DNA from: Actinoallomurus sp.
GTDB taxonomy: Bacteria; Actinomycetota; Actinomycetes; Streptosporangiales; Streptosporangiaceae
Direction of reading: 5' to 3'
DNA: 50,842 nucleotides
NCBI GenBank assembly: GCA_025964625.1
Contig: JAOPYL010000257.1
Span: 1-50,842 of the forward strand
The notes below the pieces were generated by a model that did not search any database, was not told where the DNA came from, and saw only the letters and a program-made list of their open reading frames with translations. Both the position numbers and the translations under genes were made by a program. Positions 1-50,842 of this stretch are shown in pieces (the first letter of the stretch is position 1; every line of letters begins with the position of its first letter).

Positions 1-161
1 GCTTTGCCGAGAACACCGATCAACCCGATGACGCCGAGGCAGAACGAGCCGGCCCCCATCATCCGCCAGAAGTTGAAATACTGGCGGGGAGTACATTCCT
101 GGGTACCCATCTTGACGATCACCCATAGGAAGAATCGTTGCCGCAGCATATCTTTATTCAT
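1..161 (-). CDS. small membrane protein, partial (3' part outside window)
   Basis: Only the first 53 codons are in the window. The start ATG (159-161) overlaps the stop of the upstream gene by 8 nt, so the two are probably translationally coupled. The N-terminus (MNKDMLRQRFFLWV..., then GTQEC and a NFW motif) aligns residue by residue with the N-terminus of the upstream gene at 154-891 (MNTKHLRQRLWLWH..., GTRDC, RFW), so the two are tandem paralogs. A hydrophobic segment (about residues 36-51) begins a probable transmembrane helix. Function is unknown. It is the last visible gene of the operon that carries the ESX-substrate-like proteins. Confidence 0.72.
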   Translation of the reverse strand, partial: MNKDMLRQRFFLWVIVKMGTQECTPRQYFNFWRMMGAGSFCLGVIGLIGVLGK

Positions 162-891
162 CTTGTCGTTTTCTCCGCGCGCCCAGACCTAGGATCGGTG
201 TCCGTGTTCGTCTCCGCTGGCGGTGGTTGGCCTCCAGTTCGGCTCGCTTGCGCATCAGTTCTTCAAGCGCGGCCTGTGGGTCGGCCTCGACACGTTCCGT
301 CAGTTCACGGTCTCGCTGGAGCTTGGCCTGCACCTCCTTTGGGTCAGGAGGTGTGCTGAATCCGATCGGCTCTATCTCGTAGAGCCAGCGAAGCCGCATA
401 CCGACCTTGGCGCAGACGATGTCACCATCGGGATAGCGGGACTGGCGGGCGAAATGCACAAAATCGGCCGTCTGGGGAGGATAAACGTGGTAAATGTCTT
501 CGGGCCCGCGAAAGATGGTCTCGTTCCCGTTGTCGTCCGCGATCGTGATCCGATATCCCCATCGGTCGCTATTACGCCCGGACACGCCTTTGACGCAAAG
601 CAGCCGACATTCGGTGACTCGGCCTTCGATCGTGCGGGGAGAGCGCAGGTCGGAGATGGCCATACCGCAGAACACGATGCTCGTCACCAGTCCGAGAAGG
701 CAGATCACAAGGATCAGGACGGAACCGGGATCCCCGCGGAATGTGCTGGCTATGGCGAATGCGCCGATTATGATCCATACGATGCCGGTGATCATCCAGA
801 AGCGACGGAACTGTTGAGGGCTGCAGTCTCGCGTCCCCAGTCTGGCGACGTGCCATAGCCAGAGTCGTTGCCGCAGATGCTTTGTGTTCAC
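154..891 (-). CDS. two-TM membrane protein with charged C-terminus, unknown function
   Basis: 245 aa. I do not recognise a named family. Visible features are two adjacent hydrophobic segments at about residues 31-51 and 56-78, consistent with a membrane hairpin, then a soluble part with beta character (about 90-180), and a basic, Arg-rich, probably coiled-coil tail from about residue 200 containing the stretch RQRRRTRT. Its N-terminal 50 residues match those of the truncated neighbour starting at 161, which indicates a tandem duplication. It lies 43 nt downstream of the YbaB-like gene and overlaps the next gene by 8 nt. A role in the membrane arm or accessory function of the co-transcribed secreted proteins is only inference from context. 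Confidence 0.75.
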   Translation of the reverse strand: MNTKHLRQRLWLWHVARLGTRDCSPQQFRRFWMITGIVWIIIGAFAIASTFRGDPGSVLILVICLLGLVTSIVFCGMAISDLRSPRTIEGRVTECRLLCVKGVSGRNSDRWGYRITIADDNGNETIFRGPEDIYHVYPPQTADFVHFARQSRYPDGDIVCAKVGMRLRWLYEIEPIGFSTPPDPKEVQAKLQRDRELTERVEADPQAALEELMRKRAELEANHRQRRRTRTPILGLGARRKRQDE

Positions 892-934
892 TTCACTCCG
901 TCATCTTTACTTGGTGCTCGGTCACATCGTCCGG

Positions 935-1390
935 TCACCGGCGGTTGAATTCTTGAGTGGCGTCGGCCAGTCGCCGCTGCACGCGCTCCATCTCGCTCCG
1001 CGCGTCCACCGCAGTGCGCTCGAAAGAGGCGAGAGCCTCCTTGACCTGCTCCCTCGAGGCCTTCGGATCGAATTTTCCACCGCCCATGACCCCCTGGACC
1101 TCTTCCTGTGACTTACGGCGTAGATCGGCCGTCGCGTCGGCGACCACTCTGACGATCATCTCTGCGAGTTCTTCAGAGGCCATCCGCATCGCGCGCGGGT
1201 CGATGGTCAGTTTCCTGAGTCCGCTGGCGTTGTCGGACTCCGCTCGAACACGGCCGTCCTTGGACTTGGCGGTGCCGACGAGCGACGAGAGTGTCTCTTG
1301 GAGTTCGTTGACACGGCTCAGTCTGTTCTTCGCATCACGGAGCGTCTCGTCGATCGCGCCGCTTCTCAGAAAGTCGCTACTCTCGGACAT
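935..1390 (-). CDS. YbaB/EbfC-like nucleoid-associated family protein
   Basis: 151 aa, mostly helical with a short beta core. The central part (about residues 45-110: ..GRVRAESDNASGLRKLTIDP..) has the pattern of the YbaB/EbfC DNA-binding fold (beta strands carrying a Gly-rich turn, then a long helix with 'ADLRRKSQEE'). The N- and C-terminal thirds are charged coiled coil. Canonical YbaB beside dnaX/recR is about 100-115 aa, so this is a longer divergent member. Such paralogs recur in actinobacterial type VII (ESX) loci; the mycobacterial ESX-1 protein EspL is, as far as I recall, one example. Position between an ESX-substrate-like gene and membrane proteins supports that type of role. DNA binding itself is not demonstrated by the sequence. 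Confidence 0.7.
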   Translation of the reverse strand: MSESSDFLRSGAIDETLRDAKNRLSRVNELQETLSSLVGTAKSKDGRVRAESDNASGLRKLTIDPRAMRMASEELAEMIVRVVADATADLRRKSQEEVQGVMGGGKFDPKASREQVKEALASFERTAVDARSEMERVQRRLADATQEFNRR

Positions 1391-1421
1391 GTGATTCCTC
1401 GTCTATCAGTTGCCCGGACGG

Positions 1422-2570
1422 CTATTCGTGGTTGAGGATGCTGTCGATCCAGCTGTCGGTCTTTTCCCTACTCTTTGCGCCAGCGTATTCGCCACTGTGC
1501 TGGCCGGTATATTCACCGGTTTTTTCGGCGACCTTATTAATGGCGCTGTGCGTGACGCCGTCAATCCCCGCCAGGGTCGCCGCCGCCGTCGCCGCCGTCG
1601 CGTCGTGCTCGGCTTCCCCGGCCGCTTCGGCGAGGTAGCCGGCGCTCACGGTTGCGGACCTAGCGTTGGAAGCGCCGCTCTTCACAGCATCGTCGGCGGC
1701 TTCGGCTGCGGCCTTGGACGCCACTTCGGCGGTCCCGGATTTGAGCTTTGCTTCGCCAGAGGCTTTGACCGCTTCCTTGGCGGCCTCTTCCAGATCCTCG
1801 CCGGCGAACTTTCCCAGCAGCTTGCTTGCGCCTACCTGGGCTCCCTTCCCGAGGAGAGCGGAGAGGGCGATCTCGGGCGCTGCGATCGCGACGCCCTTGA
1901 GGGTGTCTAGCCCGACGTTCTTATTGCCTTCAGCCAACTGAATAATCTCGTGCAGGGTCTCGGCGCCTGCGAAAACCCCAGCGGCGACGTTACCTATCAT
2001 TTTGAGCGTGCCGTTGGCGGCCTCAAGGTCTCCGGAGAACTCCACGGCCGATGCGCATGCCTCTGCCATGATCGCTTCAGCAGGGCCAAGGAAGCCCACG
2101 CCGGTCGACTCCGCGATGACGATCGCGATGAACTGTGCGAAGAGTATGCTCCCGATGACGGCGACGGCGGCATCGAAAGCCGCGATGGCGGTTCCGCACA
2201 CGATGAGGGTGAGGGCCACGCCATCCGTGAAGATGCGGACGGTCTCGAGCTGTGTGCCGAGCTCCTCGATCTTCTTGTTGAACGCCTCGCGGTCATCACT
2301 GCTCCAGGCGTCGGCTGGGATGGCGTCGGTGACGTCCTTGAGCTTCTGCTTGGCCTGGTCAACGCTTTGGCCTACCTGCGTCCACGTCAGGGCGGCACTA
2401 CCGAGACCGCCCGGAAGGGCGGAGCCTTCCAGCATCTGGGTGAGGCATAGCCCAGCGGTCGGAATCTCCATCATGGAGATGCCGGTCAGTGTGATGCCGA
2501 CGGGGGCGAGAGCGTCGGCCACGTTCAGAACGGCGGAGGCTCCCTGGGCGACTGAGGTCTCGGCAGACAT
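1422..2570 (-). CDS. ESX/WXG100-related substrate-like protein, helical, hydrophobic centre
   Basis: 382 aa from the ATG at 2568-2570, which has a GAGAGG ribosome site on the minus strand; the open frame extends upstream but there overlaps the preceding gene. The N-terminal ~110 residues form a helical segment with 'DAWSSDDREAFNKKI', which resembles the turn-and-second-helix pattern of WXG100/ESX-secreted proteins (W-x-G-x-x-x-x-x-F) but with Ser/Ser in place of the Gly. A long hydrophobic stretch follows (about residues 115-165), then Ala/Glu/Lys-rich helices and a C-terminus rich in Gly/Tyr/Glu/Ser. No toxin catalytic motif is visible. It lies 31 nt behind the 101-aa protein and 31 nt before the YbaB-like gene. 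Likely exported or membrane-inserted; function unknown. Confidence 0.7.
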   Translation of the reverse strand: MSAETSVAQGASAVLNVADALAPVGITLTGISMMEIPTAGLCLTQMLEGSALPGGLGSAALTWTQVGQSVDQAKQKLKDVTDAIPADAWSSDDREAFNKKIEELGTQLETVRIFTDGVALTLIVCGTAIAAFDAAVAVIGSILFAQFIAIVIAESTGVGFLGPAEAIMAEACASAVEFSGDLEAANGTLKMIGNVAAGVFAGAETLHEIIQLAEGNKNVGLDTLKGVAIAAPEIALSALLGKGAQVGASKLLGKFAGEDLEEAAKEAVKASGEAKLKSGTAEVASKAAAEAADDAVKSGASNARSATVSAGYLAEAAGEAEHDATAATAAATLAGIDGVTHSAINKVAEKTGEYTGQHSGEYAGAKSREKTDSWIDSILNHE

Positions 2571-2601
2571 GATCGGGGGTGATCCTCTCGTATGTAAAAA
2601 G

Positions 2602-2907
2602 TCAGGCCTTCTTAACCGTGCTCTTCTCTTCGGCTTCCTTCCAATTCTTTCCGGTGATGTGAAGTTTCTGGCCGATGTCCTCCTTGATGCTTTTATCACC
2701 GAAGCTGTCAATGTTCTTGATCGTCACCTGTTTGCATGCGGCATGCGCGTAGTCCGCCTTGGAGAGATTCGTGCCCCAGTTGTAAAATTCGGTCTTGGCC
2801 TGCTCGACAAGCTCGGCAGCTTTCTTGAGGGGCTCGCACACCTCTTCGGTGAGGATGTCGGCCAACTTCTGGATCGTCTCTGGCTCGATATTGATCTCAT
2901 CGCTCAT
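2602..2907 (-). CDS. WXG100-sized helical protein, first gene of the operon
   Basis: 101 aa, the typical length of WXG100/ESAT-6-like secreted proteins. It is predicted all-helical with a turn around 'YNWGTNL' (residues 42-48), close to but not the canonical W-x-G. The C-terminus is very Lys/Glu-rich. Base composition is clearly lower in GC than the rest of the window (many AAA, AAT, TTC codons), as is its upstream region. It is followed 31 nt later by the 382-aa protein, so the pair could be heterodimerising type VII substrates. The call is from length, fold pattern and context, not from a clear family match. Confidence 0.65.
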   Translation of the reverse strand: MSDEINIEPETIQKLADILTEEVCEPLKKAAELVEQAKTEFYNWGTNLSKADYAHAACKQVTIKNIDSFGDKSIKEDIGQKLHITGKNWKEAEEKSTVKKA

Positions 2908-2976
2908 GGTGGATCCCTCGTGTGGAGCGGTGCCGATAAGTCTCTTATCTTTGGCTGGAGCAGCGTAAATTCTGAA

Positions 2977-3007
2977 ATACTAGACGACCACGGAGAGGTG
3001 CTGTCAG
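2977..3007 (-). promoter_or_regulatory. possible promoter of the 2907-1 operon
   Basis: On the minus strand a CTGACA (3002-3007) is followed after 19 nt by TAGTAT (2977-2982), about 70 nt upstream of the first ATG. The spacing is 1-2 nt longer than ideal for a vegetative sigma-70-type promoter. The region 2908-3124 is non-coding and AT-richer than its surroundings. Confidence 0.3.
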
Positions 3008-3124
3008 GCCTCAGAGCGATCCAAAGCCCGAACCGTGCGATCTTTACTTGCTCTTTACCTAGATGGTTCGATTCTGCCATGGGATGTCTGGAAGGGCCGA
3101 GGGTCGAGAGCCAAGGCAACGCGA

Positions 3125-3167
3125 AGCCCCGTTCGGAGGCGGTTCGACGACCTCTCTGAACGGGGCT
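3125..3167 (-). terminator. hairpin terminator after the M48 protease gene
   Basis: A perfect 10-bp inverted repeat (AGCCCCGTTC at 3125-3134, GAACGGGGCT at 3158-3167) with additional GAGG/CCTC pairing inside. It begins 15 nt downstream of the stop of the minus-strand protease gene. There is no U-tract, which is common for actinobacterial terminators. It separates that gene from the low-GC operon. Confidence 0.6.
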
Positions 3168-3182
3168 AATGTGCTGTGTGGA

Positions 3183-4226
3183 TCAGGATTCGCGGTTGTG
3201 GGTGTCTCCGCCACGGCCGAAGCGGTTGAAGATCTTCTCGCCCACGTTGACGGCCCCCTCGGCGGCACCCTTCACCACGCCGATGAACGGGTCCGAGCTG
3301 CGATTCCAGGACTCGCGGTAGGCCTGCGCGGCGTTCTTGATCTCGTCGGAGATCGAGGCGCTGGAGTCGTCCGCGCGGCGCTTGTAGTCACCACCGAGGA
3401 TCCGCTGGTAGTCACCGCCGGTCGCCCATCGATCCAGCTCGGAGAACCGCACCACCGCGTACGGGTGTGAGCGGTTCAGCAGGTTGAGGAACTTCAGCAG
3501 GCCGTCCCGCACGTCGCCGGCGGCGTCGTACTCCCGCGCCTGCTCCCGGAACGCCTCGGCGTCCATCTCGGTCAGGCGGCCACCACCGGCCAGCTTCATC
3601 AGGGAGCGCTTGCCCGCTTCGAGGTCCTGGCCACCGAGCAGCCCGGCGCGGTCGGAGGACAGCTCCGACTTGCGCTGCCACTCGTTCAGGCCCATGAGGA
3701 TCGCGGAGATGGCGATGTTGCCGAAGGGCAGCCACGCCAGCCGCGCGCCCAGGTTGGTGAGGATGAGCGCCATGGTGCGGTAGACGGCGTGCCCGGACAG
3801 CACGTGCCCGACCTCGTGGGCGATGACGAACCGCAGCTCCTCGTCGTCGAGCAGGTCGATCAGCCCGGTGTTCAACACGATGAACGGGTGGTCGGTGCCG
3901 ATCGTCATCGCGTTCGGCGTGGGGTCCTGCGCGACGTACAGCTCCGGGACATCGGGCAGGTCCAGGATGTAGGCGCTGTCGCGCACCATGTCGTGCAGGT
4001 TGCGGAACTGGTTCTCGCCGGCGCGCACGCTGCCGCCGAGGAACATCAGCCGGATGGCGCGCTCGCTGAACAGCCCGGCCAGGCGCTTGAGGACGGTGTC
4101 GAACCCGGAGAGTGAGCGCAGCGCGACGAGCGCCGACCGGTCCGCGGGGTGTTCGTAGGCCCGGGGGCTGATGCCCGGAAAGCGAGTGCGTGAGCGGTCA
4201 GGCGTGTTGCTCGTCATATCCGGCAT
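3183..4226 (-). CDS. M48 family zinc metallopeptidase
   Basis: 347 aa. The zinc-binding signature HEVGH is at residues 137-141 ('FVIAHEVGHVLSGHAV'), and the third ligand is probably the Glu of 'ELSSDRAGLL' about 55 residues on, as in HtpX/Ste24-type proteases. Hydrophobic segments around residues 145-190 could be membrane-associated. The C-terminal part (about 300-345) is a charged, low-complexity tail. M48 proteins of this type are thought to act in membrane protein quality control. The start at 4226 has GGAAA upstream; an in-frame ATG at 4217 is an alternative. It is divergent from the CoA-ligase gene, with 74 nt between, and closed by a hairpin at 3125-3167. Confidence 0.9.
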   Translation of the reverse strand: MPDMTSNTPDRSRTRFPGISPRAYEHPADRSALVALRSLSGFDTVLKRLAGLFSERAIRLMFLGGSVRAGENQFRNLHDMVRDSAYILDLPDVPELYVAQDPTPNAMTIGTDHPFIVLNTGLIDLLDDEELRFVIAHEVGHVLSGHAVYRTMALILTNLGARLAWLPFGNIAISAILMGLNEWQRKSELSSDRAGLLGGQDLEAGKRSLMKLAGGGRLTEMDAEAFREQAREYDAAGDVRDGLLKFLNLLNRSHPYAVVRFSELDRWATGGDYQRILGGDYKRRADDSSASISDEIKNAAQAYRESWNRSSDPFIGVVKGAAEGAVNVGEKIFNRFGRGGDTHNRES

Positions 4227-4300
4227 GGTATTTCCGACGAGTGACCTGTGCCCAGGGTTCCCCTTGCGCGGTCGGGCCGCGGGGGGTTCTACTCCCCTCT

Positions 4301-5569
4301 ATGGCGGAGTCGTACGGGCCTGGGCCCGCGGAGAGGATGTCGCGTGACGAGCTGGCCGCGCTGCAGGAGACCCGGCTCCGCGGACTCGTCGACACGCTGA
4401 TCGCGGCCGGCGGCCTGCAGGGCGGGCGGCTGCGCGACGCGGGAGTCACCGGCGGCGCGGACGTCACGCTCGGTGACCTGCCCCGGCTGCCGGTGACCAC
4501 CAAGCAGGATCTGTGGGACGCCTACCCCCACGGGATGCTCGCCGTGCCGATGGACGACGTCGTCGCCGTGCACGGCTCCAGCGGCTCGCGCGGACGGCCC
4601 ACCCTCGTCGCCTACACCAGGGCCGACCTGGAGCTGTGGGCGGCGATGTGCGCCCGGGCGCTGGTCTGCGCGGGCGCCGGGCGCGGCAGCGTCGTGCACA
4701 ACGCGTACGGCTACGGCCTTTTCACGGGCGGCCTCGGCATCCACCAGGGTGCGATCGCCCTCGGCGCCACCGTGGTGCCGATGTCCGGCGGCATGACCGA
4801 GCGCCAGGTCCGCATGCTCGCCGACCTGCGGCCCGACATCCTGACCTGCACGCCTTCCTACGCCGTACGCCTCGGGGAGGCGGCGCGCGAGGCGGGGATC
4901 GAGCTGACCTTGAAGGCCGGCCTGTTCGGGTCCGAGCCGTGGTCGGAGGAGCTCCGGTCCTCGATCGAGGACCTGCTCGGGCTGGCGGCGCTGGACATCT
5001 ACGGCCGGTCGGAGGTGATCGGGCCCGGGGTGGCGACCGAATGCCTCGAGCGGGCCGGCCTGCACGTCAACGAGGACTTCTTCATCGTCGAGGCGCTGGA
5101 CTCCGATGGCACGCCCGTGGCTGAGGGCGTGCCCGGCGAGCTGGTGTTCAGCACGCCGCGGGAGGCGATGCCGCTGCTGCGCTACCGGACCGGGGACGTC
5201 GCGTCCCTCTCGTACGCCCCGTGCACGTGCGGGCGCACGCTCGTGCGGATGAGCAAGGTGCTGGGCCGCAGCGACGACATGCTCGTCATCCGAGGGGTCA
5301 ACGTCTACCCGCGCGAGATCGAGGCCGTGCTGCTGCGGTACGCCTCACCGCACTACCAGGTGGTCGTCGACCGCCGCGCCGCCATGGCCCGGCTCATCGT
5401 GGCCTGCGAGGAGGCCGAACGGGGACTCGCGGCGGCGCTCTCCGCGGAGCTGGGCCTGTCGTGCGATGTCCGGGTGTTGCCGACCGGCACGATCCCGCGC
5501 GTCGAGATCGGTAAGGCGGTCCGCGTGGTGACCTGGCAGTCGGGGGCGCCGCCGCTGCCAGGTCTTTGA
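4301..5569 (+). CDS. phenylacetate-CoA ligase (PaaK)-like adenylate-forming enzyme
   Basis: 422 aa from ATG 4301; PaaK proteins are usually 430-440 aa. Motifs of the family are present in order: the Ser/Gly-rich phosphate loop 'HGSSGSRGRPTLV' (residues 91-103), the adenylate motif 'DIYGRSEVIGPGVATEC' (PaaK-type), 'LLRYRTGD', and the hinge 'RSDDMLVIRGVNVYPREIE' leading to the mobile C-terminal domain. It should activate a (probably aromatic) carboxylate to an acyl-CoA via an acyl-AMP. No phenylacetate degradation genes lie nearby, so the substrate is open. The frame continues upstream of 4301, but the protease promoter lies there and the homology begins after this Met. A second in-frame start is at 4337. 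Confidence 0.88.
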   Translation: MAESYGPGPAERMSRDELAALQETRLRGLVDTLIAAGGLQGGRLRDAGVTGGADVTLGDLPRLPVTTKQDLWDAYPHGMLAVPMDDVVAVHGSSGSRGRPTLVAYTRADLELWAAMCARALVCAGAGRGSVVHNAYGYGLFTGGLGIHQGAIALGATVVPMSGGMTERQVRMLADLRPDILTCTPSYAVRLGEAAREAGIELTLKAGLFGSEPWSEELRSSIEDLLGLAALDIYGRSEVIGPGVATECLERAGLHVNEDFFIVEALDSDGTPVAEGVPGELVFSTPREAMPLLRYRTGDVASLSYAPCTCGRTLVRMSKVLGRSDDMLVIRGVNVYPREIEAVLLRYASPHYQVVVDRRAAMARLIVACEEAERGLAAALSAELGLSCDVRVLPTGTIPRVEIGKAVRVVTWQSGAPPLPGL

Positions 5570-5869
5570 TCACCTGTCGGCATTCGCCGCATTGACTCGC
5601 CACCGTACGGCGCTCAGACCCCGCACGGCGCGCCCGGCCCGTACGGCACGCCTGGCCCCTACGGCGCTCCCCGCCCCTATACGGTGACGATCCCGCCCTC
5701 CTTCGGCGGCTACACCCGGACGGCCGGGAGTGTCGCGGACCGGGCGGCCGAGACGATTCGCACGGAGATGGACCGGGCAAACAGCAAGTACGCCCCTTGG
5801 TTTCGCGGGCGGAAACAAAGGGGTCGTGGTGCACGGGCCGTCGGGACGGTGGTTAAGGTCGCGCCATGA
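5570..5869 (+). pseudogene. Pro/Tyr/Gly-rich open frame without a standard start, overlapping nadD
   Basis: Directly after the ligase stop and in the same frame, the sequence stays open for 99 codons. It first encodes PYG/PGP-type repeats (PPYGAQTPHGAPGPYG..., about 5597-5680) like the disordered N-termini of actinobacterial membrane proteins, then a more ordered part (GSVADRAAETIRTEMDRANS...). Its TGA (5867-5869) overlaps the nadD ATG as ATGA, the usual sign of a coupled gene. But no ATG, and only one GTG (5684, no ribosome site, after the repeats), is available; two ATT codons are at 5582 and 5591. Most likely a 5'-truncated remnant of the gene that once preceded nadD; a real 61-aa GTG product or an ATT start is possible. 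Confidence 0.45.
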
Positions 5870-6471
5870 GCACAGATGGGGAGCGCCGCCGCCTCGGGAT
5901 CATGGGTGGCACGTTCGATCCCATTCACCACGGTCACCTGGTGGCCGCGAGCGAGGTGGCGCATCTGCTGGCGCTCGACGAAGTCGTCTTCGTGCCGACC
6001 GGCCAGCCGTGGATGAAGGAGGGCCGCAAGACCTCCGCGGCGGAGGACCGCTACCTGATGACGGTGATCGCGACCGCCTCCAACCCCCGGTTCTCGGTGA
6101 GCCGCGTGGACATCGAGCGCCCCGGGCAGACGTTCACGATCGACACGCTGCGGGAGATGCGCGAAATACACGGGCCTGACGTGGAGTTCTTCTTTATTAC
6201 GGGGGCCGACGCGCTCGCCCAGATGTTGTGCTGGCGTGACGCAGAGGAGCTGTTCACGCTCGCGCATTTCATAGGGTGTACCCGTCCCGGCCACAATCTC
6301 GCCGACCCGGGCCTGCCCGGCGGCGGGGTGAGCCTGGTCGAGGTGCCCGCCTTGGCGATCTCCTCGACCGAGTGCCGCGAACGGGTCCGGGCCGGGGAAC
6401 CGGTCTGGTACCTGGTGCCAGACGGAATTGTGCAGTACATCAACAAACGAGGGCTTTATCGTGACAGTTGA
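5866..6471 (+). CDS. nadD: nicotinate-nucleotide adenylyltransferase
   Basis: 201 aa, normal length. It transfers AMP from ATP to nicotinate mononucleotide to give deamido-NAD in NAD biosynthesis. The nucleotidyltransferase signature '[11 protein letters not shown]' is at residues 15-25, and the C-terminal 'ISSTECRER' is the family's ISSTxxR ATP-binding motif. The gene starts within the ATGA overlap with the preceding orphan frame and is followed by rsfS, which starts 35 nt after its stop. This nadD-rsfS-histidine phosphatase order is conserved in Actinobacteria (for example Rv2421c-Rv2419c). Confidence 0.97.
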
Positions 6472-6506
6472 CGATGAAGCCCCGCAGGGAGGAATACAAC
6501 TACACC

Positions 6507-6914
6507 GTGACCGCATCCGACAGGGCCGCCCAGCTGGTCCAGATCGCCGCCGAGGCCGCGGCCGAGAAGCTGGCTGAGAACATCATCGCCTACGACGTGA
6601 GTGACCAACTCGTCATCACGGACGCCTTCCTCCTCTGCTCGGCCGCCAACGACCGGCAGGTCCGCGCCATCGTGGACGAGGTCGAGAAGAGGCTGCGCGA
6701 CGACGCGGGCGTCAAGCCGACCCGCCGCGAGGGCGAGCGGGAAGGGCGCTGGGTGCTCCTCGACTACTCCGACATCATCGTGCACGTCCAGCACGAGGAG
6801 GACCGCGTCTACTACGCGCTCGAACGGCTATGGAAGGACTGCCCGGCCGTCCCGCTGCCCGACGACATCAACGCCCACTCGGCGCAGCGAGTACGTGCCG
6901 GGGAGGGGCAGTGA
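6507..6914 (+). CDS. rsfS: ribosomal silencing factor RsfS
   Basis: 135 aa, DUF143/Iojap family. It binds ribosomal protein uL14 and blocks 30S-50S joining under nutrient limitation. Family motifs seen are 'VSDQLVITDAFLLCSAAND' with the following 'RQVRAIVDEVE', and 'GRWVLLDYSDIIVHV'. I chose GTG 6507 (residues VTASDRAAQLV) because a GGGAGGA lies upstream at 6486-6492 and the family begins here; upstream in-frame ATG 6474 and TTG 6468 exist. The stop overlaps the next start (GTGA), so rsfS and the phosphatase are coupled. Confidence 0.95.
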   Translation: MTASDRAAQLVQIAAEAAAEKLAENIIAYDVSDQLVITDAFLLCSAANDRQVRAIVDEVEKRLRDDAGVKPTRREGEREGRWVLLDYSDIIVHVQHEEDRVYYALERLWKDCPAVPLPDDINAHSAQRVRAGEGQ

Positions 6915-7546
6915 GCGATCCACGCAAGATCGTTCTCTGGAGGCACGGTCAGACCGCGTGGAACGTCGAACGCCGCTTCCAGGGCACGACCGACATCCCG
7001 CTGGACGACACGGGCGTCGAACAGGCCGGGCGGGCCGCCCGGCTCCTCGCCGCCCTGCGGCCGACCGCGATCGTCGCCTCGCCGTTGCAGCGCACCGCCG
7101 CCACGGCCGAGGCGCTCAGCGAGGTCACCGGCCTGACCGTGGCGAAGGACCTCGACCTGATCGAGCGCGCCGGTGGAGCCTGGGAAGGGCTCACCAACCA
7201 CGAGATCCGTACGCAGTACCCCGCCGAGTACGCCACCTGGCAGCCGCCGGGCGGCGAGACCGGTGAGCAGGTCGCCAAGCGCGTCACCGCGGCTTTCGAA
7301 CGCGCACTGGAGCCGATCCCCCGCAACGGCCTGCTCGTCGTCGTCTCTCACGGCGCCGCCCTGCGGATCGGCATGCTCGACTGGCTTGGCTTCCCCGAGG
7401 AACTGTGGAACCGCTTCGGCGGCCTGTCCAACTGCTGCTGGTCCGTTCTGGAAGAGGGCCGCAGCGGCTGGCGGCTGGCCGAGCACAACGCCGGCACCCT
7501 GCCCGAGCCGGTCCTCAGTGACGACCGGGCCGAGAGTGACGGCTGA
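6911..7546 (+). CDS. histidine phosphatase, GpgP-like (glucosyl-3-phosphoglycerate phosphatase)
   Basis: 211 aa, phosphoglycerate mutase/histidine phosphatase superfamily. The catalytic 'WRHGQT' motif is at residues 8-13, an 'ERRFQG' follows, and the second active-site His is in 'VSHGAALR'. Synteny (third gene after nadD and rsfS) matches mycobacterial Rv2419c, characterised as glucosyl-3-phosphoglycerate phosphatase in methylglucose lipopolysaccharide synthesis; whether this organism makes that polymer is unknown, so a broader phosphatase role is possible. GTG 6911 overlaps the rsfS stop. Confidence 0.9.
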   Translation: MSDPRKIVLWRHGQTAWNVERRFQGTTDIPLDDTGVEQAGRAARLLAALRPTAIVASPLQRTAATAEALSEVTGLTVAKDLDLIERAGGAWEGLTNHEIRTQYPAEYATWQPPGGETGEQVAKRVTAAFERALEPIPRNGLLVVVSHGAALRIGMLDWLGFPEELWNRFGGLSNCCWSVLEEGRSGWRLAEHNAGTLPEPVLSDDRAESDG

Positions 7547-7594
7547 TCGCAGGATTACAGGTCTGGTCCTAGGGTCCGATACACTGGCTCAGCG

Positions 7595-7613
7595 CCGCAG
7601 GGACGACCTGCGG
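7595..7613 (+). terminator. small hairpin between gpgP-like gene and tRNA
   Basis: Perfect 7-bp inverted repeat CCGCAGG / CCTGCGG with a 5-nt loop, 48 nt after the phosphatase stop and 8 nt before the tRNA. A TACACT (7580-7585) upstream could be the tRNA -10, in which case the hairpin sits in the tRNA leader instead of terminating the operon. Confidence 0.35.
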
Positions 7614-7620
7614 ATGGTGC

Positions 7621-7693
7621 GGGGCTATGGCGCAGTTGGTAGCGCGCCTCCATGGCATGGAGGAGGTCTGGGGTTCGAATCCCCATAGCTCCA
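7621..7693 (+). tRNA. tRNA-Ala(GGC)
   Basis: A complete 73-nt cloverleaf: acceptor GGGGCTA/TAGCTCC with discriminator A, D-arm GCGC-AGTTGGTA-GCGC, anticodon stem CCTCC/GGAGG with loop ATGGCAT (anticodon GGC), 5-nt variable loop, and T-arm TGGGG-TTCGAAT-CCCCA. CCA is not encoded. A tRNA-Ala after nadD-rsfS-phosphatase is a recurrent actinobacterial arrangement. Confidence 0.98.
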
Positions 7694-7706
7694 CGAACGG
7701 CCTGGG

Positions 7707-7742
7707 CCAGTGTGCTCGCGAACTTCGTTCGCTCGCCACTGG
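7707..7742 (+). terminator. terminator after tRNA-Ala
   Basis: Nested inverted repeat: outer CCAGTG (7707-7712)/CACTGG (7737-7742) and inner GCGAAC/GTTCGC closing a 3-nt loop. It starts 14 nt after the mature tRNA end and is followed by a short TTTCGTTATTTC stretch. Confidence 0.65.
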
Positions 7743-7846
7743 ACTTTCGTTATTTCACCCGTGAACGCCCCCGGAGCCCCCGTTGTGGGGTTCCGCCCCG
7801 CGGGCTGGCCGCCGGATCGGCTCGGCGATGACACATCGCCGAACCG

Positions 7847-8389
7847 TCAGGCGTGGCGGGGTGAGTTGACCGTCAGGGTCCCGATCACCGGGCGGGGGTC
7901 TTTCGGCACGCAGGGCGCCGTGACGTTGCCGAGGAACGAGATATTCCCCTGGATCGTGACGTTGCCGCCCCTCAACTGATCGGTTCCGCGCGCCCTCGGG
8001 GTCCAGTCGCCGGCAAGGTCGCCGCTGATCGGTTGATGCGCGGGCACCGAACCACCGGAACCCCTCAGCTGGAACGAGGCGGTCTGCGCGCCGCTGACAT
8101 CCATCCCGGCGGTGGCACTCCAGGAGTTGATGGTCACTGGAGAATGCAGGCCCAGGCTTGAGATGTGCAGTTGAAAGTGGGTCGGCGTGTTGGTGGCCGG
8201 CCGGCTGGGCGATGCGGTCAGCGTGCCGTTGATGGTGACCGCCTTCGTCCCCAGCAGGGGAACGTTGCAGGTGTAGGCCACTGAGAAACCGGCGGCGCGG
8301 GCGGGTGCCTGGACCGCGACGGCGCCGAGGCCGCCGAGCGCGACCATTGTGGCGGCGGCCATGGCGCGCTTGCCGAGGGACTCGATCAT
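7847..8389 (-). CDS. secreted protein, DUF6801-like beta-rich domain
   Basis: 180 aa from ATG 8389, preceded by a GGAAGGAA ribosome site. Residues 1-33 form a Sec signal peptide (KR, hydrophobic core, cleavage near 'PARAAG'). The mature part is beta-rich and begins 'FSVAYTCNVPLLGTKAVTI', the pattern I associate with DUF6801-type extracellular proteins of actinomycetes. The single Cys of this motif and the Cys near the C-terminus ('TAPCVPKDP') could form a disulfide. No enzymatic motif is visible. It is monocistronic, facing the tRNA. Confidence 0.75.
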   Translation of the reverse strand: MIESLGKRAMAAATMVALGGLGAVAVQAPARAAGFSVAYTCNVPLLGTKAVTINGTLTASPSRPATNTPTHFQLHISSLGLHSPVTINSWSATAGMDVSGAQTASFQLRGSGGSVPAHQPISGDLAGDWTPRARGTDQLRGGNVTIQGNISFLGNVTAPCVPKDPRPVIGTLTVNSPRHA

Positions 8390-8539
8390 CTGGTGTTCCT
8401 TCCGGCTCGAGAACATCTCCACCGATGTTCAGGAGGGTCAGTTCCTTCTCCGCGACGACGTCATCATGAGCACAGGGCCTGGCGGGGCGGTTTTGCCGGT
8501 CGCGGCAAAGATCACTACCCGGGAATGGTGATCGAAGAG

Positions 8540-8569
8540 CGCCGGCCGGCCGTCAGTCGCCGGCCGGCG
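8540..8569 (-). terminator. GC-rich terminator hairpin after the HTH regulator
   Basis: Perfect 11-bp stem CGCCGGCCGGC / GCCGGCCGGCG with an 8-nt loop, 67 nt downstream of the regulator's stop on the minus strand and upstream of the secreted-protein promoter region. Confidence 0.6.
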
Positions 8570-8636
8570 GCGCGGGGAGCGGAATCGCCCCCACGCGCTT
8601 CGGCCGTCTCGTACGGCCCTTCAGCGGCCGGGATCG

Positions 8637-9302
8637 TCAGGAGGTCAGGCCGAGTTCGCCCGCGCGTACGCCGGCCTGGAACCGTGAGTCGGACTCGAGC
8701 AGTTTCATCAGCTCGGCGACGCGCCTGCGATACGTGCGGAGCGAGATCCCCATGCGCCGCGCGGCGACCTCGTCGGTCAGGCCCGCGCCGAGCGCCTGGA
8801 GGATCGCCTTGCCGTCCGGGCCGATCTGCGGCAGGTCCTGACGGAGGTAGTCGCCCAGCGCGACGGCGGCCTCCCAGCCGGCCTGGAACAGCGCGTGCAC
8901 TCCGTCGATCAACGCCGGTGACGTGGTGACGGTGAACTCGCGGTCACCCGGCACTCCCACCCCGGCCAGGATCATGACCCGCCGGTCGATGATGATCGTT
9001 TCGTGTGGGAGGCCGGCGCGGCAGATGCGTACGTGTGCGCCCACGGCCGCGACGTCGAGGAGGTGCCGGCGCTGTTCGGCGTCGGCCAGCGCGACCGGGG
9101 TGTACAGCTTGCGCACGACGAGCCCACTGGTGATCGCGGGGCGCATCCGGTCCGCTATGGCGGCTCGCGCGTGGGGCTGTGACCAGGTGTTCATGTCGGT
9201 CGCCGCGCACACGAACTCGGTCCGTACATCGGCGAACAGGTGACCCGCACGAGCGAAGAGCTCGTTTTCGCCGCGGACCGTGATGACCTGATCGTTCGAC
9301 AC
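8637..9302 (-). CDS. LuxR-type HTH transcriptional regulator
   Basis: 221 aa from GTG 9302 (VSNDQVITVRG); the open frame extends far upstream only as a shadow of the opposite gene. The C-terminal ~70 residues are a helix-turn-helix ('AGLTDEVAARRMGISLRTYRRRVAELMKLL'), LuxR/GerE-like but with a modified recognition helix. The N-terminal ~140 residues (TEFVCAATDMNTW..., HLLDVAAVGAHVRIC..) resemble the phospholipase-D-like sensory domain found in many actinomycete HTH regulators. It is divergent from the aldo/keto reductase (93-bp shared intergenic), which is a probable target. Confidence 0.82.
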   Translation of the reverse strand: MSNDQVITVRGENELFARAGHLFADVRTEFVCAATDMNTWSQPHARAAIADRMRPAITSGLVVRKLYTPVALADAEQRRHLLDVAAVGAHVRICRAGLPHETIIIDRRVMILAGVGVPGDREFTVTTSPALIDGVHALFQAGWEAAVALGDYLRQDLPQIGPDGKAILQALGAGLTDEVAARRMGISLRTYRRRVAELMKLLESDSRFQAGVRAGELGLTS

Positions 9303-9395
9303 GTTCCCAGTCTGTCGGTGAACGGGCGATGCGGGCAATAGCAGCTTGCTGCCAACGATTGGCCCCGGACCGGCGCGGACGCCAGTGTTGCCTCC

Positions 9396-10271
9396 ATGAT
9401 GACGAACATGACGGCCGCCGCGGGCGGCGATTTCCTCCTCGGTGGCGATCTGAGGATCAACCGGCTCGGATTCGGGGCGATGCGGCTTCCCGCGGGCACG
9501 TTCGGCGGGCCGACCCGTGACCCGCGGACCGGTGTGGCGGTGCTGCGCCGCGCCATGGAGCTCGGTGTGAACCACATCGACACGGCCGGTTTCTATGGGC
9601 GTGGTGACGTCCACGCCAACGAACTGATCCGTGAAGCACTGTCCCCGTACGGTGAGGACCTGCTGATCGCGACGAAGGTCGGGCCCCTCCGCGACGCCGC
9701 CGGCATGCCCTCGGGTCAGGCGACACCCGACCAACTGCGGGGCCTGGTGGAAGAGGATCTGCGCACTCTCGGCCGGGACCGGCTCGATCTGGTGTATCTC
9801 CGGGTCGGCGGCATGGCCGGCCCGGGCGGCGCGTCGATCGCGGACCGGTTCGCCGCGCTGGCCACGCTGCGGGACGAAGGGCTGATCCGCCACCTCGGCG
9901 TCAGCAACGTCGACGCGGCACAGTTCGCCGAGGCGCGTTCGGTCGCTCCGGTCGCGGCAGTGCAGAACCACTTCCACGTCCAGCACCCCGGTGACATCGA
10001 GCTGCTCCGGCAGTGCGAGGAGCTGGGTGTGGCGTACGTGCCGTTCTTCCCGCTCGGCGGCGGCGACAGGCCGATCGACCCCGCTCGCCTGGAAAAGGTC
10101 GCCGCCCGGCACCAGGCGACCATCTCGCAGGTGGCGCTGGCCTGGCTGCTCGGGACCTCCCCGGTCATGCTCGCCATCCCCGGCACCGGCTCACTGGACC
10201 ACCTGGAGGAGAACGTGGCCGCGGCGGGTCTCGAGCTGACCGGCGCCGATGTCCAAGAGCTGGCAGGGTAG
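9396..10271 (+). CDS. aldo/keto reductase
   Basis: 291 aa, a compact AKR. Conserved elements are 'LGFGAMRL' near the N-terminus, 'GVNHIDTAGFYGRG' carrying the catalytic Asp and Tyr, a Lys in 'LLIATKVGP', and 'LGVSNVD' (AKR NADPH-binding strand). The usual catalytic His position is occupied by 'YLRVGG' in place of 'L.H..', typical of the actinomycete branch that is often annotated as an oxidoreductase of unknown substrate. The gene sits divergent to an HTH regulator, an arrangement suggesting inducible detoxification of carbonyls. ATG 9399 is an alternative start. Confidence 0.88.
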   Translation: MMTNMTAAAGGDFLLGGDLRINRLGFGAMRLPAGTFGGPTRDPRTGVAVLRRAMELGVNHIDTAGFYGRGDVHANELIREALSPYGEDLLIATKVGPLRDAAGMPSGQATPDQLRGLVEEDLRTLGRDRLDLVYLRVGGMAGPGGASIADRFAALATLRDEGLIRHLGVSNVDAAQFAEARSVAPVAAVQNHFHVQHPGDIELLRQCEELGVAYVPFFPLGGGDRPIDPARLEKVAARHQATISQVALAWLLGTSPVMLAIPGTGSLDHLEENVAAAGLELTGADVQELAG

Positions 10272-10329
10272 CCGCTGGAGAGAGCATCGCCTCCGGGCTA
10301 TCGCGAGAGGGGATTCGTCCTCGCTAGTT

Positions 10330-10470
10330 CTTGTTGTCCCCGTCTATGCGCGCGACCTCGACGCGTACCCACACTGGCTGGCCGACGGGCGACGGCATCC
10401 CGTCGTGCCGATCGGATACGTCTTCCTCTACTTCTACGGCCTGGAGCGGCGTGTCCTCCGCGATCCCTGG
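10330..10470 (+). pseudogene. relic of a TerB_N-domain protein
   Basis: In the frame running through 10249-10605 the translation contains 'WLADGRRHPVVPIG' then 'YVFLYFYGLERRVLRD', which matches the TerB_N domain signature (W.a.GR..p....GYVFLFFYGLERR). Upstream of it the frame runs into the aldo/keto reductase end with no credible start, and downstream the similarity ends at about 10465 in Arg-rich out-of-frame-looking sequence. TerB_N proteins are normally several hundred residues, so only a fragment remains. It fills part of the 425-nt gap between the reductase and the PAC2 gene; the remainder (10470-10690) shows nothing I recognise apart from the PAC2 promoter region. Confidence 0.6.
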
Positions 10471-10696
10471 CGGAGGCCGTTCCGGCGGCGGGGGCTGAAT
10501 GGAATCATCGGGCTGAGCCGGCCATGTGACCGGGCCGAGCCGGCTCGGGGATTCCGTGAAATGCGGGCGAGCCGGCACGACCCAGGGTGCCGGATCTGGA
10601 AGTGACTGCCCCGCCCGTACGCGGAGACTTGCCAGATGCGGAATTGCTGCGTGGTCTGCCACGTTTGTAGGCATATTGACGTGTCGAGGAGGACGT

Positions 10697-11599
10697 GTGG
10701 CCGATCGGACGGAGCTTTACACGCTGGCCGAGGACGTTCCGGGCCTGGACCGGCCGGTACTGCTGTACTACCTGGACGGTTTCATGGACGCGGGCGGCGC
10801 GGGACGGCTGGTCACCGAGCATCTGCTGGCCACGCTCAACCCGCGGCCGGTGGCCACCTTCGACGTCGACTCGCTGATCGACTACCGGTCGCGGCGGCCA
10901 CCGATGAGCTTCGATACGGACCGCTGGATCGAGTACGAGGCGCCCGAGCTGATCGTGTACGCGTGCGATGACGCGGTCGGCGTGCCCTTCCTGGTGATGA
11001 CCGGTCCTGAGCCGGACCGGTCGTGGGAGGGGTTCGCCGCCGCGATGGTCTCGCTCACCGAGCAGCTCGGCGTTCGCCTGTCGATCGGCGTACACGGCAT
11101 CCCCATGGCGGTGCCCCATACCCGCGAGACCGGCGTGACCCCTCATGGAAACCGCCCCGACCTGCTGGGGGAGCACCCCGCGTGGATCAACCGGGTCAAG
11201 GTGCCCGGCAGCGCGGCCGCGCTGACCGAGTACCGCCTGGCCGAGGCGGGCCGCGACGCGATCGGGTTCGCCGCGCACGTGCCGCATTACCTCGCCCAGT
11301 CCGAGTATCCGGCGGCCGCGGTGACGCTGCTGCACCGGATCACCGACGCCACCGGCCTGGCGTTCCGCACCGCGGAGCTGGACGAGGCCGCCGAACGGGC
11401 ACGGAAGCAGATCGACGGCGAGGTCAGCGCCTCGGCCGACATCACCGAGGCGGTCCGCAATCTCGAGGAGCAGTTCGACGCCATGACCACGGCGGGTGAG
11501 AGCAGCCTCCCGCTCGCGGGCTCCCCGGCCCGCATGCCGGACGGGGACGAGATCGCCGCCGAGCTCGAGCGCTTCCTCTCGGAACAGAACAACGAGTAG
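10697..11599 (+). CDS. PAC2 family protein
   Basis: 300 aa from GTG 10697, with AGGAGGACGT just upstream. The PAC2 (proteasome assembly chaperone 2-like) fold is recognised from 'LLYYLDGFMDAGGAG', 'PFLVMTGPEPD..W', the conserved 'GIPMAVPHTRE' and the C-terminal helical part with 'LEEQFD'. PAC2 proteins occur in proteasome-carrying Actinobacteria, but their function there is not settled; archaeal and eukaryotic relatives bind proteasome subunits. The C-terminal 40 residues are disordered, then a final charged helix. A short IR (CCCTC/GAGGG) follows the stop. The gene is apparently monocistronic. Confidence 0.9.
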   Translation: MADRTELYTLAEDVPGLDRPVLLYYLDGFMDAGGAGRLVTEHLLATLNPRPVATFDVDSLIDYRSRRPPMSFDTDRWIEYEAPELIVYACDDAVGVPFLVMTGPEPDRSWEGFAAAMVSLTEQLGVRLSIGVHGIPMAVPHTRETGVTPHGNRPDLLGEHPAWINRVKVPGSAAALTEYRLAEAGRDAIGFAAHVPHYLAQSEYPAAAVTLLHRITDATGLAFRTAELDEAAERARKQIDGEVSASADITEAVRNLEEQFDAMTTAGESSLPLAGSPARMPDGDEIAAELERFLSEQNNE

Positions 11600-11768
11600 T
11601 TCCCTCCGCGAGGGAGTAACGGGCGGCCGACTCGGTTGCTCCGGCGGCGTCCCCGTACGTCTTCGCCGGTGAGCCGGACGCGGCGAGCGACGTGATGCTG
11701 CTTCCGGCAGTCCCGGCCGGCGCTCCCGCGAACCCCGGAGCGCGTGCTGGAATTGGCAGGTGAGGTCA

Positions 11769-12656
11769 GTGGAGCTGCATCAGCTGAGGTATGTGATCGC
11801 GGTCGCCCGCGAGGGCAGTTTCACGCGAGCGGCCGACAGCCTCTTCTTGGCGCAGCCCTCGCTTTCCGTCCAGGTCCGCAAGCTGGAGCAGGAACTCGGG
11901 GCGAACCTCTTCCAGCGCAACGGCCGGGGGCTCGTGCTCACCACCGCCGGTGAGGCCTTCCTGGAGCACGCCGAGCGTGCGCTGTTCGAGATCGACAAGG
12001 CGCGCGAGCAGATAGAGGAGGTCAAGGGGCTGCGTCGTGGACGCGTGTCCCTCGGCGTGCTGCCCAGCATCGGCGCCAGGCTGCTGCCCGACATTCTCGC
12101 GTCGTTTCATCGCCGCTATCCCGACATCGAGGTGACGCTGCTGGAGCAGGACGTCTCGGGGGAGTTCGAGCAGATGGTGCATGCCGGTGAGCTCGACATG
12201 GCGATGATTCGTATGCCGCAGACCCGAAGTGACCTGTGCGGCCGGTTGCTCGTCCGGGAGCCGATGGTCGTCCTGGTGCCGCCGGGTCACCGGCTGGAAG
12301 GACGCAGCCGGGCGCGTCTCGAGGAGCTCGCGGATGAGCGGTTCGTGGGAATGAAGACCGGTACAGGACTCCGTGACCTGATGGATCAGGTTTGCCTGCG
12401 TGTCGGGTTCACGCCATGCGTCTCGGTGGAAACCAGTCAGCTGACCATCGTGTGGGGAATGGTGCGCGCCGGAATCGGCGTCTCGGTCCTGCCCCGGCTC
12501 GCCGCCGGCACAGAATCGCCGATCGTCAGGCTCGTCGATGACTTCGCCGAGCGGCGGCTCGGCGTCGTGTGGCGTGCGGATCAGCCTCTGGTGCCCCCAG
12601 CCCAGGCATTTCTCCAGCTGCTGCTGGAGTCGGCCTCACCGCACTCGATCGACTAG
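11769..12656 (+). CDS. LysR-type transcriptional regulator
   Basis: 295 aa. The N-terminal winged HTH ('ELHQLRYVIAVAREGSFTRAA', 'LFLAQPSLSVQVRKLEQELG', 'LFQRNGRGLVLTTAG') is canonical, followed by the two-lobed periplasmic-binding-like effector domain from about residue 90. Start taken at GTG 11769 since LysR proteins begin ELHQLRY; GTG 11760 is in frame. Its TAG and the ubiX TAG overlap on opposite strands within CTAG (12653-12656), so the gene is convergent with the decarboxylase operon. It may control that operon, though regulators of this family are usually divergent from their target. Confidence 0.93.
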   Translation: MELHQLRYVIAVAREGSFTRAADSLFLAQPSLSVQVRKLEQELGANLFQRNGRGLVLTTAGEAFLEHAERALFEIDKAREQIEEVKGLRRGRVSLGVLPSIGARLLPDILASFHRRYPDIEVTLLEQDVSGEFEQMVHAGELDMAMIRMPQTRSDLCGRLLVREPMVVLVPPGHRLEGRSRARLEELADERFVGMKTGTGLRDLMDQVCLRVGFTPCVSVETSQLTIVWGMVRAGIGVSVLPRLAAGTESPIVRLVDDFAERRLGVVWRADQPLVPPAQAFLQLLLESASPHSID

Positions 12657-13288
12657 CTCTCACCTCGGCCGGTTCGGTTGATCGAGTCGCCCGCCGGTAC
12701 GGAACGGTCGCCGGACCAGCGGCGCAGCTCCGCGGCCGGCAGGCCGAGCAGATCGAGCGCGCGTCCGACCGTGTGATCGACGAGGTCGGCGATCGACGTC
12801 GGACGGATGTAGAAGGCCGGTACCGGCGGCATGACGATGGCGCCCGCGGACGTGACCTCGTTCATCAGCCGGAGATGCCCGGCGTGCAGTGGCGTTTCCC
12901 GCAGCAGCAGGATGAGCCGGCGACGTTCCTTGAGTGTGACGTCGGCGGCACGAACGGCCAGCGAGTCGTCGAAGCTGTTGGCGATCCCCGACAGCGTCTT
13001 GACACTGCACGGTGCGACCAGCATGCCCTCGGTCCGGAACGATCCACTGGACACGGCCGAGCCGAGGTCGCCGTCGGAGTGCACCACGTCGGCCAGGGCG
13101 CGTACCTCGGCGACGGTGAGGTCGGTTTCGTGGCCGACCGTGGCCCGGCCGTTCTTGGTGAGGATCAGATGGGTCTCCACGCCGGGGAGCTCCCGCATCA
13201 TCTCCAGCGCCCGGATCCCGAACACGGCGCCGGACGCGCCGGTGATGGCGACCACGAACCGCCGGGCCTCGGTGTCCGAGAACGTCAT
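12653..13288 (-). CDS. ubiX: UbiX-like flavin prenyltransferase
   Basis: 211 aa. UbiX-type enzymes prenylate FMN to make prFMN, the cofactor of UbiD decarboxylases. Family features are 'VVAITGASGAVFGIRALEMM' (FMN-binding loop), 'SSGSFRTEGMLVAPCSVKTLSGIA' and 'LILLLRETPLHAGHLRLM' with the dimethylallyl-phosphate-binding Arg. The ATG overlaps the ubiD stop by 4 nt, so cofactor maker and user are coupled. A ~15-residue polar C-terminal extension is present. It is the last gene of the operon. Confidence 0.95.
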   Translation of the reverse strand: MTFSDTEARRFVVAITGASGAVFGIRALEMMRELPGVETHLILTKNGRATVGHETDLTVAEVRALADVVHSDGDLGSAVSSGSFRTEGMLVAPCSVKTLSGIANSFDDSLAVRAADVTLKERRRLILLLRETPLHAGHLRLMNEVTSAGAIVMPPVPAFYIRPTSIADLVDHTVGRALDLLGLPAAELRRWSGDRSVPAGDSINRTGRGES

Positions 13289-14667
13289 ACCAGACCCGCT
13301 TCGGTCAGATAGCGGGCCAGGAGGTCGCCGCCGGGCGTCGGGGTGCGCATCTGGGCGTGCCGTTCCCGGTCTCCCGCCGGTGCGGTCGCGTCGATGCCCA
13401 TCTTCGCCGCGACACCGTCCGGTGCGGAGGGATCGAGCCTGCTCCCGCGGGCTCCCGGGATGATCAGTACGTCCCGGTCGGCCTGAACCCGGGTGGCCAC
13501 CGCCCAGCCGATCCGCTCGTCGTCGAAGACGTCCACGTCGTCGTCGACCACGATGGCGTGCTTGATCACGGGATTGACGGCGAAGACCGCCAGGAGTGCG
13601 TGCACCGCGGCGCCCGGGGCGGGATCGTGCAGCGATATCACCGCGTGGAACCGGCACGACCCGTCCTCGGTCATGCGTACGTCCGCGACGTCGACACCGC
13701 ATCGCCGCAGGCCGCGCAGCAACTCGGCCTCGCGGGGGATGCCCCCCGCGTAGAAGTGCTCCCGGCCGCCGGAGAGGATCGTCTGGAACACGGGCTCGGG
13801 CCGGTGCCAGGCGGCCACCAGGTCGATGACCGGCGCGGGCCCGCCCGCACCATAGGTGAGGGGGAACTCGCCGAACGGGCCCTCGGGCTCGCGCTCGCCG
13901 ACCCGGAACCGGCCTTCGAGAAGGAACTCCGCCTCGGCCGGGACGATCGCGTCCACGGTGGGCGTCCGGACCGCGGGGAGCGGCTCGCCGTACAGCGCGC
14001 CCGCCACCGCCAGGTCGTCCAGGTCCCGGTCGGCGGGCGCCTGACTGGCCAGGGTCAGCAGCGGATCCACCCCGACGGCGATGCCCACGTCCAGGACACG
14101 CCCCTCGGCTTCGGCCTCGTCGAAGATCTGCCGTAGCCGTCCCGGCAGCAGCAGCACGCGCAGCTCCCGCTCGCCGACCGCCAGCATGCGGTTGATCGAC
14201 AAGTTCGCCGCTCCGGTCTCCGGGTCTCGAACGCACAGGAGAGCCGCGGTCACGTAACGGCCGGCGTCCCGTTCGTGCTGCACGGCCAGGGGGAGTGCCG
14301 ACAGCAGCCGTTCACCGGTCATCCCATGGGCCAGTACGGGCGCGTCGCCGGCCGGCACCTCCCGCCAGGGGATCGGCTGTTCCAGGGCCGTCATGAACCG
14401 CTCACCGACGCCACGCACGTCGCAGCCCATCGCCAGCGCGAGCTGCGTGCGGTCGGCGACCAGATTGCCGACCGCCGGATAGTCCGCCCCAGCGACGTCC
14501 GTGAAGAGCACGGCCCGCCGGCCGTCCGCCTCCTCCAGCACCGCGCTCAGGGCGCGGTCCGGATCGATGGCGGACCGCACCACGCCAAGGGCGCCTCTGC
14601 TCTCCAGCAATGCCAGCCAGGAGCGAAGGCTCCGTTCGGTCGGCCACGCGCCAGCGCCGTCGGTCAT
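13285..14667 (-). CDS. UbiD family prFMN-dependent decarboxylase
   Basis: 460 aa, normal for the family. Residues expected to bind prFMN and metal occur in 'ANLSINRML' (154-162), and the catalytic Glu/Arg set is represented by Arg160, Glu251 ('FLLEGRF') and the 'EPEGPFGEFP' motif (260-269). 'VVDDDVDVFDDERIGWAVATRVQ' is also family-typical. It should decarboxylate (reversibly) an unsaturated or (hetero)aromatic acid. Adjacent ALDH and SDR suggest an acid derived from an alcohol/aldehyde, for example a hydroxybenzoate. No VdcD-like small subunit is visible. ATGA overlap with the ALDH stop. Confidence 0.93.
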   Translation of the reverse strand: MTDGAGAWPTERSLRSWLALLESRGALGVVRSAIDPDRALSAVLEEADGRRAVLFTDVAGADYPAVGNLVADRTQLALAMGCDVRGVGERFMTALEQPIPWREVPAGDAPVLAHGMTGERLLSALPLAVQHERDAGRYVTAALLCVRDPETGAANLSINRMLAVGERELRVLLLPGRLRQIFDEAEAEGRVLDVGIAVGVDPLLTLASQAPADRDLDDLAVAGALYGEPLPAVRTPTVDAIVPAEAEFLLEGRFRVGEREPEGPFGEFPLTYGAGGPAPVIDLVAAWHRPEPVFQTILSGGREHFYAGGIPREAELLRGLRRCGVDVADVRMTEDGSCRFHAVISLHDPAPGAAVHALLAVFAVNPVIKHAIVVDDDVDVFDDERIGWAVATRVQADRDVLIIPGARGSRLDPSAPDGVAAKMGIDATAPAGDRERHAQMRTPTPGGDLLARYLTEAGLV

Positions 14668-16097
14668 CGGTCCTCCTCAAAGGCCGGCTCGGTGACGCTG
14701 AAGTGCACATGCTTCAGTTCCGTGAAGAGTTCGAGGCCCGCGACGCCGCGCGTGCGGCCGACCCCGGAGGACTTGTAGCCGCCGCTGGGCATCTCCGGAT
14801 AGGAGCGGTTGTAGCCGTTGACCCAGACCGTTCCGGCCTCGATGGCGCGACTCATCCGCCAGGCCCGGTCGACATCGGCCGTCCAGACGGCCGAGGCCAG
14901 ACCGTACGGCGTTGCGTTGGCGAGCCTGATCGCCTCCACCTCGGACTCGAAGGTCTCCAGCGTCACCACCGGCCCGAAGATGTCCTCCTGCACGATCGGT
15001 GAGTGGACGTCCACGTCGGTCACCAGGGCCGGCGCCAGGAAGTGGCCGGGTAGTCCGTCCGGTCGCACGCGTTCACCGCCGAGCACCGTGCCGCCGGCGC
15101 CGGTCAGGTAACGCTCGACCCGGGCGCGCTGCCCCGCCGAGATCAGCGGCCCGACCTTGGTGCGCTCGTCGCGCGGATCGCCGATCCGCAGTGCCCGGAG
15201 CCCGTCGAGGAGCCGCTCTCGTACCTCCTCCAAGAGCGGGCGTTGCACGAGGATCCGGGTGCAGGCCATGCACATCTGTCCCGCGGTGATCACGACGGCG
15301 GGCAGTAGTGCGTCCACCGCGCGGGAGACGTCCGCGTCGGCGAACACCACGGCGGCGCCCTTGCCACCCAGTTCCAGGAGCGTGCGTTTCATTCCGTGGG
15401 CGGCGTCGCGCATGATCTCGGTTCCGACGGCGGTGGAACCGGTGAACGCGACCGCGCGCAGCGCCGGGTGCGCGATGACGGCCCGGCCCACCGCCACATC
15501 CCCGATCACCAGGCGTACGGCGTCGGCCGGCAGCCCGGCGTCGCGGCCCAGCGCGATCACCCGTTCGGTCACCAGGGACGTCTGCAGGGCGGGCTTCACC
15601 AGCGCGGTGACACCGGCGGCGAGCGCCGGCGCCAGGTCACGGAAGAGCAGGAGAACGGGCCAGTTCCAGGGCACGATGAACGCGGTCAGGCCGACGGGCT
15701 CCCGGATCAGATGGGCGACGCTTCCGTCCGAAAGGGTCCCGGCGGTGCCGCCGACGTGCCGGGCGAGACCGGCGTTGTAGGTGAGGGCCTCGACGGCGCC
15801 GGCGACCTCGGCGCGCGCCTCGGTGACCGGTTTGCCGGTCTCGGCGACCAGCGCCGCGGCCAAGGATTCGCCGTGTGCGCGCAGCGCGTCCGCCCAGGCG
15901 CGCAGCACGTCCGCCCGCCACCTGCCGTCTCTGGACCAGCGCGTGCGCGTCAGCGCGGCGGCGGCCCGGGCCGACTCGTCCAGCTCCGCGGGTGTGGTGG
16001 CCGGCAGATGCCCGAGAGGCTCGAGGGTGGCCGGGTCGATCGGACGGGCGTCCTCCCGCTCGTCCGCCGGTGCCGGTGCGTTATCAGTGCTTGTCAT
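14664..16097 (-). CDS. NAD(P)-dependent aldehyde dehydrogenase
   Basis: 477 aa from ATG 16097. Catalytic and cofactor residues are in place: 'PWNWP' Asn145, Lys168 of 'LVKPA', 'FTGSTAVG' (219-225), Glu242 of 'ELGGK', and the nucleophile Cys276 in 'GQMCMA'. It oxidises an aldehyde to the acid, plausibly the substrate for the following UbiD enzyme. It resembles aromatic/vanillin-type ALDHs in length, but substrate specificity cannot be read. The ATG overlaps the SDR stop and the TGA overlaps the ubiD ATG, both by 4 nt. Confidence 0.95.
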   Translation of the reverse strand: MTSTDNAPAPADEREDARPIDPATLEPLGHLPATTPAELDESARAAAALTRTRWSRDGRWRADVLRAWADALRAHGESLAAALVAETGKPVTEARAEVAGAVEALTYNAGLARHVGGTAGTLSDGSVAHLIREPVGLTAFIVPWNWPVLLLFRDLAPALAAGVTALVKPALQTSLVTERVIALGRDAGLPADAVRLVIGDVAVGRAVIAHPALRAVAFTGSTAVGTEIMRDAAHGMKRTLLELGGKGAAVVFADADVSRAVDALLPAVVITAGQMCMACTRILVQRPLLEEVRERLLDGLRALRIGDPRDERTKVGPLISAGQRARVERYLTGAGGTVLGGERVRPDGLPGHFLAPALVTDVDVHSPIVQEDIFGPVVTLETFESEVEAIRLANATPYGLASAVWTADVDRAWRMSRAIEAGTVWVNGYNRSYPEMPSGGYKSSGVGRTRGVAGLELFTELKHVHFSVTEPAFEEDR

Positions 16098-16891
16098 CCG
16101 AAGACCTGTCCTCCATCGACGATGAGCGTCTGCCCGCTGATGAATCCGCTCGACGGCGAGCACAGCCACAAGACGGCGCCAATCAGGTCGTCGGGGCGCA
16201 TGTCACGGGAGATCGACCGGCCGCCGGCCGCCTGCGTGAGGTACTCGCCGCTGTTCAGCGTCCTGCTCGCCTCGTCGTCGACAAGGCCCGGGGCGACCGC
16301 GTTGACCGTGATCCCGTACTGGCCCAGCTCCCGCGCGGCGGCCCGGGTCAGGCCCTCGACGGCGGCTTTGGACGCCACATAGTGCGCGAACCCGGACGCT
16401 CCCGAGCGCGCGACCGTGGAGGCGATGTTCACGACCCGCCCGCCGCCGCGTTCCCGCATCGCCGGAACGGCCGCCTTGATGGCCTGCCAGGTGCCGCGCA
16501 CGTTCACCGTCAGGACGCGGTCCCAGTCGGCGTTGGTCAGCTCGGTGATGGGCCGCTTCGTACCGATCGCCTGGTAGAGCGCCGCGTTGTTGACCAGTGC
16601 GTCGACGCCGCCGAACCGCTCCTGCGCGGTCCGTACGACGCCGGCGAGATCCGCGTCGTCGGTGACGTCGCCGGCGACGAAGACCGCACGGCCGTGACCG
16701 TCCGCGGTGATCTTCGCGGCGAGCGCCTCCCCCGCGTCACGCGCTCCCGGCAGGTCGGTTGCGAGCACGTCGGCGCCGGACCGGGCGAAGGCGGCGGCGT
16801 ACGCGGCACCGATCTCACCGGTCGCCCCCGTGACGATGACCGACTGACCGGTCAGCATGCCCGGGATCGCGGATGAGTGGTACTCCTGCAT
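16094..16891 (-). CDS. short-chain dehydrogenase/reductase
   Basis: 265 aa from ATG 16891, preceded by AAGAGGAA at good spacing. GTG 16927, which overlaps the transporter stop as GTGA, is an alternative giving 12 more residues. The Rossmann motif TGATGEIG is at 21-28, 'NNAA' at 101-104, and the catalytic Ser158, Tyr171 and Lys175 (YVASK) are present; 'IVDGG' near the C-terminus is classical SDR. In this operon it likely oxidises an alcohol to the aldehyde handled by the ALDH. Confidence 0.94.
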   Translation of the reverse strand: MQEYHSSAIPGMLTGQSVIVTGATGEIGAAYAAAFARSGADVLATDLPGARDAGEALAAKITADGHGRAVFVAGDVTDDADLAGVVRTAQERFGGVDALVNNAALYQAIGTKRPITELTNADWDRVLTVNVRGTWQAIKAAVPAMRERGGGRVVNIASTVARSGASGFAHYVASKAAVEGLTRAAARELGQYGITVNAVAPGLVDDEASRTLNSGEYLTQAAGGRSISRDMRPDDLIGAVLWLCSPSSGFISGQTLIVDGGQVFG

Positions 16892-16923
16892 GGGGATTCC
16901 TCTTTTCTGCCGTGGGTCTCCGG

Positions 16924-18312
16924 TCACGCGGACGGTTCCGCGGACGGTTCTGCGTATGTGATCGGATCGTCCGAAGACTTCCCGGGGTCCTGCCGCGACG
17001 CGTCGGCCGTGGTGACCTCACGTGTCTCCGGGCTGAGCAGGTTCGCGCCAAGGTAGACGACCAGTGCGCCGATCACGAAGCCGATGAGGCGCGACGGGAT
17101 ATCGCGCAGTCCGGGGCTGGCCAGGCTGACGAACGTCGGCAGCAGGCCGCCGATCATGAACCCGATGTTCCAGCACAGCGCCGTGCCGCGTGAGCGCAGC
17201 GCCGTCGGATAACGCTCGTTGAGATAGGCGATTACGGGTGCGTGGCAGCCGCCGGCGATGAACGTGAGCGCCATCGCGGTGAGGGTGAGCGCGCCCAGGT
17301 CATCGGCGCCGAGCCTGGACATCCGCCACAGCAGCAGCGGTGCGACGACGATATTGACGGCGCCGAGCACGAGCATGGTCCTCCGGCGGCCGAAACGCTG
17401 ACTGGCCATCCCCGCCAACGGTGCGGAGATCAGCACGATGAGGCTGCTGGCGAGCAGGAGCCCGCCCTTCGGGGTGGGGCCGAGTCCGTTGACCTTCTCG
17501 ACGAAGGTGGGCAGGTAGCCGGCGGTGAGGTAGTACATTCCGCCGGCGCCCGAGGCCACCGCCAGATTGACCGCGAACCGTCCGCGCTCACCCCGCGCGA
17601 CCAGGGCGCGCAGCGGTATACGGGGACCGCTCCGGTCGGCGGCCTCGCGCCAGGCCGGCGACTCCTCCACGCTCACGAACGTCACGAAGCTGAGCAGGGC
17701 CGCCAGGAGCCCGGAGAAGAACATCACCCGCCAGCCCCAGACGTAGAACGCATCGCCGGGGAACGCGGCCGAGACGCCGAGGAAGAGCACACTGGCCATC
17801 GCCGCGCCGATGGCGCTGCCGCCACCGCCCACCAGGCCGGACATCAGTCCACGCCGGTGCGGTGCCACGCTCTCCGTCCCGAGCGTGTGCGTCGAGGCCA
17901 CCACGCCGCCGACGAACACGCCCTGCACGACCCGCAGCATGACGAACAGCGCCGGCGCGAGCAGGCCGACGGCGCCGTACGTGGGGACGAGACCCATCAG
18001 CGAGGTCGAGACGCCGACACCGGTGAGCACGATCACCAGCGTGCGCTTGCGCCCGTGCCGGTCCGCGTACTGACCGAATATGGCGGCGCCGAGCGGGCGG
18101 AGCAGCACGCTGACCGCGAAGGAGGCGAACACGGCCGCGAGACTGAGGGTCGGCCGGGACGAGGGGAAGATCTGCTTTCCGACCGCGCCGGCGACGTAGA
18201 GCACGATGAACAAATCGAAGAGGTCGAAGGACCAGCCGGCGACTGAGGCGAAGCCCGCGGCGAGCGGGCTTCCGCGGAATCGGGCCGTGGGCATCCGGTC
18301 AGCGGACGGCAT
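16924..18312 (-). CDS. MFS transporter, metabolite:H+ symporter type
   Basis: 462 aa, twelve predicted membrane helices. 'GQYADRHGRKRTLV' is the loop 2-3 MFS signature, and 'RVVQGVFVGGVVASTHTLGTESVAPHRRG' is typical of the MHS family. The start ATG 18312 is preceded by AGGTG; an in-frame ATG at 18294 also exists. The C-terminal tail is Ser/Asp/Glu-rich. As first gene of the operon with SDR, ALDH, UbiD and UbiX, it should import the compound they degrade, although MHS proteins also carry many organic acids unrelated to aromatics. Confidence 0.92.
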   Translation of the reverse strand: MPSADRMPTARFRGSPLAAGFASVAGWSFDLFDLFIVLYVAGAVGKQIFPSSRPTLSLAAVFASFAVSVLLRPLGAAIFGQYADRHGRKRTLVIVLTGVGVSTSLMGLVPTYGAVGLLAPALFVMLRVVQGVFVGGVVASTHTLGTESVAPHRRGLMSGLVGGGGSAIGAAMASVLFLGVSAAFPGDAFYVWGWRVMFFSGLLAALLSFVTFVSVEESPAWREAADRSGPRIPLRALVARGERGRFAVNLAVASGAGGMYYLTAGYLPTFVEKVNGLGPTPKGGLLLASSLIVLISAPLAGMASQRFGRRRTMLVLGAVNIVVAPLLLWRMSRLGADDLGALTLTAMALTFIAGGCHAPVIAYLNERYPTALRSRGTALCWNIGFMIGGLLPTFVSLASPGLRDIPSRLIGFVIGALVVYLGANLLSPETREVTTADASRQDPGKSSDDPITYAEPSAEPSA

Positions 18313-18489
18313 GGGGGGCACCTGCCAGGGGAGGAGGGACGGCCGACAGACGAAGGAGCCGAGAAGGTGGCGAACGTCCGTCACAGATGACAGTCGGCAG
18401 GCGGGCCCTGTGAACCGTCCGGCCGTGTTACGTCTCGATTACACGCACCATGCGGTGGATGGCGCGATACGCAAATGGCTAGACCAGGG

Positions 18490-18504
18490 ATAGGCGATGC
18501 CTAT
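18490..18504. terminator. palindrome between recQ and the MFS operon
   Basis: Perfect ATAGGC-GAT-GCCTAT inverted repeat, 13 nt beyond the recQ stop on the minus strand and about 180 nt upstream of the transporter start. It could be the recQ terminator or a regulator-binding site of the operon. The rest of 18313-18516 shows no recognised motif. Confidence 0.4.
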
Positions 18505-18516
18505 GCCGAGCGGGGT

Positions 18517-20352
18517 TCACTCCGACAGTGTGTCCAGGATCTGCTGGCCGTACTTGGCCAGCTTGTTCTCGCCGACGCCGGTCACCGTGCCCAGTTCCGC
18601 CAGTGAGGACGGGGACAGGGTCGCGATCTCGCGCAGGGTCTTGTCGTGGAAGACGACGTACGGGGGCACGCCCTGCTCCTTCGCGGTGGCGGACCGCCAG
18701 GCGCGGAGCCTCTCGAACACCGGCATGGCCTCCTCGGGGAGGTCCACCGGAGCGGCGCTGCGGGCCTTGGCGGCCTTGGCGGCTCGCCGTGCGCGTTCGG
18801 GCTCGCGCCGCAGCAGCACCTGGCGCTCCTTCCGGAGCACGCCGGCGCTCGCCTCGGTGAGCACGAGGGTGCCGTAGTCGCCCTCGACGGCCAGCAGGCC
18901 CTGGGCCAGCAACTGGCGCACCACGCCGCGCCACGCGTCCGCGCTCAGGTCCGTGCCGATGCCGAACACGCTCAGAGAATCGTGGTCGTGCTGAATCACC
19001 TTGGGCGTCTTCTTGCCGAGCAGGATGTCGATGAGGTGGCCCGCACCGAACTTCTGGCGGCGCTCGCGCAGCAGCCGGAGCACGGCCGACAGGAGCATCT
19101 GGGCGGGAACCGTGCCGTCCCACGACTCCGGCGGCGTCAGGCAGGTGTCGCAGTTGCCGCACGCGACGCTCTCCTGCCCGAAGTAGGCGAGCAGTTGCAC
19201 GCGGCGGCAGTCGACCGTCTCGCAGAGGGCCAGCATCGCGTCGAGGTGGCCGCTCAGGCGGCGGCGGTGCGTCTCGTCGCCGTCGGAGGTCTCGATCAGC
19301 TTGCGCTGCTGCACGACGTCCTGGAGGCCGTAGGCCAGCCAGCCGGTGGAGGGCAGGCCGTCGCGTCCGGCGCGGCCCGTCTCCTGGTAGTAGCCCTCGA
19401 CGGACTTGGGCAGGTCGAGGTGGGCGACGAAGCGTACGTCCGGTTTGTCGATTCCCATGCCGAAGGCGATGGTGGCGACGATGACGATGCCGTCCTCGCG
19501 CAGGAAGCGCGACTGGTTCGCGGCTCGGGTGCGGGCGTCCAGGCCCGCATGGTAGGGCAGCGCCACGACCCCGTTGTCCACGAGGAACTCGGCGATCTTC
19601 TCGACGGAGGCCCGCGACAGGCAGTAGACGATGCCGGCGTCGCCGGGGTGCTCGGTGCGCAGCAGGTCCAGCAGTTGCCGCTTGGGCTCGTTCTTCGGCG
19701 CGATGCGGTACTGGATGTTCGGGCGGTCGAAGCTCGCCACGAAGTGGCGGGCCTCTTCGAGGTTCAGCCGGGCCGCGATCTCGGCGTGCGTGGCCGGGGT
19801 GGCGGTCGCGGTCAGCGCGATCCGTGGCACCGCCGGCCAGCGCTCGTGCAGGGTGGACAGCTCCAGGTAGTCGGGCCGGAAGTCGTGCCCCCACTGCGCC
19901 ACGCAGTGAGCCTCGTCGATGGCGAACAACGAGATCGTGCCGCGGTCCAGCAGCCGGAGCGTCGACTCGACCCGCAGGCGTTCCGGTGCGAGGTAGAGCA
20001 GGTCCAGCTCGCCCGCGAGGAAGGCGGACTCGACGCGGCGGCGCTCGTCCAGGTCCTGCGTGGAGTTGAGGAACCCGGCCCGCGCGCCGAGTGCCGTGAG
20101 GGTGTCGACCTGGTCCTGCATGAGCGCGATGAGCGGGGAGATGACGATCCCCACGCCTTTTCGTACGAGTGCGGGGATCTGGTAGCACAGGGACTTGCCG
20201 CCGCCGGTCGGCATGAGCACGAGCGCGTCGCCGCCGGCGACGACGTGGTCGATGATCTCCTGCTGGCCTTCCCGGAACGAGTCGTAGCCGAAGACGCGCT
20301 GCAGCACCTGCGACGCGTCACTCACCTCGGAACCGATGTCGGGGGAAGCCAT
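18517..20352 (-). CDS. recQ: ATP-dependent DNA helicase RecQ
   Basis: 611 aa. 3'-5' superfamily 2 helicase for recombination and fork repair. Seen in order: Walker A 'MPTGGGKSLCYQ' (Lys53), DEAH box in 'FAIDEAHCVAQWGHDFRP', motif VI 'YQETGRAGRDG', the zinc-binding Cys set ('DCRRVQLL..FGQ..', 'CGNCDTC'), the winged-helix RQC region, and a C-terminal HRDC domain (about 530-605). Full length and apparently intact. It is downstream of the desaturase on the same strand with 95 nt between. Confidence 0.97.
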   Translation of the reverse strand: MASPDIGSEVSDASQVLQRVFGYDSFREGQQEIIDHVVAGGDALVLMPTGGGKSLCYQIPALVRKGVGIVISPLIALMQDQVDTLTALGARAGFLNSTQDLDERRRVESAFLAGELDLLYLAPERLRVESTLRLLDRGTISLFAIDEAHCVAQWGHDFRPDYLELSTLHERWPAVPRIALTATATPATHAEIAARLNLEEARHFVASFDRPNIQYRIAPKNEPKRQLLDLLRTEHPGDAGIVYCLSRASVEKIAEFLVDNGVVALPYHAGLDARTRAANQSRFLREDGIVIVATIAFGMGIDKPDVRFVAHLDLPKSVEGYYQETGRAGRDGLPSTGWLAYGLQDVVQQRKLIETSDGDETHRRRLSGHLDAMLALCETVDCRRVQLLAYFGQESVACGNCDTCLTPPESWDGTVPAQMLLSAVLRLLRERRQKFGAGHLIDILLGKKTPKVIQHDHDSLSVFGIGTDLSADAWRGVVRQLLAQGLLAVEGDYGTLVLTEASAGVLRKERQVLLRREPERARRAAKAAKARSAAPVDLPEEAMPVFERLRAWRSATAKEQGVPPYVVFHDKTLREIATLSPSSLAELGTVTGVGENKLAKYGQQILDTLSE

Positions 20353-20447
20353 CCAGTCACCTTATGAGGATCGTGTCGCCCGTGACGGCCGGCACTGGCA
20401 GAAGCCGGAGATGTGCCTGACGCCGTCCGTGGCGGGGTACGCGTCGG

Positions 20448-21512
20448 TTACTGGGCGTCTGCGATCGGGTGGCGAGTGGCGCCGACCGAGTGCAGATGCC
20501 GGATGACCTGGGTGTAGGAGCCGAGTACGGTGCTCTCCTGGTGGGGGAGGTCATGGAGCCGGCAGTGGGCGCGTACCAGCGGCTGGACGCGCCGGAGGCT
20601 GGGCCGGGGCATGCTCGGGAACAGGTGATGTTCGATCTGGTAGTTCAGGCCACCGAGGGCGAAGTCGGTGAGCCGGCCCCCGCGGATGTTGCGGGAGGTC
20701 AGCACCTGGCGTCGGAGATAGTCCAGCTTGCTCTCGTCGGAGAAGATCGGCATGCCCTTGTGGTTGGGGGCGAACGAGCACCCCATGTACAGGCCGAACA
20801 GGCATTGGTGCACGGCGATGAAGGCCACCGCCTGGAGAGGCGAGAGGACGACGAACAGGATGGTGAGGTAACCGGCCAGGTGGATTCCCAGCAGTAGCCC
20901 CTCGGCCACCCTGGACCTGGACCTGCGCGCCGGGCCGCCGATCAGCGCCTGGACGCTCGCCACGTGCAGGTGTATCCCCTCGAGCAGCAGCATGGGGAAG
21001 AACAGGTACGCCTGGGCCCGGGCCAGCGCTCTGCCCAGCACGCCGCGCCGGGCCCGTACATGATCGGGGGTGAACGCGATCGCGCTGCCGGCGATGTCGG
21101 GGTCCCGGCCCTCGTGGTTGGGGTTGGCGTGGTGGCGGTTGTGCTTCGCCACCCACCAGCCATAACTGAGCCCGACCAGGAGATTGCCGTGTATCACGCC
21201 GAGCAGATCGTTGACCCGCCGGGAGCCGGCGATCTGACGATGGCCGGCGTCATGTCCGACGAAGGCGATCTGGGTGAAGACGACGGCGAGGAAGGCCGCG
21301 ACCAGCAGCTGGTACCACGAGCGTCCCAGGAGAGCGAAGGCGGTACAGCCGGCCGCGAGCAGGACCGCGTTCGCGGCGATCTTCGCCGTGTAATAGGCGG
21401 GTCGCCGGTCCAGCAGGCCCGCCTGCCTGACCTGCCGGGCCAGGGCCGCGTAGTCGCTGCCGCGATCAGTGCCCTCTGTGCTTTCGGCACTGACGGACCG
21501 GGTAACTGCCAT
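20448..21512 (-). CDS. membrane fatty acid desaturase
   Basis: 354 aa from ATG 21512 with AAGGAG upstream. The three di-iron histidine boxes are HDAGH (87-91), HNRHH (124-128) and 'QIEHHLFP' near residue 290, as in acyl-CoA/acyl-lipid front-end and delta-9-type desaturases. Hydrophobic segments flank the boxes. The final box with Gln (QxxHH) is characteristic of front-end or DesA3-related enzymes. It lacks a cytochrome b5 domain, so electrons must come from a separate ferredoxin or oxidoreductase, which is not in the window. Likely role: membrane lipid unsaturation. Confidence 0.93.
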   Translation of the reverse strand: MAVTRSVSAESTEGTDRGSDYAALARQVRQAGLLDRRPAYYTAKIAANAVLLAAGCTAFALLGRSWYQLLVAAFLAVVFTQIAFVGHDAGHRQIAGSRRVNDLLGVIHGNLLVGLSYGWWVAKHNRHHANPNHEGRDPDIAGSAIAFTPDHVRARRGVLGRALARAQAYLFFPMLLLEGIHLHVASVQALIGGPARRSRSRVAEGLLLGIHLAGYLTILFVVLSPLQAVAFIAVHQCLFGLYMGCSFAPNHKGMPIFSDESKLDYLRRQVLTSRNIRGGRLTDFALGGLNYQIEHHLFPSMPRPSLRRVQPLVRAHCRLHDLPHQESTVLGSYTQVIRHLHSVGATRHPIADAQ

Positions 21513-21827
21513 CGGGTCTCCTTCGGGAACAGATATCGGGCACACCAGTCGCGGGGGTCCTGCGACATCCGCCACCGAAGGCAGGCATCGACTCCGGGAC
21601 AACGAACAATCGGACGTGCACGATCCACGGGCCTCTCGCCCGCACACCTGCGACCGCCGTCAACGGGCCCAACGGCCCAGCGGGCGTGGATGTTCCCCAC
21701 CACACGCCCGCCACCAGCGGAAACAAGATGACCGGCCGGATAGGGGTGCGTGGACGCATGCGTGAAGGCAACGCGCCGGTAGCGTATGGCCGGTGCGCGC
21801 GCCACGGCCGCGCAGAGGAGGCAGCGG
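21513..21827. other. 315-nt divergent intergenic region without recognisable gene
   Basis: Lies between the starts of the desaturase (minus) and the MscS channel (plus). I see the two ribosome binding sites at its ends and a short palindrome ACGCATGCGT around 21756-21765, but no convincing promoter hexamers, small ORF or RNA structure. Confidence 0.5.
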
Positions 21828-22529
21828 GTGAACCAGATCCACGTGGCCGAGCAGATGGCCCGGGTCAGAAGGCGGGCACGGCCGTGGCGGTCGATCATCG
21901 CCGCGCTGCTGGCCGTACTCGCCATGGCGGGTTCGGTCCTCGCCAGGCAGCAGGCCGGCGGCTCCGGTGACCGGCTCCCTCTGGAGCTGGTGTCGGCCGG
22001 CTGCGCGGCGGCGTTCTTCGTCTTCGCGTTCGTTGCGACGCTGGGCCTGTCCGGCCGGGCGCGCGAGATCCTCCTGCCGCGGATCGGCAACGCGCACGCG
22101 ACCATGGTCCGCCTGCTGCTGGTGCTGGCGGGCGGGCTCACCACGCTCGTCCTCACCCTGCAGCTGTTCAGGCTGCCCGTCGGCCAGCTCGTCCTGGGCG
22201 GCGCCCTGACCGGTGTGCTGGTCGGAATCGCGGCTCAGCAGACCCTCGCCAACCTGTTCGCCGGCATCGTCTTGCTGCTGTCCCGGCCGTTCGGGGTCGG
22301 CGACGACGTACGGCTCTGGTCCGGCCCTCTGGGCGGGCAGTTCGAAGGAACGGTCCTGGAGATCGGCCTCACCTATGTCCGCCTCGATGCTGAAAATGGC
22401 GAGTACCGGCTGCCCAACGCCCAGGTGCTCTCCTCCGCCGTCGGCCCCAGGGACGCCAAGGTGGACGAGGACGACGCCAAGGATCAGCCGGACACGGGCG
22501 GGACGGAGACGCTGACCTCCCATCCCTGA
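21828..22529 (+). CDS. small mechanosensitive channel, MscS family
   Basis: 233 aa from GTG 21828, chosen because AGAGGAGG (21814-21821) lies 6 nt upstream; ATG 21786 would be in frame without such a site. Three hydrophobic segments (about residues 20-38, 53-75, 95-150) precede the MscS beta domain. The pore helix 'GGALTGVLVGIAAQQTLANLFAGI' has the family's Gly/Ala packing and the conserved Gln, and 'RPFGVGDDVRL' is the start of the beta domain. The C-terminal alpha/beta vestibule is nearly absent, so this is a minimal version. It is convergent with the following transporter gene, 16 nt apart. Confidence 0.88.
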   Translation: MNQIHVAEQMARVRRRARPWRSIIAALLAVLAMAGSVLARQQAGGSGDRLPLELVSAGCAAAFFVFAFVATLGLSGRAREILLPRIGNAHATMVRLLLVLAGGLTTLVLTLQLFRLPVGQLVLGGALTGVLVGIAAQQTLANLFAGIVLLLSRPFGVGDDVRLWSGPLGGQFEGTVLEIGLTYVRLDAENGEYRLPNAQVLSSAVGPRDAKVDEDDAKDQPDTGGTETLTSHP

Positions 22530-22545
22530 CGCGGATTCTGCCCGC

Positions 22546-23997
22546 TCACGGGGAGATCTGGTCGAGTTCGCGTCCGCGTGTGTGCTCGGTGAACTGGGCG
22601 GCGACCGCCGCGACCACGAGGAACGCGGAGATGAGAATGAGCGCGCCCAGGACCGACATCTGCTTCACATACGGGGCGATGAGCAGCACGCCGATGCCGC
22701 CGCCGAGGTGCCCGATGCCGTCGACGAGGCCGAAGCCGGTCGTACGGGCGCGCGTGGGGAAGGACTCCGACGTCAGTGCGTAGGCCGGGGACACCCATAC
22801 GTTGAAGCCGAAGAAGATGAGCATCGAGCCGATGAAGGCCACCGTGATCGTGGTGCCGGCCTCGGCGACGAGGACCGCGCCGCCGAGCGTGAGAACGGCC
22901 CCGATGGGCAGCCAGTGACGGCGTTCCAGCTTCTCCACGAAGTACGAGGTGAACACGCCCTGGATCAGGAAGCCGAAGACTCCCATGGCGGTGATCACGC
23001 CGGCCTCCGGCGGCGGGTACTTCAGGACGGTGAGGACGGAGGTGAAGCCGCTGGAGAAACCGTAGACGGTGACGTAGGCGGTGAACCACATGACCAGCAG
23101 GACGATGATCCTGCGGATGTAGCGCGGGTTGGTGAACAGCTCGCGGTAGGTGGCCATCGGGGCGAGCCGTGTGACCGGCTGCGCCACCGTCTCGTCGGTG
23201 ACCACCGGCTCGGCGAGCGGCCCACGTCGGCGGGCCCGCGTCTCCATGTCGGTGACCACCGCGTCCGCCTCCTCCAGGCGGCCCCGCCCGGCCAGCCACC
23301 GGGGTGATTCGGGCAGTTCGAAGCGCAGCAGGATGGCGATGAGCGCGAGCACCGCGCCGATGCCGTACATCCAGCGCCAGCCGTTCGTGAACGACGGTCC
23401 CGCCAGCGCGAACGGCAGCCCGAGCGGCCAGTGCGCCGACTCCGTCGTCAGCAGCAACCCGCCCCAGATGCCGAAGAAGGCGCCGAGCGCGGACATCGTG
23501 AAGATGACGGCCGTGAAGCGAGCCCGGCCCCGCCGCGGCGCGACCTCGTTCAGGTACGTGTTGACGATGGCCAGATCCGCCCCGATGCCGATCCCGGTGA
23601 TGACCCGGGCGATGACGAAGTTGGTGTAGCCCGGGGCCACGGCGTTGTACAACGAACCGGCGCCGGTGATCAGCATTGTGATCAGCAGCATGTTCCGTCG
23701 GCCGATGGTGTCCGAAATCGGGCTGAGGACCAGGGTGCCGATGACGTAACCGGCCAGGTTCAGCACGACGGGGACGGTGAGGGAGTCGAGTGCGGTCGGC
23801 GGCGTGCAGCCGGGCTTGATCTGCACACAGGTCTGCACGAACGACACGTTGATGTCGAAGATGTCGTAGAACGTGAACAGGAAGCCGGTGCCGATGATCC
23901 CGATGAACAGATAGGACAGCGCCCACACGTCGATCCGGTCGACGCGTGCCGCGATCGTCTGTGGTGACAGGGAACGTCTTTCGGCGGATGCCGTCAT
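22546..23997 (-). CDS. MFS transporter (sugar-porter/MHS-like)
   Basis: 483 aa from ATG 23997 with AAGGAG upstream. Twelve helices; 'SPISDTIGRRNMLL' is the 2-3 loop signature, and 'PESPRWLAGRGRLEEAD' after helix 6 is the hallmark of the sugar_tr/organic-cation-type Pfam group. The cytoplasmic loop between helices 6 and 7 is long and charged. An extracellular loop with two Cys ('FVQTCVQIKPGCTPPT') between helices 1 and 2 is unusual. Substrate unknown. Divergent from the P450 gene (204-bp intergenic), with which it could be co-regulated. Confidence 0.9.
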   Translation of the reverse strand: MTASAERRSLSPQTIAARVDRIDVWALSYLFIGIIGTGFLFTFYDIFDINVSFVQTCVQIKPGCTPPTALDSLTVPVVLNLAGYVIGTLVLSPISDTIGRRNMLLITMLITGAGSLYNAVAPGYTNFVIARVITGIGIGADLAIVNTYLNEVAPRRGRARFTAVIFTMSALGAFFGIWGGLLLTTESAHWPLGLPFALAGPSFTNGWRWMYGIGAVLALIAILLRFELPESPRWLAGRGRLEEADAVVTDMETRARRRGPLAEPVVTDETVAQPVTRLAPMATYRELFTNPRYIRRIIVLLVMWFTAYVTVYGFSSGFTSVLTVLKYPPPEAGVITAMGVFGFLIQGVFTSYFVEKLERRHWLPIGAVLTLGGAVLVAEAGTTITVAFIGSMLIFFGFNVWVSPAYALTSESFPTRARTTGFGLVDGIGHLGGGIGVLLIAPYVKQMSVLGALILISAFLVVAAVAAQFTEHTRGRELDQISP

Positions 23998-24201
23998 CAC
24001 CGGGCTCCTTCGAGAGGTCGGTCGTGGGTCGGCCCGGCAGCGGACCCCGATGGGTCTGGTCCAGGAATGCGACGTCTGAGAAGGATCCAATACATCGGTG
24101 CCGTGGCCGGTGGACCTTTCCGCTGAGCGGAACAGCGGCCTCTGGTGGCCGATCGCACGCGTCGGTCGTTGTACCTGAGTGACCATGAGGTAGGAGGCGT
24201 C

Positions 24202-25410
24202 ATGACGATCGTGACCGAGCTGGACCTTCCGGTGTTCGACTACTCCGCGGCCGATCTGACCGGCGAGGTGTATCACCGGCGGCTCGCGGAGGTCCGTGAG
24301 CGGGGCTGGCTCGCGCAGGGACCGCTGTCCTACATCGCGCTGGACCGGGAGGCGGGGGAGCACTTCCTGCGTTCCCGTGCGACGGCGTTCCCCGGGCGGC
24401 AGATCGCGGAGATCTTCGGCGTCACGGGCGGGCGGCTGCGGGAGCAGATCGACGCCAACATCCTCAACCAGAGCGGCGACCGGCATCGTCGGCTGCGCGC
24501 CCTGGTGGGTCCGGCGTTCACGCCGCGCGCCGCGGACCGCTGGCGGCCCGCGATGCGGGGTTTCCTGGGGCGGTTGTGGGACGCGACCGCGACCTCGTGC
24601 GACTTCGTCGAGGCGGTGGCCAAGCCGTATCCGTCCCTCACCATCGCGGCGGTGCTCGGCGCTCCGCGTGAGGACGCGCCGCGGCTGCACGAGTGGTCCA
24701 ACTGGGTGCAGCGCCAGTTCGACATCCGGTCCTTGAGCACCGAGCTGCCGAGCATCGAGCGCGCGGTCGACGAGGTGTACGGCTACGTCGAGGCGCTGCT
24801 GGAGAAACGGCGCGCCGAGCCCGCGGGCGACCTGGTCAGCGCCCTGCTGGCCGCCGAGGACCAAGGCGACCGGCTCTCGCATGCCGAGTGCGTCAACCTG
24901 GTCGTGAACGTCCTGGCCGGCGGTGTCGACACCACCCAGGCCCAGCTGGCGCACGCGCTGCGGCTCTTCGCCGAGCAGCCCGAGCAGTGGGCGCTGCTGG
25001 CCGCCGACCCGGGCCTGGCCGCCAGAGCGGTCGAAGAGGTGCTGAGGTTCGAGCCGATCACGCCGTTCACGGCCCGGATCTGCGTGGAGCCGGTCGACTA
25101 TCGCGGGGTCACCTTCCCGGCCGGCACCATCGTGGCCGTCTGCGCCGCACGGGCCAACCGCGAGACCGGTACCGCCGACGGCGACCGGTTCGACATCACC
25201 GCCGACCGGGACGGCCGGGCGCTCACGTTCGGCGCCGGCGCGCACTACTGCCTGGGCGCGAACCTCGCCCGGGCAGAGCTGGAGGAGGCACTCACCTTCC
25301 TGGCCCCGAGAATGCCCGGCCTGACCCTCGCCGCGCCCGCCCGGCTCGGTGGCGTCGAGGGCATCTACAGCGTCGAGTCGCTCCCGCTCACCTGGTCGTC
25401 CCAGGGGTGA
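24202..25410 (+). CDS. cytochrome P450
   Basis: 402 aa from ATG 24202, preceded by TAGGAGG. The I-helix oxygen-activating motif AGGVDTT is at 239-245, the ExxR motif at 279-282, and the heme-binding loop 'FGAGAHYCLGANLAR' has Cys350 as thiolate ligand. It is a soluble class I bacterial P450 needing separate ferredoxin and reductase, neither of which is adjacent. No biosynthetic gene cluster surrounds it; the divergent MFS transporter is the only plausible partner. It is convergent with the response regulator gene. Confidence 0.96.
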   Translation: MTIVTELDLPVFDYSAADLTGEVYHRRLAEVRERGWLAQGPLSYIALDREAGEHFLRSRATAFPGRQIAEIFGVTGGRLREQIDANILNQSGDRHRRLRALVGPAFTPRAADRWRPAMRGFLGRLWDATATSCDFVEAVAKPYPSLTIAAVLGAPREDAPRLHEWSNWVQRQFDIRSLSTELPSIERAVDEVYGYVEALLEKRRAEPAGDLVSALLAAEDQGDRLSHAECVNLVVNVLAGGVDTTQAQLAHALRLFAEQPEQWALLAADPGLAARAVEEVLRFEPITPFTARICVEPVDYRGVTFPAGTIVAVCAARANRETGTADGDRFDITADRDGRALTFGAGAHYCLGANLARAELEEALTFLAPRMPGLTLAAPARLGGVEGIYSVESLPLTWSSQG

Positions 25411-25479
25411 TCCGGGGCGGGCGCCCGCGTGACTTCCTCGGTCCAGCCCGTACGGTGCGGCCGCCGGCCACGACGCGCG

Positions 25480-26142
25480 TCATTCGGGACCGGCCAGGCC
25501 GGTCTCGTAGGCGAGGACGACCGCCTGGACCCGATCACGCAGGCCGAGTTTGGGCAGGATCCGGCTGACGTGCGTCTTGATGGTCGCTTCGGACAGGCCG
25601 AGGGCCTCCGCGATCTCGGCGTTGGAACGTCCTCGGGAGATCTCGACGAGCACCTGGCGTTCGCGGTCGGTGAGCCGGTCCAGGCGCGGGTCGGCCGGTG
25701 ACTCGGGCCTGCCGGGAAGCTGTCCGGCGAAGGCCTCGATGAGACGCCGGGTCATCCGGGGCGCGACCACGCCGTCGCCCGCGGCGATGGTACGAATCCC
25801 GCCGACCAGCTCGGCCGGCTGGGCGTTCTTGAGCAGGAAGCCGGCCGCTCCGGCGCGGAGGGCGGCGAAGGCGTACTCGTCGAGGTCGAAGGTGGTCAGG
25901 ATCAGCACACGTGACGCGCGATGGCGGTCGCTGATGTGCTGCGTCGACTCGATGCCGTCCATGTCGGGCATCCGGATGTCCATCAGGACGACGTCGGGGG
26001 TGAGCTCGGCGACCAGGCGTACGGCTTCGATCCCGTCGCCGGCCTCCCCGACGACGACGAAGTCCGGCTGTGCCTCCAGGACGAGACGGAAGCCCATGCG
26101 GAGCAGAGGCTGGTCGTCGACGATGAGGATGCGGACGCTCAC
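25480..26142 (-). CDS. NarL/FixJ-type response regulator
   Basis: 220 aa from GTG 26142, overlapping the kinase stop as GTGA. Receiver domain: 'ILIVDDQ' acidic pair, phospho-acceptor Asp55 in 'VVLMDIRMPDMDG', Thr in 'ILTTFD', Lys in 'FLLKNA'. The C-terminal LuxR HTH is 'LTDRERQVLVEISRGRSNAEIAEALGLSEATIKTHVSRIL'. Cognate of the adjacent sensor kinase. Likely controls the upstream ABC exporter operon, by analogy with many actinomycete efflux loci. Confidence 0.95.
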   Translation of the reverse strand: MSVRILIVDDQPLLRMGFRLVLEAQPDFVVVGEAGDGIEAVRLVAELTPDVVLMDIRMPDMDGIESTQHISDRHRASRVLILTTFDLDEYAFAALRAGAAGFLLKNAQPAELVGGIRTIAAGDGVVAPRMTRRLIEAFAGQLPGRPESPADPRLDRLTDRERQVLVEISRGRSNAEIAEALGLSEATIKTHVSRILPKLGLRDRVQAVVLAYETGLAGPE

Positions 26143-27317
26143 GTGCGGCCCTCGGCCGCCGTCAGGGCGAAGGTGGCGTGCACCCGCCAGCCTGCCGCCG
26201 GCAGCGGACCGGCCGTGACCTCGCCGCCGTAGATGGCGGCCCGTTCTCTCATTCCGGTGATCCCGTGTCCCTCCTGCCGCGCGTCCGCAACCGGGCCGTG
26301 GCCGTCGTCGGTGACCTCGATGTCGATGGCCTGGGCGGTGTACCGCAGGCGCACGCGGGCGGTCGCGTCCGGCCCGGCGTGTCTGCGGGTGTTGGTGAGC
26401 GCTTCCTGGATGACGCGGTAGATGGCCAGCTGCGCGCCCGGCTGCAGCGCGGGCGCCCGGCCCTCCACGACGAACTCGGTCGGCAGGCCGGCCGCGCGTA
26501 CCTGCCTGAGCAGGTCGTCGAGTTGTCCGATGCCGGGCTGCGGATGGCGGATCGCGCCGGTCCCGGCCAGGGGAACGTCCGTGTCCTCGCCGGAGCCGTC
26601 GCTGCGCAGCACGCCGACCAGCCGCCGCATCTCCCCGAGGGCCTGCCTGCCCATCCCCGAGGCCTTGTCGAGCGCGTCGCTCGCCTGCTCGGGGGCGGAC
26701 ACGATGGCGGCCGAGGCGCCGTCGGCCAGGGCGACGATCACCGACAGGCTGTGGGTGACGATGTCGTGCATCTCCCGTGCGATGCGCGCCCGCTCGGCCG
26801 CCACCGCGATCTGCGCCTGCTGGTCGCGCTCGCGTTCCAGGCGTGCCGCCCGGTCCTCCAGCGACGCCAGGTAGGCGCGGCGGGTGCGGATGTTCAGCCC
26901 GATGACGGCCGCGGCCGTCGTCATCCCCGACAGCAGCACGAACATCTTCACCCCCTCGCCGGGCGGCGCCCACTGGCCGGTGGCCATCGCCACGCCGGCC
27001 TCCAGGGTCCCGGCGGCGAGCAGCATGCGGCGGGGTGAGGCGTACGCCGCCACGGTGTAGAGCGCGATGAGCAGCGCGAAGTCTCCGGCCGGCAACAGGA
27101 CTCCGGACAGCCACTGGGCGAAGGCGACCCCGGCGACGAGCGTGAAGGTGGCCAGCGGCGCGCGGCGCCGCCAGGCCAGCGGCAGGAACAGCCCGGCCTG
27201 CAGCGCCCATGCCAGGACGGAGGGGTGCGGAGCGTGACGCAGCAGGTGCGTCGCCGCGGGGACCAGCAGGGCCGTCGCGAAGACCGCGTCCACCACGACC
27301 GGGTGCCGGCCGGTCAT
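26139..27317 (-). CDS. sensor histidine kinase (HisKA_3 type)
   Basis: 392 aa from ATG 27317. Four or five hydrophobic segments in residues 8-142 form the membrane sensor, then a coiled coil ('LEDRAARLERERDQQAQIAVA'), the dimerisation/phosphorylation motif 'ERARIAREMHDIVTHSLSVI' with His184, and an HATPase_c domain ('VIQEALTNTRRHAG' N-box, 'VTDDGHG', 'GHGITGMRERA'). I prefer the ATG after the perfect hairpin at 27371-27401; the upstream extension of the frame crosses that terminator. Confidence 0.93.
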   Translation of the reverse strand: MTGRHPVVVDAVFATALLVPAATHLLRHAPHPSVLAWALQAGLFLPLAWRRRAPLATFTLVAGVAFAQWLSGVLLPAGDFALLIALYTVAAYASPRRMLLAAGTLEAGVAMATGQWAPPGEGVKMFVLLSGMTTAAAVIGLNIRTRRAYLASLEDRAARLERERDQQAQIAVAAERARIAREMHDIVTHSLSVIVALADGASAAIVSAPEQASDALDKASGMGRQALGEMRRLVGVLRSDGSGEDTDVPLAGTGAIRHPQPGIGQLDDLLRQVRAAGLPTEFVVEGRAPALQPGAQLAIYRVIQEALTNTRRHAGPDATARVRLRYTAQAIDIEVTDDGHGPVADARQEGHGITGMRERAAIYGGEVTAGPLPAAGWRVHATFALTAAEGRT

Positions 27318-27370
27318 CCGGCGGAAGGCGGCCAGCCGTCCCGTCGTGAAGGGCTTCCCGCCCAGGGCAG

Positions 27371-27401
27371 GGCCCCGGCGCGTCGGTGACGCGCCGGGGC
27401 C
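27371..27401 (-). terminator. strong hairpin terminator after the ABC permease
   Basis: Perfect 14-bp stem (GGCCCCGGCGCGTC / GACGCGCCGGGGCC) with a GGT loop, 26 nt beyond the permease stop. It separates the ABC operon from the two-component genes on the same strand. Confidence 0.75.
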
Positions 27402-27427
27402 GGAGGTGAACCGCACGGCCGTCGGGC

Positions 27428-28228
27428 TCAAGCGTCCCGGCGCCTGAGCACGTACGCGGCGGCGGCGAGCGCCACGACGGCGTACACGCAGAACAGGCCG
27501 AAGCCGGTCCAGGGGCCCATGCCCCCGGGGTCGGGCCGGACGTTGAGCAGCGCCTGTCCGGCGTTGCTCGGCAGGTAGGGAGTGATGTGCTTGCTCCACG
27601 AGGAGGGCAGCACCTCGCCCAGCACCGGAAGGACGAGCAGCAGGCCGAAGACCGTGGCGATGGCGCCGGCGGTGTTGCGGATGAGCGCGCCGAGCGCCAC
27701 GCCCAGCAGCCCGACCACGGTGAGGTAGAGCGCCGTGCCCGCCACGATCCGGACCGCGCCCGGCGCCGACAGTGTGGTCTGCAGGTGCCGTGAGGACAGC
27801 ACGGCCTGACTGCCGAAGAACGTCACGAACGACGTGACCAGCATGAGTACCAGGGTGACCGCGCCGAAGACGGCGGCCTTGGCCCACAGGACCGGCAGGC
27901 GCTTCGGCACCGCGGACAGGGTCGCCCGGATCATGCCGGTGGAGTACTCGCCGCTGATCACCAGGACGCCCAGGACGCCGAGCGCCAGCTGGGCGAGGAA
28001 GTAACCGCGCAGCGGGAGCGTGATCGCGCTGAAGTCGGCCTTGCGCTGCGGCTCCATCGTCGCCCACTGGCTCTCGAAGACGTAGCTGAACAGCAGCCCC
28101 ATCCCGATCATCGCGATGACCGCGGCGAGCAGGGTGAAGAACGTCGAGCGCAGCGTCCGCAGCTTGATCCACTCTGAGTGCAGGACCCGGACCTGCGTGA
28201 CCTTCCCGGTCATGGGGACGGCGGTCAT
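27428..28228 (-). CDS. ABC transporter permease (ABC-2 type)
   Basis: 266 aa, six predicted helices with the N-terminal 'HSEWIKLRTLRSTFF' that is typical of actinomycete ABC-2 permeases. Works with the ATPase encoded immediately upstream; the ATG overlaps the ATPase stop by 4 nt. Such pairs usually export lipids, peptides or drugs, and the linked two-component system points to envelope stress or drug response. The substrate cannot be deduced. Confidence 0.92.
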   Translation of the reverse strand: MTAVPMTGKVTQVRVLHSEWIKLRTLRSTFFTLLAAVIAMIGMGLLFSYVFESQWATMEPQRKADFSAITLPLRGYFLAQLALGVLGVLVISGEYSTGMIRATLSAVPKRLPVLWAKAAVFGAVTLVLMLVTSFVTFFGSQAVLSSRHLQTTLSAPGAVRIVAGTALYLTVVGLLGVALGALIRNTAGAIATVFGLLLVLPVLGEVLPSSWSKHITPYLPSNAGQALLNVRPDPGGMGPWTGFGLFCVYAVVALAAAAYVLRRRDA

Positions 28229-29154
28229 ACCGCGACCTCCTCGCGTGCGCGCTCGGCGGCACGGTATTCCACCGAGTCGCTGGTGAGCTCCATGAACGCC
28301 TCCTCGAGGGAGGCCTGCTGCGGGGCCAGCTCGAAGAGCGTCACTCCGTTCTCCGCCGCGATCTGGCCGATCTGGTCGCTCGTCAGTCCCCGCACCTCCA
28401 GCGTTTCGGTCTCGCTGCTCGAGACGGTCACCTCGGGGCCGGCGAGCAGGTCGCGCAGCCGGCCCGCGTGCGGCGAGCGCACCCGGACGCTGTTGCGCGA
28501 CGCCTGCTCGACGAACTCCCGCATGGAGGTGTCGGCGATGAGCCGGCCGCGGCCGATCACGATGAGATGCTCGGCGGTCAGGGCCATCTCACTCATCAGG
28601 TGGGAGGAGACGAACACCGCGCGGCCCTCGGCGGCCAGATCCTTCAGCAGGTTGCGGATCCACAGGATGCCCTCGGGGTCCAGGCCGTTGACCGGCTCGT
28701 CGAGGATGACCGTGGAGGGATCGCCCAGCAGCGCCGACGCGATGCCGAGCCGCTGGCCCATTCCGAGGGAGAAGCCGCCGGCCCGTTTGCGCGCCACGGA
28801 CCGCAGCCCCACCAGGTCGACGACCTCCTCCACCCTGGAGCGGGGGATGCCGGTGGTGGCGGCCAGCGCCAGCAGGTGGTTGTGGGCGGTACGGCCGGTG
28901 TGGATGGCCTTGGCCTCCAGCAGTGCCCCCACCTCGTGCAACGGCGCGCGATGCTGGTCGTAGCGACGGCCGTTGACGGTCACCGTCCCGGCGGACGGAC
29001 GATCCAGTCCGAGGATCATCCGCATCGTCGTGGACTTGCCCGCCCCGTTCGGCCCGAGGAATCCGGTCACCACACCGGGATGGACGGTGAAGCTCACATC
29101 GTCCACGGCGGTCTTGTCGCCGTAGCGTTTGGTGAGGCCACGAGCCTCGATCAT
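28225..29154 (-). CDS. ABC transporter ATP-binding protein
   Basis: 309 aa from ATG 29154 with TGGAGG upstream; the frame extends 12 codons further without a ribosome site. Walker A 'GPNGAGKST' (34-42), Q-loop region, signature 'FSLGMGQRLGIA', Walker B 'TVILDEPVNGLDPEG' and the switch His in 'FVSSHLMSE' are all intact. The C-terminal ~90 residues form the extra domain seen in drug/lantibiotic exporter ATPases. First gene of the two-gene transporter operon. Confidence 0.95.
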   Translation of the reverse strand: MIEARGLTKRYGDKTAVDDVSFTVHPGVVTGFLGPNGAGKSTTMRMILGLDRPSAGTVTVNGRRYDQHRAPLHEVGALLEAKAIHTGRTAHNHLLALAATTGIPRSRVEEVVDLVGLRSVARKRAGGFSLGMGQRLGIASALLGDPSTVILDEPVNGLDPEGILWIRNLLKDLAAEGRAVFVSSHLMSEMALTAEHLIVIGRGRLIADTSMREFVEQASRNSVRVRSPHAGRLRDLLAGPEVTVSSSETETLEVRGLTSDQIGQIAAENGVTLFELAPQQASLEEAFMELTSDSVEYRAAERAREEVAV

Positions 29155-29302
29155 TGGTTCTGCCTCCAGAGACAACTGTGCACTTTCCACCCCGAACGCT
29201 AGGGCCCGCCTGGACAGAGATCGTCATCCAGCAGGCGGAACTTCCCCCGCCGGGCACTGAATCGGCAGATGTAGCCGCCTACATCGGGAGGATGAACGCG
29301 CC

Positions 29303-29331
29303 CCGGCCGGGGGCGAGGTGTCCCCGGCCGG
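29303..29331 (-). terminator. terminator after the glycosyltransferase operon
   Basis: 10-bp perfect stem CCGGCCGGGG / CCCCGGCCGG with a 9-nt loop, 13 nt beyond the glycosyltransferase stop on the minus strand. Confidence 0.65.
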
Positions 29332-29344
29332 AGCACGCCGGCCG

Positions 29345-30457
29345 CTAACGGTCGAGGAGGGCGAACTGCTGCTCCCAGCGGTCGATGATGGCGTCCGGGG
29401 CGAACCTGCGGACGGACTCCCGAGCCGTCTCACCAAGTGAGTGGCGAAGCTCCGGGGCGCTCATCAGCCGATCCAGGGCGGCGGCGAACTCGATGGTGTT
29501 CCCGGGCGTGACGACGAGCCCGTCGTCGCCGTCGGTGAGCAGTTCGCGTACGCCCGGGGCGCAGTCGAAGGCGACGGTCGGCAGCCCGTAGGCCATCGCC
29601 TCCATGATCGACATGGGGAAGCCCTCCTCACGCGAGGACAGCGCGAAGATCGACGCGCCGGTCAGGGCGCCTTCGATGTCGGAGGTGGCGCCGGGGAACT
29701 CCACGCTGCCCTCCAGGCCGAGCTCGGCCGCCCGGCGGCGCAGGTCGGCCTCCTCGGGGCCGGAGCCGTACAGCCGCAGCCGCCAGGACGGATGGCGGGG
29801 CGCCACCTCGGCCCAGGACTCCAGCAGCATGTCCTGGCCCTTCTCGAAGGAGAGCCGGCCGAGCCGGACGACGACCGGTTCGGTGCGGGGGGAGACCGAA
29901 CCGGGCGTGACGTGCAGCGGATTCGGCATGGCGCCGGCGTTGGACATGGTGTCGAAGGCCCACGCGTCGGCGTCGGCGGCGGTGAGCGCGAGCAGCAGGT
30001 CGGCGTCGGCGAAGTAGCGCTTCACCCGCTCATGCCGGGACGAGCCTCTGGTCGCCGCGTACGACTCGTGGGTCATGCCGATGACCGGCATCCCCGCGGT
30101 GTCCGAGCGCGCCACCCATTCCATCGCCCACACCTGCGCCGCGATGACCATGCCACCGGGACCGGCGGTGCGGAACAGCTCGCTCAGGCGGGCGGCGCCG
30201 CGGCGGACCATCGCCCGGTGGCGGAGCTTCAGGAGGAGCCCGCCGCCGGCCGGCGGCCGCCGTTCGTGCAGCACCGTCGTGGCGTACGGCGGGTCCTGGC
30301 CGTAGTCGTGCGGCACCTCCGCGTGGGTGATGCCGACCAGGTGCACGCGGTGACCCCTGGCCGTGAACAGGCGCCCGATGTCGTGCGCCCAGCGTTGCAG
30401 GCCGCCGAGCTCCTCCAGGTTGTTGCAGACGATGAAGATGTCGCGTGCCTCAGCCAC
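29345..30457 (-). CDS. GT4-type glycosyltransferase (wall polymer)
   Basis: 370 aa from GTG 30457, overlapping the stop of the preceding gene by 8 nt. GT-B fold: N-terminal 'NNLEELGGLQRWAHDIGRLF' acceptor loop, then the donor domain with 'VVRLGRLSFEKGQDMLLESW', 'LRLYGSGPEE', and the E-x7-E motif within 'SREEGFPMSIMEAMAYGLP'. These are the marks of retaining GT4 enzymes. Co-transcription with a CDP-glycerol-type transferase suggests that it glycosylates a teichoic-acid-like or related anionic polymer. Confidence 0.92.
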   Translation of the reverse strand: MAEARDIFIVCNNLEELGGLQRWAHDIGRLFTARGHRVHLVGITHAEVPHDYGQDPPYATTVLHERRPPAGGGLLLKLRHRAMVRRGAARLSELFRTAGPGGMVIAAQVWAMEWVARSDTAGMPVIGMTHESYAATRGSSRHERVKRYFADADLLLALTAADADAWAFDTMSNAGAMPNPLHVTPGSVSPRTEPVVVRLGRLSFEKGQDMLLESWAEVAPRHPSWRLRLYGSGPEEADLRRRAAELGLEGSVEFPGATSDIEGALTGASIFALSSREEGFPMSIMEAMAYGLPTVAFDCAPGVRELLTDGDDGLVVTPGNTIEFAAALDRLMSAPELRHSLGETARESVRRFAPDAIIDRWEQQFALLDR

Positions 30458-33299
30458 GGCCGCCTCCGGTGAAGAATCGTTCGACGACCGCCTTGGCCGC
30501 GGTCCCGGTGTCGTACTCACCGAACCGCTCGACGAAGCGCCGGCGCCGGTCGGCGTGGTCACGGCCGATGTCGTCCAGGTCGCCCAGCGCGGTGAACAGT
30601 CCGGATTCGTCGTGGACCACCGGCCCCGGGGCGTGTTCGGCGAGGTTGAAGTAGGAGCCGCGCAGCCGGTCCACGTACTCCTCGCCGTCGGGCGTGTAGA
30701 AGATGATCGGGCGGTCCCGGAGCGCGTAGTCGAACATCACCGACGAGTAGTCGGTCACCAGGGCGTCGGCGAGGAGCAGAAGCGGCGTGATGTCGTGGAC
30801 GTGGCCGACGTCGACCACGGTGCCGCGCAGGCCCGGTGGCACGACCGCGGTGCTGAGATAGTGCGCGCGGACCAGCAGGACGTGGGATTCGCCGAACTCG
30901 CGGGCGAACCGGTCGAGGTCGAAGGGGACCTCGAAACGGGTGGCCGGCCTGCCGTCGTCGTCGGTGCGGAACGTCGGGGCGTACAGCACGACGGTCCGGT
31001 CGTCCGCGATGCCGAGCCGCTGCCGGAGTGCCGCCTGCTCCGCGGGATCGCCGCCGCTCACCAGGGCGTCGTTGCGCGGATATCCCACGCGTGCCAGCTC
31101 GGCGGTCACGCCCAGGCCCTTGACGAGGGTACGGACGTCGTGTTCGGAGCGGACGAGGAAGTGGTCGAACCGGCCGACCATGCCGCGCAGCCGTTCGTGC
31201 TGGTCACGCGTGGTCTGCTTGACGCTGGGCTCGTCGAAGCCCATCCGCTTGAACGCCGAGCCGTGCCAGGTCTGGATGTAGGTGGTCTGCGCGCGTTTGA
31301 TCAGCTCGGCGGGGAGTCCCTGGTTGTCGACCCAGAACTCGGCGCGGGCGAGGGCCCGGTAGTACGCCCATGAGTCTCGCTTGACGAGCCGGGCCTCGGT
31401 CGGGAACCCGCGTGGCCCGCCGCTGTGGGACCAGATCGCCTTGTACGGTGCGCCGCTCGCGCGCAGCTGCCGGTAGATGTACTTCGGGTTGTCGGAGTAC
31501 TGGGCGCCGAGATGGCTTTCGAAGACGACCGTGCCCTTCTTGACCGGCAGCCGGATGAGCACCCGGTTGAAGACAGCGATCTTGGTCGCGCGGGCGGTGA
31601 GCCTGCCGAGCAGCACCTGCTCGGCCCGGATGAAGCGCTGCCACCACCGCTTGCCCAGGCCGGTCATGGCGGCGCGGCGCAGCGCGGGCAGTGTCACCCG
31701 CCCCGGCCACCGGCGTCCCACTATGCGCAGCGCCAGTTCCCCGGACTCGGCGACGTACGCCTCCAGGTGGTCGCCCGCCAGCCGGCTCAGCCGGGGGCGT
31801 ACGGGCGCCGCGACGCCCTCATGTGCGACTCCGTCGGAGGTGAGGCGGACGGTGATGGTGTCATCGCCGGACTCCAGTCGCAGTCCCAGGCTCCAGGTCT
31901 GGTCGACCAGGCCGATCGGGCGGACGCTGCGCGCCGGCGCGAAGGTCGTCTCCCAGCCGATGCGCCCCCCGTCCTGGCGCACGGTCACCGGGACGCGGAA
32001 GGCACGGCCGCTCCGGCGGCGGTCGCGCACCTCGAGGGTCCCGGTCAGTTTCGTGTCGTCGCCGATCCGGCCGAGCGGGTTGACGACGTCACCGGCGAGA
32101 TGGAGAGACCGGTTCTCCCGTCGCATCACGGTCACCTGGCCGCCCAGGCGCAGGGTGTCCAGAGGGGCGGAGTGGATGCCCAGGTCGGTGACGTCCAGGA
32201 TGCGGCGGCCCGCCGCCGTGTCCAGATGGTCGCCGGACCAGTAGACCCGCCCGTCGCGTTCGACCGGCTCGACCGACAACGTCGCCCTGCCGCCCTTCTT
32301 CGGCGCGTAGTCGGCGGCCGCCACCGCCGATTCGGCGTCGCCGTGCAGGAGCATGAAGCCGGCGATGGCCGGCATCTGGTTGCACTCCTCGAACACGGCG
32401 GGGTCGAGCTGTGACACGTACGGTCGGGCGAGCTCGACGAAGGCCCGGCGATACTCCGGGTCCCGGCTGCGCAGCTCGCGTAGGTAGAGCAGCAGGTCGT
32501 GGTTGAGGAACTTCACGTTCTTCAGCAACGCCAGCTCCGCCGCCCCGTGCTCGCGGAGCGCCGTGTCGATGCGCCGGTGGATCTCCAGTCGGTCGGCGAA
32601 GTTCCGCAGCTCCGCCCGGCGGTTGGAGATCGACAGCGTCTCGCCGCGCTTGATGACGAACCAGTTGTAGACCCGGTGCGGAATGATCGCGATCTTCCGG
32701 GCGCCGATGTACGCCTGCGCGCTGAACAGCAGGTCCTCGTAGTGCAGCCGATCGACGAAGCGCAGCCCCTCGCGTTCGAGGAAGTCCCGGCGATAGCACT
32801 TGTTGGTGGAGAGGGTGTCATAGAGCAGGTCGGGATTGTCCATGACGTCGGCGTAGACCTGCCGCTCCCGGTACAGCCACGGGTACCAGTTCTGCTCGCG
32901 GTCGGGGAGGACCCGCACGCAGCGTCCCGATACCAGGTCGGCGCCGGACTCCTCCGCGGCCGTCACCATGTTCCGGCAGGCGTGCCGGTCGAGGGTGTCG
33001 TCGCTGTCCAGGAACATCACATACCGGCCCCGCGCGTGCTCGATGCCCAGATTGCGCGGCCGTCCGCAGCCACCGGAGTTCTCCGGAAGGGTGAACGCCC
33101 GGATCCGGTCGGGGTGGGCGGCGGCGAGCCCGGCGGCCACCCGCGGTGTCGCGTCCGTGCTCGCGTCGTCGACGACGACGACTTCCACCCGGGGCAGTGA
33201 CTGCTCAAGTACCGAGTGCACCGCCCGGGGGAGCCGCGCCGCGTCGTTGTAAACGATGACGATGACGGTTATGTCCGGATCTGGCGGCAAACGTTTCAT
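30450..33299 (-). CDS. bifunctional GT2 glycosyltransferase / CDP-glycerol glycerophosphotransferase
   Basis: 949 aa, two enzymes in one chain. Residues about 8-250 are a GT2 domain ('VIVYNDAARLPRAVHSVLEQ', 'VVVDDASTDATP', DxD in 'FLDSDDTLD'). About 330-540 is a beta-rich, Ig-like linker. About 580-940 is a Glyphos_transf (TagF/TarF) domain with 'ESHLGAQYSDNPKYIYRQL', 'YIQTWHGSAFKRMG', 'VGYPRNDAL', 'VLYAPTFR' and 'LVTDYSSVMFDYA'. The last domain polymerises or adds polyol-phosphate from a CDP-polyol. Together they likely build a wall teichoic acid with alternating or decorated repeats. It is the first gene of its operon. Confidence 0.93.
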   Translation of the reverse strand: MKRLPPDPDITVIVIVYNDAARLPRAVHSVLEQSLPRVEVVVVDDASTDATPRVAAGLAAAHPDRIRAFTLPENSGGCGRPRNLGIEHARGRYVMFLDSDDTLDRHACRNMVTAAEESGADLVSGRCVRVLPDREQNWYPWLYRERQVYADVMDNPDLLYDTLSTNKCYRRDFLEREGLRFVDRLHYEDLLFSAQAYIGARKIAIIPHRVYNWFVIKRGETLSISNRRAELRNFADRLEIHRRIDTALREHGAAELALLKNVKFLNHDLLLYLRELRSRDPEYRRAFVELARPYVSQLDPAVFEECNQMPAIAGFMLLHGDAESAVAAADYAPKKGGRATLSVEPVERDGRVYWSGDHLDTAAGRRILDVTDLGIHSAPLDTLRLGGQVTVMRRENRSLHLAGDVVNPLGRIGDDTKLTGTLEVRDRRRSGRAFRVPVTVRQDGGRIGWETTFAPARSVRPIGLVDQTWSLGLRLESGDDTITVRLTSDGVAHEGVAAPVRPRLSRLAGDHLEAYVAESGELALRIVGRRWPGRVTLPALRRAAMTGLGKRWWQRFIRAEQVLLGRLTARATKIAVFNRVLIRLPVKKGTVVFESHLGAQYSDNPKYIYRQLRASGAPYKAIWSHSGGPRGFPTEARLVKRDSWAYYRALARAEFWVDNQGLPAELIKRAQTTYIQTWHGSAFKRMGFDEPSVKQTTRDQHERLRGMVGRFDHFLVRSEHDVRTLVKGLGVTAELARVGYPRNDALVSGGDPAEQAALRQRLGIADDRTVVLYAPTFRTDDDGRPATRFEVPFDLDRFAREFGESHVLLVRAHYLSTAVVPPGLRGTVVDVGHVHDITPLLLLADALVTDYSSVMFDYALRDRPIIFYTPDGEEYVDRLRGSYFNLAEHAPGPVVHDESGLFTALGDLDDIGRDHADRRRRFVERFGEYDTGTAAKAVVERFFTGGGRG

Positions 33300-33338
33300 G
33301 TTTTATCGTCCTGACCAGCGCCAAAAGCTACTATTGCG

Positions 33339-33362
33339 GTAGTACGAGCGAGATAGTACTAC
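33339..33362. promoter_or_regulatory. operator-like inverted repeat between the GT and DedA genes
   Basis: GTAGTAC (33339-33345) and GTACTAC (33356-33362), 10-nt spacer, i.e. centres 17 nt apart, lying 40 nt upstream of the GT start and 62 nt upstream of dedA in an AT-richer divergent region. Size and spacing fit a dimeric HTH repressor. No promoter hexamers are clear. Confidence 0.45.
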
Positions 33363-33423
33363 TCAGAGCGTACGGCCCGGGGCGCGTGCCCGGCGGGGCC
33401 GGCCAAGCCAGGAAATCGAGGCC

Positions 33424-34068
33424 ATGCAGCACTTCATCGCAACGTTCGGGTATGTCGCCGTCTTCGTCCTGATGGCGGCGGAGTCCGCCTGCATACCGAT
33501 CCCGTCCGAGCTGATCATGTTGTTCGCGGGGGCTCTGGCGGCGGGAGCGGTGCCCGGCGCCCACCCCGACCTCACGCTGATGATCGCCGCCGGCGCGCTG
33601 GGCAACGTGGCCGGCAGCTACGTCGCCTGGGCGGCGGGCCTTTACGGTGGCCAGGCGGCCCTGCGCAGGTGGGGCCGGTACATCTGGCTGAAGGACGACG
33701 ACATCGACCGCGCCGGGCGCTGGTTCGAGCGGTATGGGGCAAAAGCGGTCTTCTTCGGCCGCATGCTGCCGGTCGTGCGCACCTTCATCTCGCTGCCCGC
33801 CGGGTTCGCGAACATGAAGCCCGGACGCTTCGGCGTCTACACGCTGGCCGGGTGCGTTCCGTGGACGGCCGCCCTCGGCATCGCGGGCTACGCGGTCGGC
33901 CGGAACTGGCAGCGGATCGCCGACGACTTCCACGGCCCCACGTACGTCGTCGCCGCCGTCGTCGCGGTGCTCGTCGTCACCGGCCTGGTCGTCTTCGCCC
34001 GGCGGCGCCGAGCCGAGCGGGCCGCTGGCTCCCGCGCCGAGTACGAGTCGTCCGACGGCCGGCGGTGA
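33424..34068 (+). CDS. DedA family membrane protein
   Basis: 214 aa. DedA/VTT-domain signatures are 'AAESACIPIPSELIMLFAGALA' and 'FFGRMLPVVRTFISLPAGFANM', the re-entrant-loop segments with the conserved Arg and Gly, followed by 'FGVYTLAGCVPWTAALGIAGYAVG' and a last transmembrane helix with a basic tail. DedA proteins act as lipid-carrier (undecaprenyl phosphate/phosphatidylethanolamine) flippases or in proton-driven membrane homeostasis. Divergent orientation to the wall-polymer genes is consistent with a lipid-carrier recycling role. Confidence 0.93.
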   Translation: MQHFIATFGYVAVFVLMAAESACIPIPSELIMLFAGALAAGAVPGAHPDLTLMIAAGALGNVAGSYVAWAAGLYGGQAALRRWGRYIWLKDDDIDRAGRWFERYGAKAVFFGRMLPVVRTFISLPAGFANMKPGRFGVYTLAGCVPWTAALGIAGYAVGRNWQRIADDFHGPTYVVAAVVAVLVVTGLVVFARRRRAERAAGSRAEYESSDGRR

Positions 34069-34236
34069 TCCGCGCGCAGCACACTACCCAGCTTGACGGT
34101 GTGGGAGCGCGCGGAGGCGGCGATCCTTGCAATGGCGCGACCGCTGCCGGCCGGCGGCGTCGGCCCGAGGCGCCGGAACGGCCCGCACCCCGGCCGCGGG
34201 CCGCCGCGCCGGCCGGGACCTGACGGGAGGGCGCCC

Positions 34237-34500
34237 ATGCTCGGCATATGTCCGCACGTCCTCGCCCTGCCGCCGACGGTGACCCCGCACACGACCGAGG
34301 GCTGCGAGGACTGCCTCAAGACCGGCTCGACCTGGGTGCATCTGCGCCTGTGCCTCACCTGCGGGCACGTCGGCTGCTGCGACTCGTCGCCCAACCGTCA
34401 CGCCCGCGCCCACGCGGTCAGGCTCGGTCATCCGGTGGTCCAGTCCTTCGAACCGGGTGAGGACTGGCGCTGGTGCTACGTCGACGAGACCTACGTCTGA
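34237..34500 (+). CDS. UBP-type zinc finger protein
   Basis: 87 aa from ATG 34237 with GGGAGG upstream. The whole protein is one ZnF-UBP domain: 'CPHV...GCEDCLKTGSTWVHLRLCLTCGHVGCCDSS' and then 'HARAHAVRLGHPVVQSFEPGEDWRWCYVDE'. All Cys/His ligands of the family are visible. In eukaryotes the fold binds the free ubiquitin C-terminus; the bacterial single-domain versions have no settled ligand, and binding a C-terminal GG of Pup or another protein is speculation. Monocistronic. Confidence 0.9.
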   Translation: MLGICPHVLALPPTVTPHTTEGCEDCLKTGSTWVHLRLCLTCGHVGCCDSSPNRHARAHAVRLGHPVVQSFEPGEDWRWCYVDETYV

Positions 34501-34637
34501 CGCGTCTGACGCGGAGCCCGTACGCAAGGCGGGGATGGCTACGATGAGGGCCGACAACGATCCCGCACGCCAGCTCGAGCGCGTAACCCCAGGTCGTCGG
34601 CGAGCCAGCACCACCAGCCCTCGCAGGGAAGGCCTCC

Positions 34638-35138
34638 ATGCCGTCCATCCCCTCCAAGCGGCGTGGCGACACCCGCCCTGATTCAAAGTCGTTCGCCGCC
34701 TACCTGATCCGGGGCCTGTGGGTCTTCGCCGGATTGGTCGGCGTCGCCGCCTTCGCGGTGGTGATCGCCCGCCTGACGCTGAGCCCGCAGCCCGCTGCGG
34801 GCAAGTACGTGCACGACAACATGCACCCGGGGGCCACGCTGCGGCTCTACCTCGACCGGCCGAGCATCAAGATGGCGTTGCTGGAGATCGGCGGCAACTT
34901 CGTCCTCCTGATGCCGCTCGGGGTCCTGCTTCCGGTGATCTCCTCCCGGTTTCGCGGGGTGGTGCGGATCCTGCTCGCCGTCGGTGTCGTCTCGCTGTGC
35001 ATCGAGACGGCGCAAGGTCTCCTGATCGACGGGCGGGCCTTCGACGCGGACGACGTGATCCTCAACACCCTGGGCGCGGTCATCGCCTACCTGCTGATCG
35101 GCCGCAGACTTTCCCGCTGGGCTCACGCCGCCAGGTGA
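34638..35138 (+). CDS. VanZ family membrane protein
   Basis: 166 aa, four hydrophobic segments (about residues 24-48, 82-97, 107-125, 138-155). The VanZ core is seen in 'IGGNFVLLMPLGVLLPV' and 'ETAQGLLIDGRAFDADDVILNTLGAVIAYL'. VanZ-like proteins confer low-level teicoplanin resistance in enterococci, but the chromosomal actinomycete versions are mostly uncharacterised. Its stop codon is embedded in a GTGACC/GGTCAC hairpin (35135-35153). Confidence 0.88.
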   Translation: MPSIPSKRRGDTRPDSKSFAAYLIRGLWVFAGLVGVAAFAVVIARLTLSPQPAAGKYVHDNMHPGATLRLYLDRPSIKMALLEIGGNFVLLMPLGVLLPVISSRFRGVVRILLAVGVVSLCIETAQGLLIDGRAFDADDVILNTLGAVIAYLLIGRRLSRWAHAAR

Positions 35139-35268
35139 CCAGGGCGCGGTCACGCCGGACGCGCGGTCCATCGTCCCGGCCAGCATGGCGGATTAATCGG
35201 GCGAAACGGTCATTTCGCCTCGTAGTCCCTGGTGGGCGCGCTACGCTCCCGCAAGCTCAGGGTTCGGT

Positions 35269-35290
35269 CTGTGGTGCTTAACGACCACAG
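35269..35290. terminator. bidirectional hairpin between vanZ-like and marR genes
   Basis: 7-bp perfect stem CTGTGGT / ACCACAG with an 8-nt loop, in the convergent intergenic region 35139-35351 (131 nt after the vanZ-like stop, 62 nt after the marR stop on the other strand). No other feature is visible in this gap. Confidence 0.45.
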
Positions 35291-35351
35291 GTCCCGTATG
35301 ATTGTCGCGTGACAAGTATTCTCTGGCGTGCCCCGGACGGTGGCGATCGGT

Positions 35352-35804
35352 TCAGGCGAGCCGGGTCGTGGCGTCGGTGAACTCCTGCAGACCGTGCAGG
35401 AGGGCCTTGCGTCCGCTGGGAGTCATATACCTGAGTACCTCATCAAGGTCGCGCCGCCGATGGACGGACAGTTCCCCAAGGAGCCGCAGTCCAGGAGAGG
35501 TGAGGCGCAGCCCGATCTGCCGCCGGTCCTGGTCGCTTTCGGTGCGGTCGAGCAGTCCGGCCGCCTGTAGCCGATCGCACAGCCGGCTCGCCGATGAGGG
35601 GATCATGTCGAGCCGGTCCGCCAGCGTGCGCAGGTTGACCGTGGTCGGACCGATGGCCTCGAGCGCGCGCAGCTGGCTGAGCGAGATCCGGTCGGTCGTG
35701 TGCTCCTGGGCGCCGGACCACACCGCGACCAGCACGCGGGCGGTCCGCTCGACGTGGGCGGAGATCTCATTGAAGGATGTGAACTCCTTGGTCTCTTCGG
35801 TCAC
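35352..35804 (-). CDS. MarR family regulator (stressosome-linked copy 1)
   Basis: 150 aa winged-helix protein. The DNA-binding part is 'ISLSQLRALEAIG..TVNLRTLADRLDMIPSSASRLCDRLQAAGLLDR', with the wing 'RTESDQDRRQIGLRLTS'. It is divergent from rsbR with 140 bp between and clearly paralogous to the MarR gene at 40431-40922 (shared 'SSASRLCDRL.AAGL' and a similar C-terminal 'KALLHGLQEFTDA' / 'RALLTGLTEFRAA'). It probably controls the stressosome operon and itself. Ligand unknown. Confidence 0.92.
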   Translation of the reverse strand: MTEETKEFTSFNEISAHVERTARVLVAVWSGAQEHTTDRISLSQLRALEAIGPTTVNLRTLADRLDMIPSSASRLCDRLQAAGLLDRTESDQDRRQIGLRLTSPGLRLLGELSVHRRRDLDEVLRYMTPSGRKALLHGLQEFTDATTRLA

Positions 35805-35833
35805 AAGTGATCCCTACGCGGTTGGAGAGCCGT

Positions 35834-35843
35834 CCGATATCGG
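35834..35843. promoter_or_regulatory. palindrome CCGATATCGG upstream of marR
   Basis: Perfect 10-bp palindrome 30 nt upstream of the marR start in the marR/rsbR divergent region; a candidate half-overlapping operator or promoter element. Confidence 0.3.
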
Positions 35844-35901
35844 TTCGTGATGTCCTCTGCCCCGTTTCGCGGTGCCGATTCGTACCCCGGGGCGCATCGG
35901 A

Positions 35902-35924
35902 GCGACTGTTTTCTGCTCAGTCGC
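35902..35924. promoter_or_regulatory. inverted repeat upstream of rsbR
   Basis: GCGACTG (35902-35908) and CAGTCGC (35918-35924), 9-nt spacer, centre-to-centre 16 nt, ending 20 nt before the rsbR start. The spacing fits a dimeric MarR operator, and its position next to the ribosome site would allow repression of the rsb operon. Confidence 0.45.
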
Positions 35925-35944
35925 GAAATCTAAGGAGATGACAG

Positions 35945-36805
35945 GTGACGGCAGTGGGCTCAGGACGATCAGGGGCGGCCGTGGTCGCCGAGGTGCTCGA
36001 CGCACGGCGGGAGCAGCTGGCGCAACAGTGGGCGGACCTTCCGCTGTTCCGGACCGTGTACACGTCCGGCCGTGACGCGGCCGTGACGGCCGCCCATCGC
36101 CTGGTGGACACGCTCGCGGACGTCGCCCACGGGGAGCGGGTCGAGGATACAACCGTGCCGGCCCTTGATCGGATCCGCCCGCACCTGGCGCAGACGATCA
36201 ACGCCCGGACCCGCGCCGGTTGCTCGTCGCCGCAGTTCACCGCGGAGGTCGCGGAGCTGAAGACGCCACTGATGGCCATCGTCGCACAGGAGCTCACGGA
36301 CGAGGATCGCTACAGCGGCCTCCTGGCGGCCGCGGCGTTGATGGGCACCCTGCGGCTGGTGGTGATGGAGATCCTGCTGAACCAGGGAGACGACATCATC
36401 GACCGGCAACGCCAGCAGCTGCTGGAGGTGTCGACCCCGATAATCAAGCTGTGGGACCGCGTGATCGCGGTGCCGCTGATCGGCACCCTGGACAGCGCCC
36501 GCACCCAGGTGGTGATGGAGACCCTCCTGGACGCGATCGTCGACCAGCACGCCGCGGTGGCCATCCTGGACATCACCGGTGTGCCCCTGGTCGACACCGT
36601 CGTCGCCCAGTACCTGATGAAGACCGCGATGGCGGTTCGGTTGATGGGCGCCGAGTGCGTGATCAGCGGGATCCGCCCGCAGATCGCGCAGACCATCGTG
36701 CAGCTGGGGATCGACCTCGGTGATATAAAGACGCGCGCGACGCTGGCAGACGCCCTGGCGTGGGCCCTCGAACAGGCCGGCGCGAGGATTGCGAGCAAGG
36801 AGTGA
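35945..36805 (+). CDS. rsbR: RsbR-type stressosome sensor protein
   Basis: 286 aa from GTG 35945 (AAGGAG upstream). The N-terminal ~165 residues are a helical RsbRD-like sensor region with no heme or FMN motif that I can see. The C-terminal STAS domain (about 168-280) is very close to Bacillus RsbR, with both RsbT-phosphorylated threonines conserved: Thr218 in 'VPLVDTVVAQYL' and Thr250 in 'GIRPQIAQTIVQLG'. It should co-assemble with RsbS into the stressosome shell. First gene of the operon; the next gene starts 14 nt later. Confidence 0.94.
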   Translation: MTAVGSGRSGAAVVAEVLDARREQLAQQWADLPLFRTVYTSGRDAAVTAAHRLVDTLADVAHGERVEDTTVPALDRIRPHLAQTINARTRAGCSSPQFTAEVAELKTPLMAIVAQELTDEDRYSGLLAAAALMGTLRLVVMEILLNQGDDIIDRQRQQLLEVSTPIIKLWDRVIAVPLIGTLDSARTQVVMETLLDAIVDQHAAVAILDITGVPLVDTVVAQYLMKTAMAVRLMGAECVISGIRPQIAQTIVQLGIDLGDIKTRATLADALAWALEQAGARIASKE

Positions 36806-36819
36806 GCGCGGAGCCGAAC

Positions 36820-37191
36820 ATGGACCGAATACCGATCCTTCGGCTGGGGCGGGTCCTGCTGGCCAGCATCCAGCAAGAGCTGACCGACGACATCGCGCTG
36901 GCGCTGCAGCAGGACCTCACCGAGATGGCCGCCGCCGGTGCGGACGGGGTGATCATCGACATCTCTGGCGTGGACGTCGTCGATTCCTTCCTGGCACGTG
37001 TGCTGTCCGAGATCGCCGCCGCCGCACGCATGCTCGCCGGCGAGACCGTCGTCGCCGGCATGCGTCCGTCCGTGGCGATCACACTCGTCGAGATGGGGCT
37101 GAGCCTGCGGGGACTCCGCACGGCCCGCTCCCTCTCGGATGCACTGTCGGCCCTCGGACTCGGCGAGGCGCGGATCCAGGGGCGCTCATGA
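36820..37191 (+). CDS. rsbS: RsbS stressosome scaffold (STAS domain)
   Basis: 123 aa from ATG 36820, preceded by GGAG; GTG 36802, overlapping the rsbR stop, is an alternative. The start 'MDRIPILRLGRVLLASIQ' aligns with Bacillus RsbS. The phosphorylation site is Ser56 in 'VDVVDSFLARVL', equivalent to Ser59. Phosphorylation by RsbT would release the kinase from the complex. Its stop overlaps the rsbT ATG by 4 nt, keeping stoichiometric coupling. Confidence 0.95.
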   Translation: MDRIPILRLGRVLLASIQQELTDDIALALQQDLTEMAAAGADGVIIDISGVDVVDSFLARVLSEIAAAARMLAGETVVAGMRPSVAITLVEMGLSLRGLRTARSLSDALSALGLGEARIQGRS

Positions 37192-37613
37192 GTCCCGAAG
37201 CGGTGACGCGGCTGCCGGTCACCAGCGATGTCCAGATCTCGGGAGCGCGCCACGCCGTGCGAGAGGCCGCCATCGCGGCCGGTTTCAGCCTGGTCGAGCA
37301 GACCAAGCTGGTCACCGCGGCAAGTGAGCTGGCACGCAACACGCTGGTGCACGGCGGGGGCGGCCACATGGAGATCACCACGTTGGGCCGGGACCAGCGC
37401 GGCATCCGCCTGACGTTCACCGATTCCGGCCCGGGGATCCCGGATGTGGCGGCGGCGCTGTCCGACGGCTACACGACCGGGCAGGGGCTCGGCCTGGGAC
37501 TCGGCGGCGCACGCCGCCTCGTGAACGAGTTCGCGATCGACACCGGTCCGGGCCGGGGGACGACCGTGACGGTGGCGTCTTGGCCGCGCGGCGCCCGGCG
37601 GGTGACACTGTGA
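37188..37613 (+). CDS. rsbT: RsbT serine/threonine kinase
   Basis: 141 aa, GHKL ATPase fold. N-box 'SELARNTLVHG' with Asn51, G1 box 'DSGPGI' (79-84) and G2 'GLGLGLGGARRLV' (100-112) are intact. In Bacillus, RsbT phosphorylates RsbR and RsbS, leaves the stressosome and activates the phosphatase RsbU. Here the phosphatase partner is probably the product of 38635-40404. Starts and stops overlap both neighbours (ATGA, GTGA). Confidence 0.95.
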   Translation: MSPEAVTRLPVTSDVQISGARHAVREAAIAAGFSLVEQTKLVTAASELARNTLVHGGGGHMEITTLGRDQRGIRLTFTDSGPGIPDVAAALSDGYTTGQGLGLGLGGARRLVNEFAIDTGPGRGTTVTVASWPRGARRVTL

Positions 37614-38638
37614 ACGCCCGGGTCATGGTGACCGACGGCTGGAACGTCGGCATAGAGGACCCGAGCCAGGTGCACGGCGCGGCCGCCGCCGCGGCGACCG
37701 CCGCCGCGACGGCGGGCCTTGACGCGCAGGACACCGCAGCCTGCGAGCTGGTCGCCACCGAGCTGGCCACGAACCTGGTCAAACATGCCCATACGGGCCG
37801 GTTGCTGGTGAACGTCTCCGGCCACGGCGCGGTGCAGCTGGTCGCGGTGGATCGAGGGCCGGGCATCGCCGACGTGGGCGCCTCGATGGCCGACGGCTAC
37901 TCGACGACCTCCTCGCTGGGGGGCGGACTGGGCGCCTGCCGCCGGGCCGCGGCCCGGTTCGACGTCTACAGCCTGCCAGGTCAGGGAACCGTCGTACTCG
38001 TGTGCATCGGTCCTTCGGCGATGGAATCCTTCCCATCGGTGGAGGTCGGCGGGATCATCACGCCGCATCCGGGGGAGTCCGCGGTAGGGGACGGATTCGG
38101 GCTGGCGTGGGAGAAGGACCGGCTGACCGTGGGGGTGGTCGACGGTCTGGGTCACGGCGTCGCCGCCGCGCAGGCCCGGCAGGCCGCGCTGGAGATGATC
38201 GAACAGCAACCCACCATGGACTCGGCCGGATTGCTGCGCGAACTCGACGCCGGCCTCCGGGTGACCCGGGGGGCGGCCGCCGCGATCGCCCAGATCGACG
38301 GGTGGTCCCGGCAGCTCACCTTCGCCGGGTTGGGCAACGTCACCGGACGCCTGTTCGGGCCGGCCGCCAGCCAGTCGCTCGTGTCCAGGCCCGGCATCCT
38401 GGGGGCGGGCCAGAAAGCCCGGCTGCACCGCGTCGTGTCGGCGGACTGGAGAGGCCCGGCCGTGCTCGTCATGCACACGGACGGGATCAAGAGCCGCTGG
38501 GAGCCGTCCGACTATCCGGGCGTGGACCGTCATCACCCCGCGGTCCTGGCCGCGTTGATCTGGAGGGACGCGAACCGGGGCAACGACGACGCCACCGTTG
38601 TGGTGATCAGGACACCACGGGACAAGGGGGGGCAGTGA
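37610..38638 (+). CDS. fusion of GHKL ATPase and PP2C (RsbX-like) phosphatase
   Basis: 342 aa from GTG 37610. Residues about 1-135 are a second RsbT/RsbW-like ATPase ('ATELATNLVKHA' with Asn55, 'DRGPGI' 81-86, 'LGGGLGACRR'). Residues about 145-338 are a PP2C/SpoIIE phosphatase with metal ligands Asp161 ('GDGFGL'), Asp178 ('VVDGLGHG') and 'NDDATVVVI' near the end. The phosphatase half matches RsbX, which resets phosphorylated RsbR/RsbS. Joining a kinase-like and a phosphatase domain in one chain suggests a reset module with its own nucleotide control. Known as an architecture in actinobacterial RST loci. Confidence 0.9.
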   Translation: MNARVMVTDGWNVGIEDPSQVHGAAAAAATAAATAGLDAQDTAACELVATELATNLVKHAHTGRLLVNVSGHGAVQLVAVDRGPGIADVGASMADGYSTTSSLGGGLGACRRAAARFDVYSLPGQGTVVLVCIGPSAMESFPSVEVGGIITPHPGESAVGDGFGLAWEKDRLTVGVVDGLGHGVAAAQARQAALEMIEQQPTMDSAGLLRELDAGLRVTRGAAAAIAQIDGWSRQLTFAGLGNVTGRLFGPAASQSLVSRPGILGAGQKARLHRVVSADWRGPAVLVMHTDGIKSRWEPSDYPGVDRHHPAVLAALIWRDANRGNDDATVVVIRTPRDKGGQ

Positions 38639-40404
38639 ACCGGCAGCTCTACCGTGGGGCGATCGCCGATTCGGCCGCCGCTCTCGCCGCCGCCGCATCA
38701 GCGATGGTCCGGTTCGATGTGGCGGTCGATGAGCGGGCACGGTTCCTCGCGGCGGTCGCGCAGGCCCTGCGGGACCATCACCCGCATGGCACGGTGAAGC
38801 TGAGCGTCACCGAGGCGGACGGCCTCGAGGCCGGCATCACAGCCGATTCGGGGTCGGTGCAGCGGATCACCGTCCCGGTGGCGGCATCGTCGGCGCCGGA
38901 GCGGCCGGGCGAGCACGGAGAGCCCGGTCCCGGCGAGGACACTCTGCTCGATCTGATCATCGAGCAGCAGGACGCCCTCGACTGGCACCGGCGTGAGCTC
39001 GAACAGACGAACCAGGGTGTGCTGGCGCTCCATGCCGAGTTGGCCCAGAGCACCGAGCAGCTCCGGCACGCGAGCGAGCTGCAGCGTCATCTGCTCAGCG
39101 CCGAACGCGCGGCGCGTGCGTCGGCCGAGAAGTCCCGTGCCCGGCTGGCCTTCCTCGCGCACGCCGGTGCGACGTTGTCCGAGTCGCTCGACCACGAGCA
39201 GATCCTCGGGCGGCTGCACGCGCTGGTCGTCCCGCGCTACGCGTCCACGATGACCGTGTGGCTGGCCCGTCCGCTCGGCGGGTTCGCGCCGTTCCCGGCC
39301 TCGGCCGCCGACGCACAGCTCTCACCGCACGTCGAGAAGGCCTACGCGAGCGGCCGTGCCCAGCACGTCACCCGCCTGCCGGGCGAGGAGGAGGTGCTCG
39401 CGGGCGTCGACAGCACTCTCGACTCGCAGCAGATCCTGGCCGTCCCACTGATCTCGCGCGGCGCCACGCTCGGCGTCCTGGCCGCCGAGCCCCCGGCGGA
39501 CTCCTTCGCTGCCGAGGACGTCGTGGTCTTCAGCGAACTCGCCCGGCTCACCGCGGCCGCCACCGACAACGCGCTGCGCTACGAACACGAGCGCGACGTG
39601 GCCGAACGCCTGCAGCGGGCCATGCTCACCGATCTGCCGGAGTGCGGAAGGCTGCAGTTCACCGCCCGCTACCTGCCGGCCGAGGCGGGCCTGAACGTCG
39701 GAGGTGACTGGTACGACGCGTTCGAGCGCCCGGACGGTGACATCATCGCGGCCGTCGGCGACGTCACGGGGCACGGCCTGCAGGCGGCCGCCCTCATGGG
39801 GCAGTTGCGCACCACGCTGCGGGCCTACGCCATAGACGCGCCCGGTCCCGGCGAGGTGCTGACCCGCATGCACCGCCTGCTGTCGCACCTGCAGCCCGAC
39901 GACCTGGCGACGGCCGTACTCGCCCAGATGTCGCCCGACGGTCTGCTGCGCTGGTCCAACGCCGGGCATCCGCCGCCGCTGCTGCGCGGACCGGACGGCG
40001 CCGTCACCCTCCTGGACGGCCATGACTTCCTGCTCGGCATGCCGCTCGAGGGCGCCGCTCTCACGGAACACAGCATCCAACTGGTCCCCGGCGCGGCCGT
40101 GCTCTTCTACACCGATGGCCTCATCGAACGGCGTGGCACGCCCCTGGGCGCCGCCATCGACCGGCTGGCCGATGCCTTCGCGAGGGCGGAGGGCGACCTC
40201 GACGCCGTCGCCGACAGCGTGCTGGACGAGATGCTGCGGGACAGCGCCCGCGAGGACGACACGTGCCTGCTCATGTTCCGTACGGTTCCGGCCATGCCGG
40301 CGGGTGAGGGCCGGGCGCTGACGCGAACCACGGTCCCCGGCACGGTCCTGCCGGTGGGCGCGGCGATCGGCGACGAAAGCGAGACCGCCACCGCCGGACC
40401 CTGA
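38635..40404 (+). CDS. GAF-PP2C phosphatase, RsbU-like
   Basis: 589 aa from GTG 38635 (overlaps the previous stop). The N-terminal ~95 residues are a small alpha/beta region that may be a degenerate ATPase-like fold. A coiled coil follows (about 105-165, 'LDWHRRELEQTNQG...'), then a GAF domain (about 175-310) and a SpoIIE/PP2C domain with complete metal motifs ('NVGGDWYDAF', 'AVGDVTGHG', 'DSAREDDTCLL'). Likely dephosphorylates an RsbV-type anti-anti-sigma factor after RsbT activation or a GAF signal. No rsbV, rsbW or sigma gene is in the window. Last gene of the rsb operon. Confidence 0.92.
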   Translation: MNRQLYRGAIADSAAALAAAASAMVRFDVAVDERARFLAAVAQALRDHHPHGTVKLSVTEADGLEAGITADSGSVQRITVPVAASSAPERPGEHGEPGPGEDTLLDLIIEQQDALDWHRRELEQTNQGVLALHAELAQSTEQLRHASELQRHLLSAERAARASAEKSRARLAFLAHAGATLSESLDHEQILGRLHALVVPRYASTMTVWLARPLGGFAPFPASAADAQLSPHVEKAYASGRAQHVTRLPGEEEVLAGVDSTLDSQQILAVPLISRGATLGVLAAEPPADSFAAEDVVVFSELARLTAAATDNALRYEHERDVAERLQRAMLTDLPECGRLQFTARYLPAEAGLNVGGDWYDAFERPDGDIIAAVGDVTGHGLQAAALMGQLRTTLRAYAIDAPGPGEVLTRMHRLLSHLQPDDLATAVLAQMSPDGLLRWSNAGHPPPLLRGPDGAVTLLDGHDFLLGMPLEGAALTEHSIQLVPGAAVLFYTDGLIERRGTPLGAAIDRLADAFARAEGDLDAVADSVLDEMLRDSAREDDTCLLMFRTVPAMPAGEGRALTRTTVPGTVLPVGAAIGDESETATAGP

Positions 40405-40430
40405 GCCGGCACCGGGCTCGGACGACGGTG

Positions 40431-40922
40431 TCAGGCCGGCATCGAGAACGGTGCCCGTGAACCGGCCGCGGGGATCCCGTCGGCTGCGGCACGAAACTCG
40501 GTGAGGCCCGTGAGCAGCGCACGACGAGCGGTGACGGGCATCTGGGTCAGGACTCTCACGAGCTCCTCCCGCCGGCCGCGGCGCACCCGCTCCAGGAGCG
40601 CTTCGCCGTCGGGGCTCAGGCGAATCGTGATCTCTCGACGGGACTGCTGACCGGATTCGCGTACAATCAGCCCGGCGGCTTCGAGACGGTCACACAGCCT
40701 GCTGGCGGACGACAGAAGAGCGCCGAGCTCGCCGGCCAGGCCGCTGAGATTGACGGCTCCTCTTTGCCCGACAACGAACAAGACCCGCAGCTGAGTCGCG
40801 GGTACCGGCACGGCGGACGCACTGTGCGGCCCCGTCCAAATCCGGACGAACGCTTCGGCTACACCATCGATCGCAGCCGCGTACTCCGACAGCTGCGAGG
40901 AATCACCCACAACCGCAACCAT
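40431..40922 (-). CDS. MarR family regulator (stressosome-linked copy 2)
   Basis: 163 aa if started at ATG 40922; GTG 40910, at better spacing from AGAGG, is an alternative. Winged HTH 'NLSGLAGELGALLSSASRLCDRLEAAGLIVR' and wing 'SGQQSRREITIRLS'. Paralog of the MarR protein encoded at 35352-35804, so the rsb operon is bracketed by two related regulators. It is convergent with the rsb operon (26 nt) and divergent from the PP2C-like gene at 41020. Confidence 0.9.
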   Translation of the reverse strand: MVAVVGDSSQLSEYAAAIDGVAEAFVRIWTGPHSASAVPVPATQLRVLFVVGQRGAVNLSGLAGELGALLSSASRLCDRLEAAGLIVRESGQQSRREITIRLSPDGEALLERVRRGRREELVRVLTQMPVTARRALLTGLTEFRAAADGIPAAGSRAPFSMPA

Positions 40923-41019
40923 ACCTCTACCGTCACACATCGCGCGTGTGCAGTCACCGGAACACGCCGTACGCACACCCGCCCGCACCCGGGCGGCTCG
41001 ACCGACGCGAGATGAAGCC

Positions 41020-42210
41020 ATGCCCGACGACCAGCTCAGCAGCATGGAACGCGCCATCTGGCAGGCTCAGCCGCACGCTCTCGCCGCGACCGCCGCCAAG
41101 GCCATCGAACATCATTTCGCGGCTGGTTCCGTCGAGTTGCTGCTCGCCGACTACCAGCTGGACTTCCTCATCCCGGTCGCCTCGGAGCGGCCGGCGTTCC
41201 GCATGGACGGAACACCGGCCGGGCGTGCCTTCGCCGCCCAGCAGCCCGTGCTGCTGCCGCCCGCCGACGGTGAGCCGTGGGACCTTCACCTGCCGTTGGC
41301 CGTGAACGGCGACCGCCTCGGTGTACTCACCGTCTCGCTGCCGGACGAGCCCGGTACGGCGGAGCGGCGATGGCTCGCGGCGCTCGCCGTCATCCTGGCC
41401 CGCGCGCTCGCGATCGCCGATGGGGCGACCGACGTCTACCGCCGTGCCAGGCGACGGAACCGGCTCACTCTCGCCGCCGAGATCCAATGGGACCTGCTGC
41501 CCGGACGCTCGTCCGTCTGCGATGAGTATCACCTGGCCGGGCAGCTCGAGCCCGCCTATGCCATCTGGGGCGACAACTTCGACTGGTCCGTCGGCGCCGA
41601 CCACCTCACCGTGTCCGTCACGAACGGCATGGGCCGCGGGACCGAGGCGGCACTGCTCACCCACCTGGCCATCAGCGCCCTGCGCAACGCCCGCCGCTCC
41701 GGCGCCGACCTCGTCGACCAGGCCACTCTCGCCAACGAGACGCTTCACACCCGGCATCTCGGGCGGAGCCACGTCTCCACCCTCCTCCTGCGCTTCGATC
41801 TGGCGACCGGGCGTGTCGCGGCCATCGACGCCGGCTCACCCCAGATGTTCCGCATGCGCGGCACCACGGTCGAACCTGTCGAGCTGGAGGCCCAGCTCCC
41901 GCTCGGCATGTTCGACGACACCGCGTACGTCGAGCAGGAGTTCCTCGTGGAGGCCGGCGACCGCCTCGTCATCGTCAGCGACGGCGTCCACGCCGCCGTG
42001 TCCCCGCAGGGTGACGCCTACGGGGCGTCCGCCCTCCCCGCCGCCCTCCGCCAGACGCGCCTGCAGAGCCCCTCCGAAGCCGTCCGCACCCTCACCCGCG
42101 GCCTCCTCGACTACCACCAGGGAGGCGAGCTCGACGACGACGCCGTCATCCTGTGCCTCGACTGGACCGGGAAGTCGGCCACGGCCGCGAAGAGCACGCC
42201 CGGCGGTTAG
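41020..42210 (+). CDS. PP2C/SpoIIE-like protein with altered metal site
   Basis: 396 aa from ATG 41020. The N-terminal ~135 residues resemble a GAF-type sensor ('[14 protein letters not shown]...', '[15 protein letters not shown]'). The rest is a SpoIIE-type phosphatase fold ('[31 protein letters not shown]', '[12 protein letters not shown]', 'VIVSDGV', '[11 protein letters not shown]'). The motif normally read as DGMGHG or DVTGHG is TNGMGRG here, so the metal-binding Asp is Asn202. I recall similar actinomycete proteins with the same change, often beside a MarR gene, so this looks like a subfamily trait and not a recent mutation. It may be a pseudophosphatase or bind one metal fewer. The stop overlaps the glpK stop on the opposite strand. 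Confidence 0.85.
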
Positions 42211-43748
42211 CCCGGCGGCGGATCGCCGCCGTGACCGTCGTTCCCGGCCGGCCGGATCCAGTCGAAGGTGCGCTCGACGGCTCGCTGCCAGTTGTCGTAC
42301 TCCACGGCGCGCCGGCTGGGGTCCATGCTGGGGAGCCATTGGGCCGCCCGGTGCCAGTTGCGTCGTAGTCCCTCGAGGTCGGGCCAGTACCCGACGGCGA
42401 GTCCGGCGGCGTACGCGGCGCCGAGGGACACGGTCTCGGCGGCCATGGGCCGTATCACCGGCACGTTGAGAACGTCGGCGATGATCTGCATGAGCAGGTT
42501 GTCGGCGGTCATGCCGCCGTCCACCTTGAGCGCCTTGAGGGCCAGCCCGGAGTCGGCGTTCATCGCGTCGACGACCTCGCGGGTCTGCCAGCCGGTCGCC
42601 TCGAGAACGGCGCGGGCGAGGTGTCCCTTGGTGATGTAGGAGGTCAGGCCGACGATGATGCCCCGGGCCTCGCTGCGCCAGTGCGGTGTGAACAGCCCGG
42701 AGAAGGCCGGCACGATGTAGCAGCCGCCGTTGTCGTCGACCGTGCGCGCCAGCGTCTCGATCTCTGGGGCGCTGCTGATCAGCCCGAGTCCGTCGCGGAA
42801 CCACTGGACCAGCGCGCCGGTGATGGCGATGGACCCTTCGAGGGCGTACACGGCAGGCTCTTCGCCGATCTTGTACCCGACGGTGGTGAGCAGGCCGTGT
42901 GTCGAGCGGACCGGTTCGGTGCCGGTGTTGAGGAGCAGGAAGCCACCGGTGCCGTACGTGCACTTCGCCTCGCCGGGCGCGAAACACGTCTGCCCGAACA
43001 GGGCCGCCTGCTGGTCGCCGAGCGCGGCCGCGATGCGCACGCCGGGCAGCACGCGCCGGGCCGTGCCGTACGTCTCCGTCGACGGCCGGATCTCCGGCAG
43101 CATCGGGCGGGGCACGCCGAAGAAGGCGAGCAGCCGCTCGTCCCAGTCGAGTGTGGTGAGATCCATCAGGAGCGTACGGCTGGCGTTGGTGACGTCGGTG
43201 ACGTGGAGACCGCCGTCGGGACCGCCGGTGAGGTTCCAGATGAGCCAGCTCTCCATCGTCCCGAAGAGCACGTCTCCGCGTTCGGCACTCTCGCGCAGGC
43301 CCGGCGTGTGGTCCAGCATCCAGCGGACGCGTGGCGCGGAGAAGTAGGTCGCCAGGGGCAGGCCGGAGCGCTCGCGCACACTGTCCGCCTGGGGGCTGCC
43401 GGAGAGTTCCTCGACGAGGGCGGCGGTCCGGGTGTCCTGCCAGACGATCGCCCGGCCGATCGGCCGGCCGGTATGCCGGTCCCACAGCACGGTGGTCTCA
43501 CGCTGGTTGGCGATCCCGAGCGCCGCCACCTGGTCGGGTGTGGCCCCGGCCTGGGCGACGGCCTCGGGCGCGATCCGCTCGAGGTTGCGCCAGATCTCCA
43601 TGGCGTCGTGCTCGACCCAGCCCGGCTTCGGGAAGTGCTGCCTGTGCTCGCGCTGCGTGACGGATACCAGCCGCCCGCCGTGGTCGAACAGGATGCATCG
43701 CGTCGACGTCGTCCCCTGGTCGATGGACATCACGTAGCGCTCTACCAT
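42207..43748 (-). CDS. glpK: glycerol kinase (copy 1, downstream of iclR)
   Basis: 513 aa from ATG 43748 with GGAGGTAGG upstream. FGGY kinase: phosphate-1 motif '[15 protein letters not shown]', '[11 protein letters not shown]', the FGGY-type '[20 protein letters not shown]', and '[20 protein letters not shown]'. It phosphorylates glycerol to sn-glycerol 3-phosphate. About 60% identical by eye to the second copy at 45689-47206 and probably co-transcribed with iclR (34 nt apart). It has a short Gly/Pro-rich C-terminal extension. Confidence 0.95.
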
Positions 43749-43782
43749 CGCGTCCCTACCTCCAGATCCGGCAGGAGAGGCC

Positions 43783-44565
43783 TCACCAGCGGGAGGCCCC
43801 GAGATCTCGGGACACCGCGCGCGCGGCGTCGCGCACATAGGTCACCAGCGCGGGCTTCGGCCGGCCCTTGACATCGCAGATGCGCTCGACGGCGCCGGAT
43901 ATTCCGATGGCGCCGACGACCAGGCCGCCCTGACCGCGGATCGGCGCGGCGACGCCGGCCTCACCAACCGTCATCTCCTCGACCTCGGAGGCCCATCCCA
44001 TGTCCCTCACCTCCGCCAGCGCCCGGTCGAGGGCATGGGGAAGGGTGATCGTACGCCGGCTGAACGGCTCCAGCGTGCCGCGCAGCGCGGCCACCGCGCT
44101 CGCGTCGTACGCCAGGAGGACCTTTCCCAGCGCCGTGGCGTGCGTCGGCAGCAGGGCTCCGACGTCGAGGGCCTGCAGGGTGTCGTCCGGCCGGAACACG
44201 TGGTGGACGACGAGCACCTTGCCGTCCAGCGGTGTGCCGATCCGGACCGCCGCGCCGCTGCGTGCCGCGAGCGCGTCGGCCCAGTTGATCGCCCGCGACC
44301 GGAGCTCGTTGACGTCGAGATAGCTCGTGCCGAGGTGGAGCAGGGCCGCTCCTAGCTGGTACTTGCCGGTCTCGTCGTCCTGCTCGACGAAGCCGACGCC
44401 CTGAAGCGTGCGCAGAATGCCGTGGGCGGTGCCGCGCGCCAGGCCCAGTGAATTGGCGATCTCACTGACCCCCAGCCGGCCCGAGCCGCGGGCGAGCAGC
44501 CGCAGGATCGCGGCGGCACGCTCTATCGACTGGATGGGACCCGGCACACGGCACATCGTAGCCAT
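43783..44565 (-). CDS. IclR family regulator, GylR-like
   Basis: 260 aa. N-terminal winged HTH ('[15 protein letters not shown]', '[24 protein letters not shown]') and IclR effector domain ('[16 protein letters not shown]', '[25 protein letters not shown]'). In Streptomyces the IclR-family GylR represses the glycerol operon gylCABX; the same gene arrangement (iclR divergent from glpF-glpK) makes this its likely counterpart, responding to glycerol or glycerol 3-phosphate. Binding sites are proposed at 44578-44600 and 44685-44713. Confidence 0.92.
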
Positions 44566-44577
44566 GTCGTCATATGT

Positions 44578-44600
44578 TCGACCATGTCGGCATTGGTCGA
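44578..44600. promoter_or_regulatory. probable IclR operator near the iclR start
   Basis: Inverted repeat TCGACCA-N9-TGGTCGA. The spacer contains TGTCGGCA (44585-44592), a half-site that recurs twice in the larger palindrome in front of glpF. It lies 13 nt upstream of the iclR start codon, fitting autoregulation. Confidence 0.55.
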
Positions 44601-44684
44601 CGGGATCCGAGCCAGGCTCGATGGCTCAGCCATGATCTTCCGGGACGGGGGTTGCCCGAGGAGGGAGGCCGATCCGGCGACGCG

Positions 44685-44713
44685 GACAGGTGCCGACATT
44701 GTCGGCACCTGTC
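44685..44713. promoter_or_regulatory. 29-bp palindrome in front of glpF, probable IclR operator
   Basis: A perfect 13-bp inverted repeat, GACAGGTGCCGAC and GTCGGCACCTGTC around ATT. It abuts the -35 of the glpF promoter (3 nt apart) and contains TGCCGACA/TGTCGGCA, shared with the site next to iclR. A terminator is less likely because no gene ends here. Confidence 0.7.
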
Positions 44714-44715
44714 TG

Positions 44716-44744
44716 TTGACCCTCTGCTCGCGGCAACTTAACGT
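44716..44744 (+). promoter_or_regulatory. vegetative-type promoter of glpF-glpK
   Basis: TTGACC (44716-44721), 17-nt spacer, TAACGT (44739-44744), 87 nt upstream of the glpF GTG. Both hexamers fit the actinomycete HrdB/sigma-A consensus and the spacing is ideal. Confidence 0.65.
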
Positions 44745-44830
44745 CCGGACAGCCGTGAGAGAGGTCACATGCCTCCTCGCGTGCTGTGCCTCGCGGTGTC
44801 CGGACCGGACATCACCATCAAGGAGGAGAC

Positions 44831-45661
44831 GTGGCAGAGCGGTTTAAAATCCCAGGGCTGGCCGGTGAGCTGGCCGCCGAGTTCGCGGGGACGCTGATCC
44901 TTATCCTGTTCGGTGTCGGCGTTGTCGCGCAGGTGGTCGCGACGACGGGCCTCGGCGGCCACGACAGCATCGCGTGGGCGTGGGGCCTCGGCGTCACGTT
45001 CGGCGTCTATGTGGCAGGGCGGATCAGCGGCGCGCATCTCAACCCGGCGGTCACCGTCGCGCTCGCGGTCTTCAAGGGTTTCTCCTGGCGGAAGGTTCTG
45101 CCGTATTCACTGGCCCAGTTCCTCGGTGCCTTCGTGGCCGCCCTCATCGTGCGATGGAACTACACCGAGGTGCTGGCGAAGTTCGACCCAGGGCACACCA
45201 TCAAGAGCCAGTTCGTCTTCTCCACCCTGCCGGGCAACGGCGCGTTGCCCGTGCACACCTGGGGTGCCTTCCGTGACCAGGTGATCGGCACCGCGATCCT
45301 GCTCTTCTTGATCCTCGCCGTCACCGACCTGCGGAACTCCGCACCCGCCGCCAACCTCGCACCGTTCATCATCGGCCTGATCGTGGTGGCGATCGGCATG
45401 GCGTTCGGTACGGACGCGGGCTACGCGATCAACCCGGCCCGTGACTTCGGGCCGCGGCTGGCCTCGTTCTTCACCGGGTATGGAGGCGCGTTCCGCGACC
45501 AATACGGTGACCTGTACTTCTGGGTGCCCATCGTCGGCCCGCTCATCGGCGGAGTGGTCGGCGCCGGCCTGTACAAGGTGCTGATCGGGCGGTTCCTGCC
45601 GCCGGAAGACGTGCCGGAACCCGGCCGGCTGCCGGCCGACACCGAGCTCGAGACCGCCTGA
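44831..45661 (+). CDS. glpF: glycerol uptake facilitator (aquaglyceroporin)
   Basis: 276 aa from GTG 44831, preceded by AAGGAGGAG. Six helices and two half-helices with the NPA motifs at 71-73 ('GAHLNPAVTVAL') and 201-203 ('AINPARDFGPRL'). The Arg204-Asp205 after the second NPA is the selectivity filter pattern of glycerol-conducting members. It admits glycerol by facilitated diffusion, trapped by the kinase encoded 27 nt downstream. Equivalent to gylC of Streptomyces. Confidence 0.96.
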   Translation: MAERFKIPGLAGELAAEFAGTLILILFGVGVVAQVVATTGLGGHDSIAWAWGLGVTFGVYVAGRISGAHLNPAVTVALAVFKGFSWRKVLPYSLAQFLGAFVAALIVRWNYTEVLAKFDPGHTIKSQFVFSTLPGNGALPVHTWGAFRDQVIGTAILLFLILAVTDLRNSAPAANLAPFIIGLIVVAIGMAFGTDAGYAINPARDFGPRLASFFTGYGGAFRDQYGDLYFWVPIVGPLIGGVVGAGLYKVLIGRFLPPEDVPEPGRLPADTELETA

Positions 45662-45688
45662 GCCCGCAATCGATAGAAAGGCGTTTTC

Positions 45689-47206
45689 ATGGCCGATTTC
45701 GTCGGAGCCGTTGACCAGGGCACCACGAGCACCCGTTTCATGATCTTCGATCACTCGGGCAACGAGGTGGCGAAGCACCAGCTCGAGCACGAGCAGATCA
45801 TGCCGCAGCCCGGATGGGTCGAGCACGACCCGACCGAGATCTGGGAGCGCACGCGGTCCGTCATCGGGACCGCGCTGCGCAAGGCGAACCTGACCGCCGC
45901 CGACCTCGCGGCACTCGGCATCACCAACCAGCGCGAGACCACCGTGGTGTGGAACCGCCGCACCGGACGGCCGTACTACAACGCGATCGTGTGGCAGGAC
46001 ACCCGTACCGACCGCATCGCCTCGGCGCTGGACCGCGACGGCCGCGGCGACGTGATCCGCGAGAAGGCCGGGCTGCCGCCGGCGACGTACTTCTCGGGCG
46101 GCAAGATCCAGTGGATTCTGGAGAACGTCGACGGGGTGCGTGAGGCGGCCGAGGCGGGAGACGCCGTCTTCGGCAACACAGACAGCTGGCTGCTGTGGAA
46201 CCTCACCGGCGGAGTCGGCGGCGGCGTGCATGTCACCGACCCGACCAACGCCAGCCGCACGATGCTGATGAACCTGGAGACGCTGGACTGGGACGACGAG
46301 CTGCTCTCCTTCTTCGACATCCCGCGGCGGATGCTCCCGGAGATCCGGCCGTCGTCCAACCCGCACTTCTACGGGCTCACGCTGGCGAACGGCCCCCTCG
46401 GCGGCGAGGTGCCGCTGTCCGGCGATCTCGGCGACCAGCAGGCGGCGACCGTCGGGCAGGTCTGCTTCGCTCCCGGCGAGGCCAAGAACACCTACGGCAC
46501 CGGCAACTTCCTGCTGCTCAACACCGGCACCGAGCTGGTGCGGTCCAAGAACGGGCTGCTCACGACGGTCTGCTACCAGTTCGGCTCCGAGCGGCCGGTG
46601 TACGCGCTGGAAGGATCCATCGCGGTCACCGGGTCGGCCGTGCAGTGGCTGCGCGACCAGCTCGGCATCATCTCCGGGGCCTCGCAGAGCGAGGCGCTCG
46701 CCCGCCAGGTCGACGACAACGGCGGCGTCTACTTCGTGCCCGCCTTCTCCGGCCTGTTCGCGCCGCACTGGCGGTCCGACGCCCGCGGCGCCATCGTCGG
46801 ACTCTCCCGCTACAACACCAACGCCCATCTCGCGCGGGCCACGCTCGAGTCGATCTGCGACCACACCCGCGACGTCGTCGAGGCGATGCGGCAGGACTCC
46901 GGCGTCGCCCTCGACGTGCTGCGCGTCGACGGCGGCGTGACCGCCAACGAGCTGTGCATGGAGATGCAGGCCGACATCCTCGGCGTGCCGGTCTCCAAAC
47001 CGATGGTCGCCGAGACCACCGCGCTCGGCGCGGCCTACGCCGCGGGCCTGGCCACCGGGTTCTGGCAGACGACGGACGAGCTCCGGCAGAACTGGAACGA
47101 GGCCCGGCGCTGGCAGCCACAGTGGAGCGACGAGCAGCGCGCCTCCGGCTACGCCGGCTGGAAGAAGGCCGTGAACCGCACCCTCGACTGGGTCGACGTC
47201 GACTGA
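45689..47206 (+). CDS. glpK: glycerol kinase (copy 2, operon with glpF)
   Basis: 505 aa, the standard length. Motifs are '[18 protein letters not shown]', '[13 protein letters not shown]', '[12 protein letters not shown]', '[12 protein letters not shown]', '[20 protein letters not shown]' and '[20 protein letters not shown]'. Ribosome site AAAGG precedes the ATG. It forms glycerol 3-phosphate and is translated with the facilitator. No glycerol-3-phosphate dehydrogenase gene follows, unlike gylCAB. A strong hairpin at 47286 ends the operon. Confidence 0.96.
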
Positions 47207-47285
47207 CCCATCCGTCCGATGGCGGCGGCGGACCGTCCACGGCACGCCGCCCGCCCGGATGCGTCGCTGACCGGGCCCGCCACCG

Positions 47286-47322
47286 GGTCGGGCCTCGCAC
47301 CCATGCGGTGCGAGGCCCGACC
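47286..47322. terminator. bidirectional terminator between glpK and peptide gene 1
   Basis: Perfect 16-bp stem (GGTCGGGCCTCGCACC / GGTGCGAGGCCCGACC) with a 5-nt loop, 80 nt past the glpK stop and 32 nt past the stop of the minus-strand peptide gene. Its core GGGCCTCGCACC is repeated in the terminator of peptide gene 2. Confidence 0.8.
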
Positions 47323-47354
47323 GGCGTGACCGGCTGCCGCTGACTCGTCGACTC

Positions 47355-47594
47355 CTAATCGTCGTCGTCGTCGTCAAAGAAGAAGTTGTTGTCACAGCAG
47401 CCACAGCAGCCACAGCCGCCACAGCCGCCACCCCAGAAGAATTGGCCCGCCAGGCTCTGAGGTGTGCCGGTCGCAGGGGCGCTGGCTGGAGCGACGGACG
47501 CACTGGCGTGGGACGCCGCACCAAGCATGAGCGCTGCTCCACCCGCGAAGGCCGCGCCGGAGATGACGAGTGCGAGCCGCTTCGGAATTCCCAT
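47355..47594 (-). CDS. secreted Gly/Cys-rich acidic-tail peptide 1
   Basis: 79 aa from ATG 47594 with GGGAGGTAG upstream. Residues 1-33 are a Sec signal peptide (PKR, hydrophobic core, AxA site near 'ASHASA'). A linker 'APATGTPQSLAGQFFW' follows, then 'GGGCGGCGCCGCC' (six Cys in 13 residues) and a tail 'DNNFFFDDDDDD'. The Cys and Asp parts are encoded by trinucleotide-type repeats (a run of GTC on the plus strand near 47358-47376). No known family. A tandem paralog follows at 47950-48165. Could bind metal at the cell surface or be a precursor peptide; neither is shown. Confidence 0.75.
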   Translation of the reverse strand: MGIPKRLALVISGAAFAGGAALMLGAASHASASVAPASAPATGTPQSLAGQFFWGGGCGGCGCCGCCDNNFFFDDDDDD

Positions 47595-47780
47595 GGAAAC
47601 TACCTCCCTGTTCGTCTTCCTGACGTGGCACCTGACTGCCACGCCGAGCAATTTGGGGTATTTCCTGCCCCATCGCCTACATTCCACATCACATGCTCCG
47701 AGTGTCAGAATCAATACTGACAAGCAGGTATATACGCCCTTTTGACTAGGATCGGATGGTTCGAAAGGACGGCTTTAAGC
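47595..47780 (-). promoter_or_regulatory. duplicated upstream region, copy 1
   Basis: The 185 nt before peptide gene 1 align with the 185 nt before gene 2. Block A (47649-47680) carries CAATTTGGGG...CCCCATCGCCTA with a GGGG/CCCC hairpin. Block B (47710-47750) is ATCAATACTGACAAGCAGG followed by TATATACGCC. An outer motif GGACGGCTTTAA starts at 47767. Block B is the likely promoter, block A a leader element. Together with the terminator of gene 2 this accounts for the 355-nt gap 47595-47949. Confidence 0.6.
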
Positions 47781-47885
47781 AATCGCTCATCAGGGCGACG
47801 CCGAGTCGTGCGGCGCGGGATCCCTGATACGGGACGGCCCGCGCCCTCCTCGCCGGGGACTCGCGGAGAAGATCCGTCATGAGAT

Positions 47886-47916
47886 GGGGCCTCGCACCAG
47901 CTCGGTGCAAGGCCCC
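47886..47916 (-). terminator. terminator of peptide gene 2
   Basis: GGGGCCT/AGGCCCC and GCACC/GGTGC stems around AGCTC with one mismatch, 33 nt past the stop. Its sequence matches the core of the hairpin at 47286-47322, so the terminator was duplicated with the gene. Confidence 0.7.
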
Positions 47917-47949
47917 TCGGGTGTTCACCGGTCCTCTGCCGGCCGGCGC

Positions 47950-48165
47950 TCAGCACCAGTCGCAGTCGTTCCAGTCGTCGGAGCAGCCGCCGCCGCAGCC
48001 CCCGGTGAAGATCTGGTCGACGAGATGCTGAGGTGTGCCGGTCGCCGGCGCGCCGGCCGGAGCTGAGACGGCGGCACCCGCAGGGGCCGCGCCGGCTGTG
48101 AGCGCCACTGCGCCCGCGAAGGCCGCGCCGGAGACGGCGAGTGCGAACCGCTTGGAAATGCCCAT
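47950..48165 (-). CDS. secreted Gly/Cys-rich acidic peptide 2 (paralog of peptide 1)
   Basis: 71 aa from ATG 48165 with AAGGAGGTAA upstream. The signal peptide 'MGISKRFALAVSGAAFAG' matches 'MGIPKRLALVISGAAFAG' of peptide 1, and the linker 'APATGTPQHLVDQIF' matches 'APATGTPQSLAGQFF'. The C-terminal core differs: 'TGGCGGGCSDDWNDCDWC', four Cys with acidic and Trp residues. Conserved leader with variable core recalls exported bacteriocin or RiPP precursors, but these have a Sec signal and no modifying enzyme lies nearby. Function unknown. Confidence 0.75.
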   Translation of the reverse strand: MGISKRFALAVSGAAFAGAVALTAGAAPAGAAVSAPAGAPATGTPQHLVDQIFTGGCGGGCSDDWNDCDWC

Positions 48166-48352
48166 CGAAATTACCTCCTTGGGTCGCCTTCTTGACGTGA
48201 CGCGGGACTGTCGTGCCGGGCAATTAGGGGCGCTTTAGGCCCTATCGCCTAATCCCAGGTGACATGCCGCAGCCATCGAAATCAATACCGACAAACACGG
48301 ATATGCGAGGTCTTGACCACGTTTGGAGGGGAACGAGGGGCGGCTTTAAAAC
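48166..48352 (-). promoter_or_regulatory. duplicated upstream region, copy 2
   Basis: Block A at 48221-48252 (CAATTAGGGG...CCTATCGCCTAA), block B at 48281-48318 (ATCAATACCGACAAACACGG then ATATGCG) and an outer motif CGGCTTTAAA at 48341, all at the same distances from the ATG as in copy 1. The remaining part of the 462-nt gap up to 48627 belongs to the upstream side of the universal stress protein gene; apart from a weak DosR-box-like sequence near 48516-48529 I see nothing there. Confidence 0.6.
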
Positions 48353-48627
48353 AAGTCCTACCGGGCGGGAGACCAGGTCAGGCCGACGTAGATCATTACC
48401 TGGAATGCCGTCATCGTCCACCATGGCGGAAAGCCGTGGCCCCAGTGTCGGCGGCCACTCGGGCCGGCCGGCCGGAACCGCGATCCTTCACCTGCTACGG
48501 CCGGCCGGTGCTTACAGGACCATCGGCGCACCGTCTGAGACCTTCCGGCCCTGAAATCGGCTCCGCTCCTTCGCTGTGCTGGAGATGTGGGGAGGTCACC
48601 GCGGCAAGCGGCAGGAGGGGACTCGGC

Positions 48628-49494
48628 ATGAACGCGATCATCGTGGGAGCAGACGGATCGGACCACAGCCTGCGTGCGATCGAGTGGGCCGCCGAGGAGG
48701 CGGCGCGACGGGGGCTGGCCCTGCGGATCGTGAACGCCGCGGCCCCCTGGCTGTACGACACTCCCATCGACCCACGGCTCGGAGCCGTGCGCAAATGGCT
48801 GCTCACCAGCGGTGAGGAAGTAATCGCGGAGGCCATCGCGGTCGCCCGGGCACGGGACACCGACCTCGACGTGGACGGGGAGGCCGTGCCGGGGGGCGCC
48901 GCCCGGGCACTGCTGGAGAGGGCACGGGACGCCTCCATGGTCGTGGTGGGCAGCCACGGGGTCGGCACGGTCGCGGGTCTGCTGCTCGGCTCGACGGCGC
49001 TGCAGGTGGTCACCCACGCCCCGGTGCCCACCGTGGTCGTACGCCATCTCGAGCCGGTCGCACGGCAGGAGATCGCCGTCGGTGTGGACGGATCCGCGGT
49101 CGGAGAGGCGGCCCTCGGCTTCGCCTTCGAGGAGGCCGGCCTCCGCAAGGCACGGCTGCGGGTGATCCACGTCTGGTCCGACCCCCGCTCGGCCGGGCTC
49201 GGGGAGATGATGCCGCTGGTCTATGACCCGGGGATCGTCGCGGAGGATCAGATTCGCCGGCTCGGCGAGTCGCTGGCGGCCTGGCGGGAGAAGTACCCGG
49301 ACATCCAGGTCGTCTCCGAGGTCGTCCACGGACGCCCGGCACGGGTCCTCGCCGGTGCCTCCGCCCGCGCCGATCTTCTGGCGGTCGGCACGCGCGGGCG
49401 CGGCGGCTTCGCCGGCCTGCTGCTCGGTTCGGTCAGCCACGGCCTGCTCCACCACGCGCACTGTCCCCTGGCCGTGGTGCCATCCGGACCCTGA
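48628..49494 (+). CDS. tandem universal stress protein (two USP domains)
   Basis: 288 aa from ATG 48628 with CAGGAGGGG upstream; the frame is open further 5' without support. Two USP domains (about 1-143 and 149-288), each with the ATP-binding pattern G-x2-G-x9-G-S: 'GSHGVGTVAGLLLGSTA' and 'GTRGRGGFAGLLLGSVS'. Both thus look ATP-binding. Tandem USPs of this size are typical members of the mycobacterial DosR dormancy regulon (for example Rv2005c, Rv2623). The neighbourhood with an Acg-like nitroreductase and a DevR-like regulator fits. Confidence 0.94.
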   Translation: MNAIIVGADGSDHSLRAIEWAAEEAARRGLALRIVNAAAPWLYDTPIDPRLGAVRKWLLTSGEEVIAEAIAVARARDTDLDVDGEAVPGGAARALLERARDASMVVVGSHGVGTVAGLLLGSTALQVVTHAPVPTVVVRHLEPVARQEIAVGVDGSAVGEAALGFAFEEAGLRKARLRVIHVWSDPRSAGLGEMMPLVYDPGIVAEDQIRRLGESLAAWREKYPDIQVVSEVVHGRPARVLAGASARADLLAVGTRGRGGFAGLLLGSVSHGLLHHAHCPLAVVPSGP

Positions 49495-49593
49495 GCTGGA
49501 CCGGTGCGGCCGGCGGGCCGGGGCACGGCGCTGACGACCCTGTCCCGAGGAGGTTCCGGCCTCCGCCGGGTTCCCGGTCCGAGGTCCCTGGTC

Positions 49594-49613
49594 GTCGGGA
49601 CCTTCGTCTCTGC
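49594..49613 (+). promoter_or_regulatory. DosR/DevR-box-like site upstream of the Acg-like gene
   Basis: GGGAC (49597-49601)-CTTC-GTCTC (49606-49610) matches 9 of 10 core positions of the DosR consensus half-sites GGGAC-N4-GTCCC. It lies about 60 nt before the start codon. It partly overlaps a perfect inverted repeat AGGTCCC-N8-GGGACCT (49582-49603). Confidence 0.45.
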
Positions 49614-49669
49614 TCCGCCGAAGACCGTGAATGGTGCGCTGAAGACCTACCGAACGACGAGGAGCGATC

Positions 49670-50665
49670 ATGGATACCGCGAGCACCCCGGAGGAGGAGA
49701 AGGTCGCGCACTTTCTCGTCGACGCCGCGGTGTGGGCGGTGTCTGTCCACAACACCCAGCCGTGGTGGTTCGGCACCTGCGGTTCGACGGTGACCGTGCA
49801 CGCCGACGCCGACCGCCGGCTGGAAATCGCCGACCCGGATGGCCGGGAGATGCTGATCAGCTGCGGGGCCGCGGTGTACACACTCCGTCTGGCCGTGTGT
49901 CACCTCGGCCACCTGCCGGACGTGCGGATGCTGTCCGACCCCGAACGGCCAGGAGAGGTCGCCCAGGTGGGCGTCGGACCGCCGTATTCCCCCACCGCCG
50001 ACGAGAGGCAGATGTACCCGCAGATCCGGCGCCGGCGCGGTCACCGCGGCGGATTCCGGCCCGGCGGCCTGCCGGCCGGGCTGCTGCAGATATTGCGCGC
50101 GCAGGCCTACGCGGAGCGCGTGTCGCTGCGCATCGTGGCGGACCCCAGGGCGCGGATCGCGCTGGCCGCCCTCACCGAGGCAGCCGAGCAGATCCAGCGG
50201 CGGAATCCGGTGTACGCCGCCGAGGCGGCCCGCTGGGCGCCGGCGTCCGGCGGCGACCGCCCGGACGGGATGGACGGCGATGCGTACCCGCGAGAGTCGG
50301 CGCGCATCGACCCGCACTTTGCCGGAGGGCGCGACTTCGCGCGAGGTCAGGGCTGGGGCCGGACGGATGGCGAGCGGCAGGAGGCGACCGGGGTCGTCGC
50401 ACTGCTGGTCACCGATCAGGACGGACGCGCCGACTGGCTACGGGCCGGACAGGCCCTGCAGCGGATCCTGCTGTGCGCTGCCGTGCATGACGTGGCGGCC
50501 GCCTTCCACACCCAGGCGCTGGAGATGCCGGACCTCCGGGAGCTGATCCGGACCCGGTTCTGCGACGGCGCCTGTCCGCAGATGATCATGCGCCTGGGCG
50601 TCGCCCATGTCGAGGCCGGGGGCGCACGGCGATCCGTCACCGAGCTTACGAGAGGGGAGCTCTGA
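49670..50665 (+). CDS. Acg-family nitroreductase-like protein
   Basis: 331 aa, the same length as mycobacterial Acg (Rv2032). 'AVWAVSVHNTQPWWF' is the FMN-phosphate-binding start of nitroreductase-fold Acg proteins; 'LEIADPDGREMLISCGAAVYTLRLAV' and 'VVALLVTDQDGRADWLRAGQALQRILL' are also characteristic. Acg proteins bind FMN but are internally duplicated and occluded, and are thought to store or sequester flavin under hypoxia or dormancy instead of reducing nitro compounds. GAGGAG precedes the ATG. Convergent with the DevR-like gene, 19 nt apart. Confidence 0.9.
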   Translation: MDTASTPEEEKVAHFLVDAAVWAVSVHNTQPWWFGTCGSTVTVHADADRRLEIADPDGREMLISCGAAVYTLRLAVCHLGHLPDVRMLSDPERPGEVAQVGVGPPYSPTADERQMYPQIRRRRGHRGGFRPGGLPAGLLQILRAQAYAERVSLRIVADPRARIALAALTEAAEQIQRRNPVYAAEAARWAPASGGDRPDGMDGDAYPRESARIDPHFAGGRDFARGQGWGRTDGERQEATGVVALLVTDQDGRADWLRAGQALQRILLCAAVHDVAAAFHTQALEMPDLRELIRTRFCDGACPQMIMRLGVAHVEAGGARRSVTELTRGEL

Positions 50666-50684
50666 CCGGAGCCGTACCGCCTGG

Positions 50685-50842
50685 TCAGCCTCCCTGCCAG
50701 GTCCGCTCTTCGCTCGCTTTGAGCTGGGCGACGAAGGCGGCGGCCTGGGTGCGGCGGCGCATGTCGAGTTTGGTGAAGAGGTTGGAGACGTAGTTCTTGA
50801 CGGTTTTTTCGGCGAGGAAGAGGTGTTCGCCGATCTGGCGGT
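50685..50842 (-). CDS. DevR/DosR-like response regulator, C-terminal part
   Basis: Only the last 51 codons lie in the window. They encode a LuxR/GerE recognition region '[20 protein letters not shown]' followed by '[20 protein letters not shown]'. This nearly copies the mycobacterial DosR C-terminus ([24 protein letters not shown]), including the Lys-Asn of the recognition helix. The receiver domain is beyond the right edge. It is the likely regulator of the two genes to its left. Confidence 0.88.

Follow-up and report, generated by a model that had tools for sequence, protein, structure and literature searches.

Two small minus-strand genes, A (47355-47594, 79 aa) and B (47950-48165, 71 aa), lie in tandem in the 50,842-nucleotide stretch of Actinoallomurus DNA analysed here as a whole (the window), where each is a copy of one complete cassette for expression and export. 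By every search made, their products appear to belong to a new protein family, which combines a conserved signal peptide with a changing core. Both proteins carry a Sec signal peptide, predicted from the form of the sequence and from a modelled helix (residues 5-24), followed by the linker APATGTPQ and a core, GGGCGGCGCCGCCDNNFFFDDDDDD in A and GGCGGGCSDDWNDCDWC in B; positions 47358-47435 (minus strand) encode the variable Gly/Cys/Asp core of A. Gene A was identified by this architecture and by its match to the family profile (E 9.8e-27), gene B by the translation of its open reading frame, its profile match and synteny. The tandem pair, the linker, the Cys- and Asp-rich cores and the duplicated upstream blocks and hairpins are all present, on the minus strand, as the first-pass annotation had described them, but the signal peptides that it called near-identical share 20 of their 32 residues.

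Each copy has its own upstream block, 5' leader, ribosome-binding site and terminator-like hairpin. The two units share two blocks repeated in direct orientation, one of 96 nt (80% identity) and one of 80 nt (75%), at a single constant offset of 571 bases. Their ribosome-binding sites, AGGGAGG for A (47603-47609, minus strand) and AAGGAGG for B (48174-48180, minus strand), are near-perfect and start about 15 bases ahead of the ATG. The hairpin located after the stop codon of A (47286-47322, minus strand) has perfect 16-bp arms and folds at -47 kcal/mol in a 53-nt context (z -7.6 against shuffles); that of B (47886-47916, minus strand) folds at -30 kcal/mol (z -5.5). As no U-run follows either of them, both are called terminators by form and position. 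The post-stop hairpin is kept after the orthologs, and for one of them the alignment shows a C-G pair replaced by U-A, a compensated change. The retention of individual control sequences by each copy, proposed earlier, is borne out by the upstream element and leader that each possesses, and this layout suggests that each copy is transcribed alone.

The upstream element is bipartite, TAAAG-N26-GTCAA, and is found at 47742-47777 for A and 48313-48348 for B (both minus strand). In most paralogs, an element of the form TAAAG-N26/27-GTCAA starts about 176-185 bases before the ATG. A relaxed TAAAG/GTCAA pattern, drawn by eye from the same sequences, occurs in 16 of 25 upstream regions, compared with 0.19 in shuffles. 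The strict form TTAAAG-N26-28-GTCAA is present exactly twice in the 5.84-Mb window genome, ahead of A and ahead of B. In the eight genomes together, the looser form matches 14 times, in 9 cases ahead of family members; the others are probably background, since a control with the pattern reversed yields about as many scattered matches. Two other candidates were rejected: a WhiG-type promoter pattern has no match in 25 upstream regions of this family set and 36 of a sister genus, and an early candidate motif, GTTGATT...TGTCA, failed likewise.

Between this element and the ribosome-binding site, the leader RNA of A (47622-47685, minus strand; z -3.8 for the trimmed leader) forms two hairpins, P1, located about 85 bases before the ATG, and P2, directly after it. 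In the leader of B (48194-48256, minus strand), P1 is intact and P2 is partly broken. Over ten leaders, 86% of the cells pair in the named structure, against 26-37% in slid versions, a generous control because the structure was named from single folds of the same sequences. Eight pairs are changed on both sides, with 13 such cells against 5.3 in shuffles. Leaders outside the alignment show further P1 stems, picked by eye (GTCGCA/TGCGAC, TGGGAC/GTCCCA, CTCAGA/TCTGAG and CTCGGGG/CCCCGAG), all located at -80 to -88 except one at -115. P1 is the firmer part of the structure, since P2 of B is partly disrupted and the B leader, folded as a single sequence, does no better than shuffles. RNAalifold predicted no structure from the raw 17-sequence alignment, probably as a result of differences in stem length and register; the covariation is seen in the trimmed alignment with the named structure. 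Within the genus, a covariance model recovers nothing but leaders of the family, each of which had been in its training set; scoring covered 150 of several thousand first-look candidates per genome. Positions 46900-48700 have no Rfam match up to E 1.

The profile search recovers members in all eight examined genomes of the genus, with 2-5 matches each. In addition to A and B, the window genome has one more clear copy (C324) and another that is more distant (C125). Of 343 genomes of the taxonomic family, 22 match, and matches that are both strong and multiple are found in three genera. A draw of 395 genomes from the class gives only weak matches; these come from one other family and depend mainly on the signal peptide. 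Indeed, the profile searches rest largely on this part and can miss the same architecture elsewhere. A plasmid collection contains no match. The earlier statement that no known family has this architecture agrees with searches of Pfam (scan of A, B and three relatives), NCBIfam, Rfam and PDB, which return no match, and a literature search for a matching family yielded nothing relevant. Neither of the two signs that the first-pass annotation had named as telling against its proposal, a lack of homologs or cores decayed by frameshifts, was found: homologs occur throughout the genus, their cores change in frame and their reading frames are kept open. Related architectures were also seen in the surroundings of the family. 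Other genera of the taxonomic family (L083, L084) encode exported Asp/Tyr/Trp-rich and Gly/Phe-rich low-complexity chains; at L103:6860-7420 the same kind of signal peptide is joined to a collagen-like repeat and one more domain, and in L047 such a signal peptide, together with a CC motif, is fused to a protein resembling, by its sequence motifs, beta-lactamase-type serine hydrolases.

The genomic location of B is conserved. Its orthologs occupy the same neighbourhood in four relatives (G002, G003, G005 and G006), in the order glpF-glpK-glpD-peptide/universal stress protein/Acg-type oxidoreductase (from glpK on in G003). The window locus matches this order except that glpD is absent between glpK and A (47206-47355). 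The conserved neighbour at 45689-47206 (plus strand) is, from its translation and its synteny, taken to be glycerol kinase. On the other side, a universal stress protein gene, also a conserved neighbour and divergent from B (48628-49494, plus strand), belongs to the same cluster as a gene of locus L051 (Pfam Usp), and is followed by a gene for an Acg/Rv3131-family FMN-binding oxidoreductase (49670-50665, plus strand; NF047509, 264.6 bits for a cut-off of 199). In G001, G004 and G007, a copy also lies beside the stress-protein cluster; the other paralogs are situated in unrelated places of the genome. Besides members of the Acg/Rv3131 and Rv1733c families, which score above the curated cut-offs, the cluster encodes two universal stress proteins, a response regulator of the NarL type and a GAF protein. 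Such gene types belong to the mycobacterial DosR dormancy regulon (PMC5309233). A DosR-regulon-like cluster occurs here outside mycobacteria, next to glycerol genes (window 48628-50665; L051:10197-14684). For A and B, these surroundings are a location and not proof of shared control, since no DosR box was found for either gene: the window holds 4 one-mismatch matches to GGGAC-N4-GTCCC against 6.0 expected, and the one at 48204-48217 falls inside the B leader and is not conserved. Control of A and B through a DosR box is therefore not supported by the window scan.

In a sister genus, the family is expanded into arrays. Three genomes carry family genes head to tail, 11 in L094 (6031-15095), 12 in L098 (6562-15868) and 10 over two contigs in the third (L096, L097). 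These genes share a common signal peptide, and their cores are poly-Gly/Ala, poly-Asn, or His/Asn/Gln-rich with a RIIVINRNNN motif; several of the proteins have in common a His-rich stretch, RIIVINRNNNFSRSD and a Gln-rich tail, and the far end of the arrays encodes Asp/Cys/Trp cores resembling those of A and B. The pair GTTTY...GGGGA/GGGAA is present in 32 of 36 array upstream regions, mostly at -175 to -195, compared with 0.4 expected in shuffles. This is the form of Streptomyces SigB-family promoters, in which the GTTT motif is more conserved for sporulation-specific sigma factors (PMC8346170). Nearly every array gene is thus preceded by a promoter of the SigB/SigF type, which suggests that, at least in the arrays, a sigma factor of stress or sporulation controls the genes one by one. 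This promoter type belongs to the sister genus and is not found upstream of A or B.

The two parts of the protein evolve differently, as the first-pass annotation had supposed in contrasting a conserved export leader with a variable Cys core. Among the four orthologs of B, the signal peptide has a dN of 0-0.02 for a dS of 0.07-0.25, and the mature part a dN of 0.04-0.12 for a dS of 0.22-0.37. Three species keep an identical 18-residue core, WWGCGWDCCDDWDDWDWC, and the fourth has a longer in-frame form. Between G001 and G004, all 96 nt of signal-peptide DNA are shared and the cores are rearranged in frame. The cores are composed of GGC, TGC/TGT, TGG, GAC and TTC codons, a make-up that would favour in-frame slippage. 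The leaders of A and B are 69% identical, and 63-72% identical to copies of other species; for the signal-peptide DNA these values are 78% and 75-78%. As the divergence between A and B equals that between species, their duplication is old rather than recent and both copies have been retained for long. The tree does not show whether A is a local duplicate of B. An unlinked copy in G006 ends in FFFDDDDDDCD and resembles A, through either shared descent or convergence.

In 25 mature chains, delimited by a simple A-x-A cleavage rule, Cys is 9.7 times, Trp 7.6 times and Gly 1.9 times as frequent as in the average of the neighbouring proteins, and Leu, Val, Ile, Glu and Arg are low. All 25 members have at least one Cys and three aromatic residues, the number of Cys not being always even. 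Acidity, by which the peptides had first been defined, does not hold as a family property, as net charge ranges from -8 to +6. AlphaFold2 gives the signal helix (residues 5-24) and otherwise no confident fold, with low confidence throughout (mean pLDDT 52.7), as is expected for such low-complexity sequence; this counts as weak evidence.

Composition, export and the lack of partner genes point tentatively, with somewhat less than an even chance, to a family of secreted, unfolded, disulphide-capable peptides that would form a surface or coat material crosslinked through disulphides and aromatic residues. The promoters of the sister-genus arrays, similar to those of sporulation sigma factors, also speak for this reading. 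Each cassette runs from its own promoter region through a structured 5' leader, a strong ribosome-binding site, the Sec signal peptide, the short linker and a changeable low-complexity core to a terminator-like hairpin. The protein would be exported and its signal peptide cut off near the A-x-A site suggested by its form. The remaining chain, of about 34-73 residues, has no predicted fold; it is rich in Gly, Trp/Tyr/Phe and Cys, and in most members also in Asp. Outside the cell, the Cys would oxidise and the aromatics stick, so that a layer or gel of crosslinked chains would build up on the surface of hyphae or spores. Secretion, crosslinking, surface location and timing are all putative here; the existence of the family, its conservation, cassette structure, leader covariation and composition are observed. 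Since a core of this kind would have to keep its composition and not its order, it could expand and contract in frame while the export and control parts stay fixed.

Several observations count against a coat material. The proteins have neither a sorting signal nor a lipobox, i.e. no cell-wall anchor, their Cys do not add up to an even number in every member, and the SigB/SigF-type promoter of the sister genus is absent ahead of A and B. Sortase anchoring through the PATG/PVTG string was rejected, as the string comes directly after the signal peptide and is not followed by a hydrophobic tail, and the sequences lack a C-terminal LPXTG/LAXTG followed by a hydrophobic segment and a positive tail. 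Chaplins (PF03777), the surface amyloids of Streptomyces, are likewise multi-copy, small, Sec-exported, Cys-bearing proteins of filamentous actinomycetes, but A, B and three relatives show no PF03777 match or conserved chaplin domain, and the cores of the family are low-complexity and hypervariable. True chaplins are separately present in all eight genomes of the genus, so the family is no chaplin replacement and a second coat system has to be argued for. In most genomes of the genus there are also ORFs of about 525-620 aa that each contain several chaplin domains, in some cases as many as six or more (e.g. G001:C22:361233-362168 and G002:C12:164465-165424).

A low-complexity core can also evolve under little constraint, which again tells against a coat. 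One alternative is that of near-neutral tails on a retained leader, the cores being slippage products of GGC/TGC/TGG/GAC codons with no function of their own. The cores do consist almost wholly of these codons and change by in-frame steps; however, the open frame, the Cys and aromatic content and the control region are kept in eight species and many paralogs, and the identical core of three species is hardly expected of such tails, which makes them very improbable.

A better surviving alternative, although unlikely, is that of secreted metal-binding peptides, in which core Cys and Asp would capture a metal ion outside the cell and the cores would differ in preferred ions or sites. Cys in every member, the Asp-rich tails of A, of a G006 copy (G006b) and of B and its orthologs, and the His-rich relatives of the sister genus are all consistent with it. 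However, some paralogs reach a charge of +6 and have almost no Asp while their aromatics stay high, and no metal transporter or metal sensor recurs beside the genes examined. Bacterial metallothioneins such as SmtA and MymT are small and Cys-rich like these proteins, but they are cytosolic, whereas the A/B family is predicted to be exported, is Trp/Gly-rich and has no metallothionein match in Pfam or NCBIfam. Antimicrobial or competition peptides, with a constant export leader and fast-changing active cores as in arms-race gene families, would account for the layout and the tandem expansion; they are nevertheless quite improbable, as cores of the window type are mostly strongly acidic, which typical membrane-active peptides are not, and the B orthologs of three species keep one core. 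Furthermore, the neighbours of family genes are glp genes, stress proteins, regulators and transport genes, and among the neighbours of the copies examined (Pfam/NCBIfam, conserved locus and one array) there is no recurrent gene for immunity, for a dedicated transporter or for a modification enzyme. Precursors of RiPPs or signalling peptides, cut from their leader by a dedicated enzyme, are scarcely probable: several RiPP families, e.g. prochlorosins, do join one conserved leader to many hypervariable cores, but here the leader is an ordinary Sec signal peptide, the copies are scattered over unrelated places, and no RiPP or other modification enzyme is found among the identified neighbours (conserved locus and one array, covering part of the copies).

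As a kind, the family stands closest to the multi-copy surface proteins of actinomycetes and to gene families with conserved leaders and variable cores. This so far unnamed exported family has an upstream element and a leader RNA of its own, is genus-wide and is expanded to arrays in another genus. The covarying hairpin of its leader is, taken by itself, a candidate for a new cis-regulatory RNA. The family might, on a wider and rather doubtful reading, yield an open-ended set of exported low-complexity Trp/Cys/Gly/Asp polymers, made from one copied regulatory-export cassette with a structured leader RNA and selected for composition, not order; such polymers would be a bacterial counterpart of the sticker-and-spacer structural proteins of silks and adhesives. 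The members are small enough to be synthesised and tested one by one. If selection acts on the composition of their cores rather than on the order, the family would be a natural experiment in the evolution of bacterial extracellular materials.
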